Shown here in pieces: positions 1 through 50,203 of a stretch of 50,203 bases of DNA. The position numbers were made by a program, and so were the translations under genes. The number at the start of each line of letters is the position of its first letter. Position 1 is the first letter of the stretch. A model generated the notes under the pieces. It had not been told where the DNA came from. It made no database searches and saw nothing but the letters and a program-made list of their open reading frames with translations. Source of the DNA: a virus; the IMG/VR virus record IMGVR_UViG_3300045283_000223, positions 1 to 50,203 of that record; one strand, given 5' to 3'.

Positions 1-127
1 CGCCGCCGGCCACGGCATCTGGGCTGGCAAGGTGGGCAAGCTAATCCTTGACCCGCGCAAATCCCGAACCCTCTGGGACGCCCATCTCGAGGACCTATCC
101 AAACCCGCCGCCCGACAAGCCTGGACG
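1..127. repeat. Terminal redundancy, copy 1 (circularisation overlap)
   Basis: Bases 1-127 are identical to 50077-50203, and both copies lie inside the same helicase reading frame. The unique circle is therefore 50,076 bp. The length of 127 is a common assembler k-mer size, so this looks like an assembly overlap of a circular or circularly permuted genome rather than a physical terminal repeat. Confidence 0.95.
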
Positions 128-1192
128 GAATACTCCGTAGTGATGGATGGACTGGAGAAGGCCAAGTCCCTTGGCTACGTGCCATCGCAATGCCATCTCC
201 CCCACTCCCCTTCCCTTATCGACCGCAAATCCCTCCACCACGCCATGGACGAAAGGCCTTCCGACTATGCCGGACAACTCATCGACACCATCCTCACCAC
301 CTCCATCACCCATGCCTTTAACGGAGTCATCGACTTTAACGATCAGATTTACATGCCCGCGCTGTTCGGAGGCACATATCCGCGTTTCCCGCGAGTTATG
401 GTTGATGAGTACCAAGACCAGTCTCCTATTAACCACGCGATGCTTGCACGACTTGTCACCGGTCGCCTTATTGGAGTTGGCGATCCCTTACAAAACATCT
501 ACGGTTTCCGTGGGGCCAAAGCCGGAGGAATGTCCGCCGCTGTATCCACCTATTCCATGACCGAACTCCCGCTCTCGGTCAGCTTCCGCTGTCCACAGGC
601 CATCGTCGAAGCCGCGCGCTGGCGGGCACCGCATTTCCAATGGATCAAGGAGGGTGGCGATGTCACCGAAGCCAGCCGATACAATGGAGTGGATATTCCA
701 GACTCAGCCACCATCATTTGCCGCAATAACGCACCTCTCCTCGCTCTCGCCTTCCGTCTTCTCTCTGTGGGCCGGTCTGTGTCAATGGCAGGATCAGATA
801 TTGGACCAAAGCTCATCGGGATACTTCGAAAACTTGGTGACTCGGAGCTATCACGATCCGCAACTCTGTCTGCAATCGCCGATTGGGAAGAGCGGAAGGT
901 CATGGCGAATTCTAAATCTGCCCCCGACATGGCGAACTGTATGCGAATATTCGCGGAGCATGGAGACTCGCTGGGCGCGGCTATCTCTTACGCTGAACAT
1001 ATCTTTGCGCAGAAGGGGCAGATCAGGTTGATCACCGGCCACAAGGCCAAAGGCCTAGAGTTCGATAACGTCTTCTGGCTGGACCCGGACCTTTGCCAGC
1101 CCACCGAACAAGACGACAACCTTCGCTACGTAATCATCACCCGTTCGCAGAATAAACTCACCATCCTTAATTCCTCCTGCATTCGGTGGTAG
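1..1192 (+). CDS. UvrD/Rep-like superfamily 1 DNA helicase, C-terminal part (gene begins at 49856)
   Basis: This is the in-frame continuation of the gene starting at 49856; joined, the protein is about 470 aa. Visible SF1 motifs in order are motif II (VDEYQDQS), motif III (GDPLQNIYGFRGA), motif IV (SFRCPQAI), motif V (ITGHKAKGLEFDNVF) and motif VI (RYVIITRSQ). The Walker A lies in the other fragment. The family translocates 3'-5' on single-stranded DNA using ATP. At 470 aa it is much shorter than cellular UvrD (about 720 aa), so the accessory 1B/2B subdomains must be reduced. It is an early replication or recombination gene in a run of coupled + strand genes. The window break is an assembly artefact, not a truncation. 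Confidence 0.93.
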   Translation, partial: AAGHGIWAGKVGKLILDPRKSRTLWDAHLEDLSKPAARQAWTEYSVVMDGLEKAKSLGYVPSQCHLPHSPSLIDRKSLHHAMDERPSDYAGQLIDTILTTSITHAFNGVIDFNDQIYMPALFGGTYPRFPRVMVDEYQDQSPINHAMLARLVTGRLIGVGDPLQNIYGFRGAKAGGMSAAVSTYSMTELPLSVSFRCPQAIVEAARWRAPHFQWIKEGGDVTEASRYNGVDIPDSATIICRNNAPLLALAFRLLSVGRSVSMAGSDIGPKLIGILRKLGDSELSRSATLSAIADWEERKVMANSKSAPDMANCMRIFAEHGDSLGAAISYAEHIFAQKGQIRLITGHKAKGLEFDNVFWLDPDLCQPTEQDDNLRYVIITRSQNKLTILNSSCIRW

Positions 1193-1193
1193 G

Positions 1194-1469
1194 ATGGTGA
1201 TACAATACACCCGACTCCACGGCCACCCCTACGGCCTCGGCGTCACATGGCGCAACCGCCGAAAGCCCTGGCTGGCTAAACTCAAACGCAACCGCCGATC
1301 CATCAATCTAGGCTCCTTCTTCACCATCCGCGAGGCTAACGCCGCGGTTAACGAATTCCTGAGGACCGAACAACAATGTCCCTCCCCACCTCTCTCCGCG
1401 CCTACGAGGACTGCAAAAACCTCTACGACGCCGCCGCCGCCGACCCCAAGGGCGCCAGGGCCTGTCTAG
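1194..1469 (+). CDS. Small AP2/ERF-like DNA-binding domain protein
   Basis: Residues about 15-58 match the AP2 fold pattern seen in phage HNH endonucleases: GVTWR, then KPWLAKL, then INLGSFFT and REANAAVNEF. Here the domain stands alone with no HNH motif. The gene starts one base after the helicase stop. Its last 94 bases overlap the next gene (start 1376) in another frame. That Pro/Thr-rich tail is probably low-constraint sequence read from the neighbour. The role is likely DNA binding; the target is unknown. It could be the remnant of an AP2-HNH homing endonuclease that lost its nuclease. Confidence 0.72.
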   Translation: MVIQYTRLHGHPYGLGVTWRNRRKPWLAKLKRNRRSINLGSFFTIREANAAVNEFLRTEQQCPSPPLSAPTRTAKTSTTPPPPTPRAPGPV

Positions 1470-1762
1470 GCACCTACGAATCCTGCGTGCAGATGCGAAC
1501 GCGCATGCATTACTTCCGCTCCCTCGACCGCCGAGCGAACGAGGACATTTACCCGAAGGGCCACCAGATGTGGGGAGTGTCGGCCTACGACGACTACTTC
1601 ATCCAGATCCAGCAAGATCAGGACCGGATGTTCTGGCTGTATATTCAACCGCGGTCTGCACGGGTCCTCTATGTCGAGGGGCTGTCGGAGGTTGGGGATC
1701 TGATCGACGTAGACAGCGAGGAAGTCCACATGATCGAAGACAAAACAGGAGGTTCCGCCTAA
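1376..1762 (+). CDS. Hypothetical early protein, 128 aa
   Basis: Family not recognised. The start is ATG 1376 with GAGGA ten bases upstream. It overlaps the AP2 gene by 94 bp, and its stop overlaps the next start (TAATG at 1760-1764). The protein is soluble-looking, with acidic C-terminal sequence (VDSEEVHMIEDK) and aromatic-rich central strands (FWLYIQPRSARVLYVEGL). The middle of the protein carries a normal mix of residues, which supports this frame over the AP2 tail. Confidence 0.75.
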   Translation: MSLPTSLRAYEDCKNLYDAAAADPKGARACLGTYESCVQMRTRMHYFRSLDRRANEDIYPKGHQMWGVSAYDDYFIQIQQDQDRMFWLYIQPRSARVLYVEGLSEVGDLIDVDSEEVHMIEDKTGGSA

Positions 1763-2004
1763 TGCCCCCACGCCCAGACCCATCAACCTGGCTCCCACTC
1801 CTCCACCGAGCCCTGGCCGAGGAAATTGGCATCCGGTTCCGTCTCGCCGGAGTCCCTAGGGAATCCTTCCGCAATCGGCTATATGAGGCCCGGATCGCAT
1901 CTGGCGATCCCCGGCTGGAGGAGTTGATCATGTTCCTCCCGGCCACCCCGGAAACCCAGGACGAAATCTGGATCTGCAAGAAAGCAGTGGAGTTGGAGCC
2001 GTGA
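1762..2004 (+). CDS. Hypothetical early protein, 80 aa
   Basis: ATG 1762 overlaps the upstream TAA, and the stop overlaps a GTG start (GTGA at 2001-2004). The protein is mostly helical, with alternating basic and acidic residues and a Trp-Ile-Cys-Lys stretch near the end. No known domain is recognised. Position and coupling suggest co-translation with its neighbours. Confidence 0.7.
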   Translation: MPPRPDPSTWLPLLHRALAEEIGIRFRLAGVPRESFRNRLYEARIASGDPRLEELIMFLPATPETQDEIWICKKAVELEP

Positions 2005-2150
2005 AACAGTTCCGTTTGTTACTCGCCGACTATTGTCTATGTTGGGCCTTATATTGGGCCGGTCGCCATTGGAGCAATCGTACCCTGCTAAACTTCGGCG
2101 CACTCATCACCAGCATCAGGAGCGACATGGATGCCCACCCTCCCCGATGA
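2001..2150 (+). CDS. Possible 49-aa small hydrophobic protein
   Basis: A GTG start overlaps the previous TGA (GTGA), with GGAG and TGGAGC just upstream. The product has a Leu/Trp/Cys-rich segment (LLLADYCLCWALYWAG) near the N-terminus, a possible short membrane or amphipathic helix. It runs 20 bp into the next gene. It fills what would otherwise be a 126-base gap in a gene string with almost no spacing. No homology is recognised; it is supported by context only. Confidence 0.5.
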   Translation: MKQFRLLLADYCLCWALYWAGRHWSNRTLLNFGALITSIRSDMDAHPPR

Positions 2151-2334
2151 CCCGCTGCGGAAGGTGACGTTGAACCTGTACGAGGCCGACGTGGTGTGGT
2201 TTGAGCGCGTCTACGGCCAGGGCTGGACAGTTCGCATTCGCGACCATATCCACAATGAGGTGACAATTCGCAAGGAGCATAAGAATGCCATGGACATCAT
2301 CAACCGATCTCGCACTCTAGGAGACCTCTCTTGA
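2131..2334 (+). CDS. Small phage protein, possible ribbon-helix-helix DNA binder
   Basis: 67 aa. ATG 2131 has AGGAG nine bases upstream. The pattern is a beta strand (RKVTLNLY), a helix (EADVVWFERVYG), then a helix with Arg/His (WTVRIRDHIHNEV). This is the order of the Arc/MetJ fold, and the tryptophan-glycine turn resembles small phage proteins of this type. The assignment rests on shape, not recognised homology. The stop overlaps the next start (TTGA). Confidence 0.7.
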   Translation: MPTLPDDPLRKVTLNLYEADVVWFERVYGQGWTVRIRDHIHNEVTIRKEHKNAMDIINRSRTLGDLS

Positions 2335-2621
2335 CCGACATCCTCGACTCCCCAGCCATCCCCCCACCATCCCCATCCGAGTTGGATGATTTAATCTCCC
2401 GCGACCCACTCGATCTCTCCGCACAGGACATCGATAAGATCATAGCCTATCAACGCCAACAACGGGCCTCCCGCGAAGCCGGGGTGAAGCCGAAGCGTGG
2501 CCAGCGAGCCGATGCACCGAAGGTGAGCTTGGACCTTGCGGCGTTGGGGCTGGTCACGACGAAGCCGAAGATAGTGGCCCCAACCACCGCCTCTCCATCC
2601 GGCTTCCGGAGGCGCTTGTGA
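2331..2621 (+). CDS. Hypothetical early protein, 96 aa, Pro-rich N-terminus
   Basis: TTG start at 2331 inside a TTGA overlap with the previous stop. The N-terminus is Pro/Ser/Asp-rich, followed by a helix (QDIDKIIAYQRQQRASREAG) and a Lys/Arg-rich C-terminus ending RRRL. It may bind nucleic acid or the nuclease encoded next, to which it is coupled by GTGA. Family not recognised. Confidence 0.68.
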   Translation: MTDILDSPAIPPPSPSELDDLISRDPLDLSAQDIDKIIAYQRQQRASREAGVKPKRGQRADAPKVSLDLAALGLVTTKPKIVAPTTASPSGFRRRL

Positions 2622-3655
2622 CCAACCTCGCAATCGCCGAAGACCACCTCACCACTGGCGTCCAATCACCATTCCTTCCCGGCACACAGATCCAATACGC
2701 TTGGGACAGCACCTCCCTCGGCCTACTCAAGACCTGTCCACGACTCTACCAGTACACCATGATCGACGGTTGGCAAGGCCGAGGTGAATCCGTCCACCTC
2801 CGCTTCGGGATCGAATACCACCAAGCCTTGCAGGACTATGCCGTAAGCAGAGCCAAAGGAGTGAAGCATGAAGACGCAATCCATGACACGTTACGGGCAC
2901 TACATAATCGCGTGTTTGATTGGGTGGTCGACCGTAACACTCGTGCTGGGCGTTATAAGAATCGTGAAACCCTCGTCGGCCTCGTCATCGACTATCTCGA
3001 CCACTTCATCGACGATCCCGCCGAAACCTTCATCCTCGACACCGGAGAACCTGCGGTAGAGCTCAGCTTCCGGTATGAGTTGGATTGGGGGCCCACACAA
3101 ACCTATCTAGACTACAACGACTTCAGTGAAGGCAGCCGCGCCACGCGCAAGCCATTGCCTAATGCCCAACCCTACCTCCTCTGCGGCCATCTCGACCGAG
3201 TGGTCAACTACCTCGGTGATCTCTACGTCATGGACCGAAAGACATCGGTGTCGACACTTTCCGGCTACTACTTCGACCAGTGGACCCCGTCGAACCAAAT
3301 GACGCTGTATTCGTTCGCCGGGAAGGTCATCCTGAAATCCCCAATCAAAGGAGTAATCATCGATGCCGCACAGGTACTCTTGGAGAAGCCTAACGCTTTT
3401 CAGCGCGGCTTTGCATATCGCAGCGATGACTACCTCACGGAATGGCTCGACGATCTCCGTTTCTGGCTGGCCCAAGCCGAACAGTTCGCCACCGCCAACT
3501 ACTGGCCCCAGAACGACACTGCCTGCTCCAAGTTCGGCGGATGCCAATTCCGCGAGGTGTGCTCCAAATCCCCCACCGTCCGAGAGCAATACCTGAAGGC
3601 CGATTTCGACAAGCAAGAGGAGAAGGACCGATGGAATCCCCTGCGCGCCAGATAA
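2618..3655 (+). CDS. PD-(D/E)XK nuclease, Cas4/RecB-like with probable Fe-S cysteines
   Basis: 345 aa, GTG start inside a GTGA overlap. The active-site pattern is GHLD (Asp about 193) followed by VMDRKTS (Asp about 206, Lys about 208), the PDDEXK_1 arrangement. Cys about 40 in TCPRLYQY and three C-terminal cysteines (about 303, 309, 315, in ACSKFGGC and FREVC) fit the iron-sulfur cluster of Cas4/AddB-type exonucleases. The family processes DNA ends and makes single strands for recombination. Placement just before a Sak4-like ATPase supports a recombination role. The last 25 bp overlap the next gene. Confidence 0.88.
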   Translation: MTNLAIAEDHLTTGVQSPFLPGTQIQYAWDSTSLGLLKTCPRLYQYTMIDGWQGRGESVHLRFGIEYHQALQDYAVSRAKGVKHEDAIHDTLRALHNRVFDWVVDRNTRAGRYKNRETLVGLVIDYLDHFIDDPAETFILDTGEPAVELSFRYELDWGPTQTYLDYNDFSEGSRATRKPLPNAQPYLLCGHLDRVVNYLGDLYVMDRKTSVSTLSGYYFDQWTPSNQMTLYSFAGKVILKSPIKGVIIDAAQVLLEKPNAFQRGFAYRSDDYLTEWLDDLRFWLAQAEQFATANYWPQNDTACSKFGGCQFREVCSKSPTVREQYLKADFDKQEEKDRWNPLRAR

Positions 3656-3846
3656 GGACAATCTTTCCCCTCCTCAAAGCCCGCGTGGTCGACCGAACCC
3701 CCACCTCTTTCAAAATCGCTATCGGCGGATCCACCACCATTACCATCGAATGCAAAATGGCGATGTACGACATTCGCGACGGTGATCTCTTAACCCTTTA
3801 CACGGAGGTGTTACTTGCCACGCATAACGTATCTCAAGGAAATTAA
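3631..3846 (+). CDS. Hypothetical early protein, 71 aa
   Basis: ATG 3631 is preceded by AGGAGAAGGA inside the nuclease gene. The product has predicted beta strands (FKIAIGGSTTITIECKMAMYDI) and an IRDGDLLTLYTEVL segment, suggesting a small beta-barrel. No family is recognised. It overlaps its upstream neighbour by 25 bp and its downstream neighbour by 32 bp. Confidence 0.7.
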   Translation: MESPARQIRTIFPLLKARVVDRTPTSFKIAIGGSTTITIECKMAMYDIRDGDLLTLYTEVLLATHNVSQGN

Positions 3847-4003
3847 TGGTGCCCTTTGGGCCCGGCTTGAACTAGACATGGCCATCACCGACGGGCCGGT
3901 TCATATCTTCACAGATAAGGAGATCCGTGAACTCAAAGACAAAGAGCGCAAGGCTGTATGGGCTGAGATCGAAGAAGCAACCAATAAGTGGAGCGATGAT
4001 TGA
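3815..4003 (+). CDS. Hypothetical early protein, 62 aa
   Basis: The start is TTG 3815, chosen because GGAGG sits six bases upstream; the next in-frame ATG (near 3878) would remove half the protein. The C-terminal half is a strongly charged helix (KEIRELKDKERKAVWAEIEE). The stop overlaps the ATG of the ATPase gene (TGATG). It is possibly a small partner of the ATPase, an inference from coupling only. Confidence 0.65.
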   Translation: MPRITYLKEINGALWARLELDMAITDGPVHIFTDKEIRELKDKERKAVWAEIEEATNKWSDD

Positions 4004-4827
4004 TGCCCAGCCTAGCCAACCACCAATCCAATGACTTCACCAAACTCCTTCTCAGCGGCGACTCCGGCTCCGGCAAATCCGGCGCACTAGCCTCCCTCGT
4101 CGCGGCCGATTACCACCTCCGCATCCTCGACATGGACAATGGCCTAGATTCGCTGAAGGCCTTCGTCATGAAAGACTGCCCCGACAAAGTCGACAACGTT
4201 GAATTCCGAACCCTCCGCGACAACTACAAGACCAACGCCGCTGGCGTCACCGTGGACAAACCCTCCGCCTGGGTCGCCATGATGAAGATGCTCGACCACT
4301 GGAAATACGACGATGTCGATCTCGGCAAGCCCAGCGAATGGGGGCCGGAATACATCGTCGTGATCGACTCCCTAACCTTCGCGTCCGACGCCGCGTTCAA
4401 TTGGGCCCGAGGGCTGAACCCAACCAGCAAGGACCCGCGGCAATGGTTCTACGCCGCGCAGCAGCAGGTGGAGTCGGCGTTGGCCTTGTTATTCTCCGAA
4501 TCCTTCCGCACCAACGTGATCGTGATGTCGCACATCCGCTATTCCCCCAACGACGACGGGACCACCAAGGGCTACCCGAACTCAGTCGGCTCCGCCATCG
4601 GCCCCACCATCCCGACCTACTTCAACCACTGGGCCCAATGCAACAACAAGGCCGGGAAGCGGACGATTCAAACCGCGGCCACGAATATGTTGGACCTGAA
4701 GAACAGCAAACCCTTCGAGATGCAGGCCACCTACCCCATCTCTACAGGATTGGCGGACTTCTTTGCGGTTCTTAGAGAACCACCCGCAAAGGCGAAACCA
4801 AAGGCTCTCACCCTGAAAAGGATATAA
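4003..4827 (+). CDS. RecA-fold ATPase, Sak4-like recombinase/annealing protein (AAA_24 type)
   Basis: 274 aa from ATG 4003 (a TTG three bases earlier is also possible). Walker A is GDSGSGKSG (residues about 19-27), Walker B is YIVVIDS (about 120), and a sensor-like VIVMSHI follows, then a Thr/Asn-rich region and a Lys-rich tail. This is the single-domain RecA core found in Sak4 phage proteins, which promote single-strand annealing together with an SSB. The OB-like gene and the SSB-tail gene lie within 1.1 kb downstream and the Cas4-like nuclease upstream, making a coherent recombination cassette. Confidence 0.85.
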   Translation: MPSLANHQSNDFTKLLLSGDSGSGKSGALASLVAADYHLRILDMDNGLDSLKAFVMKDCPDKVDNVEFRTLRDNYKTNAAGVTVDKPSAWVAMMKMLDHWKYDDVDLGKPSEWGPEYIVVIDSLTFASDAAFNWARGLNPTSKDPRQWFYAAQQQVESALALLFSESFRTNVIVMSHIRYSPNDDGTTKGYPNSVGSAIGPTIPTYFNHWAQCNNKAGKRTIQTAATNMLDLKNSKPFEMQATYPISTGLADFFAVLREPPAKAKPKALTLKRI

Positions 4828-4857
4828 CCCATGATCAAACCAACCTGAGGACGCATT

Positions 4858-5103
4858 ATGTGGTATTGGCCAGTCAAAGACCAGCGAGATGACCAGCCCT
4901 ATGCGGCTATTGTCACACATGTCTGGGATGACAACTTGGTCAACCTCTGTGTGTTCACTCCGAATGGTGTGCCGATCGCAACAACTTCCGTGCCAGTTGT
5001 ACAAGATGGTTCACCTTACATCATTGACGACTCACCCTACGTCGAATGGATGCCTTATCAGATCGGGCAGGCCAAGAAGCATGAAGGGGAGACGAAGGCC
5101 TAA
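4858..5103 (+). CDS. Conserved-looking small phage protein, 81 aa
   Basis: Starts MWYWP, with short beta strands (YAAIVTHVW and VNLCVFTPNG) typical of a small all-beta phage protein seen beside Sak4 or SSB-like genes; I know the pattern but not a function. GAGG lies ten bases upstream of the ATG. The stop overlaps the next ATG (TAATG). A role in DNA metabolism is inferred from position only. Confidence 0.78.
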   Translation: MWYWPVKDQRDDQPYAAIVTHVWDDNLVNLCVFTPNGVPIATTSVPVVQDGSPYIIDDSPYVEWMPYQIGQAKKHEGETKA

Positions 5104-5300
5104 TGCACAACTCCCTCGCCATCAAGAACCTCGCCATTGCCCTTGAGGCATTGTCGAGAATCAACGCAGCGACCACGATGTACTACAGAGTGAAAGTGCT
5201 GCTCACCCACGAAGTCGATCAAGCAACATTGGAGAATGACAAAACCAGAGCACCAAAGGCACCACCACCCCGCAACTACGACGACGACATCCCCTTCTGA
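5103..5300 (+). CDS. 65-aa protein ending in an SSB-type DDDIPF tip
   Basis: The N-terminal 40 residues are helical (IKNLAIALEALSRINA) and show no OB fold. A Pro-rich linker follows, and the last eight residues are NYDDDIPF, matching the acidic C-terminal tip by which bacterial SSB recruits RecO, RecQ, exonuclease I, primase and others. The protein is too short to be an SSB itself. It lies between the Sak4 operon core and an OB-like gene that lacks such a tip. The likely role is to recruit or titrate host SSB partners, perhaps in a complex with the next protein. The function is inference; the tail is directly visible. Confidence 0.8.
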   Translation: MHNSLAIKNLAIALEALSRINAATTMYYRVKVLLTHEVDQATLENDKTRAPKAPPPRNYDDDIPF

Positions 5301-5330
5301 ACCCCCCAACCAAAAGGCAAACCCAACCCA

Positions 5331-5819
5331 ATGGCAAAACCAGCCCCTCACCAATCATTCGAATCCATCCTCGACACCCCAGCCGATGATGTCGAACGCC
5401 CAAAGCCCCTCCCCATCGGCACCTACGACGCCATCGTCCACGGCCTATACGAAGAAGGCGTCTCCTCACAGAAGAAGACCCCGTTCGTTCAGTTCGCCTT
5501 TCTGATCCAATCCGCCGGCGACGACGTCGATGACACCGAACTCGGCGCGTGGGCAACCGGCAAAGACGGATCGATGCGCAACCTTGCCGGCACTGTCTTC
5601 AAGAACAACTCCACCAAGTTCTACACCACCCCCGACTCGATGTTCCGACTGACCGACTTCATCGGCCACTGTGGCATCGATCAGGAGGGGAAAACGGTGC
5701 GGCAATGCCTCGCCGAGACCCCAAACTGCTCGGTTCGAATCCAGATCATCCATACGGCTAGTCAAGATGGCGAACAGATCTTCGCCGAGATGAAGAAGAC
5801 CATGCCGGTCGAGGACTGA
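5331..5819 (+). CDS. Putative OB-fold ssDNA-binding protein (DUF669-like), 162 aa
   Basis: Residues 25-150 have the PLPIGTYDAIVHG opening strand, a QFAFLIQSAG strand and later NCSVRIQIIHT, the alternating beta pattern of phage single-strand-binding or DUF669-type proteins that accompany Sak4-like ATPases. The C-terminus is MKKTMPVED, without the SSB tip. The family call is by pattern and context and is moderate. It starts at ATG 5331 with a weak AAGGC upstream. Confidence 0.65.
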   Translation: MAKPAPHQSFESILDTPADDVERPKPLPIGTYDAIVHGLYEEGVSSQKKTPFVQFAFLIQSAGDDVDDTELGAWATGKDGSMRNLAGTVFKNNSTKFYTTPDSMFRLTDFIGHCGIDQEGKTVRQCLAETPNCSVRIQIIHTASQDGEQIFAEMKKTMPVED

Positions 5820-5823
5820 CCAC

Positions 5824-6057
5824 ATGACCTTCAAGCGATATCGACGAACGCAGATTGCCGAGATGCGTCCGTATCAACCAGATGAGATCCTCGACCTATC
5901 TGCTATCTCCATCTCTGCCGAGGACGTGAAGGCCGGCTCACCCAAAGTCGGTGACATGATCGCACGCAACCCCAAGAACCATCTCGATCAGTGGCTGGTT
6001 GCGTGGCAGTACTTCAATGACAACTTCGAACCGACCGGCGAGGACTGCTGGGATTAA
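5824..6057 (+). CDS. Conserved small phage protein (MRPY / GDMIARNP motif)
   Basis: 77 aa with the motifs MRPYQPDE, ISISAEDVKAGSPKVGDMIARNP and DQWLVAWQYFNDNFEP. This is a pattern I associate with a widespread small podovirus and siphovirus protein of unknown function. It starts five bases after the OB-like gene. The strong hairpin terminator at 6068-6097 follows its stop by ten bases, so it ends a transcription unit. Confidence 0.8.
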   Translation: MTFKRYRRTQIAEMRPYQPDEILDLSAISISAEDVKAGSPKVGDMIARNPKNHLDQWLVAWQYFNDNFEPTGEDCWD

Positions 6058-6067
6058 CCTTTCCTCA

Positions 6068-6097
6068 CCCGGGCGCAAATGCCCGGGCCTTTTCTTC
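6068..6097 (+). terminator. Rho-independent terminator
   Basis: A perfect 7-bp GC stem, CCCGGGC (6068-6074) and GCCCGGG (6081-6087), has a six-base loop and is followed by CCTTTTCTT. It is the best terminator in the window. It separates the recombination genes from the DUF3310/polymerase genes, so the latter depend on readthrough or another promoter. Confidence 0.88.
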
Positions 6098-6109
6098 TGG
6101 AGCCCACAA

Positions 6110-6505
6110 ATGGACATCACCACCCCACTATTCAACGTGAACCTACTCGAATTGGAAGATCAGGAGGCCGCCTATGAAGCCGAAGCATATGCCCCCACTC
6201 GATCGCGCACTGGCCAAACGGGCCTGGGTGGAAGGCCTATCAATCGGCTCCATTGCGAGGGCACTAAATCGGGACCACCGCACGATCTCCCGATTGATTC
6301 GCCAGACTACATCAACCACCCACCACACTACAACGCTCACCCCTCCGGCGTCGAGTGCATCACCATTACGGAATGGATGAACTTCAACCTTGGCAATGCC
6401 ATGAAATACATCTGGCGCGCGAATGACAAGGGCGCAACTATCGAGGACCTGAAGAAGGCTCAGTGGTATCTCGCACGGGAGATCGATCGATTGGGTCGAC
6501 TGTGA
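6110..6505 (+). CDS. DUF3310 (SaV-like) protein with N-terminal extension
   Basis: 131 aa. The DUF3310 domain occupies the C-terminal half: INHPPHYN, then GVECITITEWM, then LGNAMKYIWRANDKG and LKKAQWYLAREI. The start is ATG 6110 with GGAG eight bases upstream. Residues about 22-90 are encoded by DNA that also encodes an HTH protein in another frame (6174-6380). The function of DUF3310 is unsettled; some are annotated as nucleotide kinase-like. The stop is coupled to the UDG gene by GTGA. Confidence 0.8.
   Translation: MDITTPLFNVNLLELEDQEAAYEAEAYAPTRSRTGQTGLGGRPINRLHCEGTKSGPPHDLPIDSPDYINHPPHYNAHPSGVECITITEWMNFNLGNAMKYIWRANDKGATIEDLKKAQWYLAREIDRLGRL
6174..6380 (+). CDS. Helix-turn-helix protein overlapping the DUF3310 gene
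   Basis: 68 aa in a different frame, entirely inside the DUF3310 reading frame. Residues 6-42 form a clear IS30/HTH_38-like HTH (ALAKRAWVEGLSIGSIAR then ALNRDHRTISRLIRQ). AGGAGG lies six bases before the ATG, a better ribosome site than that of the surrounding gene. The last 25 residues are Thr/Pro/Ser-rich and lie over the conserved DUF3310 motif, so they look unconstrained. It is either a true nested regulator or the first half of a frameshifted HTH-DUF3310 fusion. Confidence 0.72.
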   Translation: MKPKHMPPLDRALAKRAWVEGLSIGSIARALNRDHRTISRLIRQTTSTTHHTTTLTPPASSASPLRNG

Positions 6506-7605
6506 CAAAGCCAATACTATTACTTGGAGAAAGTTGGGGCGAATATGAATCCCGTATCCGCTCCGCCTTCGTCGGCCCTTCGGGAATCGAACTCCTAAGG
6601 ATGCTCAACGATGCCGGAATTATCCACCTCACCTTTGCTGATCGTGACTACATCAACGAATTCTATCGATTCGGAGACCCTCGTGCAGTTGATTCGGTCT
6701 GGGGATTACATCCTGAGGTACGAAGGTCCAACGTGTTCAACATACACCCCCCTGCAAATCGACTCGAACACTTCTGCGGGCCGCGTGACCAAGGGATCAT
6801 TGGATGGGGTCCACTTCTCGCCGGCAAATACGTCCGGAGAGAGTTCGAGCCAGAGCTTGACCGGCTCGCTGACGAGATTCTGGGCATGGACCCTGATCTT
6901 ATCATCGCTCTCGGTAATACTGCTCTCTGGGCTCTTACTGGTCGAACGGGGGTTACCAAACTACGGGGTACCACTATGCTTAGCAGCCATACTGCTAGCG
7001 GCTATAAGTTGCTTCCTACCTATCATCCTGCCGCCGTCCTGCGGGAATGGCCCCACCGACCGACCACCGTCAGGGACCTGATCAAGGCCGGCCGCGAATC
7101 CGCCTTCCCCGAGATCCGCCGGCCGAAGTGTGAGATTTGGATCGAACCAACCCTGGAAGACATAAGGACCTTCATCGATGCACACATCAGAAACTGCGCC
7201 ATTCTTTCTGTCGACATTGAAACAAGCGGATCACGAATTACTTGCATTGGGTTTGCTCCATCACCAACAATTGGAATCGTCATTCCGTTTGATGACGAGC
7301 GTGCAGTTGGACGAAGCTATTGGCCGAATCAATCGGATGAGCGAAGTGCTTGGGAGCTTATACGCGGAGTGTTGGAATGTGATTCAATCCGGAAACTTTT
7401 CCAAAATGGGTTGTACGACATCGCCTTCCTCTGGCGGGCGTATGGGATCGGAGTGATGGGAGCAGTGCATGATACCATGCTCCTGTCGCACGCCCTGCAA
7501 CCAGAGTCCCTCAAGGGCCTTGGCTACCTCGGCTCGATCTACACCGATCACGGGGCTTGGAAATCAGAACGGAAACACGTGGAGACTATTGGGAGGGATA
7601 AGTGA
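6502..7605 (+). CDS. Uracil-DNA glycosylase fused to the first part of a PolA 3'-5' exonuclease
   Basis: 367 aa from GTG 6502 (GTGA overlap). Residues 1-190 form a UDG family 4/5-like domain: LLLGESWGEYE, then LIIALGNTALWALTG, then LLPTYHPAAVLRE with the His-Pro motif. Residues 230-360 carry Exo I (SVDIETSG, Asp about 238) and Exo II (NGLYDIAF, Asp about 306) of a DnaQ-fold proofreading domain. Exo III is missing and lies at the start of the separate polymerase gene (7721). The pair must associate to make a complete exonuclease. UDG might remove uracil during replication or sense it; this is inference. Confidence 0.85.
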   Translation: MTKPILLLGESWGEYESRIRSAFVGPSGIELLRMLNDAGIIHLTFADRDYINEFYRFGDPRAVDSVWGLHPEVRRSNVFNIHPPANRLEHFCGPRDQGIIGWGPLLAGKYVRREFEPELDRLADEILGMDPDLIIALGNTALWALTGRTGVTKLRGTTMLSSHTASGYKLLPTYHPAAVLREWPHRPTTVRDLIKAGRESAFPEIRRPKCEIWIEPTLEDIRTFIDAHIRNCAILSVDIETSGSRITCIGFAPSPTIGIVIPFDDERAVGRSYWPNQSDERSAWELIRGVLECDSIRKLFQNGLYDIAFLWRAYGIGVMGAVHDTMLLSHALQPESLKGLGYLGSIYTDHGAWKSERKHVETIGRDK

Positions 7606-7721
7606 ACGACGATGAACGTATCACCAAATTAGCGAAAGCAATCGATTCATTACAGGCTCCTTTATGGGCTCTTGTAGCAATAACATACTTCATTATGCTT
7701 GCATCTTGTGTTCACCACTAA
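7602..7721 (+). CDS. 39-aa single-pass membrane ORF lying inside the split polymerase
   Basis: GTG start in a GTGA overlap with the UDG-exo stop, and TAATG overlap with the polymerase start. The product has a charged N-terminus (VNDDERITKLAKAIDS) and one hydrophobic helix (PLWALVAITYFIMLASCV). The DNA is visibly more AT-rich than its flanks. It sits exactly between Exo II and Exo III of the polymerase exonuclease. Perfect coupling on both sides suggests it is translated. The function is unknown; tethering replication to the membrane is speculation. Confidence 0.6.
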   Translation: MNDDERITKLAKAIDSLQAPLWALVAITYFIMLASCVHH

Positions 7722-9232
7722 TGGCCCGCATAATCCGCACCGATATTTCAACCCCAGCCGATTTCACGAACCAGTGGGAAAGGGACCAAGTCTACAACGG
7801 CCTCGACTGTTGCGTTACCGCCGAATGCCTGGAGGCAATGCTTCCCCAACTCGACGCGCAGACCCAGGCGACCTATGACTTTAGCCGTGCCCTACAAGGG
7901 CCAGCATTGGAGATGAGGTTGCGAGGGGTCCTTGTCGACCCTATTCGCAAAGCCGAAGTCATAGACGAGTTTTATGAGAAGATCGAAATTCTCGAGCGCA
8001 ACCTTGAACGTATCGTGCTGGAGGGCGTTGGCATGGCAGGGTTCAACTGGCGATCGAACCCGGATCTTCAGACCTTGTTCTACGACCGACTGCAAATCCC
8101 CGTCATCAAACGCCAGGGTCGTCCTACCGTCGATCGCACCGCGCGGGAGAAGATGGAAACCTACACCATCGCCCGCCCGATCCTCTCCCACATCAACGCC
8201 ATGGCCGAACTCGGCAAGAAGATTTCGGTTCTCAAAACGGAGATAGACCCAGATGGACGAGTGCGAACCAGCTACAACATCGCCGGTACTGATACGGGTC
8301 GTTTCAGTTCCTCTTTCTCAGAATTTGGTACGGGTGGTAACTTACAGAACGTTGAAGAAAGCCTGCGCAGTATCTTCATCGCCGACCCTGGATACAAATT
8401 CGCCAAGTGCGACGCCAAGTCCGGTGAATCCTTCATCGTCGGCGCGATAGAATGGAACCTGTTCGATGACCCAGCTTACCTCGAAGCCTGTGCTTCTGGA
8501 GACCCTCATACAGCAGTTGCTCGAATTTGTTGGCCAACCCTGGGATGGACCGGAGATCTTAAAAGAGATAAACACATTGCGGAGCAGCCCTACTATCGAC
8601 ATTACACTTACCGTTTCATGTGCAAGAAACTCGGACACGGTTCAAATTACGGGGGAAAACCTGACACTCTCGCCGCACAGACCAAACTTCCAATTGAGGT
8701 TGTTATCGCCTTCCAGCCCAAGTACTTCGCCGCCTTCCCCGGACATCAGCAGTGGCAGCGATGGGTCGAGAACGAGATCACGAAGCGGGGGGTACTTACA
8801 TCTCTCACCGGAAGAAAGCGGTGGTTCTGGGGACGACGAACAGATGCAGATACCATTCGCGCCGCGATAGCATTCGATCCCCAAGGATCCCTCGCCGATA
8901 TCGTGAACACCGCCATGCTCAACATCTGGCGGAAGCATTACTGCATCATCTCCATGCACGACCACGACGCGCTGACATTCATGTATCCCGAACATCTCGA
9001 ATCCTCCATCCTACCCCGCATCATGGCAGACCTCCCCATCCCAATCCCCCTCAAAAACGGTCGCACGCTACAAATCCCCTACGACTGCAAGGTCGGCTGG
9101 AATAAAGGTGACTATGATGCATCAACGAATCCTGAAGGGCTCAGGGACTGGGACCCAGCCGTTGGCGACAACCGAACCCGTGCGCCGCAAGCTGGAATCC
9201 TGGATCGAGTCATTCGTCGAACATACGGATAA
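7721..9232 (+). CDS. DNA polymerase, family A (exonuclease split off)
   Basis: 503 aa from ATG 7721. The N-terminus carries the orphan Exo III motif YNGLD (Tyr 25, Asp 29). Motif A is KCDAKSGES (Asp 231, with Glu five positions later as in DYSQIE). Motif B is RFMCKK and GHGSNYGG, with Arg 298, Lys 302 and Tyr 310. The residue aligned with E. coli Phe762 is His 306. Motif C is SMHDHD (His 413, Asp 414), with His in place of the usual Glu after HD. TGRFSSSFSEFGTGGNLQNV is the conserved palm entry. It makes the phage DNA together with the UDG-exo protein. Its 3' end overlaps the AAA gene by about 119 bp. Confidence 0.92.
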   Translation: MARIIRTDISTPADFTNQWERDQVYNGLDCCVTAECLEAMLPQLDAQTQATYDFSRALQGPALEMRLRGVLVDPIRKAEVIDEFYEKIEILERNLERIVLEGVGMAGFNWRSNPDLQTLFYDRLQIPVIKRQGRPTVDRTAREKMETYTIARPILSHINAMAELGKKISVLKTEIDPDGRVRTSYNIAGTDTGRFSSSFSEFGTGGNLQNVEESLRSIFIADPGYKFAKCDAKSGESFIVGAIEWNLFDDPAYLEACASGDPHTAVARICWPTLGWTGDLKRDKHIAEQPYYRHYTYRFMCKKLGHGSNYGGKPDTLAAQTKLPIEVVIAFQPKYFAAFPGHQQWQRWVENEITKRGVLTSLTGRKRWFWGRRTDADTIRAAIAFDPQGSLADIVNTAMLNIWRKHYCIISMHDHDALTFMYPEHLESSILPRIMADLPIPIPLKNGRTLQIPYDCKVGWNKGDYDASTNPEGLRDWDPAVGDNRTRAPQAGILDRVIRRTYG

Positions 9233-10349
9233 TCTCGAGTCGCCTACGTTGTTCCGTAAGTGGGCGGGGATCTTTACTATCGCGGCGTGTTTGGAGATGC
9301 GGTGTTGGTTGCAAACCTCCTCTCCACTCTACCCCAACCTCTACGTCTTCATCGTCGGCCATCCCGGGGTTGGCAAGAATCGAATCATCCGCGTGGCGAA
9401 GAGGTATATGAATGAGATCCCTGAATTCCACTTTGCGCCGACATCGCTTACAGGGGCTGCTCTTGTGGATACACTGGCAGCTTCTAAGCGCTTTATCGCG
9501 CGTCTTCCTGATCCTCCGCTGGAATACTACAATACAACAATCACTGCCGAGGAACTTACAGCATTTATGCACAAGTATGATGACGAGATGGTCGGACTAT
9601 TGTCGGCGTTCTATGATCCGGATCCATATGCACAGTCGCGAAGGGGAAAGGATATCAAGATCGTCATTAAGCGACCACAAGTGAATTTGATTTCTGGGAC
9701 TACCCCCAGCAACCTGATTGGGCTAATGCCTGAATCCGCCTGGGACCAAGGGTTCACCTCCCGGGTGATCTTGGTCTTCTCGGATGAACGAATCGTAGGA
9801 GACGACTTTGCCGGCACTTCGCGCGAGATGGATGAAGATCTTACTCACGATATTAAACTCATCGGGGCCCTCTCCGGCGAGTTCCGGGTCACCCCCGACT
9901 ACCGCGACGCCGTTAACAATTGGCGTGCCCTTGGAGAGCCGCCCGTTGTTTCGCATCCGAAACTTCTACATTATAAAACGCGTCGACGGGTACACCTGTA
10001 CAAACTATCAATGGTCGCTGCGGCGGATCGTAGCGATGTACTCCTTCTCACGAAGGACGATTTCAATCGTGCTATGGGTTGGCTCTTGGAAGCCGAGAGC
10101 GCGATGCCCGATATCTTCCAGGCCGGTGGGACCGGTACTGACGCCCGTGCCATTGATGAGATCCGTCACTATATCTCGGTTGCGGACAAAGGTGATGGAG
10201 TACCTGAATTCCAGATTGTGAACTTCGCTCGGAGCCGAGTGCCGATGCACAGCATCCTGCGGGTGATCGAGATTATGACGGCGTCGGGGCAGATTACGCT
10301 GAAGGGGGTGGATAAGCGGGGGCAGCGATGGTTTAGGCCTTGCCGCTAG
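9114..10349 (+). CDS. AAA/DUF3987-like replicative helicase or primase-helicase
   Basis: About 411 aa from ATG 9114 (GTG 9108 and GTG 9180 are alternatives). Walker A is VGHPGVGKNR (residues about 86-95), a VNLISGTTPSNLIG stretch follows, and then a Trp-x-x-Gly-Phe-Thr-Ser-Arg arginine-finger-like stretch. The C-terminus is a winged-helix-like segment ending GQRWFRPCR. The pattern is that of the DUF3987/phage helicase group placed beside PolA. It overlaps the polymerase 3' end out of frame. The stop TAG shares the CTAG at 10346-10349 with the convergent late gene. Confidence 0.75.
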   Translation: MMHQRILKGSGTGTQPLATTEPVRRKLESWIESFVEHTDNLESPTLFRKWAGIFTIAACLEMRCWLQTSSPLYPNLYVFIVGHPGVGKNRIIRVAKRYMNEIPEFHFAPTSLTGAALVDTLAASKRFIARLPDPPLEYYNTTITAEELTAFMHKYDDEMVGLLSAFYDPDPYAQSRRGKDIKIVIKRPQVNLISGTTPSNLIGLMPESAWDQGFTSRVILVFSDERIVGDDFAGTSREMDEDLTHDIKLIGALSGEFRVTPDYRDAVNNWRALGEPPVVSHPKLLHYKTRRRVHLYKLSMVAAADRSDVLLLTKDDFNRAMGWLLEAESAMPDIFQAGGTGTDARAIDEIRHYISVADKGDGVPEFQIVNFARSRVPMHSILRVIEIMTASGQITLKGVDKRGQRWFRPCR

Positions 10350-10768
10350 TGCGCACGCAATAACACCTCAGAGATAATAGCCACCACACCAATCGCACCG
10401 ACAATATACCCACCTATAGCCGCGTAGTTCCTTGTGGTCAGCTGGGCTATGGCCTCTTTGAGGTTATCTATCTTCTCATCGAGGTTGTCGATCTGCTTGG
10501 TGAAGGCGGTCGCAGCCTTATCCGCGGCGAGTTGGTTCGACTGGTTCTGCTGCGCGACCTGTGCCTCAGCGGCCTTGAACGCGGCGGCCAACGCGATGTC
10601 CCGCATCGTGAACTCGGTGGCGACCCCGATGAACTTCTGATCGACAAGTTCTTTGGCCGACGAAAGGCGAATGTCCAATATATTGAAAACCTGTTCCCTT
10701 AGCCGATCGACTGCGTCGGTGGTTAGCTTTGTCGGATCCGGTACGGGGACGGAAGATTCACCGTTCAT
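10346..10768 (-). CDS. Coiled-coil protein with C-terminal membrane anchor, end of late operon
   Basis: 140 aa from ATG 10768, which has AGGAGG five bases upstream (GTG 10771 is also possible). Residues about 15-110 are helical and Gln/Ala/Asp-rich, with coiled-coil LDEKIDNLKEAIAQL. The last 25 residues (YIVGAIGVVAIISEVLL) form a tail anchor. The position at the end of the lysis cassette suggests a role at the membrane or a spanin-like function, unproven. It converges with the early operon without a spacer. Confidence 0.75.
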   Translation of the reverse strand: MNGESSVPVPDPTKLTTDAVDRLREQVFNILDIRLSSAKELVDQKFIGVATEFTMRDIALAAAFKAAEAQVAQQNQSNQLAADKAATAFTKQIDNLDEKIDNLKEAIAQLTTRNYAAIGGYIVGAIGVVAIISEVLLRAH

Positions 10769-10777
10769 CACAGCCTC

Positions 10778-11218
10778 CTAGAACACATACCACAGCGTTG
10801 CCAGTAGCATGGCGGTGATCGATACCAGAGTCGGCCAATAGCCCAAGGCGCGCTGTGTCAGGAAGTGGGTGATACCGACCCGGCCGATGATAAGGAACAC
10901 CGCCCCGGCCACCATCAGCGAGACTTGCGTAGTCGTCATCGCGCCACCACCGCCACCGATCCCGACCCGGCGCCAGTACCACACGGTCACCCGGGTGATC
11001 ACCGCGCCCCAGCCCTCGAACACCAGCATGCCGCTGATCCCAATCAGGCACTGGTACAGATCCTGCATAGTGAAGTCGGTGGCGAATTGCACTGGGCTGG
11101 ACCCACCTCGCACCGCGCGGAACAGATACACCAAGTACACATGCATTGCCACTACCATCACCACGGCAGAAATCGCCGACAGGGTATTCGCATACTCCGC
11201 CACAATCGCCAGGTTCAT
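10778..11218 (-). CDS. Polytopic membrane protein, holin candidate
   Basis: 146 aa with about four hydrophobic segments: LSAISAVVMVVAMHVYLVYLF, then LIGISGMLVFEGWGAVI, then VSLMVAGAVFLIIG, then LVSITAMLLATLWYVF. A Gly-run loop lies in the middle. It is coupled by ATGA to the preceding gene. It is the only multi-pass protein in the lysis cassette, so it is the best holin candidate, although it is larger than most holins. Confidence 0.7.
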   Translation of the reverse strand: MNLAIVAEYANTLSAISAVVMVVAMHVYLVYLFRAVRGGSSPVQFATDFTMQDLYQCLIGISGMLVFEGWGAVITRVTVWYWRRVGIGGGGGAMTTTQVSLMVAGAVFLIIGRVGITHFLTQRALGYWPTLVSITAMLLATLWYVF

Positions 11219-11391
11219 GACTCATCTCCCTTGATATAATGCATCGCAATCGCGTGCAGCGGATCCACCTTATGCCGAAGGATCTCCAATCGGTCATCCA
11301 ATTCATCCCCAACCCGCTCCACTCGCTCCAACTCCCGTCGCCGATGCGGCAGCCGGAACACCTTCTCAACAAACCTAACCCAGGGGCTCAT
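11215..11391 (-). CDS. 58-aa basic helical protein in lysis cassette
   Basis: From ATG 11391, overlapping the previous stop (ATGA) and itself ending in an ATGA overlap. Sequence MSPWVRFVEKVFRLP is followed by a highly charged helix (RRRELERVERVGDELDDRLEIL). No membrane segment is clear; an amphipathic N-terminus is possible. It may pair with the neighbouring coiled-coil membrane protein. Family not recognised. Longer in-frame starts exist but lie inside the neighbour. Confidence 0.65.
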   Translation of the reverse strand: MSPWVRFVEKVFRLPHRRRELERVERVGDELDDRLEILRHKVDPLHAIAMHYIKGDES

Positions 11392-11591
11392 TGTGATTTC
11401 CCATTTAGTCTCCGGATCGCGAGATTGGCGAGCTTCAAGGCTTCGCTTAATCGCTGCTCGGACTTTTCCCGTGATTCCTTCCACTCCCGGGCGATTGAGA
11501 TCCGCTCGTCCCGTTCCAACCATACCCACAGCGCCAACACGCCCACTGCTCCACCGTTTACTATGTACGTGAAAACCTGTTCCAGGGTCAT
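11388..11591 (-). CDS. 67-aa single-pass membrane/coiled-coil protein (lysis cassette)
   Basis: The N-terminal hydrophobic helix (FTYIVNGGAVGVLALWVWL) is followed by a charged coiled coil (RISIAREWKESREKSEQRLSEALKLANLAI). Topology and size fit a type II i-spanin-like or small regulatory lysis protein; neither is proven. AGGA lies about eleven bases before the ATG. It is the first gene after the hairpin at 11618-11648. Confidence 0.7.
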   Translation of the reverse strand: MTLEQVFTYIVNGGAVGVLALWVWLERDERISIAREWKESREKSEQRLSEALKLANLAIRRLNGKSQ

Positions 11592-11617
11592 TGGACAGCA
11601 TTCCTAAAGGCTCCTGC

Positions 11618-11648
11618 GAAAGAGGGAGGGCAGGGGATCCGCCCTCCC
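11618..11648 (-). terminator. Probable terminator between endolysin-side and distal lysis genes
   Basis: Read on the minus strand, GGGAGGGC pairs with GCCCTCCC (11641-11648 and 11624-11631), a perfect 8-bp stem with a nine-base loop followed by TCTTTC. The T run is short, so termination may be partial and lower expression of the last four genes. Confidence 0.6.
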
Positions 11649-11657
11649 ATGGAGTGG

Positions 11658-11969
11658 TTAGTTGGTGATGGGGCCCATTGGAGGGGTCGCTGCCGCTCCC
11701 AACGTGGGTGAGTTCGGCTGACCGGAAGTGAGGTGCTGAACCAGTTCGATGAACGATGCCAGCACATCGCCCTTGTTGTTCTTGGCGATGTCTTCCAAGG
11801 CCCGCTCGATGAATGGCGCGGCCATCAACACAAACGGCTGCACCGAGGCGATGATCGGGGCCGCACCGGGCACAAACATCCCGACCCCAGCCGCGATGGT
11901 GGGCTCGATCTTCATCACTTCCTTCACGACGTTATCGGCGGTAGTGGCGACGGTAGCTGCATCAACCAT
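11658..11969 (-). CDS. 103-aa protein with one hydrophobic segment, lysis-cassette candidate
   Basis: ATG 11969 is chosen because AAAGGAG lies six bases upstream. A central hydrophobic stretch (IAAGVGMFVPGAAPIIASV and FVLMAAPFIERAL) could span or enter the membrane. The C-terminus is Pro/Asn-rich. It follows the endolysin gene directly. It may be a small holin or a structural protein; the sequence does not decide. Confidence 0.7.
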   Translation of the reverse strand: MVDAATVATTADNVVKEVMKIEPTIAAGVGMFVPGAAPIIASVQPFVLMAAPFIERALEDIAKNNKGDVLASFIELVQHLTSGQPNSPTLGAAATPPMGPITN

Positions 11970-12024
11970 AGGTTTCTCCTTTGCACCCGAGGAAACATCG
12001 ATCGGCCCAGGGTGCCGGGCCGGA

Positions 12025-12672
12025 TCAAAGAGGGTGGTCAAACATGGCGCATTCAGCAGCACGGCGCTTAACCAAGGCCTGAAGCACTACACCACCAGCA
12101 TGGACATATTGCATAAGGTGTGATTTAGCTTCTTCATACTTGCCCTGTTGAAGTAAGGTGCCAAGCTCTTGATGCTCCCAACCTGTGCCGAGGTTGAATA
12201 CTGCATCCACCATGCCCTGCTGAACGCCGATTGGGGCATCAGGGATGAACTTGTGCATGGCCGCAACAGCCTCAACGATCTCAGCCTGAAGTCGAGTCTC
12301 AGCTGTGGCCTTGTCAATGACCTCGGTGGAGCTAAGGGCCTTGGTGCCATAGCCGTTGGTGTATTGCTTGTAGTCCCATTTGGCTTTGGGCTCGAAGCCT
12401 TCCTGAGCCTTGACGAAGTCGATGAAGGCTTGATCGACGACTGAAGAGGCAGTGGCGGGTTCAGGGGCAGGTAGTGTTGGCGTTGGCACCAGCTTGGATA
12501 GGATCGACGGCTTGGCTGGGGCCGCGGGTTCAGCCGCGGGTAGCTTCCCTCCCCCAAGCAGCACAATCTTCGCCAGATCATGCGCGATGGTGAGGGCGCG
12601 GAGGACCACCACCAGCATTCCGAGGAAGATAACCAATACCGTCGCCGGCCAGATGTATTGTTCAATCGACAT
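12025..12672 (-). CDS. Membrane-anchored endolysin, GH24 (T4-type lysozyme) family
   Basis: 215 aa from ATG 12672 with AAGGA upstream. Residues 8-30 are a strongly hydrophobic helix, followed by an Ala/Pro linker (45-75). The catalytic region starts AQEGFEPKAKWD with Glu 91 and Asp 100, then Thr 105 in YTNGYGT. The Asp-Thr spacing is one residue shorter than in T4 lysozyme, as in the WDYKQ subfamily. The family cleaves the glycan of peptidoglycan. The N-terminal helix implies Sec-dependent display in the periplasm, but the helix is more hydrophobic than a classical SAR domain. Confidence 0.88.
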   Translation of the reverse strand: MSIEQYIWPATVLVIFLGMLVVVLRALTIAHDLAKIVLLGGGKLPAAEPAAPAKPSILSKLVPTPTLPAPEPATASSVVDQAFIDFVKAQEGFEPKAKWDYKQYTNGYGTKALSSTEVIDKATAETRLQAEIVEAVAAMHKFIPDAPIGVQQGMVDAVFNLGTGWEHQELGTLLQQGKYEEAKSHLMQYVHAGGVVLQALVKRRAAECAMFDHPL

Positions 12673-12683
12673 TCGTTGGTTCC

Positions 12684-15600
12684 TTAATGATGCCGTTGCC
12701 ATTCATCGAAGGTTTTGGCATGACCCTTCAATGTACCGTAGCGTGCACCAGCCAGCCAGCCCCAGGGGCCTTTGGGTCGCTCGGTGCCAGTGGCGACGCC
12801 ATGGCCGAACTCGGCAACTCGGCCGACCTGCGAAGGCACTACCCCGGACAAAGACCCAAGCAGAGTCGCTCCGTCCTTGATGATCTTTCCGGCATGCTCT
12901 CGGTTGAATGGCCCCTGCTTGCCGAGATCACGGGCGACATCGGTCATGGATTTGCCGAAGGTGGAGATCAGGCCGACGGATGGGTCGCGGCTGTTGAGGA
13001 TGGCGGAGGCGATGTCGCGAATGCCGACCCATGAGGCGCCGAGGGTGAAGGCAACGCCTTTGGCCGCCTTCTTGCCCCAGGATTCGTTATCGGTCGACAT
13101 GAGTGGGGTGACCATCTCCTCGATCAGGGCTGGGGCCAGGATGTAGGCGAAGAGCATGGAGGTAAGCTCCGGCGCCTGTGCCATTGCTTGACGGTACTCC
13201 CCATCCTTGACCATGTCCAGGGCCTCGCCGGATTTCCACAGGAGTTCATATTGCCGGTTCATGATGTGGTTGAAGAAGCCATAGACTGACGCGAACCATT
13301 GGCCAAGGGCGCCCCCACGCATGACGGTGGACCGGTTGGTGATGGCGACGGAGCCATGGGCCCGACGGACCGCGCGGTTGGCATCGTAGACGGCGTCGCC
13401 ATGGACCCCGCCGTTGTCGGCGAGGGACTTCTCATATTGGGCCAGCCAAGTCGGAACGGCAGAGAGAAGGTCAGAGATGGCGACTGGGGAGGCAGAGAGC
13501 CGTTGGATGGTGGCGCGGAGGGAGGCATAGCCGGTGTTTGGCATTAGCATCTCACTGGCCCCGCCGAGGGTCTCGACGTAGTTCTGATGGCGACGCTGGA
13601 GTTCTTCCGACTCCTTCATCGCGAACTGCCAGTTGGATTCACTAGTGCGCTCGTTGATGGAGACCATTCCCTTTAGCGCACGGAGGAAGTTGATCGTGCC
13701 GACTTCGTGGAGGGATTGGGCTAAGGCGGTCGGGCCGTGCTTGAGTACAGTGCCAGGGTTGAGGCCGACCAAGGTGGAGACCAAGTTCTGCCGCAGGAAT
13801 TCACTCGCGTTGTAAAACATCCGCTGGTCCTTAGGGACGTAGTTGGCCGCGTTGGCGACATCGACAAGATATGGCACTAGCATATCCCGCCATTCGTTGC
13901 CGAAGTGCTTAGCGATCGCGCCACGGACATCCTTATCGTAGAAGATCTTGCTGGCATTGATCACCGCCGGGCGCATGGCGATGTCGTGGATCATCTGCTT
14001 CATGCGAGCCGGGAGCATGTCGAGGTCGAGCGCCATTGGGCCCACGTAGCCGGTGCGCTGTTTGGTATAGCCATTGGCGACGGTGGCCCTGACAAACCCG
14101 TCCTGCTCTAGCGCGTCCTTCCCCATCAGCTTCTTGCTGGGGCCCTCGAACTCCGGATGCCAGATGACCGGGTAGTACCCGCCGGGGTACACCCCATGCG
14201 GCGTCTGTACCGGCCTAATCGGGATCGACTCGGCAGGAACTCCACTCAGTCCATGGTACATCGTGTCCGACTCGGTCTTGAGATCGGCAAAGGTATCCCA
14301 GATCTTCTGAACCCAATCCCAATCCTCCTTAGTCGCGTGCTGGTGCACCCAGGCTGCCATCGCTGCGGGTTCGACCTTATACCCCTTCGCCATCTTCACC
14401 ATGTTGCCATCATTGCCCATGTTGAGCATGATCGTGCGAAGGTTGCCCCGGTTGAACTTCATCAGGGAATCGGTGCCTGGAACCTTAAACAGCGGATTAT
14501 CCACCCCCTGCTTCAGATCCGCCTTATCATCAACACCCCGCAGCCTTGCCGCGTACCGTTTCTCCATAACCGATTCGTTATTACTAGCATCCACAAGGTC
14601 CCGCATGATGTACTGCTGAAATACTCCCTTCGGGTCATCGCGATCCCAGCGATTGAAAAGATTCTCCATCTGGATGTGTGCTGTTCCGTAAGACCGTAGG
14701 AGCTTAGCAATTGGTGGAGGTATTGGTCCCATCCAGCGACCACCCTTAGCATCGTAGGTCCTTTCTTTGAACTGTTCCAGTTGATCGATCATCTGGTTCT
14801 TGATGACCTTCAGATCGGCTTCCTCACCGGCCCGGGTGATCTTCTGTTCATCGCGGCCGTTCTTAACCAGCGATTTGATTGAGGTGTTCACTCCGTTGAA
14901 TTCATTGGTGGTAAGGGATTCGAACTTGCGGCGAAATCCAGGATCGAACAGTCGATCATCGACTGCGACTTCGCGGAGGTAGAATCCGTTCTTGCCATCA
15001 ACAAACTCTTGTAGTGAATGGTACTCCCCCGCTTGTATCGCGGCCGCAAGATCCTGTACCGACCTCCGCACCGGTTTGCCCACACGGAGTAGGATATCCT
15101 GAATGAAATTGGTATATTGGACATCGATCCCGTTGACCTCCCGCTTGCTAAACCGTTTCGCCACCCTTTCGAACTTGTCGATCTCGTTCTCCAGTTGCTT
15201 GGCCTCACGGGCGAGGGCGGTGGCGTAGTATTGGCGCTGCTTTTGTTGAAAGGCGGTAGCCGGGTCGTTCTGTAGCAGGGCCATTTCAGCGGCCTTGCCA
15301 GCACGACCGGCAGTGGCCATGTAGCGGTCGGAGGACGCAGAGCCGATCGTGGTCTTAGCGAACTCCTGCTTTACCCAGCCGATGATGTCAGCCTTGGTGA
15401 AGGGGGCGGAGGCTTGGCCAGCCTTAAGGCCAAGGGCCACGGTTTCCTCATGGAGGATGTTCAGCTGGGTGTCACCGACCACCTGTTCCTTCACCGCGTC
15501 CATGATGTTGTCGTCGAGCACGCCGTACTTGATCCGCATCTGCCGATCGGTTTCGACATCGGTGATCTTCGATACGAAGTCGCGGGCGTTCATACCGGTG

Positions 15601-18600
15601 GCGGATTTCAACGCGTTGTACTTAGTCAGCTTGTCCACCATCGCGTCACCAGAGCCATAGCCGAACATGTTGGCGACATCGTCCGGGGCGAGGCCGCCAG
15701 GGCCGTAGTATTTGGGTGGGAGCATTGCCTTCTGCTTGTCGGTGAGGAGATCAGCGTCGAGCTTGTAAGCCTGCTTGGTCTGCCGTCCGTAGAGACCATC
15801 ACCGGCAAGGAAGAGATCAGTGGCGACATCAGGGCGATTGCGAATGGAATTGGCCACTTCCTTCCGCAGGTCGACACGATTCGCCTTCCACTCCTTCGTC
15901 TGCTGACGGGCCTGTTGCTTGGTTGCACGATCGGTTGCGGCTTCGATATCTTCAGCGTGCTGCTTCGCGATCAGCTTGTCGTAGGCTTTGAATTGGTCCA
16001 CAGTCATGCCAAGGGCGGCCGCGCGTTCGAAGACGCGGGAGGGATCTTCGGGTGTGGAGAGTTTCACGTCTAAATCATTTAGATTATCCGCTATAATCTT
16101 ACGAGCTTTAGCCAATCTAGGATCATTCTTCATATCTTCAGGCGAAAATGATCCATCGAACTCTTGTAAGGCCGCTCTATGATTAGTGCCTCCTACATTA
16201 ATATAAATATCATCAGCTATCTCTGCTGGAGTTTGATTCTTTAGATGTTGCTCCATTTCTTCCATGGTAGCAGCCGGTCCATTCTCGGCCTGATCTTCAA
16301 GATACTCCGCTCCACGAGAGAAGTGCTTCTCAGTATAGGCAGTGGCCTGCTCGTGGTTCAGAAAATTGCCTTCATGATCAACCCACCCACTATCTTTAGG
16401 ATTTGTGGCTTTAATTTCCATATGCATTTGGCCAACACGACCGACCTTAATTGAACCATCCTCATCAACTATGGCAGGACGCAACCCAGGCGCACTCAGC
16501 TTTGGCTCTAGACCTTCTTGATGATCGAGTATTTTATTGATAATCTCTTCCCATCTCTTATCTCGTGCGTCGAACTCCTTATCAGTCATCTTATCGACCG
16601 ATGCTTTATACCGTTCTATACCCCGCATTGTATCAAGATGATCTTGTACTATCTCTTGTTCTTCTTTGGTTAGATAGTTGTCATTTGAAGCTTTACGTAA
16701 GTCTTCGACAGACAACTTGGTCTCATTAAACGCCCTCGCATCCAACGGCGTCGTGCCCTCTCGCGACCCGATCTCCCCAGTCGACACCTTCTGGAAGATG
16801 TCCTCCCAGGTCGGGGGTTTGCCAAGCATCTGGGCAATCCGTTCGCGAATCGCGTCGAAGAACGCCTTCAACTTGGCGAAGATTCCCTGAACCTCCGGTG
16901 GCATCTGCACTCGACCGGCTTCCCAATCCTTGTAGGAATCGGCAATGGCTTCCTCAAGCTTGAGTGGGAGGGATCCAGTCGGGTAGCGATTGTGGATGTC
17001 GAGGTAGTTCATCGCGCCACCGGTATTGGCCGCACGCTCAAGGGTAGCCCATTCCTCCTTGGTGAAGAAGCCGTAGTTGCGGAGATGGTGGATAGCTTCA
17101 TGCCGCGCAGTACCAAGAGGATCAGGTCCCTCAAGTGCATAGAGAATGATTGGATATGCTTCGCGGGAACGAAGATAGACCCCAGTAGGCTCGATTGGTC
17201 CTGATTGGCCTTGGGCATCGGAGGAGATAATACGTTCCGCAGGGCGAACGGTAACCTTCTGCGGTATGATCCGTCGGAGTTCCTCATTCACCGCATCGAT
17301 CATGCGGCGATCTTGTGCGGCGTTCTCGAAATAGGGTTTGATGTAGGCTTGGGTGCCTTTGGAAAAGGTCTCCCACTGGCCACCTTCCAACACCCGCCGA
17401 AAGTCATCGTGCGCCTCAGCACGCTCCCAGCCCTTTGGGTTATCGAGCTTGATCACCGGCGCAGGCATGGTCATCTCTTTGCCGGCGGCCTCGCGGGCGC
17501 CCGAGACCCGGTGGCCCGAGATGGACTCGGCGTTGGGGAATTCGGCCTTGATCTGGCGGAGCATATCGCGCATTAGGGCTGGGCCAAAGTCGCGTGGGCC
17601 CAAGCCGTTGATGCCAGAGACCATATCGACGTAGAGTTGCTTGCCGCCCTTCTGTTCGCTGATGTTGATATAGCCAACCGGATTGCCCTGTTCGTCGAGG
17701 AGATGGAAATCGTGGAAGCCTTGTAAGGAGGTAAACCGCCCATTGGGATCTGGTAGGTTCTTCTCCATCCTAGCAAGTTGGAGCTTCCGATCGCCAATGG
17801 AGAACATCGGCTCGAGACCGGCTGCGCCTCGGACGGTGGGGACTTCTTCGGGGATGGGGATGGCAGGGGGTTTGGCAGTGTCGGCCTCAGTGCCTAGTTG
17901 GGCTTCCCGCGCCGTGATCCCACCCGGCCGAATCCTCAGGTCATCATGTAGCGCATCCATGACCTTCGGATCGACATGGGTCAGCCAATCGGCAAGCGGG
18001 ATGGAGATGTCGTCGCCGGAGGCTCGAGCGAGTTCGAGCTTGTCGGCGATTCCGGGGACCCAGCCGAGGAGCCCGTCGTCGGGGGTGGGGGTTTTATCGC
18101 CGTAGAGAGCCGCTGCCGCATCGCCTCCAACTCCAATTTCTGCATCAGTGTGTTGAGCGATGAAGTCACGGAAGAGATCCGGTGAACGTTCACGGGTGAG
18201 GGAAGATTGGGCATCGGAGGTAGCCTCCTTGAGTGCGGTGACATCATCGGCGTTTTGCTTCGCGCGGTAGGCATCGTATTCGGGAAGGACGGTGGGTGGC
18301 GGTTCGCGGCCGTTCTCGAGGTAAGGGCGGACGCGCTGGTAGGGGGTGGGTGCATGAACGCCATGGCGACCGGTTAGGCCCATGGCCTCGGCTTCGACCA
18401 AGGCGCCGAGTTCACGGCCGAGGCCCGGAGCGCCTGCGGCCGTAGCGACATTGGCGGCGATATCGGCACCGGTTTCGGCGGTGCCGGAGATCCCGCGCAT
18501 GATTAATTCGATCGGGGTGCCGATCCCAGCGGCGATGGCGGACGCAATCGGGTGGTTCTGGATGTCCTTGCTGGATAGCCAGGACCCTAGGTGCCCGCCT

Positions 18601-19001
18601 TCCTTGAACCGCTTCAGCGGATCGTTATCCGGGAACATCGCGCGGCCGAGGGCAGAGATCGCGCGGACGGATGGGAGGTTCAGGCCGGTGACCTTCTGGG
18701 AGACCGAGTCGAGGTTGCCGTAGTCGTCATTGGCGATCTTCGGCGCCATGGGGTCGGATTGGACCCAGTCGCCGAGGTGGGGGTTGTTGGCGACGATGTC
18801 AGAGGCGGCGACGGCCTTATGCTGCCGCTCGAATTCATCGAGATCGCCAAAGATCGCGGTGGAAGAAACGCCAGTGGCGCGGGAGAAATCGATTGCCCGT
18901 TGGGCCCGGTCGGGGTCCTCGTCGATGTTCCCGACCGTAATCGGCAGGGCGGGGTTGGCCTTGCCGAAGGAGGACTGGATCAGGTCGCCGTAGTCGGTCA
19001 T
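12684..19001 (-). CDS. Giant internal virion (ejection) protein D, polyvalent-type, 2105 aa
   Basis: The largest gene, one eighth of the genome. Residues about 425-520 look GNAT-like (GYINISEQKGGKQLYVDMVSG, then GPALMRDMLRQIKAEFP). Residues about 625-640 carry a zincin-type HEAIHHL followed by GFFTKEEWATLERA, common in large polyvalent proteins. Residues about 756-978 come from an AT-rich block bounded by KLS tripeptides. The C-terminal third resembles LPD38-type regions (GGALGQWFASVYGFFNHIMN) with hydrophobic stretches. In T7-like phages the equivalent gp16 forms part of the DNA ejection channel in the envelope. It is coupled by ATGA to protein C. Confidence 0.85.
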   Translation of the reverse strand: MTDYGDLIQSSFGKANPALPITVGNIDEDPDRAQRAIDFSRATGVSSTAIFGDLDEFERQHKAVAASDIVANNPHLGDWVQSDPMAPKIANDDYGNLDSVSQKVTGLNLPSVRAISALGRAMFPDNDPLKRFKEGGHLGSWLSSKDIQNHPIASAIAAGIGTPIELIMRGISGTAETGADIAANVATAAGAPGLGRELGALVEAEAMGLTGRHGVHAPTPYQRVRPYLENGREPPPTVLPEYDAYRAKQNADDVTALKEATSDAQSSLTRERSPDLFRDFIAQHTDAEIGVGGDAAAALYGDKTPTPDDGLLGWVPGIADKLELARASGDDISIPLADWLTHVDPKVMDALHDDLRIRPGGITAREAQLGTEADTAKPPAIPIPEEVPTVRGAAGLEPMFSIGDRKLQLARMEKNLPDPNGRFTSLQGFHDFHLLDEQGNPVGYINISEQKGGKQLYVDMVSGINGLGPRDFGPALMRDMLRQIKAEFPNAESISGHRVSGAREAAGKEMTMPAPVIKLDNPKGWERAEAHDDFRRVLEGGQWETFSKGTQAYIKPYFENAAQDRRMIDAVNEELRRIIPQKVTVRPAERIISSDAQGQSGPIEPTGVYLRSREAYPIILYALEGPDPLGTARHEAIHHLRNYGFFTKEEWATLERAANTGGAMNYLDIHNRYPTGSLPLKLEEAIADSYKDWEAGRVQMPPEVQGIFAKLKAFFDAIRERIAQMLGKPPTWEDIFQKVSTGEIGSREGTTPLDARAFNETKLSVEDLRKASNDNYLTKEEQEIVQDHLDTMRGIERYKASVDKMTDKEFDARDKRWEEIINKILDHQEGLEPKLSAPGLRPAIVDEDGSIKVGRVGQMHMEIKATNPKDSGWVDHEGNFLNHEQATAYTEKHFSRGAEYLEDQAENGPAATMEEMEQHLKNQTPAEIADDIYINVGGTNHRAALQEFDGSFSPEDMKNDPRLAKARKIIADNLNDLDVKLSTPEDPSRVFERAAALGMTVDQFKAYDKLIAKQHAEDIEAATDRATKQQARQQTKEWKANRVDLRKEVANSIRNRPDVATDLFLAGDGLYGRQTKQAYKLDADLLTDKQKAMLPPKYYGPGGLAPDDVANMFGYGSGDAMVDKLTKYNALKSATGMNARDFVSKITDVETDRQMRIKYGVLDDNIMDAVKEQVVGDTQLNILHEETVALGLKAGQASAPFTKADIIGWVKQEFAKTTIGSASSDRYMATAGRAGKAAEMALLQNDPATAFQQKQRQYYATALAREAKQLENEIDKFERVAKRFSKREVNGIDVQYTNFIQDILLRVGKPVRRSVQDLAAAIQAGEYHSLQEFVDGKNGFYLREVAVDDRLFDPGFRRKFESLTTNEFNGVNTSIKSLVKNGRDEQKITRAGEEADLKVIKNQMIDQLEQFKERTYDAKGGRWMGPIPPPIAKLLRSYGTAHIQMENLFNRWDRDDPKGVFQQYIMRDLVDASNNESVMEKRYAARLRGVDDKADLKQGVDNPLFKVPGTDSLMKFNRGNLRTIMLNMGNDGNMVKMAKGYKVEPAAMAAWVHQHATKEDWDWVQKIWDTFADLKTESDTMYHGLSGVPAESIPIRPVQTPHGVYPGGYYPVIWHPEFEGPSKKLMGKDALEQDGFVRATVANGYTKQRTGYVGPMALDLDMLPARMKQMIHDIAMRPAVINASKIFYDKDVRGAIAKHFGNEWRDMLVPYLVDVANAANYVPKDQRMFYNASEFLRQNLVSTLVGLNPGTVLKHGPTALAQSLHEVGTINFLRALKGMVSINERTSESNWQFAMKESEELQRRHQNYVETLGGASEMLMPNTGYASLRATIQRLSASPVAISDLLSAVPTWLAQYEKSLADNGGVHGDAVYDANRAVRRAHGSVAITNRSTVMRGGALGQWFASVYGFFNHIMNRQYELLWKSGEALDMVKDGEYRQAMAQAPELTSMLFAYILAPALIEEMVTPLMSTDNESWGKKAAKGVAFTLGASWVGIRDIASAILNSRDPSVGLISTFGKSMTDVARDLGKQGPFNREHAGKIIKDGATLLGSLSGVVPSQVGRVAEFGHGVATGTERPKGPWGWLAGARYGTLKGHAKTFDEWQRHH
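16070..16735 (-). other. AT-rich domain block within the giant ejection protein
   Basis: From about 16070 to 16735 the coding sequence becomes strikingly AT-rich (runs such as ttagattatccgctataatc) while the frame stays open. Its edges coincide with encoded KLS motifs (KLSVE near residue 762 and KLSTP near residue 979), with a third (KLSAP near 833). This suggests a recently acquired module inserted at a reusable linker. It encodes charged, helical sequence with no recognised motif. Confidence 0.75.
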
Positions 19002-21139
19002 TGCGACACCGCCACGGTTGGGGCAGGAGTGGCCTTCGGTGTGCCGCCGTAGAGGTCTTGATACAGCTTACGGGTGTAGAGACGTTGGATCTGCGAGTCG
19101 GTCGGGGTGATGCCGAGTTTGCCCCATTGGGGATCGGCGCGGATCTTGTCGGCTTCATCGGCAGGGACAGGTAGTTGGTAGGTGGGGACCTTGGAATTCC
19201 ACAGGAACCCTGGCTTGGTCTGAGATTGCATCAGTCTGGCGCCGATCGTGCGGACTTCGTCGATCTTCGGGGCGCGTTTGTTCTCCTCGGCGAACTGTTG
19301 GAGTTGGTCGGATAGTGCGCCGGTGAACTGGTCATAGCCTTCCCGGTCGGCCTTGCGGTCGATCCCAGCAGCCTGGAGATCGGGGGCGAGGATGCCGATG
19401 GCCCGGGTCACACGGGGATCGCCAGTGGCTTGGCCCTTCACACGCTGCTGTAGGTTTATCAGTTCTCGCTTGGCGGAGTTAGGGAGGTTCGATGAGATTA
19501 CATCCTGATCGATGAACTCGACGGGATCATTCTGGGCCTGGCCCTTAAAGGCTTGGTACTGCCGTAGGGTCTCATCAGTCCAGCCATGATCGCCCTTGGC
19601 GTTGGAGGCGAGGACGTTCATATAGCGGCGTCGTGCCGATGGTTGAAGGTTCTCCCAGGCTTGTGCTGACTTTGGATCCGCAGTGATCTCCTCCACGGTG
19701 GTCGGTAGCTTGCCCTGCCCGCCTTGGTCGTTGCCGCCCATAAGCGTCTGTTCAATCGTCTGCCGATTGGTGAACTCATCATCTCGACGAATTGCGATCT
19801 GTTTATTATGGTCCGCCTCAACCCGATCGCGAACATAGTCCGGGAACAGCGGATCATCCGGCGCGGTCTCACGGGCGATGGTTCGACCCATGTCGACCTT
19901 GGCGGAGAGAGGGGCGTTCTGGGCCAAGGCCGCGTTGAACCGGGCGACGTAGGTCTTGGAGTCGGTGCCGAGGATGTCTTTGCGGGCGCCCGCTTCGGCC
20001 TGTGTCTTGCCGGTTAGCCACATCGAGGCAGCGTCGTTGGCAGAGCCGGTTTGTTTCATATACGCGCCGAAGTTACTGGCGAAGACTTGATCCTGAGCGG
20101 CGTGGTCCTTGAGGAACTGCGCCGGGGTCATCGGTAGTAGGCCGGCCTTTTCGAGGAACTCTGGCAGGAACTCTTCCATGACTTGGTACGCACCCAATGC
20201 TCGACCATGGGCGGTCTGAACGCCGACTGTATCATAATTCCCGCCAGACTCTATTTGGCGAATAGCTTGCCCGGCTTGCTTGATGTCGATCTGCCCCTGA
20301 CCCCATCGGCCATTGGCGCCGCCAGCAACTTGGCTGGAGATCACGCGGGATCCAACGGTGTTGCGAGCTTGTTGCACGGCGTTGGTCATCTTCATAACAT
20401 CCTCGCCACGGACATCGCCGGATTTGATCGCGTCGTCGAGGATCTTGCCAGCACCGATCGGGTTGGTCCTGAGCATGCCCTTGATCTTGGTGGAGTAGAG
20501 ATCGGATCGGTTCTGGGCAACGGCTTCATCGGCCATTGCTGAGTCCCCGCCCTTCAGGGCTACTTGCGATCGGATCTGCGCTTCGGCTTCGGCGAGGTTG
20601 GTCTTGAACCCTTCGTCGTCCATGGGGGACCCAAGGACTTGATCATTAATAGCCGCGACCTTAGACTGGGAGGACTGGACCGCGTAGAGCTTGTTCTGCG
20701 TGGCAGCATGACCCGCACCGTTAAAGATAGTGCGACCCATAGTTGAGAGCGATTGGGCATCGTAGAGCTTCTGTGACATGTGGTTGGAGAGGCCGGCACC
20801 GATATCGGTCCGGGCCTTACGGAGGTCGTCCATATATTGGGGGTAGGCATCAACCGCGTCTTTGCCCTGTCGAGCGGAGAAGGTGGCATGGAGTTCGCCG
20901 GCCTTGGCCATATAGTCGGCATCGGCCTTCTGTGCCTCACTGTGGTTAGCGAGGTCCTGCATGGCGATGCCACGAGCGAAGATCTCGTTCCCGACGGTGT
21001 CCGCGGTCTGGCCGAGTTGGCGAACCGATTGCCACACGTTGACGCCAAAGGACTCCGGGCGCACATCAGCTTGGAAGCGCGGCGTCGGGTCCATCTGTGG
21101 AGCGACGGTGGGGACACCTGTGTAGGGGACTTGTGCCAT
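18998..21139 (-). CDS. Internal virion protein C with lytic transglycosylase domain
   Basis: 713 aa. A lysozyme-like transglycosylase segment starts near residue 283: IRQIESGGNYDT with the catalytic Glu, then RALGAYQVMEEFLPEFL. The rest is helical, Gln/Ala-rich, as in T7 gp15/gp16-type ejection proteins. The domain would open the peptidoglycan locally during DNA entry. In T7 the transglycosylase sits on gp16; here it sits on the smaller partner. It is TAATG-coupled to protein B and ATGA-coupled to the giant protein. Confidence 0.87.
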   Translation of the reverse strand: MAQVPYTGVPTVAPQMDPTPRFQADVRPESFGVNVWQSVRQLGQTADTVGNEIFARGIAMQDLANHSEAQKADADYMAKAGELHATFSARQGKDAVDAYPQYMDDLRKARTDIGAGLSNHMSQKLYDAQSLSTMGRTIFNGAGHAATQNKLYAVQSSQSKVAAINDQVLGSPMDDEGFKTNLAEAEAQIRSQVALKGGDSAMADEAVAQNRSDLYSTKIKGMLRTNPIGAGKILDDAIKSGDVRGEDVMKMTNAVQQARNTVGSRVISSQVAGGANGRWGQGQIDIKQAGQAIRQIESGGNYDTVGVQTAHGRALGAYQVMEEFLPEFLEKAGLLPMTPAQFLKDHAAQDQVFASNFGAYMKQTGSANDAASMWLTGKTQAEAGARKDILGTDSKTYVARFNAALAQNAPLSAKVDMGRTIARETAPDDPLFPDYVRDRVEADHNKQIAIRRDDEFTNRQTIEQTLMGGNDQGGQGKLPTTVEEITADPKSAQAWENLQPSARRRYMNVLASNAKGDHGWTDETLRQYQAFKGQAQNDPVEFIDQDVISSNLPNSAKRELINLQQRVKGQATGDPRVTRAIGILAPDLQAAGIDRKADREGYDQFTGALSDQLQQFAEENKRAPKIDEVRTIGARLMQSQTKPGFLWNSKVPTYQLPVPADEADKIRADPQWGKLGITPTDSQIQRLYTRKLYQDLYGGTPKATPAPTVAVSQ

Positions 21140-21690
21140 TAGGTTAACAAGCTCCTCGAGCTAAACATTCCTGATTGGGTCCCCTGCATCCATTTGCTGG
21201 AGACAGAGCCGATCGAGCCCAAGATGGATGACATCGCCTGGATATCGCCGGCGGTCTTGGCGTTCTGGCCGGCCATGACATCGAGTGTGGATTGGTTCAG
21301 GTCCATAGTGGATTTCACGTCATAGTCGTAGGCAACCTTCGCGGCATTGGCGCGGATTTGCCCGGCGTCGAGAGAGGCGAGGGTCCGCTCGGAATTGCGG
21401 ACATCGACTGAGGAGCCAGAGGTCATGTCGATGTTGCTGGCGCCCTGCGTGGCGAGGATATGCCCCTCCTCCTGCCGATATCGCATCCCCGACTGCATAG
21501 CCTTGATCTCGCCGTAGTTCAACGCATACTCTCGGTTCTGCTGATCGATCTGGGAATTGATCTTCGCAACCTGAGATTGGTAGTTGTACATCTGCTGCTG
21601 GGATTGCCCGGATTTCTCCGCTCCCTGCGCACCAAGGATACCGCCCGCAAGGGAGGCGCCTATGCCGATAATGCCGGCTGCCGCTGCCAT
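21139..21690 (-). CDS. Internal virion protein B (T7 gp14-like)
   Basis: 183 aa from ATG 21690 (AAGG upstream; longer in-frame starts fall inside the neighbour). A Gly/Ala-rich hydrophobic N-terminus (AAAAGIIGIGASLAGGILGAQ) is followed by a Gln/Asn-rich helix and a conserved-looking ATQGASNIDMTSGSSVDV segment, the usual signature of this podovirus protein. In the family it is ejected and inserts in the outer membrane. It overlaps protein A by 31 bp. Confidence 0.85.
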   Translation of the reverse strand: MAAAAGIIGIGASLAGGILGAQGAEKSGQSQQQMYNYQSQVAKINSQIDQQNREYALNYGEIKAMQSGMRYRQEEGHILATQGASNIDMTSGSSVDVRNSERTLASLDAGQIRANAAKVAYDYDVKSTMDLNQSTLDVMAGQNAKTAGDIQAMSSILGSIGSVSSKWMQGTQSGMFSSRSLLT

Positions 21691-22112
21691 TGGTCTGCCC
21701 TTATTTCGAATGGGATGTAGTCGCCCTGTGGAGTGCCAAACTTCGCCCCGCACCAAGAGAGCCATCGAAGGGATTTCTGGTCATTGGTGTGACCGTGGCC
21801 GACGATGATCGGGTAGTAGTGAAGCATGTCTTCGGTCACGCGCTGGCTGTGGCGGATGAATTGAAAGATGTGGTCTTTGAAATGCCGAGTGGTGTAGAGC
21901 CAGAGGTAGGCCCGGTCGGAAAGCAAGGTAGGCGCGGTAAGGCCCCAAGTGCAAAAGGCGACATCGTCGTCACAGCCGATCCAGGTGAGGGTGGAGTTGG
22001 TCATGACCCGGTGCATGGTTTCACGGTAGATAGGGGATAGTGTTTCTTGGTTCTCACCAAGAATCAAGTTGTAAGATTCAGCTCCAGTGACTTCACGGAT
22101 GTGGAAGGTCAT
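21660..22112 (-). CDS. Internal virion protein A, GNAT-like (T7 gp13 position)
   Basis: 150 aa. Acyltransferase-like order: MTFHIREVTGAE, then a CTWGLTAP strand, then FKDHIFQFIRHSQRVTEDM, ending with LRWLSWCGAKFG and IPFEIRAD. Such GNAT-like proteins are routinely found between the tail nozzle and gp14-like genes in podoviruses. No acetyl-CoA loop is obvious, so activity is doubtful. It is ATGA-coupled to the nozzle gene. Confidence 0.8.
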   Translation of the reverse strand: MTFHIREVTGAESYNLILGENQETLSPIYRETMHRVMTNSTLTWIGCDDDVAFCTWGLTAPTLLSDRAYLWLYTTRHFKDHIFQFIRHSQRVTEDMLHYYPIIVGHGHTNDQKSLRWLSWCGAKFGTPQGDYIPFEIRADQWQRQPALSA

Positions 22113-24949
22113 CGTTTGCCTCCATCGTCGCCAAGGGTGAAGTCGGGGATTACGCCCAGGATAGAGGCAGGTAGGGGCTGGGATTGCTGGATGCAGTACT
22201 GACCGGGAACGGTGAAGGCAGGGGATAAGAAGGTGCGGGCATCACCGGTGACAAGATCGGTGACGATTTGGGATTGTTGACCAGTGAGCATAGAGGAGAC
22301 ATTGCCGACAATCAGATCCTTCATCGGAACAAGGTGGTTGAAGTCTGGGCCGATAGTCAGGCCCAGGGTCTCGGCCACACGGACATCGACGGCGTTGATC
22401 TTCTTCACTTTGCCCTGAATGGTTGGGTCGCCCATTTCGAGGGCTAGGGTCTGAAGCTTGCATGTGAATGGGAGCCCGATCACAACCTTAGACGCAGGGG
22501 CGGAAAGGGTAAATGTGCCAGAGATAGGCATGGTGAAGGACGGGATCACCTTACCGTCAGCGAGGCCGGTCACTGTGGCCCCGGCAAGGAATTGAGCCCC
22601 GGCAAAGGTGGACGCAGGCGATCCGTTGTAGGCGATACCGCAGTCAACGCACCAAGCATCAGCCACGCCCGATAGGAAGATCCGCTCGGCAACACGTTCG
22701 ATGTATTGGATAGTATTGCCGTTTATCGTTCGCTGAACCACAGTGTACACGGCATCGACCTCGCCGGAGGTTGAAGTGTTCTCAATGATTGTGGTGACGG
22801 ATTTGAATGATCCGACGGTGGTGGAATGGGACCAGCCGATGAATTCCTGTTCCTTGAGGAAGGTTAGAGTTAGCATGACCCCATCGGAGCGGATTGCCCA
22901 TACGACCTTGTATGGTTCCTCCGCCCACGCCCAGCCGGTGACGGTGAAGCCGTAGAAGAGATGTGAAGCAAGCGCGGTGATGTCGGTGCCGGTGTAGACA
23001 TTGGCGTAGATGTTGTACGCGGAGTCGCGAACGATGGAGCCTTTGGCCTGGACGTAGAGCACGTCGAAGTTGGCAACGATCGGTGGAATGTCGGAGATCC
23101 CGTTGAAGGACTGAGGATTGGCCACGAGTGCGGCCGGGGAAATGGCGGAGCCGGGCGATCCACCATTGATCAGCCAAGAGGTCCGGTCGGTGAACATCAA
23201 TAGGCCGGAGGTCTGCGGGACCATAGATTTGATTGTGTTTAGCTGGCCGGATACAAGAGTTCCGGTGATGGAATCATCGGCTTGGGTGATAACCGATACG
23301 TTGTAGTTGAAGTACTGCCCCGGTTGGGACGTGTAGAAGGTGGATGGAGCGCCAATGGGGGAGGCCAAGACTAGGCGTTGCTGAAAGAACCCAGGGACGG
23401 AGGGGAAACCATTGCTGGCAGCGCCGAGAGTGGCGGTAGCCGCAGCGGCACCGGATGCGTATGTGACGGTAGGGATGGAGGTATAGCCTGCGCCGGGGTT
23501 TAGGATCTGCACGAGGCCCACGCCCCAGGTAAGATTGGCGGTTGCGCCGGTGCCGATTCCAGAAGTGCCGAGTTGAACCACGGGGTTGGCGGGGGTGGAC
23601 CCGGCGGAGACTGAGCCCACACTACCGCCGACTGTATTGGCTGGTTTCCAAGTGGTGACTGCGCCGGCAGTGACGGTGGCGACGATTAAGACTACGCCGT
23701 TGGAAAAGGTGACGGTGTCGTTGACCACATAGCCGGCACCCCCAGCGCCAATGGTTGGGGTGCCCTGAACCTGAAGCACCGCAGAGATAGACCCGGCGAT
23801 AGTTGAGGCAGCGCCGGTAAGGGAGACCGCAGGAACGGCAGTGTATGTGCCTGCGGCGGTGACGGTTATTGAGGCTACCCCGCTGCCGATGAATGGGTTC
23901 TTGGCAACCGGTGGGGTTTGGGTGAAGTCGGGGGAGATGTTGGAATCGGAGAAGGCCAGGCCGGTGGTGGACCCGATGAAGCCGAAGGTAACGCCAGGGA
24001 CAACTACGGAGACGTAGCTGACATTGGATTTGTAAATGTTGTATCCGACTGCGCCGGGGACGCCGGTCCAGCCAATGTTCATGCTGCCGGCAGTGGTGCG
24101 GAGATCTTGAAATGGGCCGAAATTGGCCTGGGCAGATGGAACGGACTCTTGGCCGTTGCCGTCGATGGCGGTGATTAGATATGCATAGTAGGCAGGGCCT
24201 GAGGTAAGGGAGGTACTGTTGAGCCCAACGAATCCAGGCGGGCCAATTGAGGCGCCGAAGGTTATAGGGAGCAGAGTCCAGTTCGTGGCGGTGATTAGGT
24301 TTAGGATATACGGCTGGTATTTCGGATGGCAGAGGATTAGCTGGCCTACGTTCTGGGCGTATTTGATCAGCTGAAGATCGGCCGCGAGGTATGGTGAGGG
24401 GATTGTATATATCCGCGCGGCGGTGCCACCGGAGGAGAATGCCGTGAAGTGGGTAGAGTCGATTAGGAGCCCGTTTAGATCGGAGAGGGTGACGTTGGCG
24501 CCGGAGACAGAAGCGACTCGGTAATAATTGCTGTTGAGCTGGGTCATCCCATTAACGCCGGAGATGAAGATCCAGTCATTGCCGAGGTAGGTATTGCCGG
24601 GGACCTGGATCACGCAGGGATTGGCGGTAGAGGCAGCGGAGATGGCGAGGCCGGCTTCGAGAATTGGCGATCCGTTGGAGATGAACCGAATGTATTGGTC
24701 GCCAAACTCCAGGACATAGCCAACGGAGAAGCTGGCCTGAAATTGGATCAGCCGAACCGCAGTGGCGGATTTATAGCATTGGATGATGTACTTGGTGCCT
24801 GGACGGGTTGAGGCACCGCCGCGATAGTCGACGAAGAAGTTTTCGAGCAGCGCCGCGCCGGATCGGTATTTGGTCAGATCGACTCGGGCGAAGAGTTTGG
24901 GGGACCACTCACCGGAGTTGAAGGATGCCTGAATTAAGTGGTCGGGCAA
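22109..24949 (-). CDS. Tail nozzle protein (T7 gp12-like tubular protein B)
   Basis: 946 aa from TTG 24949, with GAGG seven bases upstream. The N-terminus IQASFNSGEWSPKLFARVDLTKYRSGAALLENF and the following GGASTRPGTKYI are typical of podovirus nozzle or stabilisation proteins. The middle (about residues 350-490) holds Gly/Thr/Val-rich repeats including GAGYVVNDTVTF, ANPVVQLGTSGIGTGA and GAGYTSIPTVTY, resembling an insert in the adjacent adaptor. The C-terminal half is beta-rich. It closes the tail tube. Confidence 0.88.
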   Translation of the reverse strand: MPDHLIQASFNSGEWSPKLFARVDLTKYRSGAALLENFFVDYRGGASTRPGTKYIIQCYKSATAVRLIQFQASFSVGYVLEFGDQYIRFISNGSPILEAGLAISAASTANPCVIQVPGNTYLGNDWIFISGVNGMTQLNSNYYRVASVSGANVTLSDLNGLLIDSTHFTAFSSGGTAARIYTIPSPYLAADLQLIKYAQNVGQLILCHPKYQPYILNLITATNWTLLPITFGASIGPPGFVGLNSTSLTSGPAYYAYLITAIDGNGQESVPSAQANFGPFQDLRTTAGSMNIGWTGVPGAVGYNIYKSNVSYVSVVVPGVTFGFIGSTTGLAFSDSNISPDFTQTPPVAKNPFIGSGVASITVTAAGTYTAVPAVSLTGAASTIAGSISAVLQVQGTPTIGAGGAGYVVNDTVTFSNGVVLIVATVTAGAVTTWKPANTVGGSVGSVSAGSTPANPVVQLGTSGIGTGATANLTWGVGLVQILNPGAGYTSIPTVTYASGAAAATATLGAASNGFPSVPGFFQQRLVLASPIGAPSTFYTSQPGQYFNYNVSVITQADDSITGTLVSGQLNTIKSMVPQTSGLLMFTDRTSWLINGGSPGSAISPAALVANPQSFNGISDIPPIVANFDVLYVQAKGSIVRDSAYNIYANVYTGTDITALASHLFYGFTVTGWAWAEEPYKVVWAIRSDGVMLTLTFLKEQEFIGWSHSTTVGSFKSVTTIIENTSTSGEVDAVYTVVQRTINGNTIQYIERVAERIFLSGVADAWCVDCGIAYNGSPASTFAGAQFLAGATVTGLADGKVIPSFTMPISGTFTLSAPASKVVIGLPFTCKLQTLALEMGDPTIQGKVKKINAVDVRVAETLGLTIGPDFNHLVPMKDLIVGNVSSMLTGQQSQIVTDLVTGDARTFLSPAFTVPGQYCIQQSQPLPASILGVIPDFTLGDDGGKR

Positions 24950-24958
24950 GAGGGGACC

Positions 24959-26047
24959 TCACAAATACAACGGCCACACACCGCCGAAGTCAAAGCCAGA
25001 GTATGGGCCGGAGACGTAGCCATCGGAATAGGCGACACCGCGAATCCGGATCCAGTCGGGGGTGACGTCGTTGATGGTGAGGCCCTCGTTGCCGTCGATC
25101 GAGCGGGCGGACTGGATGGATTCATTGACCTGTTCGACGAGGAGATTGGCCAGGGCCTTATCACCACGTAGGGCCATCTGTAGTGCGGCCCCGGTGAGTT
25201 TGATCAAGGCCGTTTGGAACAGGGTGTCCATCACGTTGGGGTCGATGATTTGGGACACGTAGTTCAGCGTGGCGAATTCCTGATTGGTAAGGATGACCCG
25301 CTGAACACCCTTGGGGCCGGTGGTGAGGTTGAAGGAGGCGGAGGTACCAAGGCCGGTAGAGGAGCCCATAGCAACTGGGTTGGGTTGCACCGCGAAGTAG
25401 GAGCCGCCCTGTGGAGTGGCTTCGCCGATGATGACGTTGACCACGGAGACGGAGGAGACTTGTGACCCGGATAGGCCGGTGACAAGGAGTTGGGCCGGGG
25501 CCCCAATTGGCGGGGATGTGTTGGGGCCGGAAGCGAGGGTGATGATATCGCCAAGGGCGTGGCCGTTGGAGGAGGCGGTCGGGACCGCGGAGATGATAGG
25601 GATGAACTGATCCGTCTGCACCTTGAACTTCACCGGTGAGCCCCACCAATAGGCGGAGGCACCGCCAGTGACTGCGGTGGTGATTGGGGTGGACCCGGCG
25701 AATCCGGTCTGATTGGCAGGGATGATCGACACCGCACGGAGGCAATCGACGGGGTACTGATATTCGTAGGCCCATGGAGGGGGAGGTTGCCCTGGGGCCC
25801 AGAGTTGGGTGGCTGGGGATTGGTTCTCTGGGGTCCCAGGGATGGAGCAGATGTAGGTGAGGTTTGCAGTCTTGAGTGCACAGTCCCACGGCGCGAGGCG
25901 GAGGAGGTCGTCACGAAGGTTGGCGTAGATCAGGTTGAACTGTATCGCCTCGTTGGAGGTGGAGTTGGCGAGTTCGGCATCGGACACTGTGGTGCGTGTG
26001 CCGATGGTTTGCAGCGCGCGGTTGCAGATGTCCGTGACAGAGGTCAT
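24959..26047 (-). CDS. Tail tubular protein A / head-tail adaptor (T7 gp11-like) with beta insert
   Basis: 362 aa, nearly twice T7 gp11. Conserved ends: ICNRALQTIGTRTTVSDAEL and FNLIYANLRDDLLRLAPWDCALK at the N-terminus, and ALQMALRGDKALANLLVEQVNESIQSARSIDGNEG at the C-terminus. Between them about 150 residues form a Gly/Ser/Pro-rich beta module (HALGDIITLASG, PNPVAMGSSTGLGTSASFNL). It sits under the portal and holds the nozzle. ATGA overlap with the upstream gene. Confidence 0.87.
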   Translation of the reverse strand: MTSVTDICNRALQTIGTRTTVSDAELANSTSNEAIQFNLIYANLRDDLLRLAPWDCALKTANLTYICSIPGTPENQSPATQLWAPGQPPPPWAYEYQYPVDCLRAVSIIPANQTGFAGSTPITTAVTGGASAYWWGSPVKFKVQTDQFIPIISAVPTASSNGHALGDIITLASGPNTSPPIGAPAQLLVTGLSGSQVSSVSVVNVIIGEATPQGGSYFAVQPNPVAMGSSTGLGTSASFNLTTGPKGVQRVILTNQEFATLNYVSQIIDPNVMDTLFQTALIKLTGAALQMALRGDKALANLLVEQVNESIQSARSIDGNEGLTINDVTPDWIRIRGVAYSDGYVSGPYSGFDFGGVWPLYL

Positions 26048-26310
26048 GGCCGGTTCTTGATCCCACGGTTTTCGCCACCGAGGCCAGGACGGCCGGAGGA
26101 AGCGGCGGAGACACCGTATTTGCCTTGGGTTCCGCAGCAGCCGTAGTTGTCCGCGCCGAGCCCTGGGGCCGCAGGATAGTTGCGTTTGGGGCCTTGGGGT
26201 TCGGCGTAGTTCATCACGTCCCGTTGACCGGGTTTGCCGCCGTTGGTGTTGCGTGGGGCCTGGGGCTGGCGGCTGTCGCGGCCGTATTCGGAGAGGATGT
26301 CACGGGCCAT
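26044..26310 (-). CDS. Small Gly/Pro/Asn-rich late protein, 88 aa
   Basis: Low-complexity and probably disordered, rich in Gly, Arg, Asn and Pro, with a YGCCGTQGKYG segment. It lies in a string of coupled late genes directly upstream of the tail adaptor. Family not recognised. Its open frame and coupling are the main support. Confidence 0.7.
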   Translation of the reverse strand: MARDILSEYGRDSRQPQAPRNTNGGKPGQRDVMNYAEPQGPKRNYPAAPGLGADNYGCCGTQGKYGVSAASSGRPGLGGENRGIKNRP

Positions 26311-26747
26311 TAGACTCGCCTTTCAGTGGTGGAGGGATCGATGATGTCGACAGGTCCGGGGTAGACCGGATCGGCTGGTGTGTGCTGCTGATCGAGGACG
26401 GGTTCGGTCAGGGGCTTGTCGATCGGCTTGGGCTCGACCACACCCATCGGGCCGGGGCCAGAGACGGCGGGGGGTGCTGCGTCGACCGCCGTCAGCTTCG
26501 TCTGCTGCTCGATCAGCTTGGCCTGCCGCTCAGCTTCATCGGCAGCGGCTTTAGCGGCAGCATCGGCATCGGCCTTGACACGGGCGGCTGCCGCGTCCTT
26601 GGCCTTGCCGATCTCGCCATCCAGTTCGGCTCGGGCCTGGGCCACAAGGCCCACAAACTCCGGGCCAGCCTGTGCGGCCTTGAGGATGACATCGAGAAGG
26701 CCAGCGACCATCGGCCAGTTCATATCGGTCTTGGGTTTGTCACTCAT
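26310..26747 (-). CDS. Late protein with Ala/Lys coiled coil, 145 aa
   Basis: Residues 15-85 form a long Ala/Asp/Lys/Glu helix (LDGEIGKAKDAAAARVKADA, then ADEAERQAKLIEQQTKL), followed by a Pro-rich tail. It could be a minor structural or scaffold-like protein. No family is recognised. It is coupled to its neighbours by ATGA and by adjoining codons. Confidence 0.72.
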   Translation of the reverse strand: MSDKPKTDMNWPMVAGLLDVILKAAQAGPEFVGLVAQARAELDGEIGKAKDAAAARVKADADAAAKAAADEAERQAKLIEQQTKLTAVDAAPPAVSGPGPMGVVEPKPIDKPLTEPVLDQQHTPADPVYPGPVDIIDPSTTERRV

Positions 26748-26959
26748 CGGTATTTTCCTTGTGATCCGCCCTTGTGGGTGGCGATGGAATTCGGCTGCGG
26801 TGCGACGAAGCCGCGCTTGTCTGAATAGAGTGGCTCGGGGTTCTTGTATACAACCATCCCGGGCTGGTTCGCACCGGCCGGGGTAACGACGTGGACCACC
26901 GGTCGAGTGACCGGGGTAGATTCGCGGACATTCCGATCCGCACGGCCTTGCTGTCGCAT
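26744..26959 (-). CDS. Hypothetical late protein, 71 aa
   Basis: The start ATG 26959 has AAGGA seven bases upstream. The sequence is basic and polar, with a VVHVVTPAGANQPGMVVYKN core and a Gly/Lys tail. Family not recognised. It lies three bases after the previous stop. Confidence 0.72.
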   Translation of the reverse strand: MRQQGRADRNVRESTPVTRPVVHVVTPAGANQPGMVVYKNPEPLYSDKRGFVAPQPNSIATHKGGSQGKYR

Positions 26960-26962
26960 AGG

Positions 26963-27358
26963 TTATCCTTCCTTTGGCTTGGGTGGGGCGAGTTGCCGGG
27001 TGTGATCCCAGCGGTTGAGTGGGTCCTTGGCCATTTCCGACCGGACCTTTTCAAAGGTGCCGCCATCGGTGTGCATTTCTTCCAGGATCTGGCGGTATCG
27101 ATCGTCACAGCGTTCCATCTCAGCGTGGACATGGCGGGGGACCATCTGGCCGCCTTCGACGTATAGATTGCATATGTCGTGCACATCGTGCATGTACATG
27201 ATGAATCGGCGCATGCGTTCGGGGATCTCGGATTCGGCGTCCCGCATGTAGGCGATGACCTCGGTTAGTTGCTGCCGCATGATCTTCATGTCATCGGCGA
27301 TCCGCTTGAGGTAGACCTCCGGCGGATGTTCGGTGGCGCGTGGAATTTCAGCATTCAT
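26963..27358 (-). CDS. Hypothetical late protein, helical, His/Met-rich, 131 aa
   Basis: ATG 27358 is preferred because AGGA lies eight bases upstream. Long helices (VYLKRIADDMKIMRQQLTEV and IPERMRRFIMYMHDVHDI) carry an unusual number of His, Met, Arg and Asp residues. It is probably a structural or chaperone protein for the adjacent spike; this is inference. Family not recognised. Confidence 0.75.
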   Translation of the reverse strand: MNAEIPRATEHPPEVYLKRIADDMKIMRQQLTEVIAYMRDAESEIPERMRRFIMYMHDVHDICNLYVEGGQMVPRHVHAEMERCDDRYRQILEEMHTDGGTFEKVRSEMAKDPLNRWDHTRQLAPPKPKEG

Positions 27359-27360
27359 GT

Positions 27361-28605
27361 TTAAAATCCTGGGCATGATGAAACGGATGATCCGGCTGGC
27401 AGCGCACCGAAGCGCGGGTTGGTGGCTACGGTGAAATCAGTGGCGGCGCAGAGGATCGCGCCGGGCGCTCCGCTGAAGAAGATGCCGTTTGTGTTGGTGC
27501 CGGTTAGAACATTGCCGGATAGCACCGTATGGGCGGAGCCGGTTAGCAACTCGACGGCCGATGTTCCATTCGATGAGAATGTGTTTCCGGTTATCGAAAC
27601 ACCCTGCCCTGCGCTGACGATACCATTGGTCGAACCGGTGATTGTGTTGTTGACGATCGACACCGACGTCGTGCTAGAACCGATCCTAATACAGGCCCCA
27701 CCGGAGTTCTGTTCGCATAGAGAATTCACGATCGCGAGGTTACCACCCGTCATGGTGTTGGCGTCGATCCCTATACCGGTATTGCTTCCGCCTCCGCTTT
27801 GCGCCAAATAGATGTCATTGACGGCTCCGCTGAGGACGAAACCACTTGCTCCGTTAAGCGTGCCCGAAGCGAAGAACATCTGAGCCCCAGCGCCAAATCC
27901 GCCGGAGTTTCCGGAGACAACGATGCCGCTCCCTAAGACGTTGGCATTGGCTTGAACATAGTTCAGGACTGGGCCTGTGGCTCCTGTGTTGGTGGAATTC
28001 CCGTCGAGCCAAATGCCATCAAGTTGGGCGAAGCTCTGGACCACGCTATTGAGTACGACACCGGCGCCGGTGATGTGTATCCCGTACTGATGCCCGATTA
28101 CACCAACATTCGAAATTGTGTTGACGCCTCCAGAATCCAGAATGCCCGGTCCTGTTCGACTGGCGGCGGCAACTGAGCTAGTCACGGCGAGATCATTGAG
28201 TTGTCCGAAGGCCGCCGTGATTGTGATGACCGGCGCCGAAACAGAATTGCCACGGATTTCGGTTGCGCCAGGAACGTTGCTGAACGTTCCGCCCTGACCT
28301 TGGAAGATAATCGACTTGCTAAGGGTGATGTTCGAGACGATGCAGACACCGCTTTGAATGATCAGCGTTCCACCATTTGCGGGCATCGCGGCGACAGCAG
28401 CAGCAAATGCTGATGTATCGTCCGTAGCGCCGTCGCAGAGCACACCGTAGCTTCTGGCGTAGAATGGCCCGTTAACGGAAACCGAAGGAAGGAAAGCGCC
28501 GTTAGATCGAGTCTGGTTGGAACTGCGTGGCGGCCCATCCATTTGGGCCAAGGCTGGAGAGGCTAGGGCTGAGGAGGCCAGGAGAAGGAGAAGAAGTCGC
28601 TTCAT
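27361..28605 (-). CDS. Beta-helix spike-like protein with Sec signal peptide
   Basis: 414 aa. Residues 1-21 form a signal peptide ending ALAQ. The YGVLCDGATDDTSAFAAAV segment is the classic start of the Pectate_lyase_3 right-handed beta-helix found in tailspikes, followed by many helix rungs (VSITGNTF, VSIVNNTITGSTNGI, HTVLSGNVLTGTNTNGIFF). Typical phage spikes assemble in the cytoplasm and lack a signal peptide, so export to the periplasm or surface is predicted. No catalytic residues can be assigned by eye. It belongs to the secreted cassette. Confidence 0.85.
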   Translation of the reverse strand: MKRLLLLLLASSALASPALAQMDGPPRSSNQTRSNGAFLPSVSVNGPFYARSYGVLCDGATDDTSAFAAAVAAMPANGGTLIIQSGVCIVSNITLSKSIIFQGQGGTFSNVPGATEIRGNSVSAPVITITAAFGQLNDLAVTSSVAAASRTGPGILDSGGVNTISNVGVIGHQYGIHITGAGVVLNSVVQSFAQLDGIWLDGNSTNTGATGPVLNYVQANANVLGSGIVVSGNSGGFGAGAQMFFASGTLNGASGFVLSGAVNDIYLAQSGGGSNTGIGIDANTMTGGNLAIVNSLCEQNSGGACIRIGSSTTSVSIVNNTITGSTNGIVSAGQGVSITGNTFSSNGTSAVELLTGSAHTVLSGNVLTGTNTNGIFFSGAPGAILCAATDFTVATNPRFGALPAGSSVSSCPGF

Positions 28606-28608
28606 GGA

Positions 28609-29088
28609 TTAGTAATCCCAGCAGGTGGCAACGACGGCAACTACAGACCCGCCAGAAACAAAGGCGGTGGAAAAGTAGGCTTGGAGGGTATCACCTGAGA
28701 CGATCTGGATGTAGAAGTTGCCGTATTGATCGATAGGGAGTGCAGACCACATTAGATTGACTGAAGGAACGCCGGCTGAGCCACCAGCGCCGGAGGGCAC
28801 ATTGACAGTATTAGCGGTGTAGAGTGTAGCGGCGTTGGTGATGGTGATGGTGACTGGATGGGCGACGGAATCATTGGTCGAAGCCCAGATCATATAGCAG
28901 CGGGAGCCATTGGCGCCGGCGGTGTAGAGGGTTTTGGGGGTGAGTGCGGCGTCTGTGCCCTGAACAAATCGGGCAAGGCCTCGATTAGGGACCTGTGGCG
29001 TGATGAAGGAATTTGGGGTTGTGGCCGCAAAGGTAGGGGAGATCCCAAGGAGTAGTACGGCAAGGATGGCAAGAAGCTTTTTCATCAC
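28609..29088 (-). CDS. Secreted late protein, signal peptide plus beta-rich domain
   Basis: 159 aa (ATG 29088 or 29085). Signal peptide MMKKLLAILAVLLLGISPTFA is followed by a beta-rich domain with two far-spaced cysteines (GSRCYMIW, and VATCWDY at the end) that could form a disulfide in the periplasm. The NGSRCYMIWASTNDS region resembles small phage surface domains. ATGA coupling on the upstream side. No enzyme motif. Confidence 0.78.
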   Translation of the reverse strand: MMKKLLAILAVLLLGISPTFAATTPNSFITPQVPNRGLARFVQGTDAALTPKTLYTAGANGSRCYMIWASTNDSVAHPVTITITNAATLYTANTVNVPSGAGGSAGVPSVNLMWSALPIDQYGNFYIQIVSGDTLQAYFSTAFVSGGSVVAVVATCWDY

Positions 29089-29393
29089 TGTGACCCTGCA
29101 AGAGTGGCGAGAGCGGCGGAGGTGAAGCCTACGTTGGGGATAGCGTAGGTATTATCGGCACGGAGGAAGGTGGAGGTACCGCCGGGGGAGGTGAGGCCAC
29201 CGAAGGCCCCGGCGTTGTTGAATTGGACTTGGCCGTTGCTGCCGCCGGGGATGCCGGTGAGGACGGAGTTGGAGACCGCGCCTGGGATGCCGCCGGGGAT
29301 TGTGCCGCAGATGGTATTGGCTGGAAATACGCCATTGCATTGACCGAAGGCAGCCGAAGGCAGAAGGGTGAGGAGAAGGAGAAGCTTCTTCAT
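29085..29393 (-). CDS. Small secreted tail-fibre-like protein
   Basis: 102 aa from ATG 29393. Signal peptide KKLLLLLTLLPSAAFG with Gln next; then CNGVFPANTICG and GGSNGQVQFNNAGAFGGL, motifs common at the start of phage fibre proteins, and a short C-terminus (ADNTYAIPNVGFTSAALA). It looks like the stalk fragment of a fibre with a secretion signal. Part of the ATGA-coupled cassette. Confidence 0.78.
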   Translation of the reverse strand: MKKLLLLLTLLPSAAFGQCNGVFPANTICGTIPGGIPGAVSNSVLTGIPGGSNGQVQFNNAGAFGGLTSPGGTSTFLRADNTYAIPNVGFTSAALATLAGSQ

Positions 29394-29818
29394 TGGAGCA
29401 GGGTCCATCCACCGGTTTCGAGGATTGGTTTGAGAAGGAATGCGCCGTAGGGGGTGGCGAGGCGGATTGTGGTAAGGCCGGAGATGGTCTCACCGGCGAT
29501 GGGGTTGATGGTGTAGGTGTTGGTCCCGGCAAAGCCGCCGACGTCAGCGATGGTGACAAGGGCGAGATACCATTGGCCGGGGATGGATTGTGGGCCGGCG
29601 GTCGCGGCCTTGGAGGATGGGAGGTTGATTGTGACATTGCCATTGGCGGCGATAGTGATTAGGTTGGTCCCGCGGGAGATCGCGTAGGTGCCAGTAGCGG
29701 TGATGGGAAGGATTGCCTGCTGGGGAACATATAGCCAGCCGACCGAAGGGCCCATGAAGACCCGCTGGTATTGGCGAAAGGTGCCGCCCTGGTCGAGATC
29801 GAGTTGTGACGGACTCAT
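29390..29818 (-). CDS. Beta-rich late structural-type protein without signal peptide
   Basis: 142 aa. MSPSQLDLDQGGTFRQYQ opens the protein, then GTNLITIAANGNVTINLPSS and TYTINPIAGETISG, a pattern I know from phage fibre-associated domains that close with GGW. No leader peptide is present, unlike most neighbours, so it probably stays in the virion. Coupled by ATGA on both sides. Confidence 0.75.
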   Translation of the reverse strand: MSPSQLDLDQGGTFRQYQRVFMGPSVGWLYVPQQAILPITATGTYAISRGTNLITIAANGNVTINLPSSKAATAGPQSIPGQWYLALVTIADVGGFAGTNTYTINPIAGETISGLTTIRLATPYGAFLLKPILETGGWTLLQ

Positions 29819-30117
29819 TGGGCCTCACGAAGGAGTTTGGCGTAGGAGGACTTGTTGTACTCGGCTAGTTGGCATTTGGCGACTTCGGCGAAGGCAAGAG
29901 GGCCGAGATCGGCGGCGACCGCGACGGAGGCGATGGCAAGGGTTCGGCCGGCGTAGCGCTCTGGGGACCAAGGGGCCGGATGGCAGTATTCCGCGACCAT
30001 GTGGGAGATGATGACTTCTTGGGTTTGGTCGGCCCAATGGCGTGGGTCGAGGCAGAGATAGGCCGAGGCCGCACCGAGGGTGAAGGCAAGGATAGCGGTG
30101 AGGCCCAGGCGAAGCAT
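29815..30117 (-). CDS. Small protein with N-terminal signal or anchor helix, 100 aa
   Basis: The N-terminus MLRLGLTAILAFTLGAASAYLCL could be a signal peptide or anchor. The remainder has cysteines in YLCLDP, EYCHPAP and AKCQLAE and a helical end. Family not recognised. It belongs to the secreted or membrane cassette by position and leader. Confidence 0.7.
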   Translation of the reverse strand: MLRLGLTAILAFTLGAASAYLCLDPRHWADQTQEVIISHMVAEYCHPAPWSPERYAGRTLAIASVAVAADLGPLAFAEVAKCQLAEYNKSSYAKLLREAQ

Positions 30118-30120
30118 CGG

Positions 30121-30651
30121 TCAGACTCGACGGGTGGAAGGGGTAGGTTCGGGTTCGGCCGCGGGGACGGCAGCCTCGAGTACAGCAAGGCGGGCCTCCA
30201 GAACTTCGACCTCAGTGGTCACTGGTGCCGGTGGCGCCACCTTCGCAAAGTTCTCCATCATGGCTTTCATGAAGGCGAGCTCTTTGGAGTCCATGCCGCC
30301 GTTGACTGGGAGGGTCTCGATTGGGTGCTCCCACTTGGGGCGCAGCCGATCGGTGATTTCCTGGGCGGCGTCGTTCAGTGGCTCCATCTCGGGGGTGGGA
30401 TCGCTGGAGAAGATGTAATCCCGCGGGTTGTTGTGGTCGCCTTTATAGGCGACAATGATCTCGCTGGGGTGGTTGAAGTCGGAGGGGTCCTTGGGGTTGA
30501 GGTACATTGGGACGGGGAAGAGTTTCCGGACGGTACGCCCGGTCTCGCGCGCGGTTTCCTTGTGTTCCCACTCGACACGGGTGCCGTCGGGGAGTTGCTG
30601 AATGTTGAGGTAATGTTCGTTGATTAAGCGCCAACGCGGGGCTTCGGTCAT
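30121..30651 (-). CDS. Conserved-looking late protein, cytoplasmic, 176 aa
   Basis: Starts MTEAPRWRLINEHYLN with a VEWEHKETARETGRTVRKLF segment and PMYLNPKDPSDFN. The middle is acidic, followed by a heptad-like helix (VTTEVEVLEARLAVLEAAV). No signal peptide. This type of protein is common next to fibre genes in podoviruses; its function is unknown. GGAG lies upstream of the start. Confidence 0.75.
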   Translation of the reverse strand: MTEAPRWRLINEHYLNIQQLPDGTRVEWEHKETARETGRTVRKLFPVPMYLNPKDPSDFNHPSEIIVAYKGDHNNPRDYIFSSDPTPEMEPLNDAAQEITDRLRPKWEHPIETLPVNGGMDSKELAFMKAMMENFAKVAPPAPVTTEVEVLEARLAVLEAAVPAAEPEPTPSTRRV

Positions 30652-30663
30652 TGGATAGTCTCC

Positions 30664-31410
30664 TTATTTACTGTTGTATTCTGTGATTAGCACGCAACCG
30701 TTGCCGCCTTGGCCACCGGCTGCGGTAGATGCGGAGCCTTCGCTTTCACCGCCAGAACCGCCACCGCCGCAGGCAGTCCCGGCTACACCGTTTACGATAC
30801 CAGCAGTGGCGTCGACACCAGGGGCACCTCCACCCCATGGACCGCTGGCTCCATAGCCGGATGGGCCATCGGCTGTGGTTATGGTAGCGGCAAAGCCAGA
30901 GCCGCCGGAATTGCCGGTGATCTTGAAATCACCAGTACCACTTGCCGCGCTGCCTCCAAGACCACCTCCACCCGCAGATCCTGCTGCTGTTCCAGCAGCA
31001 CCGAAGGATCCACCCTTTGCGACGCATAAGGTGCCGAGGGAAGTGTCATTGCCGGCAGAACCAGAATTAGCCCCAGTGGCACCGCCATTGGCTGCGGCGG
31101 TGTTAGTGATGGCTTGTGAAGCGCCAACTTGGGCGGAAGTTAGACGGACTCGAGAATAGCCCCCGGAGCCGCCACCACCACCAGAGGTCGCACCAGTGGC
31201 TGCGGCAGCAGCACCTCCGCCACCACCGCCTTGGCCAACGCATTCAACAATGGCAAAGAGTAGATTGGCGTTAGGAGTATAGGTGCCATTGGAGGACGTG
31301 GTGAAGGATTGAAAGGTGGTGCTATAGGCGGCTGCTCCGGAGGTGGTGATGGTTTGAGCCGAAGCCGAGGACAGGGTGAGGGAGAGGAGAAATGCAAACA
31401 GTCGGGTCAT
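30664..31410 (-). CDS. Secreted glycine-rich adhesin-like protein
   Basis: 248 aa. Signal peptide MTRLFAFLLSLTLSSASA with Gln next. A short beta region (FAIVECVGQGGGGGG) leads into long Gly runs and SGGYSRVRLTSAQVGASQAI, then further Gly/Ala/Ser segments and a QGGNGCVLITEYN end. This is the glycine-rich tip domain of phage fibres (polyglycine sheets as in receptor-binding tips). A signal peptide on such a tip is unusual. Confidence 0.8.
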   Translation of the reverse strand: MTRLFAFLLSLTLSSASAQTITTSGAAAYSTTFQSFTTSSNGTYTPNANLLFAIVECVGQGGGGGGAAAAATGATSGGGGGSGGYSRVRLTSAQVGASQAITNTAAANGGATGANSGSAGNDTSLGTLCVAKGGSFGAAGTAAGSAGGGGLGGSAASGTGDFKITGNSGGSGFAATITTADGPSGYGASGPWGGGAPGVDATAGIVNGVAGTACGGGGSGGESEGSASTAAGGQGGNGCVLITEYNSK

Positions 31411-32663
31411 TGGATTGTCCCGTGAATGAAGCCGACGGTGGACGCGGTCTTGGTAGCACAGGCGGTGGAGGATATGACTGCGGTGATACCGACGGAGAAG
31501 AACTCGAATGGTTGCGGGGTGTAGTTGATTGAGCCAATGCCTCCGGCGGCGATGGGGATGCAGTCTTGAAGACCACCGGAAGCGGTGCCAGCGGTAGTAG
31601 CGCCGTCGCCTGGGGCAGTGGCGGAGTTGAAGATCATTAGCCAGCAGGCAGCGGTGCAGTTGGCGTAGGCGGAGATGAGGTGACCGGCAGCGGCCTTGAG
31701 AACGAGGGAAGAGGAAGCAGAACCAGCAACAGAGGAGACTGCAGTGATTGGGTTGCCGGATGAGTCGCCGACGGTGACTTGGTTGATTTGCATCGTGGAT
31801 TGGGTGGCGGGTCCAGAGGTGCCGTTCGCGATAACGAAGCTGGCAGGGAGTTGGTTGACGTCAGGGCCGAGAGCGCCGCGGGTGGTGTAGGCGACCAGCA
31901 GAAGTTGGCCGTTGATTTGGTTCTCCATATACCAGAGAATGTTATCGCCGCGGAAGTATATGACGTATTTGTATGACCCGGTGTCGGTGTGTTGGGGGTT
32001 ACAGGCGCAGCCACCGGAGAAGGAGCCGGGTGCACCGGAAAGGGATTGGGTGGTGACTGGAACGAAGCCTTGAGTGACGGAGAGATCAGCGATTATGGTG
32101 CGAGCGCCAGAGGCCCAGGTGACCGCGCGGAGCTTGCCATCGGTGCCGTCCTCGAAGCCGACGCAATCGGTGCAGTAGGCGGCCGCGGTAGGGGTGGTCG
32201 GGATTGTGCCGAAGCCGATGAATTCGACCGTGTTGGTGGTGGACGGGTTGGAGAGGTTGATGTTGGCCTGGAAGAAGAGGTAGCCGGGGTTCTTGTCGAA
32301 GAAGATCAACTGGGTGGAAAGGGCGGAGAAGCCATTGGCGGAGGTGCCGCCGGCGAGGGTGGTTTGGCCAGTGGCGTTTGAGGCGGCGGTACCGCCGGTG
32401 CCGGAGGTTGGGGTGCGCCATCGGTTGATGGTGTTGAGGGTACCGGTGGAGAAGTCGTCGACGAAGAGTTGCTTGGTTTGATCCGGCCAGTTTTGCACCC
32501 AGCCGCCGTTGGTGGTCGGGACCGCGCCGATGGGGACGCCCTGGGATCCGTTGGAGTAGGAGCCGGCTTGGGGGACAACGTTCGCGCCGCCTTGGATGGG
32601 GAAGGATTGAGCGAAGGCAAAGACGGGCCACAGGGCCAGCAGAAGGGAAAGGATTCGTTTCAT
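31407..32663 (-). CDS. Large secreted late protein with lectin-like beta domain
   Basis: 418 aa from ATG 32663, overlapping the O-antigen-ligase-like stop by ATGA. Signal peptide ILSLLLALWPVFAFA with Gln next. The QLFVDDFSTGTLNTINRWR region and following strands (YLFFQANINLSNPSTTNTVE, then YKYVIYFRGDNILWYMENQ) look like a concanavalin-type beta-sandwich that could bind carbohydrate. The C-terminal 130 residues have paired cysteines (CTAACW, DCIP, STACATK) suited to an oxidising compartment. Longer in-frame starts are not used. Confidence 0.8.
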   Translation of the reverse strand: MKRILSLLLALWPVFAFAQSFPIQGGANVVPQAGSYSNGSQGVPIGAVPTTNGGWVQNWPDQTKQLFVDDFSTGTLNTINRWRTPTSGTGGTAASNATGQTTLAGGTSANGFSALSTQLIFFDKNPGYLFFQANINLSNPSTTNTVEFIGFGTIPTTPTAAAYCTDCVGFEDGTDGKLRAVTWASGARTIIADLSVTQGFVPVTTQSLSGAPGSFSGGCACNPQHTDTGSYKYVIYFRGDNILWYMENQINGQLLLVAYTTRGALGPDVNQLPASFVIANGTSGPATQSTMQINQVTVGDSSGNPITAVSSVAGSASSSLVLKAAAGHLISAYANCTAACWLMIFNSATAPGDGATTAGTASGGLQDCIPIAAGGIGSINYTPQPFEFFSVGITAVISSTACATKTASTVGFIHGTIQ

Positions 32664-33691
32664 TGCAAGCTCCAACGTTGGAGGGCGGCAGGTAGGCGGA
32701 GTGGGTGGGCCGCGTAGTCGCGGGAGATGTTGCCGAGGACGGCGAAGGCGATTAGGGCGGTGATCGGATGGTAGAATGGGAACCAGAAGGCGGCGAGGGC
32801 CGCAGTGGCGAAGACGATTGGCCAATAAAGGGATCGGTGGGCAAGGAGGCCGCAGGTGAGGACGGCGAGGAGAGGGATCGCGCCAATGCCGAATTCGAAG
32901 GCGAGCTGGAGATAGTCGTTGTGGACGAACTGCGGATGCATTACCACATCGGCTGCGTCGCGGTAGAAGACAAGGTCGAAGTTCCCTGGGCCCCAACCGA
33001 GAAGGGTCAGGCCGCGGTAGGCCACGACCCAGATTTGCAGTCGGATGGAGTCGGTCAGGCCGGGGTGATAGGTGAAGATGATGGCGGCGGCCAGGAGGAG
33101 GATTAGGGCGGTTAGGGCACCGAGGTAACGGGCGACAAGACCGGCGGCCAGGATCAGCCACCCGCCACGGGAGCCGGAGAGGATTAGGCCGAGGGCAGGG
33201 CCGGGCAGCCAGAGCCATGCGCGCTCGAGGGAGAGGGCCAAAAGGGCGAGAGCACAGACGGCGGAGGAGACGGTCGGGTTGATTAAGAGGCCAGGATAGC
33301 CGGTGGCGGTGGGGATTAAGATCTCGAAGTAGCCAAAGGCTTGGGCTAGGGCAAAGCCCGTGGAGATGGTAAGGCCAAGGGCTAGGCCGAGCCAGAGATG
33401 GCGGAGGGAGTGGTACATGGAGCCAAGGGTAAAGGTCATGGCCCAGGCGAAGGGGAACCATAGGCCGAGGCTATCGAGGGAGTAGGCCCAAGAGAGGCCC
33501 AAGACGATATAGCCCATGAAGCCACAGCCGAGCCAGAAGGGTACGCTGGGGTGGATAGGGTTGCGATCGTTGAGATGGCCGTAGAGGATCAGGAACGGCA
33601 AGGCCACAGCGAGGACATACCACTGCACGGGTCCACCCTCAGCCTCAGGGAGGTAGGAGATGGGGAGAATGAGGCCGAGGGTGAAGAGCAT
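32660..33691 (-). CDS. O-antigen ligase/polymerase-like membrane protein (Wzy_C type)
   Basis: 343 aa, about ten hydrophobic segments. The start is ATG 33691, with TAAGG eight bases upstream. A periplasmic-loop motif includes RLQIWVVAYRGLTLLGWGPG, then HPQFVHNDYLQLAFEFG with the conserved His-Asn, and SGSRGGWL earlier, all typical of the WaaL/Wzy family that joins O-antigen chains in the inner membrane. In a phage late operon it probably alters host surface polysaccharide. It is followed at once by secreted fibre-like genes. Confidence 0.85.
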   Translation of the reverse strand: MLFTLGLILPISYLPEAEGGPVQWYVLAVALPFLILYGHLNDRNPIHPSVPFWLGCGFMGYIVLGLSWAYSLDSLGLWFPFAWAMTFTLGSMYHSLRHLWLGLALGLTISTGFALAQAFGYFEILIPTATGYPGLLINPTVSSAVCALALLALSLERAWLWLPGPALGLILSGSRGGWLILAAGLVARYLGALTALILLLAAAIIFTYHPGLTDSIRLQIWVVAYRGLTLLGWGPGNFDLVFYRDAADVVMHPQFVHNDYLQLAFEFGIGAIPLLAVLTCGLLAHRSLYWPIVFATAALAAFWFPFYHPITALIAFAVLGNISRDYAAHPLRLPAALQRWSLQ

Positions 33692-33701
33692 GGTAAGGGC
33701 C

Positions 33702-34145
33702 TTACTTGGAGCCTGAGCAGTAGTAGGAGACGACGTTGGACGAGGTGCCAACCTGCGTGGTGATCAGGGCCTGGAAGCCGACGGCGGCCGCAGCGATTGG
33801 GGTGGCGAGGGCAGCCTGGGAGAAGACCATGCAGTAGGGGGTCGCAAGGTAGGCCTTGTTGAAGGCTATGGTGACGCCGACGGAGTTGGCGCCGTTGGTG
33901 ATGAGGCCAGCGGTATCGGTGCCGACCACAGTGCAGGCACCACCGGAGGCGGTGGGGGTGCAAGTGGGGGTGCCCGGGCCGGTGGTGAGTTGGTGGCCCG
34001 GGATGTAGAGGTTGTTGTTGGAGTCGACCTGGAACGCCCCGGTGGTGTCTTGGGAGAGTTGCAGGGCCCGGGTGAAGGTCTGGGCGAGGGCAAAGCCGAG
34101 GCCTAGAAGGAGGATGAGGGCGGAAGGGAGGAGATATTTGCGCAT
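33702..34145 (-). CDS. Secreted late protein, 147 aa, Cys-paired beta domain
   Basis: Signal peptide RKYLLPSALILLLGLGFALA with Gln next. The mature part has NNNLYIPGHQLTTGPGTPTC, then GACTVVGTDTAGLITNG and a C-terminal CMVFSQ and YYCSGSK, a domain shape met in phage decoration and fibre proteins. Four cysteines suggest disulfides outside the cytoplasm. It ends ten bases before the O-antigen-ligase-like gene. Confidence 0.78.
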   Translation of the reverse strand: MRKYLLPSALILLLGLGFALAQTFTRALQLSQDTTGAFQVDSNNNLYIPGHQLTTGPGTPTCTPTASGGACTVVGTDTAGLITNGANSVGVTIAFNKAYLATPYCMVFSQAALATPIAAAAVGFQALITTQVGTSSNVVSYYCSGSK

Positions 34146-34157
34146 GGGGGATTAACC

Positions 34158-34403
34158 TCACTGAGTTACAAGATATATGGTTGCTCCAGAGAGGTTTTGT
34201 CCTCCCTGAAACAGTTGCCCTCCAGCGGGGATCACTGGATCAAAGGCATTTGTAACATCTGCACCAACAGCAAAGGTGCTGCTTCCAGGCGAAACCACAA
34301 GCGCCTGAACCACCTTATCGCCAGCTAGAGCCGAAGGAACATTGATTGCATTTGGCCCAGGATTTGGAAAGGTGCCTATGATGAAGTTAACGATTGTGGT
34401 CAT
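34158..34403 (-). CDS. Small beta protein of the head/fibre region, 81 aa
   Basis: No signal peptide. Strands alternate with Gly/Pro turns (ALVVSPGSSTFAVGADVTN, then GGQLFQGGQNLSGATIYLV). It resembles small capsid-fibre or decoration proteins found after cement genes, but I do not recognise the family. It begins just after the previous stop. Confidence 0.72.
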   Translation of the reverse strand: MTTIVNFIIGTFPNPGPNAINVPSALAGDKVVQALVVSPGSSTFAVGADVTNAFDPVIPAGGQLFQGGQNLSGATIYLVTQ

Positions 34404-34406
34404 GGG

Positions 34407-35057
34407 TTACTCCTCCGTCCAAACGACCGAGCCGTTATATACCGAAGCATTACCCAACGCAGTTGAGTTATTCAGGCAGATCTGCTGCGCGGTACCGCGC
34501 AGTGTGGCGAGTTGGACGTTGTTTTCGGCATCGCGAGCGAAGTGAAAGTCGACTACTCCTGGGGCCTGAGTAGTGGCTAGGCCTAGAGGTAGGGCGATCA
34601 ACTGCGAGTCGATATAGACCGGAGCGGTATCAACAATGGTTGGAGCTGCGGTATAGGTGTTCAACACTGCGGTGGAGGCAGTGTTGAGATTTTGCCCGGT
34701 ATCGCGAGAGGCGATCTGTGTGGCGATGCCTGGATTGGCAGTCGTGGTTGCCACAGTGCCACCAGTATCGAGAGAGGCTCGACGAAGCATTTGGATCGGC
34801 ATGGTCTGTGCCGCAGTGGCAGTGGTGCCCCATAAGGTGATTCGCTGAATGCGAACGATTCTAGTGGCTGATCCTGATATGCATAGGAAGTCTGAGTTGG
34901 CTCCAGTCGGAGGGACCAAAGCGAAGAAGGCAGAGGAATAGGTCTGCTTGGCGTAATAGCCGGTGGAGAGGCCGGGTTGGGGGGTGACATTGACCTGAGC
35001 CAAGCTTGAGGCCAGAAGCCCCAAGAAGATGGCGAGGGAAAGAAGGAGTCGTTTCAT
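34407..35057 (-). CDS. Secreted late protein, 216 aa
   Basis: ATG 35057 with AGGGAGGGC upstream; the long upstream in-frame extension overlaps the cement gene and is not used. Signal peptide RLLLSLAIFLGLLASSLA with Gln next. The mature part is beta-rich (RIVRIQRITLWGT, then VVDFHFARDAENNVQLATLR) and ends with QQICLNNSTALGNAS. It resembles small phage surface-exposed proteins of no known activity. It is the first gene of the secreted cassette. Confidence 0.8.
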   Translation of the reverse strand: MKRLLLSLAIFLGLLASSLAQVNVTPQPGLSTGYYAKQTYSSAFFALVPPTGANSDFLCISGSATRIVRIQRITLWGTTATAAQTMPIQMLRRASLDTGGTVATTTANPGIATQIASRDTGQNLNTASTAVLNTYTAAPTIVDTAPVYIDSQLIALPLGLATTQAPGVVDFHFARDAENNVQLATLRGTAQQICLNNSTALGNASVYNGSVVWTEE

Positions 35058-35068
35058 TCTGCCCTCCC

Positions 35069-35602
35069 TCAATTCGCGATGGTGATGCCGGCGGGGTATC
35101 CGCCGAGGGTGGAGTTGACGGTGGAGGAGTAGGCTTGGTCGTGCCGGTCGAGCACGATGAAGGCGGAGACGTTGCCTGCCGTGGTGGTGGCGCCGCCGAT
35201 CACATAGGAGAGTTGCAGGAAGCGGGGGATGGCGATGCCGGCAGGAGGGCGGGGCATGTCGATGTCCATCAGCCGTGCGCCCTGAACGAGGGTGGCAAGG
35301 GCGTAGGCTGGAGATACCCACCAGTCCGAGAAGGCGTTGGCGGCGCCTAGGCCGTTGTCCGTGGCGCCTTGAAATTTGACTTGGAGGGTCGCAGCGCCGG
35401 CAGAGGTAACGGTGGTGGTGATCTGGACCAGGATCTTCATCGCTGGGTCATCGCCGATGCCGATGTCTCTGGCGCCCTGGAGGTTGGCAAGGACGGGGAT
35501 TCCGGCCATATGGAGATCCAGGGAGTTGCTGGAGACGATGGTGGAGGTCACAGCCGCGATCGACTGGTTGACCGAGAACGCGAGTAGGTTGTCGAGGATC
35601 AT
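35069..35602 (-). CDS. Capsid cement/decoration protein (Bbp16-like)
   Basis: 177 aa from ATG 35602. MILDNLLAFSVNQSIAAV and later LHMAGIPVLANLQGARDIGIGD with VKFQGATDNGLGAANAF match the Bbp16-family cement protein that stabilises BPP-1-type capsids. It lies directly after the major capsid gene, as expected. Confidence 0.85.
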   Translation of the reverse strand: MILDNLLAFSVNQSIAAVTSTIVSSNSLDLHMAGIPVLANLQGARDIGIGDDPAMKILVQITTTVTSAGAATLQVKFQGATDNGLGAANAFSDWWVSPAYALATLVQGARLMDIDMPRPPAGIAIPRFLQLSYVIGGATTTAGNVSAFIVLDRHDQAYSSTVNSTLGGYPAGITIAN

Positions 35603-35612
35603 GGGGTGCTCC

Positions 35613-36656
35613 TTACGAAACGGTTGCTTCGTTGGACAGGATGGCGTCACAGGTGCGAACCGGGATGCCGCGGAAGGTAGTGATGACTTTGCCGTCGAAT
35701 TCTTCCAGACGAAGAAGAACGTTCGTTTTGTTCATAGCTTGGAGATCCAGATACGTCCGAACGATGCGGTTGCAGTAGATCATCACCCGACCCATATTGG
35801 CGCGGATGTTCGGGGTGTCTGAGGTCTGGATCGCGGTGGCCATCGACGGGGCAGTGGGCATGCGGTAGAGGCCGCGGACGATCAGGTTGATCAGGTTGGC
35901 GGCGGAGACACCGGTGAGCTGGCTGACGTCGATGTTCGCGAGGCGGACGACGTAGCGCCAGTCGCGAAGGCAGAGCCCCACTTCCCATTTGAAGTGGTCC
36001 CGGTAGGCTTGGTAGGTGTTGCCCGAGGCGTCTTGGACCGGCCACTCGCCCATGTCGCGGTGCTGGAGGCCGGTGATTTTGCCCTTGGGGAAGATGCCGT
36101 GGAGGGTGTCTGAGCCCCAGGTGGTGATCCAGATGGAGGTGTTGGTGGAGGCCGCACCGCCGCCGGAGAGGATGTTGTTGGCGGTCTGGGAGTTGGCGGT
36201 GGTGAGGGTGGAGTAGCGTGGGGCAAGGCCGGTGAAGCGATCGGGGTTGACGAACTGATTGCCATAGATGAAGGTGGCGGCGACCTGTTGGGACATGCCC
36301 TCCAAGAATGCTCTGACCTCACTAAGGCGGAACTCCGCGGTGTTGCCGTTGAGATCGGCGATGTCCTTGTCGATGACGGCGTAGGACTCGAGGTTGCCGC
36401 AGGTATCGACGATCTGCGCGGTGGTGGACTTGGCGTTGGGGACACCGGCGTTGAGTAAGCGCCAGGTTGCCTGGGGGAGACCAGTGCGCACGGTGGTCTT
36501 GTGCCCGGTGGGGAGGTTGCCTTCCATGACGAGGATGTCGTCGAGGATTTCATTGGTTTGGGACAGGAGCTCGACGATAGAGGCGATGCGATAGCCGTCT
36601 TCCATTCGCTTTGCCCAGTCGAGATAGGTTAGGGCTACGGAGCCGATAGCGGCCAT
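35613..36656 (-). CDS. Major capsid protein (BPP-1-like, HK97/Johnson fold)
   Basis: 347 aa, ATG 36656 with AAGGA upstream. The N-terminus ALTYLDWAKRM and VELLSQTNEILDDILVMEGN matches the conserved opening of this family, as do GLPQATWRLLNAGVPNAKST, ESYAVIDKDIADLNGN and the C-terminal FRGIPVRTCDAIL. It forms the icosahedral shell. The long 5' gap with an inverted repeat (36670-36742) may adjust its expression. Confidence 0.92.
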   Translation of the reverse strand: MAAIGSVALTYLDWAKRMEDGYRIASIVELLSQTNEILDDILVMEGNLPTGHKTTVRTGLPQATWRLLNAGVPNAKSTTAQIVDTCGNLESYAVIDKDIADLNGNTAEFRLSEVRAFLEGMSQQVAATFIYGNQFVNPDRFTGLAPRYSTLTTANSQTANNILSGGGAASTNTSIWITTWGSDTLHGIFPKGKITGLQHRDMGEWPVQDASGNTYQAYRDHFKWEVGLCLRDWRYVVRLANIDVSQLTGVSAANLINLIVRGLYRMPTAPSMATAIQTSDTPNIRANMGRVMIYCNRIVRTYLDLQAMNKTNVLLRLEEFDGKVITTFRGIPVRTCDAILSNEATVS

Positions 36657-36669
36657 AGGGGTGGTCCTT

Positions 36670-36742
36670 CAGTGAGGGGGAAAAGATGGGTGAGGTAGTG
36701 CATCCACATTCCAATCTGAGCTTTGCTGTTCAACCCTCACTG
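36670..36742. repeat. 9-bp inverted repeat upstream of the capsid gene
   Basis: CAGTGAGGG (36670-36678) and CCCTCACTG (36734-36742) form a perfect 9-bp stem around a 55-base loop in the 102-base gap between the scaffold stop and capsid start. In late mRNA it would be an intercistronic hairpin that could protect capsid mRNA or alter termination. No good promoter was found in this gap. Confidence 0.6.
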
Positions 36743-36758
36743 GGGCTTGGACGGGGGA

Positions 36759-37457
36759 TTACGGATTGTTCGGGTACAGAGCCTTTGCGTGTGTCGGGCG
36801 CGCGGTGGTGCCAGGGGCCTGTTGGCCAAGGGTGGAGGGGCCACGGCCGGAGACGTGGGTGCCCTCGGTGATGAAGGCGGAAAGCTTAAGCAGGGTCTTG
36901 ACCACAGCGGGGTGATCGCCAGCGCCGGTGAGGTCCATGGCCGCACGGAAGTCGGCCGCGAGCTTGGGGTTGCCAAGGGCGTTGAGGGCCTTGCCGATGT
37001 CGAGCTTGACGGCGTCGAGGCCGGTCTTGTCGCCGGAGACGTGGGAGGTGAAGTCGGGGTCGGCTTTGGTCTTGCCCTGCCAGTCGGAGCGGAGGGCGGC
37101 GTAGTCGTCTTGGGGACCGGTAGCGGCCTTGAGCATCTGGGCGGTGTGGAAGTCGACGAGCTTCTGGGCAGCGGCTTGGTCGAGACCTAGCTCGCGGAAG
37201 ATGGGCGTCGCGGCTTCAATGGTGGCGGGATCGAGAGTGTAACCGGTGGGTGCGGTGAAGGCGGTGTATGCGTCAGGTGCGGGCGACGGCTGGGTTTTAT
37301 CAGCGGAGGTGGTTTGGTCGGCGGGAGGCGTCGCATCAGCGGTAGTCGTCGTCGGTGGTGTAGGGGTCGTAGTCGGGGTCGTTGGGGTCGACTGATCCAG
37401 GATCTCCCCCGTCGGGCTCCGGGCTGCTTCGTCGTTCATCAGTGTGGGCTCGGTCAT
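36759..37457 (-). CDS. Scaffolding protein
   Basis: 232 aa, acidic to neutral. The first 65 residues are Thr/Pro/Ala-rich and disordered. From TGYTLDPATIEAATPIFRELGLD onwards it is helical (AAAQKLVDFHTAQML, then DFRAAMDLTGAGDHPAVVKTLLKLSAF), typical of podovirus scaffolds between the portal and capsid genes. Its first 122 bases overlap the Bbp19-like gene in another frame. Confidence 0.85.
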   Translation of the reverse strand: MTEPTLMNDEAARSPTGEILDQSTPTTPTTTPTPPTTTTADATPPADQTTSADKTQPSPAPDAYTAFTAPTGYTLDPATIEAATPIFRELGLDQAAAQKLVDFHTAQMLKAATGPQDDYAALRSDWQGKTKADPDFTSHVSGDKTGLDAVKLDIGKALNALGNPKLAADFRAAMDLTGAGDHPAVVKTLLKLSAFITEGTHVSGRGPSTLGQQAPGTTARPTHAKALYPNNP

Positions 37458-37743
37458 TGGCTTCTCGCATTGCTTGTATGAATTGATCGGGGCAGGCCAC
37501 CATTATGTCGGAGAGTAAACGCAGGCCTAGGTTACGTTCACCGTCGAAGATACCGGATAGGCGTGGATCGGAGATGGTGTTGGCGTCGAACATGTGGGCG
37601 GAGGTGAGGAGATCCCAGATCCACTGTCGGCCGGCCATGGTTGTCATCATGCCGGTGATGACTTCCTGGCGTTGGCGATTGGCGATTGCGGCCGCCTTCT
37701 CGCGGCGGCGGATGGATTTGCGATCGATGGCGGAGTCGGTCAT
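37336..37743 (-). CDS. Bbp19-like head protein
   Basis: 135 aa. A basic helical start (RRREKAAAIANRQRQEVIT) is followed by AGRQWIWDLLTSAHMF and DGERNLGLRLLSDIM, the pattern of the Bbp19 family found between portal and scaffold. The acidic tail (DPNDPDYDPYTTDDDYR) overlaps the scaffold start. ATGA coupling to the portal. Confidence 0.78.
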   Translation of the reverse strand: MTDSAIDRKSIRRREKAAAIANRQRQEVITGMMTTMAGRQWIWDLLTSAHMFDANTISDPRLSGIFDGERNLGLRLLSDIMVACPDQFIQAMREANDRAHTDERRSSPEPDGGDPGSVDPNDPDYDPYTTDDDYR

Positions 37744-39482
37744 GATGGGATCGGCTGTTGCCCGCGAGGCATAAGCCCGGCGGAGGAGAGGTTAGCGGCG
37801 CCCTTCGATAGCTGTTCGGCAATCTGCGCCTGTTGGGCAGCTTGCTCCTGCTTCTGGCGATCGGCACGGATAGCGGCGGTTGCATTGGGACTCCGAATCA
37901 ACTTGGGATCATTACCGCGTAACGCGGAGAATTTGTCAAGTGCATAATCGGTATCGATGTTGTCCATGACGTCTGGCTTGACCGCGACGAGTTCGCCGGC
38001 CATTTTGAGGACGTCTTCGATCCCGGAGGAGGCGGAAGCGTCCTGGGCCTGTTTGAGCATGGAGACGTATTCGATGTTGATCATCTGGCCGGAGATCTCG
38101 GGCGGGGGTTGTGGGAGGATGCCGGCGCGAGAGGCGATGTCGAATATGCGTTCGATGGAAGGGTCAAGGCCCTCATAATCGATTCGGTCAAGGGCTGGAC
38201 CAAGGGCGACCATGGATTCGGACTTGCGCATATTCCATTCGACCGCGGTCACGTTGGAGCGGGTTTCGAATTGCGAGGCGGTCATGAGGACATCGTTGAA
38301 GAATGTCTTGCCGAGTCGGGCTTGGACTTCCTTGATGTCCTCGACGATTTCCTGCACCGGGAACTTGGTGTCGTAGATCGAGGCGATGCCGGGCTTGCCG
38401 GATGTGGTGAAACCTTGAACGAAGGTCATGCCACCGGGGAGGAGTGAGGCGGGCTGGTTCTTGAGTTGGACATCGGCAACGAGGGGCGGGTTGACCATCT
38501 TGTCGATGGCTTGGGCCTTGCGGCGGGATTCAAGCTGAAGTTGCTTCTGGTCGGGGAGCGCGTCCATGCCGGGGGATCGGCCGTAGGCGTCGTTGGAGAC
38601 GATATCCCAACGGGTGCAGATATTGGGCATAGAGTAGTAGCCCTTCTTACGAAGGAAGCCCTGGGGTTGGTAGTTGGAGCCTTGAGGAGAGGCGGAACCG
38701 CCCCATTCCCAGTAGAGTTCGCGGAAGGCGAATTGTTTGGGGAAGCCGAACTTGGCGGCGTTGCCGTCATTGTTGGGCTCGATGGAATGGGCGACGATTA
38801 GCTCGCGGGTTCGATTGGCGCCACCGGCGTCGTCGTAGAGTTGGCGGACGCTGTTACTGCAGTTGTCGTAGCCGAATTCGTCGACGACTGCCGAGACGGT
38901 GAGGGTGAACTCGCGGTAGAAGATGGTGGGGCGGTACTTGCCATCGATGTCGATGTAGTATTCGCCGGCGCAAGGGTTGATGCAGTTGATGACGTTTTCG
39001 TAGTCCTCATAAATCAACAACACCGCGGTGCCGAAGATGACGAGGTCGAAGTAGAACTGCGCGATGGAATTGTAGAAGTTGGACTCGGAAAGGATTAGGT
39101 AAAGCAGTCGCTCACACTCGGCGAGCCATAGCGAAACGGGAGACGTGGTGGTTGAATCGATCTTGCCAATCCGCAGCTTGAACCACGGTCGAGTAGGGGA
39201 ACTCTTTCCACTCACGAGCCCAGAAGCCAGGTTCCGCGCACAGATTACACCAGTGGAGTCGAGGATATGGGTGTTGATCGGTGACCCGCGGGCCATCTGG
39301 TTCGGGGTGACTATCCATTTGTATCGCCTCGGGAGGAAGTAGTCAGCGAGCTCTCGCCAGTGGGTCCACCATGAGTAGCGGTTGACGCGGAGGCCGATCA
39401 GGCGGCCCTCGGAATAGCGGAGCGCGGCTTGATCGGCCGGGGTGCCGTCGGAGAAATTGGCTTGGGGTGGCCGGGCGTTCAT
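37740..39482 (-). CDS. Portal (head-tail connecting) protein, podovirus type
   Basis: 580 aa, close to the family norm. Motifs include WWTHWRELADYFLPRRYKW, DSTGVICARNLASGLVSGKS, FYNSIAQFYFDLVIFGTAVL and the late DALPDQKQLQLESRRKAQAI. Twelve copies form the DNA channel and tail attachment. The gene is ATGA-coupled to both neighbours. Confidence 0.93.
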   Translation of the reverse strand: MNARPPQANFSDGTPADQAALRYSEGRLIGLRVNRYSWWTHWRELADYFLPRRYKWIVTPNQMARGSPINTHILDSTGVICARNLASGLVSGKSSPTRPWFKLRIGKIDSTTTSPVSLWLAECERLLYLILSESNFYNSIAQFYFDLVIFGTAVLLIYEDYENVINCINPCAGEYYIDIDGKYRPTIFYREFTLTVSAVVDEFGYDNCSNSVRQLYDDAGGANRTRELIVAHSIEPNNDGNAAKFGFPKQFAFRELYWEWGGSASPQGSNYQPQGFLRKKGYYSMPNICTRWDIVSNDAYGRSPGMDALPDQKQLQLESRRKAQAIDKMVNPPLVADVQLKNQPASLLPGGMTFVQGFTTSGKPGIASIYDTKFPVQEIVEDIKEVQARLGKTFFNDVLMTASQFETRSNVTAVEWNMRKSESMVALGPALDRIDYEGLDPSIERIFDIASRAGILPQPPPEISGQMINIEYVSMLKQAQDASASSGIEDVLKMAGELVAVKPDVMDNIDTDYALDKFSALRGNDPKLIRSPNATAAIRADRQKQEQAAQQAQIAEQLSKGAANLSSAGLMPRGQQPIPS

Positions 39483-39742
39483 GTGGGTTCCTGCCCGAGT
39501 GCGCGGTTGCCCGGTTCGGCGATCTCGTTGCGGTCACGGGTGAGACGGTCGATGCCGCGGGATTCAGGGTCGATGATGTTGCGATCGCCAGTGGCGAACT
39601 CGCGCGGTGGGAGGAGTCGGCCCTCGTCGTGCATCTGCGCGGCCGCCATCAGGGCGAACGGGGTGGCGGGCGGCGGGCGGAGATCGGCGACCGACCTCGA
39701 TCCGCTTTTCGGTTTCGTGCTGGAGATAGGGACGACTGGCAT
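39479..39742 (-). CDS. Hypothetical late protein, 87 aa
   Basis: It opens MPVVPISSTKPKSGSRSVAD and is polar with a Pro-rich and Arg/Asp-rich middle (RNIIDPESRGIDRLTRDRNE). AAGG lies nine bases upstream. It sits between the Ala/Pro-rich membrane protein and the portal, a position commonly used by small packaging-region proteins. Family not recognised. Confidence 0.72.
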   Translation of the reverse strand: MPVVPISSTKPKSGSRSVADLRPPPATPFALMAAAQMHDEGRLLPPREFATGDRNIIDPESRGIDRLTRDRNEIAEPGNRALGQEPT

Positions 39743-39785
39743 AAGGGGGAACCTTCAGCTTGCACGGACCCGCCTGCGGCGGCAA

Positions 39786-40070
39786 CTATTGCCCCAAGAG
39801 GGTCTTCTGGCCGGATTGGGTTGGTGGGGTGGCCGCAGCCCCGATGAAGGATTGGGTAGCGGCTTTGGGCTTGGCAGCGGTGCCCATGGGGGAAGAAGCG
39901 GGTGGGGCTGCGGCTGGCGGCGGCGCGGCAGGGGCAGCGGGGGCAGCGGGGGCAGCGGAGGATCCACCACCGGCGATGGCAGCGGTGGCGCCGCCAGCGA
40001 GCCCGGCAAGGGCGAGGCCGGTAAGGGTGATGGGGTCGATGGCGAGAACCAAAGGCAAATGCTCAATCAT
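39786..40070 (-). CDS. Small membrane/Ala-Pro-rich protein next to terminase
   Basis: 94 aa. One hydrophobic helix (LTGLALAGLAGGATAAIAGG), an Ala/Pro linker, and a C-terminal FIGAAA..QKTLLGQ block that I recognise as recurring in podoviruses between terminase and portal. Function unknown. ATGA coupling to the terminase gene. Confidence 0.78.
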   Translation of the reverse strand: MIEHLPLVLAIDPITLTGLALAGLAGGATAAIAGGGSSAAPAAPAAPAAPPPAAAPPASSPMGTAAKPKAATQSFIGAAATPPTQSGQKTLLGQ

Positions 40071-41656
40071 GCGGACATCCTTTCGGGGGAGTAGGGGTCG
40101 TACTCGAACTCAACGGGCGGTCGATGGGGGTGGTCGCCACCCGCGTCGGGATTGCGGGCGAGGGGTCCACCGAAGGTCAGGACAAACGCGTCGAGGGTGT
40201 CGAGGTCGAGATCGGGGTTATCGTCAAGCAAGTCCTCTTTCGAAATGAGCTGGATCTCATCTCGATTGTTGAAGGTGTACTTGATCGCGAGCATTGCCGT
40301 ACGGAGGTCTGGGTCGGCGGGGAGCATACCAGACTTGCACCAAGCCCGAGCAGCACCATACATGGCAGCGCGCATGTTAGCATAGCGTTCGCCAGCGTTG
40401 TCATTGGCTACACCGGTGATGGAGTCTTTGGCGCCGAATTGGATCTCCCAGACGTAGAGGCGTTGGTTGCGGCATTGGTCGACGACGCCGCCGCCGACTC
40501 CGCCACCGTCGATGAAGATGCCGTCTGGGCGGAGTCGGTCGTAGGTGGAGTGGATTCGGACGGCGAGTTCGGTGGTGGAGATGCCGTTGAAGACTTCTTT
40601 GGGGAGGGTGCGCGCATCACGACCCTTACGCGGAAAGAGCACTGAGTTATTCCGGCCAAACCTTGCGACGTCCACGCCAAGCGCAAGTGGTGTGAAAGCA
40701 TCGATAAAGACCTCGCGATCAAGCGACATAGCCGCGTCGATATCAAAGGCGCTGAAGAACTCCATCTCGCCGACTCGAGGGAACTGACCCAAGACACGGA
40801 TACGCACAAAGTCGCTGTCGATGCCATAGACCTTAATCCACTTCTCAAAGCGTTCTTTGTTGGTGATGGTGACAGTGCGCGAGTCGATCTGTTTGGTCAG
40901 CCAGAACTCAGCGTGTTTGCCACCGGCGAAGCATTCGCGGAATCGGCCGGAGGATCGGGTTGGGTTGCCGAAGGCCAGCCACATGATTTGGGTATTGTCG
41001 TCGGTAAGGGCGCCCTCAGTGGTTTCCCAGATGAGGTCGTGGATAGCAGAGGCCTCGTCGAAGATCATCAGGATCCGTTTGCCCTCGTTGTGCATCCCGG
41101 CGAATGCCTCGGGGTTCTTCTCGGACCACGGGATCATGTCGATGCGCCAAGTACGCTCGCGGGAGGGGTCCTTGCTGACCAGGGAGGTCGCGTTCAGGGT
41201 GAAGTGCTTCGGTGCGAACCAGCAGAGGTTGAACCATTTGCCGAGTGCGGCCCAGGTCTTGGTCTTGAGCTGGGTCTCGGTGTTGGCGGTGACCACGCCA
41301 AGGGTGTCGGGGAAGGTGGTGAAGGCCCAGAGGATGATGATGGCGACTAGGGCGGATTTGCCGATTCCGTGGCCAGAGGCGACTGCGATTTGGATGGCGG
41401 TGTGGATGTCGATTAGCTTGTCGCGGATCGCGCAGAGAACCCAGATCTGCCAGGGGTCGAGAACGTGGTGCTCGAGGACGGTGTCGGGTTCGCCCCAGGG
41501 GAATGCGCCTAGGGCAAAGGCGTAGGGATCGTCGGCGACAGAGGCGAGCCAGTCGATGAGTTCGGCGGACATCGCGTGGTCGGCGACGGGTGGTCGGGAA
41601 GCCCCGATGCGATCGGCACTGAACGATGTCCGACTACCATCTAGGCGATCAAGCAC
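40067..41656 (-). CDS. Terminase large subunit
   Basis: 529 aa from GTG 41656 (AAGGGA upstream; ATG 41572 is an alternative). Walker A is ASGHGIGKSA (about residue 93-102), Walker B is ILMIFDEAS (about 195-203), and the nuclease Asp lies in LGVDVARFG with FIDGGGVGGG and LDTLDAFVLTF further on. It cuts and packages DNA through the portal. It overlaps the preceding 66-aa gene by eight bases. Confidence 0.95.
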   Translation of the reverse strand: MLDRLDGSRTSFSADRIGASRPPVADHAMSAELIDWLASVADDPYAFALGAFPWGEPDTVLEHHVLDPWQIWVLCAIRDKLIDIHTAIQIAVASGHGIGKSALVAIIILWAFTTFPDTLGVVTANTETQLKTKTWAALGKWFNLCWFAPKHFTLNATSLVSKDPSRERTWRIDMIPWSEKNPEAFAGMHNEGKRILMIFDEASAIHDLIWETTEGALTDDNTQIMWLAFGNPTRSSGRFRECFAGGKHAEFWLTKQIDSRTVTITNKERFEKWIKVYGIDSDFVRIRVLGQFPRVGEMEFFSAFDIDAAMSLDREVFIDAFTPLALGVDVARFGRNNSVLFPRKGRDARTLPKEVFNGISTTELAVRIHSTYDRLRPDGIFIDGGGVGGGVVDQCRNQRLYVWEIQFGAKDSITGVANDNAGERYANMRAAMYGAARAWCKSGMLPADPDLRTAMLAIKYTFNNRDEIQLISKEDLLDDNPDLDLDTLDAFVLTFGGPLARNPDAGGDHPHRPPVEFEYDPYSPERMSA

Positions 41657-41849
41657 CAGGGCTTCCCTTCTCGTCGGGCCAGAGGATGTGGCTGGGCTGA
41701 CCCGGGATGCAGCATATTGGGCAGAGGCGGCGTTCGACGAGGCGGAGGTGCTTGTCGAAGAACGGGGTCACGATCATCGCGTCGGTCTGGGCATAGGCCC
41801 AGGAGAAGAACTCTGGATCGTGGATGGATTGTGGGCGGTACCCGGCCAT
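41649..41849 (-). CDS. 66-aa protein with CPICC motif between terminase subunits
   Basis: It opens MAGYRPQSIHDPEFF, contains MIVTPFFDKHL, and ends with RRLCPICCIPGQPSHILW. The clustered cysteines might bind metal. It is coupled to the small terminase by an ATG overlapping the stop region and overlaps the large terminase by eight bases. A role in packaging is possible; family not recognised. Confidence 0.75.
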   Translation of the reverse strand: MAGYRPQSIHDPEFFSWAYAQTDAMIVTPFFDKHLRLVERRLCPICCIPGQPSHILWPDEKGSPGA

Positions 41850-42493
41850 TAGATCCGCCTGAAGTTGGGCGGGCCTGAAGGCGCCAAGGCCGGGGGGGAT
41901 CGGTTGTCCTTCAGGCCCGATTGAGGGAGTGGGGATCCCTCAATGACGCGGGGCAACCGGGCCCCGGAGGAGCGTTTGCGGGCGGCTTCGAGTTGCGCCG
42001 CGAAATCGACGTTGATGTTGACGTTGCGCTGGGTCTTGCCGTAGCCGAAGCGGTCCGCGCGGTCAGAGGTAATGGCGATCAGATCGCGCATAGGCAGAGG
42101 TTCATCCGCCTCGATCGCGGCGTCGATCTTGTCGGAGATCATCACCTCGGCCTTGAGCATGTTGGCGGTGGCGATCTCCATGAAGTTGTCGACCGAGCGA
42201 ACGTATTCGGCAGTGACGAGGCCACGGTAGTCGGCGATCAGTTGCTGAAAGGCCGGATCGGCCTTGAGCGTAGTGATGCGGCCAAGAGAGTAGCCGGTGG
42301 CTAGGGCCACCTCTGCATTGGTGAGTCCAGCGGCCACTGCACGGGCGACTCGGTGGTGGGTATCACGAATGGTGACAAGGGTCTTCACCGGGCGCCGCTC
42401 CAGCAGATGTGACAAATCCGCCCGCGCGATCGGCCGGATATCGGTGATCACAGGGGTAGCGGCCGGGTCGAGTTTGCCACGGTGGAGGGGCAC
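41849..42493 (-). CDS. Terminase small subunit-like protein
   Basis: 214 aa from GTG 42493. An HTH-like segment lies near residues 52-75 (VARAVAAGLTNAEVALATG and SLGRITTL), followed by a helical middle and a tail rich in Arg/Pro. Position two genes before the large terminase and DNA-binding shape support TerS. A far AAGGA lies 12 bases upstream; the exact start is uncertain. Confidence 0.78.
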   Translation of the reverse strand: MPLHRGKLDPAATPVITDIRPIARADLSHLLERRPVKTLVTIRDTHHRVARAVAAGLTNAEVALATGYSLGRITTLKADPAFQQLIADYRGLVTAEYVRSVDNFMEIATANMLKAEVMISDKIDAAIEADEPLPMRDLIAITSDRADRFGYGKTQRNVNINVDFAAQLEAARKRSSGARLPRVIEGSPLPQSGLKDNRSPPALAPSGPPNFRRI

Positions 42494-42499
42494 GGTGGG

Positions 42500-42907
42500 T
42501 TAGATCCTTCTTTCGAATCGGGGTGGGGAACGCGGCTGATTGAACGGAATGGTGATCCCAGAGGGTATGGTGATCTCCAGGGCGGTCGTGGTTGGGGTCG
42601 GCGCCTTCAGGGCGATGTTGTACCGGGGCTTGTAGAGATCAATCATCGCCCGTTCGATTCGGTCAAGGTCCTCCACCCGGCAGGGCATCACAAACACCTG
42701 ATCGAACAACACCCCGCGCATCGACACTGGCATCCAGGCCGGCACCGACTTCCGGCCCCAGTTGCCCCGATGCGCTTCCACCCTCGGCAGCATCCGCTTC
42801 CCCTTCCCCACATACACCACCCGCCCATCGCGGACCAGGGCATACACCCCAGCGCGCAAGATCGGCGTGACCTCCACAAATCCTTCCAGCACCGCATAAT
42901 CCTCCAT
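42500..42907 (-). CDS. GIY-YIG nuclease domain protein
   Basis: 135 aa from ATG 42907 (seven residues longer if ATG 42928 is used). Signature GVYALVRDGRVVYVGKGKRM, then RVEAHRGNWGRK and RIERAMIDLYKPRYNIALK with the usual Glu-Ala/Asn positions. The Gly-Val-Tyr and Val-Tyr-Val variant is within the family. It cleaves DNA, perhaps for homing, packaging or host DNA breakdown. First or second gene of the late operon. Confidence 0.85.
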   Translation of the reverse strand: MEDYAVLEGFVEVTPILRAGVYALVRDGRVVYVGKGKRMLPRVEAHRGNWGRKSVPAWMPVSMRGVLFDQVFVMPCRVEDLDRIERAMIDLYKPRYNIALKAPTPTTTALEITIPSGITIPFNQPRSPPRFERRI

Positions 42908-43027
42908 CTTCACCACCCAGCCTCGCATAGAAGACAGGAGATGTCAAGAGGATACGTACATCTCAAATTTCACACGATTTGCGCTGGGCACGTCTGGGCC
43001 ACGCAGAAGGGCGAAATTTTGGCCCCA

Positions 43028-43041
43028 CCCCCGACCGGGGG
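43028..43041. other. Short GC hairpin in the 174-base gap 42908-43081
   Basis: CCCCC-GACC-GGGGG. On the minus strand it follows the first late gene but is succeeded by GGGGCCAAAATTTC rather than a T run, so a terminator is doubtful. The same gap has a lone TTGACA on the minus strand (42943-42948) with no -10 partner and an AAATCGTG copy (42973-42980, minus) matching the operator repeats at 43492-43520. Confidence 0.45.
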
Positions 43042-43081
43042 CAGAGCCGATGGGAGGGGTCGAGCGAGGTCGGAGCGGGGG

Positions 43082-43393
43082 TTAGACGCGACGACCGGAA
43101 GCAGCGGTGCTGGCCAGGAAGACAGACAGCGAGCCGGGAGCGGTGGCCTTGGGCTTGACCTCGGCCGCGGGGACGGCAGCGATGGAGAGCTTGCCGAAGT
43201 TGTAGCCGAAGACGAGGCGGAGGTGGGCAGGCAGTGCAGCTTCGGTGGCCATGGTGTCTTCGAAGTGTTGGCGCGCTTCTTTCATCAGGCGATATGCAGC
43301 CTTGTAGTTGTCATACGCTTCGCGGCATTCGCTGTTGAGTGTGTCCGGGTCGATCGTTTGCCAGTCGGCTTTCACGTCATGGGTCTTGGCCAT
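43082..43393 (-). CDS. First late-strand gene, hypothetical, 103 aa
   Basis: ATG 43393 is chosen for GGAG nine bases upstream; a 25-residue upstream extension lacks a ribosome site. Residues 15-50 are helical (LNSECREAYDNYKAAYRLMKEARQHFE), then VFGYNFGKLSIAAVPA, a signature I know from small phage proteins without assigned function. It is divergent from the early operon across the control region and so is probably expressed first among the leftward genes. Confidence 0.78.
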   Translation of the reverse strand: MAKTHDVKADWQTIDPDTLNSECREAYDNYKAAYRLMKEARQHFEDTMATEAALPAHLRLVFGYNFGKLSIAAVPAAEVKPKATAPGSLSVFLASTAASGRRV

Positions 43394-43483
43394 TGTGGTC
43401 GCTCCGTTGTGATCGGCTGGGCGGCGGAATGCCTTAGCCCGTTCGCCGATGCCCACACAATCGCACATCGCCGGTCGAATTGA

Positions 43484-43520
43484 AAATCACAAAATCGTGA
43501 TCGCGATCACGAAATCGTGA
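43484..43520. promoter_or_regulatory. Operator-like palindrome array (GTGA/TCAC half-sites)
   Basis: An 18-bp perfect palindrome, TCGTGATCGCGATCACGA (43495-43512), lies between two direct copies of AAATCGTGA (43492-43500 and 43512-43520), with another AAATCAC just left (43484-43490). Such stacked half-sites suggest cooperative binding of a dimeric regulator, phage or host, at the edge of the late operon. Confidence 0.65.
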
Positions 43521-43621
43521 CTTGTCGGCGGGCGGCGGTTGGCGCATGATGAGCGATCGCAATCCATCCGTCTCATGTTCCCCTGGTGATCCCCTCCGCG
43601 TCTCATGGCCCATCCCTGACC

Positions 43622-43706
43622 GTCCGTCCAGGGCCGACCGGCTGTTGCTGATATGTCACACATCTCTCTCTAGTGACAGACGGACCTAAGGCCAGCCGGA
43701 CGGCCC
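43622..43706. repeat. Crossing inverted repeats in the control region
   Basis: GTCCGTC (43622-43628) pairs with GACGGAC (43679-43685). GGGCCGACCGGCTG (43631-43644) pairs 13 of 14 with CAGCCGGACGGCCC (43693-43706). The two stems cross each other and both enclose GTCAC/GTGAC (43655-43659, 43673-43677). The arrangement could be a cruciform, a protein site or mutually exclusive RNA folds; it lies upstream of the recognised promoter. Confidence 0.6.
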
Positions 43707-43797
43707 AAGAGGCAACATGAGGCGGGCAGGGGATTACCAGAGGGAGAGCAGCCGGATGGACAGATGTGCGAGGGAAGAAATGCCGATGAAATCGTTG

Positions 43798-43826
43798 TTG
43801 ACATGCCGATTGCCGTGTGGTAGATT
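43798..43826 (+). promoter_or_regulatory. Early sigma70-type promoter P1
   Basis: TTGACA (43798-43803), 17-base spacer, TAGATT (43821-43826). The predicted start of transcription is near 43833, giving a short leader to ATG 43861. Close to consensus, fitting immediate use of host RNA polymerase. Confidence 0.82.
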
Positions 43827-43860
43827 GGGTGATCCTGCCGATTAGCGAATGGAGCGACCG

Positions 43861-44076
43861 ATGCCGACCGTAGGCAAGCAGATTGCCGATGAGATCAAGG
43901 ACGGGGACGGGTATTATGCCGATGATCCCCGCGTGGTGAGGATTGTGGAATACACAGATATGGGCGGCAAGCTGGCGTATGGATTGGAGTATGGGCATGA
44001 GCTGGGGAAGTATGAAGCGAGCCCATATGTGCGATATCCGCGTGTGTACTGGGAGGCGGATACAGATGCCCCGTAA
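43861..44076 (+). CDS. First early gene, hypothetical, 71 aa
   Basis: ATG 43861 has GGAG six bases upstream; ATG 43849 is in frame but would include that ribosome site. The product is Tyr/Asp-rich (DGDGYYADDPRVVRIVEY, then GHELGKYEASPYVRYPRVYW) with a small all-beta look. As the first early gene it may be a host takeover protein; family not recognised. Confidence 0.75.
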   Translation: MPTVGKQIADEIKDGDGYYADDPRVVRIVEYTDMGGKLAYGLEYGHELGKYEASPYVRYPRVYWEADTDAP

Positions 44077-44311
44077 GCCTAAGCTAGGTCCTGCAATCCT
44101 CAAGATCGAGCGAATGTCGGATGGTGGAGAGATACGCCCGGTGATTGTAGATGACTTCACCGGGGAAGTGATTGAGCCCAAGCTGGCACCAATGCCAACG
44201 GTAGCGCCCACACCGCCACAGGATGTGCGGGACGCAGAGAACCGACAGCGGGCGGATATGCACCGTGCGATTGTGGCGGTGTTGGACAGAGTGAGGAGGA
44301 ACAGAACATGA
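44066..44311 (+). CDS. Hypothetical early protein, 81 aa
   Basis: ATG 44066 with GGAGG upstream, overlapping the previous gene by 11 bases. A basic N-terminus (PRKPKLGPAILKIERM), then a Pro-rich middle and a C-terminal helix rich in Arg (RADMHRAIVAVLDRVRRNRT). Family not recognised. The stop overlaps the start of a tiny ORF (ATGA). Confidence 0.7.
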   Translation: MPRKPKLGPAILKIERMSDGGEIRPVIVDDFTGEVIEPKLAPMPTVAPTPPQDVRDAENRQRADMHRAIVAVLDRVRRNRT

Positions 44312-44367
44312 CCGGAGGAAAGCAGATGAGTGTCCACACTGATGAGGCCAAACGGAGAAAACCATGA
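44308..44367 (+). CDS. Possible 19-aa ORF coupled on both sides
   Basis: MTGGKQMSVHTDEAKRRKP starts in an ATGA with the previous stop and stops in an ATGA with the next start. A GGAGG inside it also serves an internal ATG at 44326. It could encode a micropeptide, or simply carry ribosomes to the next gene. Very short, so uncertain. Confidence 0.45.
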   Translation: MTGGKQMSVHTDEAKRRKP

Positions 44368-44576
44368 CAATCACCGCAAAGCCTGTGGAAGTGTTAGGTT
44401 GCGCAGTTGGCAACCTGTGGGATATCTTCGTTGATTGCGTATTCTATGTGAGGGTGACCTATCATGGGAACAGCTTGGTTCGAGTGAAGACCAAGACTCG
44501 CGGTGTGGTAACAGTAGTGCCAACCACTAAGGAGATTGAGCAGGCGATAGATGCGGTTTACCGCAGCGTCGCGTAA
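44364..44576 (+). CDS. Hypothetical early protein, 70 aa
   Basis: ATG 44364 in an ATGA overlap. The product has beta strands with hydrophobic residues (GCAVGNLWDIFVDCVFYVRV, then VRVKTKTRGVVTVVP) and a helical end (EIEQAIDAVYRSVA). The sequence is lower in GC than most neighbours. Family not recognised. It is followed by the structured segment at 44583-44702. Confidence 0.68.
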   Translation: MTITAKPVEVLGCAVGNLWDIFVDCVFYVRVTYHGNSLVRVKTKTRGVVTVVPTTKEIEQAIDAVYRSVA

Positions 44577-44582
44577 ACCGTA

Positions 44583-44702
44583 GGGATTGCAAGGGCGCGG
44601 AGTGTGTAGCATTGACCCTATTTGTTAGGGCAATTGCCAAATGTCTCACTCTTGCGGGAATGCTAGCTACCCGTAGCTGCCACTCCGCACCCGTGCAATC
44701 CC
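44583..44702 (+). ncRNA. Candidate structured RNA, about 120 nt
   Basis: Bases 44583-44604 pair with 44681-44702 at 20 of 22 positions (closing GGGATTGCA with TGCAATCCC). Inside, TAGCATT (44607-44613) pairs with AATGCTA (44659-44665), CCCTA (44616-44620) with TAGGG (44626-44630), and AGCTA (44665-44669) with TAGCT (44674-44678). The nested multi-branch fold occupies an early intergenic gap with no gene. It may be a regulatory leader, a stable RNA, or a DNA structure at a replication site. Not recognised as tRNA or any known class. Confidence 0.55.
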
Positions 44703-44740
44703 GCACGATACACCACCACAGATCACCGGAGGTAGGGGCA

Positions 44741-44773
44741 ATGTTGAGGGTGAGTGTGAGGCAGTGGCTGTAA
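44741..44773 (+). CDS. Possible 10-residue leader peptide ORF
   Basis: ATG TTG ... CTG TAA encodes MLRVSVRQWL. GGAGG lies eight bases before the ATG, a strong ribosome site with nothing else to serve. The following 95 bases contain TAACGG twice (44822-44827, 44832-44837) before the next gene. It may be a translated leader for the 44869 gene. Confidence 0.4.
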   Translation: MLRVSVRQWL

Positions 44774-44868
44774 CAGGCCCAGTCCCCGCCAAAGACCCTC
44801 TCCAACCCTTATGATCCTCGCTAACGGTAGATAACGGAGGTTTTCACACGGAAAGAGGACAGAAGGTA

Positions 44869-45555
44869 ATGTCTGACCTGAATACCGAACTCGCCGGGGA
44901 GGCAGAAGCCCCAGCATCCACCGAAAGCCTGATCAACATCATCCTTAAGAACGGGGCTGGTACGGTCACTGTGGATGCCAATCAGCTTCCCCTCGATGTC
45001 TACCGCGAAGCCCTCATGCAGGGCCTCAAGGTCATCGCCGAGCGAGCCATGAGCAAGCTCACGAAGGAGGCCTACCCGGACGAAACCGAACGCCGCGCTG
45101 CAATCAAGGCGAAAGCCGAAGAGAACATCGCGGACATGTATGCCGGTAAGACCAAAATCACCGGTGCAGTCGCGGTCAAGAAGGCATCGGGAGCCGTAAT
45201 GACCGAGGCGATGAGACTCGCCCGTAACTTGGTCAAGGACGCGATGAAAGCGAACAAGATCAAGATCTCCCACGTCAAGGCATCGGAGATCACCGTTGCC
45301 GCCAAAGCATTGATCGAGTCTGACCCCTCGATCATCACCACTGCCGAAGCCAACCTCAAGGCGAGGGAGGCCACGCCCATCAAGATCGACATTGCCAAAC
45401 TGGTGAAGGTCGATCCCAAACTGGTCGCGGCCGACGAAGCCAAGAAGGCGGAAGCCAAGGCCAACAAGCCGCTGTCCAAGACCCAAGCGGGCAAGGTAGC
45501 CCCACGGGCCAAGGGCAGCAAGCCGGGGGCAATGGCCCCCGGTACCGCGCACTAA
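44869..45555 (+). CDS. Early protein, 228 aa, helical with Lys/Ala-rich tail
   Basis: AGAGGA lies nine bases upstream. Residues 20-60 are mixed (INIILKNGAGTVTVDANQLP, then YREALMQGLKVIAERAMSKL), followed by long Ala/Lys helices (MTEAMRLARNLVKDAMKANK and VKASEITVAAKALIESD). The tail has many Lys/Ala/Pro residues. The composition suggests nucleic-acid binding or abundant early structural function. Family not recognised. Preceded by 292 bases of non-coding, structured sequence and followed by another such stretch. Confidence 0.8.
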   Translation: MSDLNTELAGEAEAPASTESLINIILKNGAGTVTVDANQLPLDVYREALMQGLKVIAERAMSKLTKEAYPDETERRAAIKAKAEENIADMYAGKTKITGAVAVKKASGAVMTEAMRLARNLVKDAMKANKIKISHVKASEITVAAKALIESDPSIITTAEANLKAREATPIKIDIAKLVKVDPKLVAADEAKKAEAKANKPLSKTQAGKVAPRAKGSKPGAMAPGTAH

Positions 45556-45563
45556 CACGTTGT

Positions 45564-45579
45564 GGGCCCCCTCGGGCCC
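45564..45579 (+). terminator. GC hairpin after the 228-aa gene, weak terminator candidate
   Basis: GGGCCC (45564-45569) and GGGCCC (45574-45579) form a 6-bp stem with loop CCTC nine bases after the stop. The sequence following is CTAGCGTTCC, not a T run, so intrinsic termination is doubtful. It could stall polymerase or shield the 3' end of the message. Confidence 0.4.
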
Positions 45580-45593
45580 CTAGCGTTCCTACC

Positions 45594-45714
45594 GAAGGCG
45601 AGCAATGAGAGCGGTACGAAGACGGTGGATGGCACTCTAGGTGACCAGCCTGATCTACCCCCACAATCTCAGGATCGCCTTCGCCCCCGCCGATCCAGCC
45701 ACCGAGACACCTAG
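45594..45714 (+). promoter_or_regulatory. Candidate regulatory RNA leader with alternative stems
   Basis: GAAGGCGA (45594-45601) pairs perfectly with TCGCCTTC (45675-45682). CTAGGTG (45637-45643) pairs perfectly with CACCTAG (45708-45714). The two stems cross, so only one (or a pseudoknot) can form, and both enclose CCTGA/TCAGG (45649-45653, 45669-45673). The second stem ends two bases before ATG 45717 and could hide that start. This is riboswitch- or attenuator-like architecture of no recognised class. Confidence 0.5.
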
Positions 45715-45716
45715 CC

Positions 45717-45920
45717 ATGGGCCTAGCCAGCCCCCGACAAGGCCAAGGCTCTCGGTGGTACTGGCTTAAAACCGATCACGGAGACAATCCAACGGGAATA
45801 TATCACTCCTACTTCCTGCAAGCAGGTAAAATCTGGCAGGATTACTTTTATGGCAAAATCAGTCTAACCGTAAGGGATGGCCGATTGAACTATCTCAGGG
45901 CTCAATACGGAATGCGATAA
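45717..45920 (+). CDS. Hypothetical early protein, 67 aa, weak ribosome site
   Basis: ATG 45717 has no Shine-Dalgarno and sits beside the crossing stems. The product is Tyr/Trp/Gly-rich (RWYWLKTDHGDN, then YHSYFLQAGKIWQDYFYGK and SLTVRDGRLNYLRA). Its second half is more AT-rich than flanking genes. A true gene is likely but its start could be different. Family not recognised. Confidence 0.58.
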   Translation: MGLASPRQGQGSRWYWLKTDHGDNPTGIYHSYFLQAGKIWQDYFYGKISLTVRDGRLNYLRAQYGMR

Positions 45921-45943
45921 GCTACGACTGCCCACTGCAAAGT

Positions 45944-45995
45944 GAGGGATAGCCAAAGATCCCTCAGATACGCAACCCCGAGGGCGCAGCCCCTC
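45944..45995 (+). other. Tandem hairpins in the leader of the 46014 gene
   Basis: GAGGGAT (45944-45950) pairs with ATCCCTC (45959-45965), a perfect 7-bp stem. GAGGG (45980-45984) pairs with CCCTC (45991-45995). Both lie between the stop at 45920 and ATG 46014. There is no T run, so they look like leader or mRNA-stability elements. Confidence 0.5.
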
Positions 45996-46013
45996 AACAG
46001 AGGATATCCGACT

Positions 46014-46949
46014 ATGACCCATGATACTGTCACCAACTTCGCGGCCAGTTTGGTCGAAATGGCAAAGGCCACCGAGCGAGTGCCGGAGCTTGAGCGTGTA
46101 GTTGACTCCCTTGAGAGCGAACTCAATACACAGGCAAAGGCGATCGATGATCTTGGTCGGCAGCTCGAACAATCCCGCGCCTACGCTGCCAGCCTCGAAC
46201 AGGCCAAACACGACCTGGAGGTAGCCCGTGACGACGCAGAGCTTCGGTTTCTCGAAGCTTCAGACCGCACTGACCGTGCCTTGGCGTTTGTTCGCACTGT
46301 ATTCGGCAATGCGGGGCAGGTGATACAGAGCCTGGAGCCACCGCGTGAGGCAGTGGCGGAGGCAGTGGCGGAGCCTATCCCATCGACGGAGCCTCCTACC
46401 ACAACGGAGAACTCTACATCTAACAGTGGAAATGAGGGTGAGAGTGCCATCCCCCCTACCCCGGCCCTGCCTTCCACGACTGGTGGTGGGACGGAGAGCG
46501 ATACGCGAAGTATTGACAGTGGAGTGAGTGTGCCCTCGCACCCTATCTACCCAACGGATGGCAACATCAAGGTATCCGATGTAACCCCCTTGGCCAGTGG
46601 GAGTACCTCAACCGAGGTGTCTGGTGGCCATTTCCCCCTGAACCCTACTGCGAATACTGTGGGCACCGAAATCCCTTCCATGATAGCGGATGCCCCAGAA
46701 GCGAAGACGGTTGGTGATGGTGTCAGCGTGTCCCCGGACCCTCTTGTGTCTTCGCCCTCTGCTGGATCTGTTGGTTCTGCCAGCGGTACGGATACTGCGT
46801 TGCCGGATGCTGAACCACTCGTTGGTCCATATTCCGGCAAGCTCTACATCTACCAACCCGGCTGGGTCTCCCGTGCCGATTGGCTAGCCGGTGGCGGCAC
46901 CGATGAGTCCTACGATTATCGCCGACCGTGGGGCCAAACAGGAGAGTAA
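46014..46949 (+). CDS. Early protein, coiled-coil N-terminus, Ser/Thr/Pro-rich middle
   Basis: 311 aa from ATG 46014 with AGAGGA upstream (the in-frame extension to 45942 crosses the hairpins and is not used). Residues 12-85 form a long coiled coil (AKATERVPELERVVDSLESE, then QLEQSRAYAASLEQAKHDLE). Residues 120-260 are low-complexity Ser/Thr/Pro/Gly. The last 45 residues form a distinct block (SGKLYIYQPGWVSRADWLAG, then YDYRRPWGQ). Not recognised; perhaps a scaffold that displays the C-terminal block. Confidence 0.78.
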   Translation: MTHDTVTNFAASLVEMAKATERVPELERVVDSLESELNTQAKAIDDLGRQLEQSRAYAASLEQAKHDLEVARDDAELRFLEASDRTDRALAFVRTVFGNAGQVIQSLEPPREAVAEAVAEPIPSTEPPTTTENSTSNSGNEGESAIPPTPALPSTTGGGTESDTRSIDSGVSVPSHPIYPTDGNIKVSDVTPLASGSTSTEVSGGHFPLNPTANTVGTEIPSMIADAPEAKTVGDGVSVSPDPLVSSPSAGSVGSASGTDTALPDAEPLVGPYSGKLYIYQPGWVSRADWLAGGGTDESYDYRRPWGQTGE

Positions 46950-46970
46950 CTAATTCCCCACCACAATTCG

Positions 46971-47008
46971 CCAAGGGGATTGACTTCCCCTTGGTTCCGT
47001 GGTAAGAT
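46971..47008 (+). promoter_or_regulatory. Early sigma70-type promoter P2 overlapping a hairpin/operator
   Basis: TTGACT (46980-46985), 17-base spacer, TAAGAT (47003-47008). The -35 box lies in the loop of an 8-bp perfect inverted repeat, CCAAGGGG (46971-46978) and CCCCTTGG (46987-46994). The repeat could be an operator or a terminator for the upstream gene. CCGTGGTAAGAT resembles the CCGTGTGGTAGAT of P1. Confidence 0.75.
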
Positions 47009-47035
47009 GGTAATCTACAATGGGAGATCGCCCTT

Positions 47036-47239
47036 ATGTCCCTAGCCGCACAATACCGCGAAGCTTTTCTCACAGCACCAAATCTTGAAACAGTCGCTGA
47101 TTGGCTGGACCTACTTAGGGATATCGATCCCGACGCAATAATGAGCACACGCGATCTTGGTGTGTACATAGAATTCTCGGATGGCTCCCTATGGCTCCTT
47201 GGGTCCGCTGAAGACAGTGCAAGTAGGATGCGATCATGA
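47036..47239 (+). CDS. Hypothetical early protein, 67 aa
   Basis: First gene after P2, with GGGAG ten bases upstream. Helical (AAQYREAFLTAPNLETVADW then LLRDIDPDAIM) with a short beta end (GVYIEFSDGSLWLLG). Family not recognised. ATGA overlap to the next gene. Confidence 0.72.
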   Translation: MSLAAQYREAFLTAPNLETVADWLDLLRDIDPDAIMSTRDLGVYIEFSDGSLWLLGSAEDSASRMRS

Positions 47240-47430
47240 AGCCCAAAGTCATCTACCTATCCCGCAACACGACCGACCATACCATCACCCTAGCCATCAA
47301 TGGCCAGCGGTATGAGTACTGGCTGAACCCTGGCGCCTGTGACAGTGTGGAGTATCTGTGCAAGCATGTGTCCAGCCTCAAGGCCCTGGCCCTCGCCAAG
47401 CGCCTTGCCTCTCGCACGGAGCGGCTATAA
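47236..47430 (+). CDS. Hypothetical early protein, 64 aa
   Basis: ATGA-coupled. Basic, beta then helix: PKVIYLSRNTTDHTITLAIN, then GQRYEYWLNPG and VSSLKALALAKRLASRTERL. Family not recognised. The stop overlaps the next ATG (TAATG). Confidence 0.72.
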   Translation: MKPKVIYLSRNTTDHTITLAINGQRYEYWLNPGACDSVEYLCKHVSSLKALALAKRLASRTERL

Positions 47431-47618
47431 TGCCTTTCCTCATCACCTACCCTACCGTTTACTGCCTCGCCAGTCAATACGATCGACTAACCCCCGAACA
47501 ACAAATCGCCGTCACCCATATCCTCGCCGATGACGGCACTTGGACCGAAGAACAAATCATCCACGCAATCTATGGTTCCCCCGATCCCATCCCTCTAGAC
47601 GATTGGACTCGACCATGA
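47430..47618 (+). CDS. Hypothetical early protein, 62 aa
   Basis: ATG 47430 in a TAATG overlap. An opening LITYPTVYCLASQYDRLTPE, then a helix and Asp/Trp-rich acidic end (ADDGTWTEEQIIHAIYG, then IPLDDWTRP). A small acidic protein; DNA mimicry is a guess. Family not recognised. Confidence 0.7.
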   Translation: MPFLITYPTVYCLASQYDRLTPEQQIAVTHILADDGTWTEEQIIHAIYGSPDPIPLDDWTRP

Positions 47619-47740
47619 CCGACAAGGAACTCTACGAACTCGCCATGATCCGTGAGATGATGCAGAAGGCCCTAGCAAAGGCCTCATCCGCGCCCACGCC
47701 CGCGCCCAAGCCGATCCCCACCCCGGCGCACGCATCATGA
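47615..47740 (+). CDS. Hypothetical early protein, 41 aa
   Basis: ATGA-coupled start and stop. One helix (DKELYELAMIREMMQKALAK) followed by an Ala/Pro-rich tail. Too short to classify; supported by unbroken coupling with both neighbours. Confidence 0.6.
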   Translation: MTDKELYELAMIREMMQKALAKASSAPTPAPKPIPTPAHAS

Positions 47741-47973
47741 CCAGCAACCTCACCTATACCATCTCCGACCGCAAACTCGACCGGGCAGCCAAAGCCCGAT
47801 CGACCAATTTCCGCAAACCCCAGACCAAATGCCCAGTGCCCAATCTTCCCAAATTCGGCGGATGGGGCGCCAAGGCCAACCCTGGCATGGTCGCGGCGAA
47901 AGCCTCCACCACAAAGCGGGCAAAGCGGGTGAAGCCCTCCATGCCCAAAATGCCATGGGAGACGGAGGTATGA
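47737..47973 (+). CDS. Basic early protein, 78 aa
   Basis: ATGA-coupled. Rich in Lys/Arg/Pro (AARSTNFRKP-type segments, then KASTTKRAKRVKPSMPK). The central NLPKFGGWGAKANPGMVAAK stretch is Gly-rich. Likely nucleic-acid binding by charge alone; no family. Confidence 0.68.
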   Translation: MTSNLTYTISDRKLDRAAKARSTNFRKPQTKCPVPNLPKFGGWGAKANPGMVAAKASTTKRAKRVKPSMPKMPWETEV

Positions 47974-48269
47974 AAGGCGGCGATCATCGATCCGCACTAT
48001 TCCGTGCAACCTATAGCGTCCTCTCCTCTCGCGAGGAAGAACTCCTCCATCTCCTCGCTACCTCCCCCGATGGAGGCAAAGCCATTGCGCGCAAGATGAA
48101 TTGCACCCTTGCCACTATCCGCGTCCACTCCAAGTCTATCTTCCGCAAACTCAATCTGCGCAATCGCACCGATCTTGTTCAATGGTACACGGCACAGCTA
48201 CCATCTCCTTGGGCAATCCCCCACGTCCTCCCCGACGACCAACCTGCCTTCCCCGCACACCACTATTAG
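47970..48269 (+). CDS. LuxR/GerE-type helix-turn-helix protein
   Basis: 99 aa from ATG 47970. The DNA-binding domain runs from about residue 14 to 67: LSSREEELLHLLATSPDG, then KAIARKMNCTLATIRVHSKS, then IFRKLNLRNRTDLVQWY, matching the four-helix LuxR C-terminal domain. No sensor domain precedes it. The C-terminal 30 residues are Pro/His-rich. It probably regulates phage or host promoters; the palindromes at 43484-43520 are possible targets (inference). Confidence 0.85.
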   Translation: MKGGDHRSALFRATYSVLSSREEELLHLLATSPDGGKAIARKMNCTLATIRVHSKSIFRKLNLRNRTDLVQWYTAQLPSPWAIPHVLPDDQPAFPAHHY

Positions 48270-48280
48270 GAGATCCCCCA

Positions 48281-48622
48281 ATGATGGCCTCCGCTGATCC
48301 TTCCCCAATCCCGAAATGGGCAGTCACCATGTGGTCCGACGCGCGCCACATATACGTCGCTCTCCCCATGACCGCCGGTGGCATCCCCTACATTACCAAG
48401 TTCGATTTCACCGAAGGTGGGCTGACCCGCGCGCTGAATGTCCTCCGCGCGCATCAGCCCGAAGCTCTGGTCCCCACCACCGCGGCACCTGCCAACTACA
48501 CCATCCCACCACGCCAGCCGATGGTGCGGCTAACCAAAGCCCAAGCGCAGTTGCATGCTGAGACCACCGAGGCCCAACGCGAGAACGCGCGGAAGGTCCT
48601 GGCTAAGATGGGGTTGAAGTAG
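48281..48622 (+). CDS. Hypothetical early protein, 113 aa
   Basis: ATG 48281 with AGGAG eight bases upstream. An N-terminal beta segment (WAVTMWSDARHIYVALPM then GIPYITKFDFTEGGLTRAL), a Pro-rich linker, and a C-terminal charged helix (KAQAQLHAETTEAQRENARK). Family not recognised. Its stop overlaps the GTG of the next gene (TAGTG). Confidence 0.74.
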   Translation: MMASADPSPIPKWAVTMWSDARHIYVALPMTAGGIPYITKFDFTEGGLTRALNVLRAHQPEALVPTTAAPANYTIPPRQPMVRLTKAQAQLHAETTEAQRENARKVLAKMGLK

Positions 48623-48942
48623 TGCTTGAGGCTTTGCTTGCAGATTTGGCCCTCTCCGGCTGGACCATTTCCTGGGCCTTTCAATTCGCCCCGGACCATT
48701 GGCGCGTGTCAATCATCCACCACTCCGACATCGGCGAACCCCAGGGCACTTACATCTCCCACTGTGCCGATGGCCCGGACTTCGCCTCCGCTCTAGAGGA
48801 CGCCATCCTCCGCCGCAACGACGCCACCTTTACCCCAACCGACCCCACCATCTGGTCCATCGATGGCCCAACCGATTCGCGATCCCTTCTCGACCTGCTA
48901 AACCTACGACCGACCCAGAAATCATTCCCACGGAGGATTTAA
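48622..48942 (+). CDS. Hypothetical early protein, 106 aa
   Basis: GTG start inside TAGTG. LADLALSGWTISWAFQFAPD and WRVSIIHHSD form alternating strands, followed by an Asp-rich helical half. Family not recognised. The stop overlaps the next ATG. Confidence 0.7.
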   Translation: MLEALLADLALSGWTISWAFQFAPDHWRVSIIHHSDIGEPQGTYISHCADGPDFASALEDAILRRNDATFTPTDPTIWSIDGPTDSRSLLDLLNLRPTQKSFPRRI

Positions 48943-49178
48943 TGTTCGATCTATTCAACCGTATCTCGTCCGCACCCTCCGCGATATGGACCAGCAAATC
49001 TACAACATCAGCCAGAAGTTCAACGGCAAACTGGGAAAGCGTCCGCTCACATTTCAACGATCTCCAGGAAGGCATGATCTCTCGCAAGCGGGCTGAGAGC
49101 AATCGTATTAACGACATGCTACGTGGGGAGTTGATCGAAATCTACAAGCCAACAACCAAACAGATCGACAACCGCTAA
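48942..49178 (+). CDS. Hypothetical early protein, 78 aa
   Basis: GGAGG lies just upstream. The sequence is Ser/Thr-rich at first (SKSTTSARSSTANWESVRSH), then a charged helix (ISRKRAESNRINDMLRGELI). It lacks recognised motifs. TAATG overlap on both sides supports translation. Confidence 0.68.
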   Translation: MFDLFNRISSAPSAIWTSKSTTSARSSTANWESVRSHFNDLQEGMISRKRAESNRINDMLRGELIEIYKPTTKQIDNR

Positions 49179-49399
49179 TGCCCCGCCGTCGTCGCCAACC
49201 TCCTGACACCCGCCTGAACTGGCGAGACCCCAACATGCCTGTAATCCGCCACTATCGGATGGGCGATGGCACTATCCGATCAATTGTCGACCCCGACTAC
49301 GAACAGCGCTACCGTGCAATGCTTGTTGCCACCTCCACCGAACCCGACTGGCGCAACGATCCGACCTACAACCTGCGTCGAACCCGAAAGCCCGACTAA
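49178..49399 (+). CDS. Hypothetical basic early protein, 73 aa
   Basis: TAATG start. MPRRRRQPPDTRLNWRDPNM opens with a basic stretch; VIRHYRMGDGTIRSIVDPDY and EQRYRAMLVATSTEPDWRND follow. An internal ATG at residue 20 is an alternative start. Family not recognised. Confidence 0.68.
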   Translation: MPRRRRQPPDTRLNWRDPNMPVIRHYRMGDGTIRSIVDPDYEQRYRAMLVATSTEPDWRNDPTYNLRRTRKPD

Positions 49400-49632
49400 T
49401 GTCTCAATACCCCACCTACGAAACCGAAGCCGGCCAAGCCTCAGAAGCCGTCACCTACTCCCGACTGATCGAGCATTTGCGATTGGCTGCTGAATGCTGC
49501 ATGGTCCTTGGCCACCTCCGCAAAGCCAACGACGACGAACTAATCGGCACCGGGTTCCTGGGCATCGGCCAGATGCTACTTAAGACCGTCGAACACGTCA
49601 CGGCATTGGCCGTGGGAAAGAGGTTGCAATGA
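49399..49632 (+). CDS. Hypothetical early protein, 77 aa
   Basis: TAATG start and ATGA stop overlap. Mostly helical (RLIEHLRLAAECCMVLGHLR, then GIGQMLLKTVEHVTALAVGK). Soluble helical bundle by appearance; family not recognised. Confidence 0.7.
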   Translation: MSQYPTYETEAGQASEAVTYSRLIEHLRLAAECCMVLGHLRKANDDELIGTGFLGIGQMLLKTVEHVTALAVGKRLQ

Positions 49633-49859
49633 ACTGCGAATCATTTGAGGATATCAACCAAGCCGGACTGGCCCTAATCGAATGGTTCAAATCCCAAGAC
49701 ATCGACCCGCCAAACGGCATGATGATGATCGCGTTCATAGTTGCCCGGATGATCATCGAGAACAGCGAATCCCTTGACGATCAAGAGGATAAGCTAGCAT
49801 TTCAAGACCAAACCACGCGGGAGTTCATCACCATGATCCGGAGCTTGGACCCGCAATGA
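49629..49859 (+). CDS. Hypothetical early protein, 76 aa, before the helicase
   Basis: ATGA start and ATGA stop overlap with the helicase. Helical and acidic (FEDINQAGLALIEWFKSQDI, then MMMIAFIVARMIIENSESLD). It could partner the helicase; no family recognised. Confidence 0.72.
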   Translation: MNCESFEDINQAGLALIEWFKSQDIDPPNGMMMIAFIVARMIIENSESLDDQEDKLAFQDQTTREFITMIRSLDPQ

Positions 49860-50203
49860 CCCCCACCCCCGAACAACAGGCCACCCTCGACGCGGACCCG
49901 ACCCGCAATCTTATGATCAACGCCTTGGCCGGTACCGGCAAGTCGGCCACCCTCAAACTCATCGACCAAGCCAGCAAGATCCACCCGGCTTTGTACTTGG
50001 TCTTCAACAAGCGCAACGCCGTCGAGGCCAAGGAATCCGCCGGCTTCCGCACAACCACTACCATCAAGACCTTCAACGCCGCCGGCCACGGCATCTGGGC
50101 TGGCAAGGTGGGCAAGCTAATCCTTGACCCGCGCAAATCCCGAACCCTCTGGGACGCCCATCTCGAGGACCTATCCAAACCCGCCGCCCGACAAGCCTGG
50201 ACG
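49856..50203 (+). CDS. UvrD/Rep-like helicase, N-terminal part (continues at position 1)
   Basis: ATG 49856 in an ATGA overlap. QQATLDADPTRNLMINALAG leads into the Walker A (LAGTGKSAT), then YLVFNKRNAVEAK and TIKTFNAAGHGIW (motif Ia region). It continues without a frame break across the circle junction into 2-1192, giving about 470 aa. The window end is the only reason it looks incomplete. Confidence 0.93.
   Translation, partial: MTPTPEQQATLDADPTRNLMINALAGTGKSATLKLIDQASKIHPALYLVFNKRNAVEAKESAGFRTTTTIKTFNAAGHGIWAGKVGKLILDPRKSRTLWDAHLEDLSKPAARQAWT
50077..50203. repeat. Terminal redundancy, copy 2 (circularisation overlap)
   Basis: Identical to 1-127. Removing this copy leaves the 50,076-bp circle. 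Confidence 0.95.

Follow-up and report, generated by a model that had tools for sequence, protein, structure and literature searches.

The locus analysed here raises the question of whether two neighbouring viral genes, which together hold the motifs of one family A DNA polymerase, encode a single enzyme made of two proteins, and when and how the polymerase gene was broken. The window, that is, the whole stretch of DNA that was analysed, is the 50,203-bp IMG/VR virus record IMGVR_UViG_3300045283_000223:1-50203.

Organization of the polymerase locus

The features of the locus and of its two neighbours are as follows.

5999–6505, + strand: DUF3310 protein, upstream neighbour (ORF call and PF11753); its stop codon and the GTG start of the UDG-exo gene overlap
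6502–7605, + strand: UDG-exo protein (subunit 1), GTG 6502 to TGA 7605, 367 aa, UDG domain and N-terminal part of the DnaQ-like 3'-5' exonuclease; 153 relatives aligned
6511–7056, + strand: UDG superfamily domain, residues 4–185, motifs GESWGEYE and HPAA (PF03167, 2.9e-11)
7213–7221, + strand: Exo I (DIET; D238, E240), invariant in 153/153
7405–7419, + strand: Exo II (N302, D306), invariant in 153/153
7602–7721, + strand: inserted 39-codon ORF, GTG 7602 to TAA 7721, 39 aa, one predicted transmembrane segment
7721–9232, + strand: polymerase (subunit 2), ATG 7721 to TAA 9232, 503 aa, Exo III and polymerase domain
7793–7807, + strand: Exo III (YNGLD; Y25, D29), on subunit 2, invariant in 153/153
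8411–8428, + strand: polymerase motif A, D231, invariant among the 153 relatives
8612–8650, + strand: polymerase motif B, R298, K302 and Y310, plus the invariant His306, which corresponds to E. coli position 762 (153-relative alignment)
8963–8968, + strand: polymerase motif C, His415-Asp416 (153-relative alignment)
9108–10349, + strand: primase/DUF3987 (phrog_14296), downstream neighbour (profile matches); it also adjoins the polymerase of the continuous-gene relatives

The UDG-exo gene, the 39-codon ORF and the polymerase gene occupy three different frames, with a GTGA overlap at the first boundary and a TAATG overlap at the second; the ORF calls thus reproduced what the sequence-only reading had described. 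Its placement of Exo I and Exo II on the UDG protein, ending at 7605, and of Exo III at the opening of the polymerase protein, starting at 7721, was also borne out, with ORFs, Pfam, phrog_17 and the alignment of 153 relatives in agreement. Subunit 1 matched the UDG family PF03167 with 44 bits and DNA_pol_A_exo1 with 23.2 bits, just below the cut-off of 23.6 (short by 0.4), and subunit 2 matched DNA_pol_A (PF00476) with 96.5 bits. The phrog_17 (DNA polymerase) profile was matched at positions 548–788 by subunit 1 and at 807–1243 by subunit 2, and the two proteins are therefore pieces of one ancestral polymerase. The polymerase of Microcystis phage Mel-JY34 was matched by the same two ORFs at residues 9–344 and 356–790. 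Exo II and Exo III are separated by the break, and the window polymerase protein begins 24 residues ahead of Exo III.

The UDG motifs GE..G..E and HP were present, with G9 conserved in 147, E10 in 144, H175 in 149 and P176 in all of the 153 relatives. The relatives of this domain in the PDB were mostly family 4 UDGs and UdgX. The four-Cys ligand set of the 4Fe-4S cluster was not found in residues 1–200 of the window protein, which hold one Cys, and the domain is therefore called UDG-like, not family 4.

At the equivalent of E. coli position 762, where the window has His306 (8636–8638), 153/153 split relatives have His, and the continuous sister group also has His there where the motif was readable. 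A screen of virome PolA sequences retained only Phe, Leu or Tyr at this position (PMC9069017), and the His762 group was probably left out of it. At 9108–9232 the start of the primase ORF may fall inside the polymerase gene, in another frame and with an overlap of up to about 120 nt, an arrangement perhaps common to many relatives.

Distribution and age of the split

Homologues with the same split, which the sequence-only reading had proposed to look for in related metagenomic phages, were found in number. The relatives, taken from IMG/VR, confirmed by tblastn and with both halves aligned, were reduced to 161 distinct junctions; the break site was the same in 161/161, and no continuous gene was present in the split clade. 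An isolate, Caulobacter phage Kuura (OQ067476), is also a member of this clade, with the UDG-exo gene Kuura_029, two inserted ORFs (028 and 027) and the polymerase gene Kuura_026. In its description one half is named as a DNA polymerase and the other is a 'hypothetical protein', and the split is unmentioned (PMC9959647). A search of bacterial genomes for prophage relatives gave 14 pattern matches, none of which was confirmed.

In a 97-row IQ-TREE tree, obtained by a quick search and with several long outgroup branches, all 75 split rows fell on one side of a single branch (SH-aLRT 100), with one change of state. One clade and one state change favour a single old event over many recent ones; the split is therefore old and probably a single event.

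One-gene UDG-exo-pol polymerases were found in the sister group, comprising Mel-JY34, MW202489 and some 15 to 20 IMG/VR contigs, and also further out. The DUF3987/phrog_14296 primase is annotated downstream of the continuous gene as well, in Mel-JY34 and vir526. The occurrence of a continuous gene with identical neighbours in relatives had been regarded beforehand as evidence against the split; such relatives do exist, in the distant sister group only, and they date the split and do not refute it.

Probable assembly of the two proteins

The catalytic residues are invariant in both halves: Exo I D/E, Exo II N/D, Exo III Y/D, motif A D (D231) and motif B R/K (R298 and K302) were each retained in 153/153 aligned relatives, and motif C D416 in 152/153. 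The pairwise identities of the two halves were correlated, with r = 0.91 over 145 loci. From these alignments, it is very probable that two proteins together form a single proofreading site.

Relative L004, which is insert-free and has a single in-frame TAG between the halves, was modelled with AlphaFold2 as a read-through chain of 865 residues; the model represents one chain, not two, and its alignment included continuous-gene homologues. The pLDDT was 93.2 and the pTM 0.89, and the sole segment below 50 was residues 353–363, i.e. the junction. The model was superposed across the junction on the Bacillus Pol I large fragment 4f2r_A (Z 34.7, rmsd 3.2, 536 aligned, model residues 206–838) and on Pol I of phage G20c, 7r0k_B (Z 33.6, rmsd 3.6, 565 aligned). 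As predicted in this model, the joined halves have the canonical Pol I fold, and the split point is the only disordered stretch. The VIA-align rows cover model residues 202–839 and barely test the UDG part, so that the UDG domain is assigned from sequence.

Between the last WK and Exo III the linker measures 16–23 residues in continuous genes of the sister group, versus a median of 35 in split ones (typically 13 + 22). Subunit 1 has an end of its own of about 13 residues past the last WK, and subunit 2 one of about 22 ahead of Exo III, often M-K/R-I-I-x-T. These extra ends possibly serve docking, and the M-K/R-I-I-x-T end as the interface would be a guess. Assembly in trans appears to be the likeliest reading of alignments and model; the option raised by the sequence-only reading that the split is ancient and that the UDG-exo subunit works in trans is well supported by the single origin in the tree, the common break site and the invariant catalytic residues of both halves.

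Gene gain and loss at the junction

The junction was shorter than 30 bp in 43 of the 161 cases, mostly as ATGA or TAATG overlaps, and in the other 118 the halves are separated by further ORFs over 35 bp to 4.6 kb. Inserts are nearly all ORF (median coverage 1.01), and the ORFs commonly overlap both neighbours. Matches to endonuclease families were obtained for 17 insert ORFs: HNH_3 (11), Endonuclease_7 (4) and LAGLIDADG_3 (2); the match of L019 is below the cut-off, but the protein is 41% identical to that of L031. These families are known from homing genes, and the junction endonuclease genes are likely to be mobile, with the qualification that family membership alone does not prove homing. 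The majority of inserts are not endonucleases, being nucleoside deoxyribosyltransferase-like, MazG-like, zinc-ribbon or membrane proteins, or of no assigned family.

Close relatives differ at this site. An HNH gene present in L127 is absent from its near-twin L128 (polymerases 99% identical); an HNH gene that is whole in L078 survives in its sister L065 as a 38-aa remnant with an internal deletion; the sisters L019 and L024 carry LAGLIDADG and endonuclease VII genes; and L070, L071, L074 and L076 (polymerases 94–96%) have three different small ORFs or none. Such comparisons indicate that unrelated genes enter and leave the junction quickly. Inserts of at least 60 bp were present in 106/147 loci at the exo-pol junction versus 12/147 at the pol-primase junction, a contrast that is weak because polymerase and primase genes mostly overlap or abut. 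The junction upstream of the UDG-exo gene was also variable (8/16 loci). A unique hotspot at the exo-pol junction was therefore rejected; this junction is permissive for insertion, and not uniquely so.

The 39-codon ORF of the window, the only insert in its junction, where no endonuclease is present, has no counterpart in the closest relatives, L004 and L082/L083, all of which are split. The simplest reading is thus that it arrived late, when the gene was already split, and it was discarded as the cause of the split. Its product, judging from the sequence, is perhaps a small membrane protein; an assignment to DUF6771 was rejected (18.2 bits, below the cut-off of 23.7). The proposal of the sequence-only reading that the segment is the scar of a mobile element holds in part: likely mobile endonuclease genes do enter the junction in relatives, but the window ORF entered a gene that was already split.

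Very large inserts, consisting of ORF chains, were observed in L261 (6243–10546, 4.6 kb) and L236 (6128–8898, 2.8 kb), and a DNA ligase domain is among the Pfam matches of the inserts taken together. Related inserts of 81–93 aa with hydrophobic ends recur in one subgroup, L124–L141, about 80 bp past the UDG-exo stop. Together with the inserts of L032 and L062 and the 39-aa ORF of the window, they give a hint of small membrane proteins in the replication operon.

Origin of the break and alternative explanations

The explanation that we hold with considerable confidence is an old, probably single break in a UDG-exo-pol polymerase. In this view, a family A replicative polymerase of this type was split early in the evolution of the phage clade, most likely in a single event, at the loop that connects Exo II with Exo III, and each half now has a short end of its own. 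Both proteins would be produced from one tightly packed operon, presumably by translational coupling, and would associate without covalent linkage to form a Pol I-like enzyme that proofreads, its proofreading site lying across the interface. The break is now permissive, with genes coming and going and three kinds of endonuclease gene entering and decaying.

Other readings of the two genes were weighed against this one. Subunit 2 might be a solo polymerase devoid of exonuclease, the UDG-exo protein having a different function, for instance in recognizing uracil or binding DNA. The polymerase half is indeed complete without subunit 1, and the UDG motifs, including H175 and P176, are conserved as well; this reading is nevertheless unlikely, as the invariant Exo III Tyr and Asp are on subunit 2 while the equally invariant Exo I and Exo II are on subunit 1, and the two halves evolve in step. 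To our knowledge, Exo III has no role without Exo I and Exo II, and its retention on subunit 2 would thus be left unexplained. Joining of the halves by frameshift, stop readthrough or RNA splicing, by which the split would be merely apparent, is very improbable. In 5 of the 43 short junctions, including L004, L001 and L002, the two halves share a frame and one stop separates them, but all three stop codons end the exo gene (TGA 92, TAA 51, TAG 18), none of 21 ATGA junctions has a nearby XXXYYYZ heptamer, and ORFs of up to several kb lie between the halves in 118 junctions. The search for introns gave no Rfam intron family at E ≤ 1 in window positions 6300–9400 and none at gathering level in 18 loci, and the 115-bp gap of the window is filled by an ORF, which argues against a group I intron; the frameshift or readthrough product considered in the sequence-only reading was consequently set aside. 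An assembly error, recent lesion or pseudogene in this contig alone can be practically dismissed: the same junction is found in 161 cases in other contigs and in an isolated phage, with intact frames and invariant active sites.

As to what made the old break, an endonuclease is plausible, with about an even chance; endonuclease gain and decay were observed at an already split site, the origin being deeper than the sample. Almost as probable, and compatible with the old single break preferred here, is a point change that gave a stop and a restart (ATGA), endonucleases and other genes being later opportunists. Bare ATGA overlaps at many junctions and the predominance of other genes among the inserts point in this direction, but the longer linker of the split genes (about 35 versus 16–23 residues) suggests that sequence was added at the break, and endonuclease genes recur at the junction. 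It is doubtful that the split has been kept as useful, through an exchangeable proofreading/UDG subunit that sets the ratio of proofreading to non-proofreading enzyme and intervening genes that tune translation of the second half.

Comparison with other broken polymerase genes

In the T4-like Aeromonas phages 25 and 44RR, gene 43, which encodes a family B polymerase, is split into 43A and 43B, separated by a seg-type homing endonuclease gene in phage 25 and by untranslated sequence in 44RR; the halves of the phage 25 polymerase co-purify and show polymerase activity (PMC2988022). A replicative polymerase in two genes is common to both cases, whereas the group of the window has a family A polymerase with UDG, split throughout a deep clade, and 43A/43B is limited to few phages and lacks UDG. 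In Aeromonas phage Aeh1, nrdA is split in a critical region by mobE and its halves reassemble, and mobE of T4 starts on the upstream stop, UAAUGA (PMC2988022). An essential phage enzyme is likewise broken there, but it is a ribonucleotide reductase in one phage. As in the gp43 and nrdA cases, the two ORFs of the window correspond to one continuous homologue; an endonuclease gene at the junction was found in relatives only.

The OM43 phages MEP401 and MEP402 have PolA in two ORFs with a small ORF of unknown function between them, in most genomes of the group; the exonuclease is whole and joined to the N-terminal part of the polymerase, the break lies inside the polymerase domain, and the available text of that report mentions no UDG (PMC10580990). 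A family A polymerase, two ORFs and a small ORF between them are shared with the window, in which the break is inside the exonuclease instead. The continuous UDG-exo-pol proteins of Mel-JY34, MW202489, vir526 and Lysinibacillus phage LysYB1 have the same domain order as the split clade, but in one chain of about 780–890 aa. The bacterial Pol I large fragment shares the fold across the junction and the catalytic residues, but it is a single chain with no UDG and with Phe at position 762.

Little literature was found on UDG-polymerase fusions or on split polymerases with a homing endonuclease. The architecture had been called uncommon from the sequence, a statement to be narrowed, since split phage polymerases and UDG-exo-pol fusions are already known; as far as the literature shows, what looks new is a break that falls within the proofreading active site and is fixed throughout a large clade, together with a direct view of endonuclease genes being gained and decaying there. 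If the explanation preferred here is true, a replicative polymerase with a proofreading site completed by a second protein is fixed across a large phage clade and not in one odd phage. The clade would then be a natural repeated experiment on the tolerance of an essential enzyme to cutting and on the arrival and departure of endonuclease genes at the junction, as well as a source of two-part Pol I enzymes in which proofreading is optional.

Further broken genes were observed in the course of the comparison. The gene is broken between the UDG and exonuclease domains in L114 (1413–1668) and L120 (4696–4951), both of the continuous sister group. It is broken just ahead of polymerase motif A, a site near the OM43-phage kind, in L094 (5455–6009, Vibrio phage VS-ABTNL-3), L116 (5251–5498) and L122 (5728–6588), with gaps that contain an ORF of 90–185 aa or a methyltransferase-like ORF. 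The polymerase of L264 (2987–3137, MW202554) is broken just past Exo III, both halves being annotated as DNA polymerase, and one frame of its gap resembles, by eye, an NrdR-like zinc ribbon. The family A polymerase of L265 (4686–5368, Weizmannia phage Youna2) is interrupted in motif B (RAKAVNFG, then a stop), with an ORF between the parts, and this interruption may hold an intron.

Follow-up and report, generated by a model that had tools for sequence, protein, structure and literature searches.

In the window analysed here, that is the whole stretch of 50,203 nucleotides of viral DNA, eight late genes encode proteins that begin with Sec-type leaders, and it is highly probable that these proteins are exported from the cytoplasm. 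According to the most likely reading, in which our confidence is middling, they would be receptor-binding and decoration proteins of the phage itself that fold in the periplasm and join the virions when the cell lyses. This soil phage belongs to the class of epsilon15/BPP-1-like podoviruses, as indicated by homologous MCP, portal, tail adaptor and tube genes and by their conserved order. An earlier note on this DNA had described the eight genes as a cassette between the cement and tail adaptor genes; all eight are located there, but the leaderless genes A2, E0 and F0 are interspersed among them.

Leader genes of the late interval

Leaders were called with a rule-based Sec scorer of our own (n-region charge, hydrophobic core and -3/-1 rule) rather than with SignalP. 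The scorer recognises a leader of the Sec/signal-peptidase-I type in all eight genes named in the earlier note, against none of the 58 others called in the window and 6 of 540 non-gene ATG frames; of these six, one is an alternative start of gene F and one falls within the WaaL-like gene. A chance origin of the leaders is rejected by these counts. The proposed starts proved correct, except that the gene placed at 29088 more likely begins with the ATG at 29085. Moreover, C, D and F each have a leader ATG that overlaps the preceding gene by 4 bases (ATGA), which makes the leader starts credible and rejects wrong start codons as their source. The residue at +1 is Gln, Ala or Tyr, with Gln in six of the eight proteins as originally noticed, and gene F has Cys at +2; bacterial lipoproteins processed by SPase II were rejected, as no leader in the window has Cys at +1 or a lipobox.

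All genes of the interval are on the minus strand. Gene A (34407..35057, 216 aa), the first after cement, combines the leader MKRLLLSLAIFLGLLASSLA/Q (slashes mark predicted cleavage) with a viral jelly-roll domain (AF2 pLDDT 81; BFVD match to phage jelly-roll models, E 3.6e-13). It is followed by A2 (34158..34403, 81 aa), a small late protein without leader, whose ORF has a strong Shine-Dalgarno sequence, and by gene B (33702..34145, 147 aa), with the leader MRKYLLPSALILLLGLGFALA/Q and a spike-tip/H-type-lectin-like domain that aligns with the Pam1 tailspike tip (VIA-align Z 7.0) and with Sf6, LKA1, AP22 and Helix agglutinin (Z about 6). A WaaL/Wzy-like polytopic membrane protein (32660..33691, 343 aa), most likely starting at the ATG at 33691, separates B from gene C (31407..32663, 418 aa), which has the leader MKRILSLLLALWPVFAFA/Q and a Cys-rich mature part. 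No useful hits came from searching PDB sequences with the alignments of gene A and of the WaaL-like gene. Gene D (30664..31410, 248 aa) joins the leader MTRLFAFLLSLTLSSASA/Q to a glycine-rich fibre-tip domain (PF21722 Gly_rich_2, 32.5 bits, above cutoff; phrog_863 tail, E 2.7e-25).

E0 (30121..30651, 176 aa) is a conserved small late protein that never carries a leader; hhalign connects it no more than suggestively with a small bbp15-like gene that relatives carry (probability 20%, E 0.001). Gene E (29815..30117, 100 aa), with the leader MLRLGLTAILAFTLGAASA/Y (score 6.2), is the weakest and least certain of the eight, having an odd Cys count and no family beyond this one member. F0 (29390..29818, 142 aa), likewise never with a leader, is nearly Cys-free. 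Gene F (29085..29393, 102 aa; leader MKKLLLLLTLLPSAAFG/QCNGVF) is a short form of a fibre family of 400-700 aa, whose homologues are conserved at the mature N-terminus but hypervariable at the C-terminus; judged from sequence, this is the architecture of a virion-attached fibre. Gene G (28609..29085, 158 aa) has the leader MKKLLAILAVLLLGISPTFA/A, and its homologue in L024 is also leader-bearing and directly follows a short F. Gene H (27361..28605, 414 aa) carries the leader MKRLLLLLLASSALASPALA/Q and a right-handed beta-helix (PF13229, E 1.2e-4, below its curated cutoff). Taken together, Pfam, PHROGs and fold comparison bear out the initial view of the mature parts as fibre, spike or decoration domains.

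Conservation of leaders, cleavage sites and cysteines

The cement-to-tail-adaptor interval of soil relatives is also crowded with leader genes, up to eight per cassette, and the gene directly after cement carries a leader at 93 of 100 loci, the remaining 7 having mostly uncalled genes or a weakly charged leader in that place. Conservation is a property of families. A leader is present in 98% of 60 homologues of A, in 48/48 of B, in 39/39 of C and in 96% of 26 homologues of F, while E0 (0/69), F0 (0/28) and families I and L have none. The cysteines follow the same division: counts in the mature leader proteins are even and shift by twos (even in 59/60 A, 39/39 C and 23/26 F homologues; 2 or 4 in 47 of B), whereas parity is mixed in E0 and 24/28 F0 proteins have no Cys. 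Even and odd pairs are found at 22:6 in leader families versus 36:92 in leaderless families (Fisher p=1.4e-6).

Across homologues, -1 Ala and +1 Gln stay while leader length (15-26) and sequence drift, so that the cleavage site is better conserved than the hydrophobic core. Moreover, one tail-spike slot in related Acetobacterales prophages holds either leader-bearing or leaderless spikes, and the predicted cleavage of the leader-bearing form restores the N-terminus of the leaderless one, FPxWxxNYxPTxxEW. One such pair is found in named Saccharibacter strains, with a leaderless spike in Saccharibacter sp. EH611 (L088) and a leader-like one in Saccharibacter floricola DSM 15669 (L089), whose leader contains a Cys in a VGC context and might thus belong to a lipoprotein; these same-slot spikes make the question of export directly testable. 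The export of receptor-binding-like proteins that had been predicted thus gains support from family-wise leader conservation, from conservation at the signal-peptidase site and from two independent tests, the parity of cysteines and the spike pairs.

The same observations bear on the alternative that the leaders are uncleaved hydrophobic anchors, embedded in the virion, or serve ordinary, cytoplasmic virion proteins as tags for assembly. Every gene does lie in the virion operon, and AF2 sets the N-terminal helix apart from the domain. This alternative is nonetheless disfavoured, and we consider it very unlikely, because homologous spikes without leader exist, beginning at the cleavage point, and because the cleavage residues outlast the drifting cores and lengths; even Cys counts, in addition, are confined to the leader families, and the +1 Gln habit resembles that of Terriglobia secreted proteins.

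Gln at +1 is found in 71% of leaders in these phages, in 47% of Terriglobia leaders and in 18% of Hyphomicrobiales leaders. It was rejected as a separate signal, being common in Terriglobia leaders too, and partly reflects a habit of the possible host type. As for the host, MCP matches occur in contigs assigned to two MAGs, one of Terriglobia (L086, 80%) and one of Telmatospirillum (L087, 85%, partial), the binning of viral contigs being unreliable in both cases; gene F gave weak, partial matches only against 299 Terriglobia-class and 397 Agrobacterium-order genomes.

Candidate roles of the exported proteins

It is commonly assumed that the fibres and spikes of tailed phages are produced, and mounted on the particle, in the reducing cytoplasm. 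We tentatively propose that the receptor-binding spikes and decorations of these phages would never fold there, being instead exported by Sec, undergoing oxidation in the periplasm and reaching the virions only at lysis. The leaders would be genuine Sec/signal-peptidase-I signals. Late in infection, the virion operon would yield a receptor-binding and decoration set (jelly roll, lectin-like tip, glycine-rich tip and beta-helix fibre), whose members would cross the inner membrane unfolded, undergo cleavage, usually between Ala and Gln, and then fold and form disulfides in the periplasm, the cytoplasm being the assembly site of heads and tails. Following the opening of the cell by holin, endolysin and spanin, the finished spikes would meet the virions and attach via the N-termini of the mature proteins. 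Some members would, in addition, alter the surface glycan by means of a Wzy_C membrane enzyme expressed alongside. Export itself is strongly suggested by these data, attachment at lysis moderately, and the glycan role of the enzyme weakly.

The O-antigen-ligase-like character of the membrane protein, proposed from the start, agrees with matches to Wzy_C (PF04932) in 5/8 homologues (best E 0.0011), the window's own member having none. The protein is hydrophobic, with the invariant Arg/His motifs SRG and HND..Q...E.G. Its gene sits between leader genes in the window as well as in IMG/VR contigs L248 and L250-L252, in stretches examined that lack genes of this capsid family. Epsilon15 itself has a Wzy_C polymerase, which is linked to O-antigen conversion (PMC4815439). 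All this would also fit a different role, the main rival reading, which is possible, if somewhat doubtful: Sec-exported non-virion proteins that cover the infected cell, bind or cleave glycans of the surface, prevent superinfection or act as soluble binders released at lysis, with the Wzy_C enzyme altering glycan alongside them. Leaders, paired cysteines, lectin-like and jelly-roll folds and cassettes of up to eight genes also speak for it. Against it, leader genes are near-universal inside the virion operon, the spike slot holds the same spike with and without a leader, and no other receptor-binding protein was found in the genome; elsewhere in the window there was no leaderless fibre or spike, nor any counterpart of BPP-1 mtd or bbp9. 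The evidence leans towards what would be exported virion spikes rather than a coat, a superinfection block or a decoy.

A further reading, in which the genes would be accessory morons such as lambda lom/bor, carried by temperate phages and expressed in lysogens to change the host surface, is most unlikely. Exported moron products are known, and the capsid family includes the temperate BPP-1, epsilon15 and Acetobacterales prophages; the genes discussed here, on the other hand, are translationally coupled in a late operon and near-universal in the clade, and no integrase or repressor family was found among the window genes scanned.

Some observations speak against exported virion spikes. Up to eight such proteins exceed the adsorption need of one virion; post-lysis attachment, a candidate step, would be unusual for Caudoviricetes; the fibre genes of some relatives are uncalled; and receptor binding could fall to the leaderless F0 or to domains inserted in the tail-tube proteins. 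If a widespread soil clade does export its binding proteins, host range would hinge on periplasmic folding and disulfide formation, and annotation that excludes virion proteins by their signal peptides would be wrong for these phages.

Comparison with known systems

Searches of A, B, C, F and the WaaL-like gene against 50,697 phage records gave no match, and the open-access literature searched, which does not include subscription papers, yielded no account of tailed phages with arrays of leader-bearing fibres. The closest framework is that of the epsilon15/BPP-1/phiV10-type podoviruses (Rauchvirus and relatives), which share the order of capsid, cement, portal, tail adaptor and tube genes and have 47-55% MCP identity with the window. 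Between cement and tail adaptor, BPP-1 has one or two small genes, as do three other records, all of them leaderless except for one leader-scoring gene in L085, whereas the interval here spans 2-9 kb and holds mostly leader genes.

The tip fold of B and the beta-helix of H recall podovirus tailspikes (Sf6, Pam1, LKA1, K64-1), which are not known to be made with a leader; here, tip-like domain and helix are encoded separately, and both proteins have a Sec leader and paired cysteines. Lambda Lom/Bor-type morons are phage proteins exported by Sec, but the window has a coupled, clade-wide array of fibre-like proteins in the structural operon. The filamentous-phage coat proteins pIII and pVIII are made with cleavable Sec leaders, as proposed here for virion proteins, and are assembled at the inner membrane without lysis, whereas the phage studied here is tailed, of lytic type, and has cytoplasmic capsid genes. 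Finally, Wzy-beta/O-antigen conversion by epsilon15 and D3 provides a Wzy_C-type membrane protein in a phage of related capsid (PMC4815439); in the window, the Wzy_C-type gene, Wzy/WaaL-like, is instead located in the late operon, among putatively exported fibre-like genes.

Late genes and the leader-bearing interval

In this IMG/VR virus record of 50,203 bases, the late genes lie on the minus strand in the order terminase, portal, scaffold, major capsid protein (phrog_212), cement (phrog_427), leader interval, tail adaptor (phrog_394) and tail tube B (phrog_376). The major capsid protein shares 47-55% identity with those of epsilon15/phiV10/BPP-1-type phages and has more than 500 relatives among IMG/VR contigs. 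Tail tube B (22109-24949; 946 aa, compared with 681 aa in BPP-1) and the tail adaptor (24959-26047; 362 aa, compared with 223 aa) both carry inserted beta-rich, repeat-like stretches, which could be surface domains. Also encoded are a DNA polymerase A, a UvrD-like helicase, a uracil-DNA glycosylase and a lysozyme-type endolysin with a hydrophobic segment at its N-terminus; the spanin match is weak, and no integrase family was found among the window proteins scanned.

Eight genes of the interval (A to H, 27361-35057, minus strand) had been proposed in the earlier note to encode Sec-type leaders, and this proposal was borne out. Specifically, when our own rule-based Sec scorer was applied to gene calls made with our own scripts, all eight passed, E being the weakest, and none of the 58 other called window genes did. 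The recurrent Gln at +1, the first residue after the predicted cut, was likewise recovered in six of the eight. For C, D and F, the start codon of the leader overlaps the stop codon of the gene before it (ATGA), and the interval also includes three genes without leader (A2, E0 and F0).

The membrane gene between B and C (32660-33691, minus strand), previously read as O-antigen-ligase-like, probably does belong to the Wzy_C/O-antigen-ligase superfamily, judging by family-level matches and motifs. Its homologues adjoin leader-bearing late genes in four IMG/VR contigs (L248, L250, L251 and L252), on whose examined stretches no capsid, cement, adaptor or E0 gene of the window's clade was found. 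Consequently, the pairing of leader genes with a WaaL-like gene may extend beyond one lineage.

Predicted export

Export is the best-supported step of the proposed route. Cysteine counts of the mature leader-bearing cassette proteins are even and non-zero in 143 cases, odd in 8 and zero in 16, the corresponding numbers for leaderless cassette genes being 65, 74 and 95. When disjoint nearest pairs were compared, in order to limit the effect of relatedness, the difference in cysteine number, where there was one, was even for 22 of 28 pairs with leaders versus 36 of 128 pairs without (Fisher p=1.4e-6). Members of family F carry 2 to 16 cysteines, with an even count in 23 of the 26. Such even numbers are what one would expect from disulfide pairing in an oxidising compartment.

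Within families the leader sequence drifts and its length varies from 15 to 26, while few positions anywhere in the protein are as conserved as the -1 residue and the +1 Gln. Gln occupies +1 in 71% of phage leaders, versus 47% (19/40) of Terriglobia genes (sample L258-L297) and 18% (7/38) of Hyphomicrobiales genes, so that the recurrent Ala-Gln is partly a host-type habit. Acidobacterial leaders seem to prefer Gln at this position, a possible host clue for secreted phage proteins; for the window phage, the recurrent Ala-Gln hints at an acidobacterial host but is no proof of one.

Mature domains and their spread

A is modelled as a viral jelly roll (pLDDT 81). Uncultured Caudovirales proteins match it with E down to 3.6e-13, and LIMEzero and CVT22 have likely leaderless relatives, assigned by protein length in the records. 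An A-type jelly-roll domain also occurs within a leaderless 688-aa fibre-like protein of a 162-kb contig (L235, 4450-6516). The model of B is moderate (pLDDT 76); its C-terminal sandwich of 70 residues resembles tailspike tips, pyocin fibre tips and H-type lectins (Z 6-7), in short matches with middling scores whose top rows are mutually consistent. D has a glycine-rich tip domain, and H resembles a beta-helix at a score below the curated cutoff. F combines a near-invariant mature start (QCNGVF...C) with a hypervariable remainder, the layout of a fibre whose base stays constant while the tip changes. In the window F is a short form of 102 aa (29085-29393), against 400-700 aa in most relatives, and G and H come next; the arrangement gives the impression that separate genes have replaced the fibre tip, and the related locus L024 also has a short F plus G.

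By gene calls, relatives likewise carry leader genes between cement and tail adaptor, in an interval of 2-9 kb (median 5.4 kb). In 93 of 100 distinct loci, which are related to each other, the first gene after cement is leader-bearing. Five of the remaining loci show a gap of at least 600 bases in the gene calls after cement, one has an additional gene preceding the leader gene, and in one the post-cement protein starts MRDLLALLLWALVAPAFAQ, likely a leader overlooked by the scorer's charge rule. Leaders are present in 98% of family A (n=60), 95% of A-alternative (n=21), 96% of F (n=26), 48/48 of B and 39/39 of C, and are absent from E0 (0/69), F0 (0/28) and the families I (0/29) and L (0/25). 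A basic protein free of cysteine and some 50 aa long (MPSKSAKQARTMAAAAHNPQFAKKVG...) occurs at varying positions in the cassettes of one relative (L003, 19162-19308) and 12 others.

Destination and comparison with known phages

A further, natural test of export comes from Acetobacterales prophages with capsids 54-59% identical. The spike encoded between their tail adaptor and tube B has no leader in L334, L336, L088 and L090 but has one in L332, L333 and L089, L333 carrying a tandem pair of such spikes. Leaderless spikes start with FPxWxxNYxPTxxEW, and in leader-bearing ones the same motif begins a few residues from the predicted cut, which indicates that the leader has been added to a genuine tail spike and does not belong to its virion anchor.

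The favoured destination is the virion: the leader proteins would serve in receptor binding and decoration, maturing in the periplasm and attaching to virions at lysis. This is suggested by their virion-operon position, their near-universality and the prophage spike slot filled with and without leader; moreover, the window genome yielded no other fibre or spike gene and no counterpart of Mtd or Bbp9. P22 tailspikes can attach to finished heads outside the cell, making post-lysis attachment feasible. Alternatively, the proteins may be secreted for a non-virion job, as surface coat, superinfection block or decoy; the presence of a Wzy_C gene and of so many leader proteins would fit such a role.

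The cement-to-tail-adaptor interval of BPP-1, Caulobacter phage Jess A, zth2-2 and vir555, like that of the Acetobacterales, Agrobacterium and Gastranaerophilales prophages, is made up of just one to three small genes, none with a leader but for one in vir555. The leader cassette is thus an elaboration of the window's clade.
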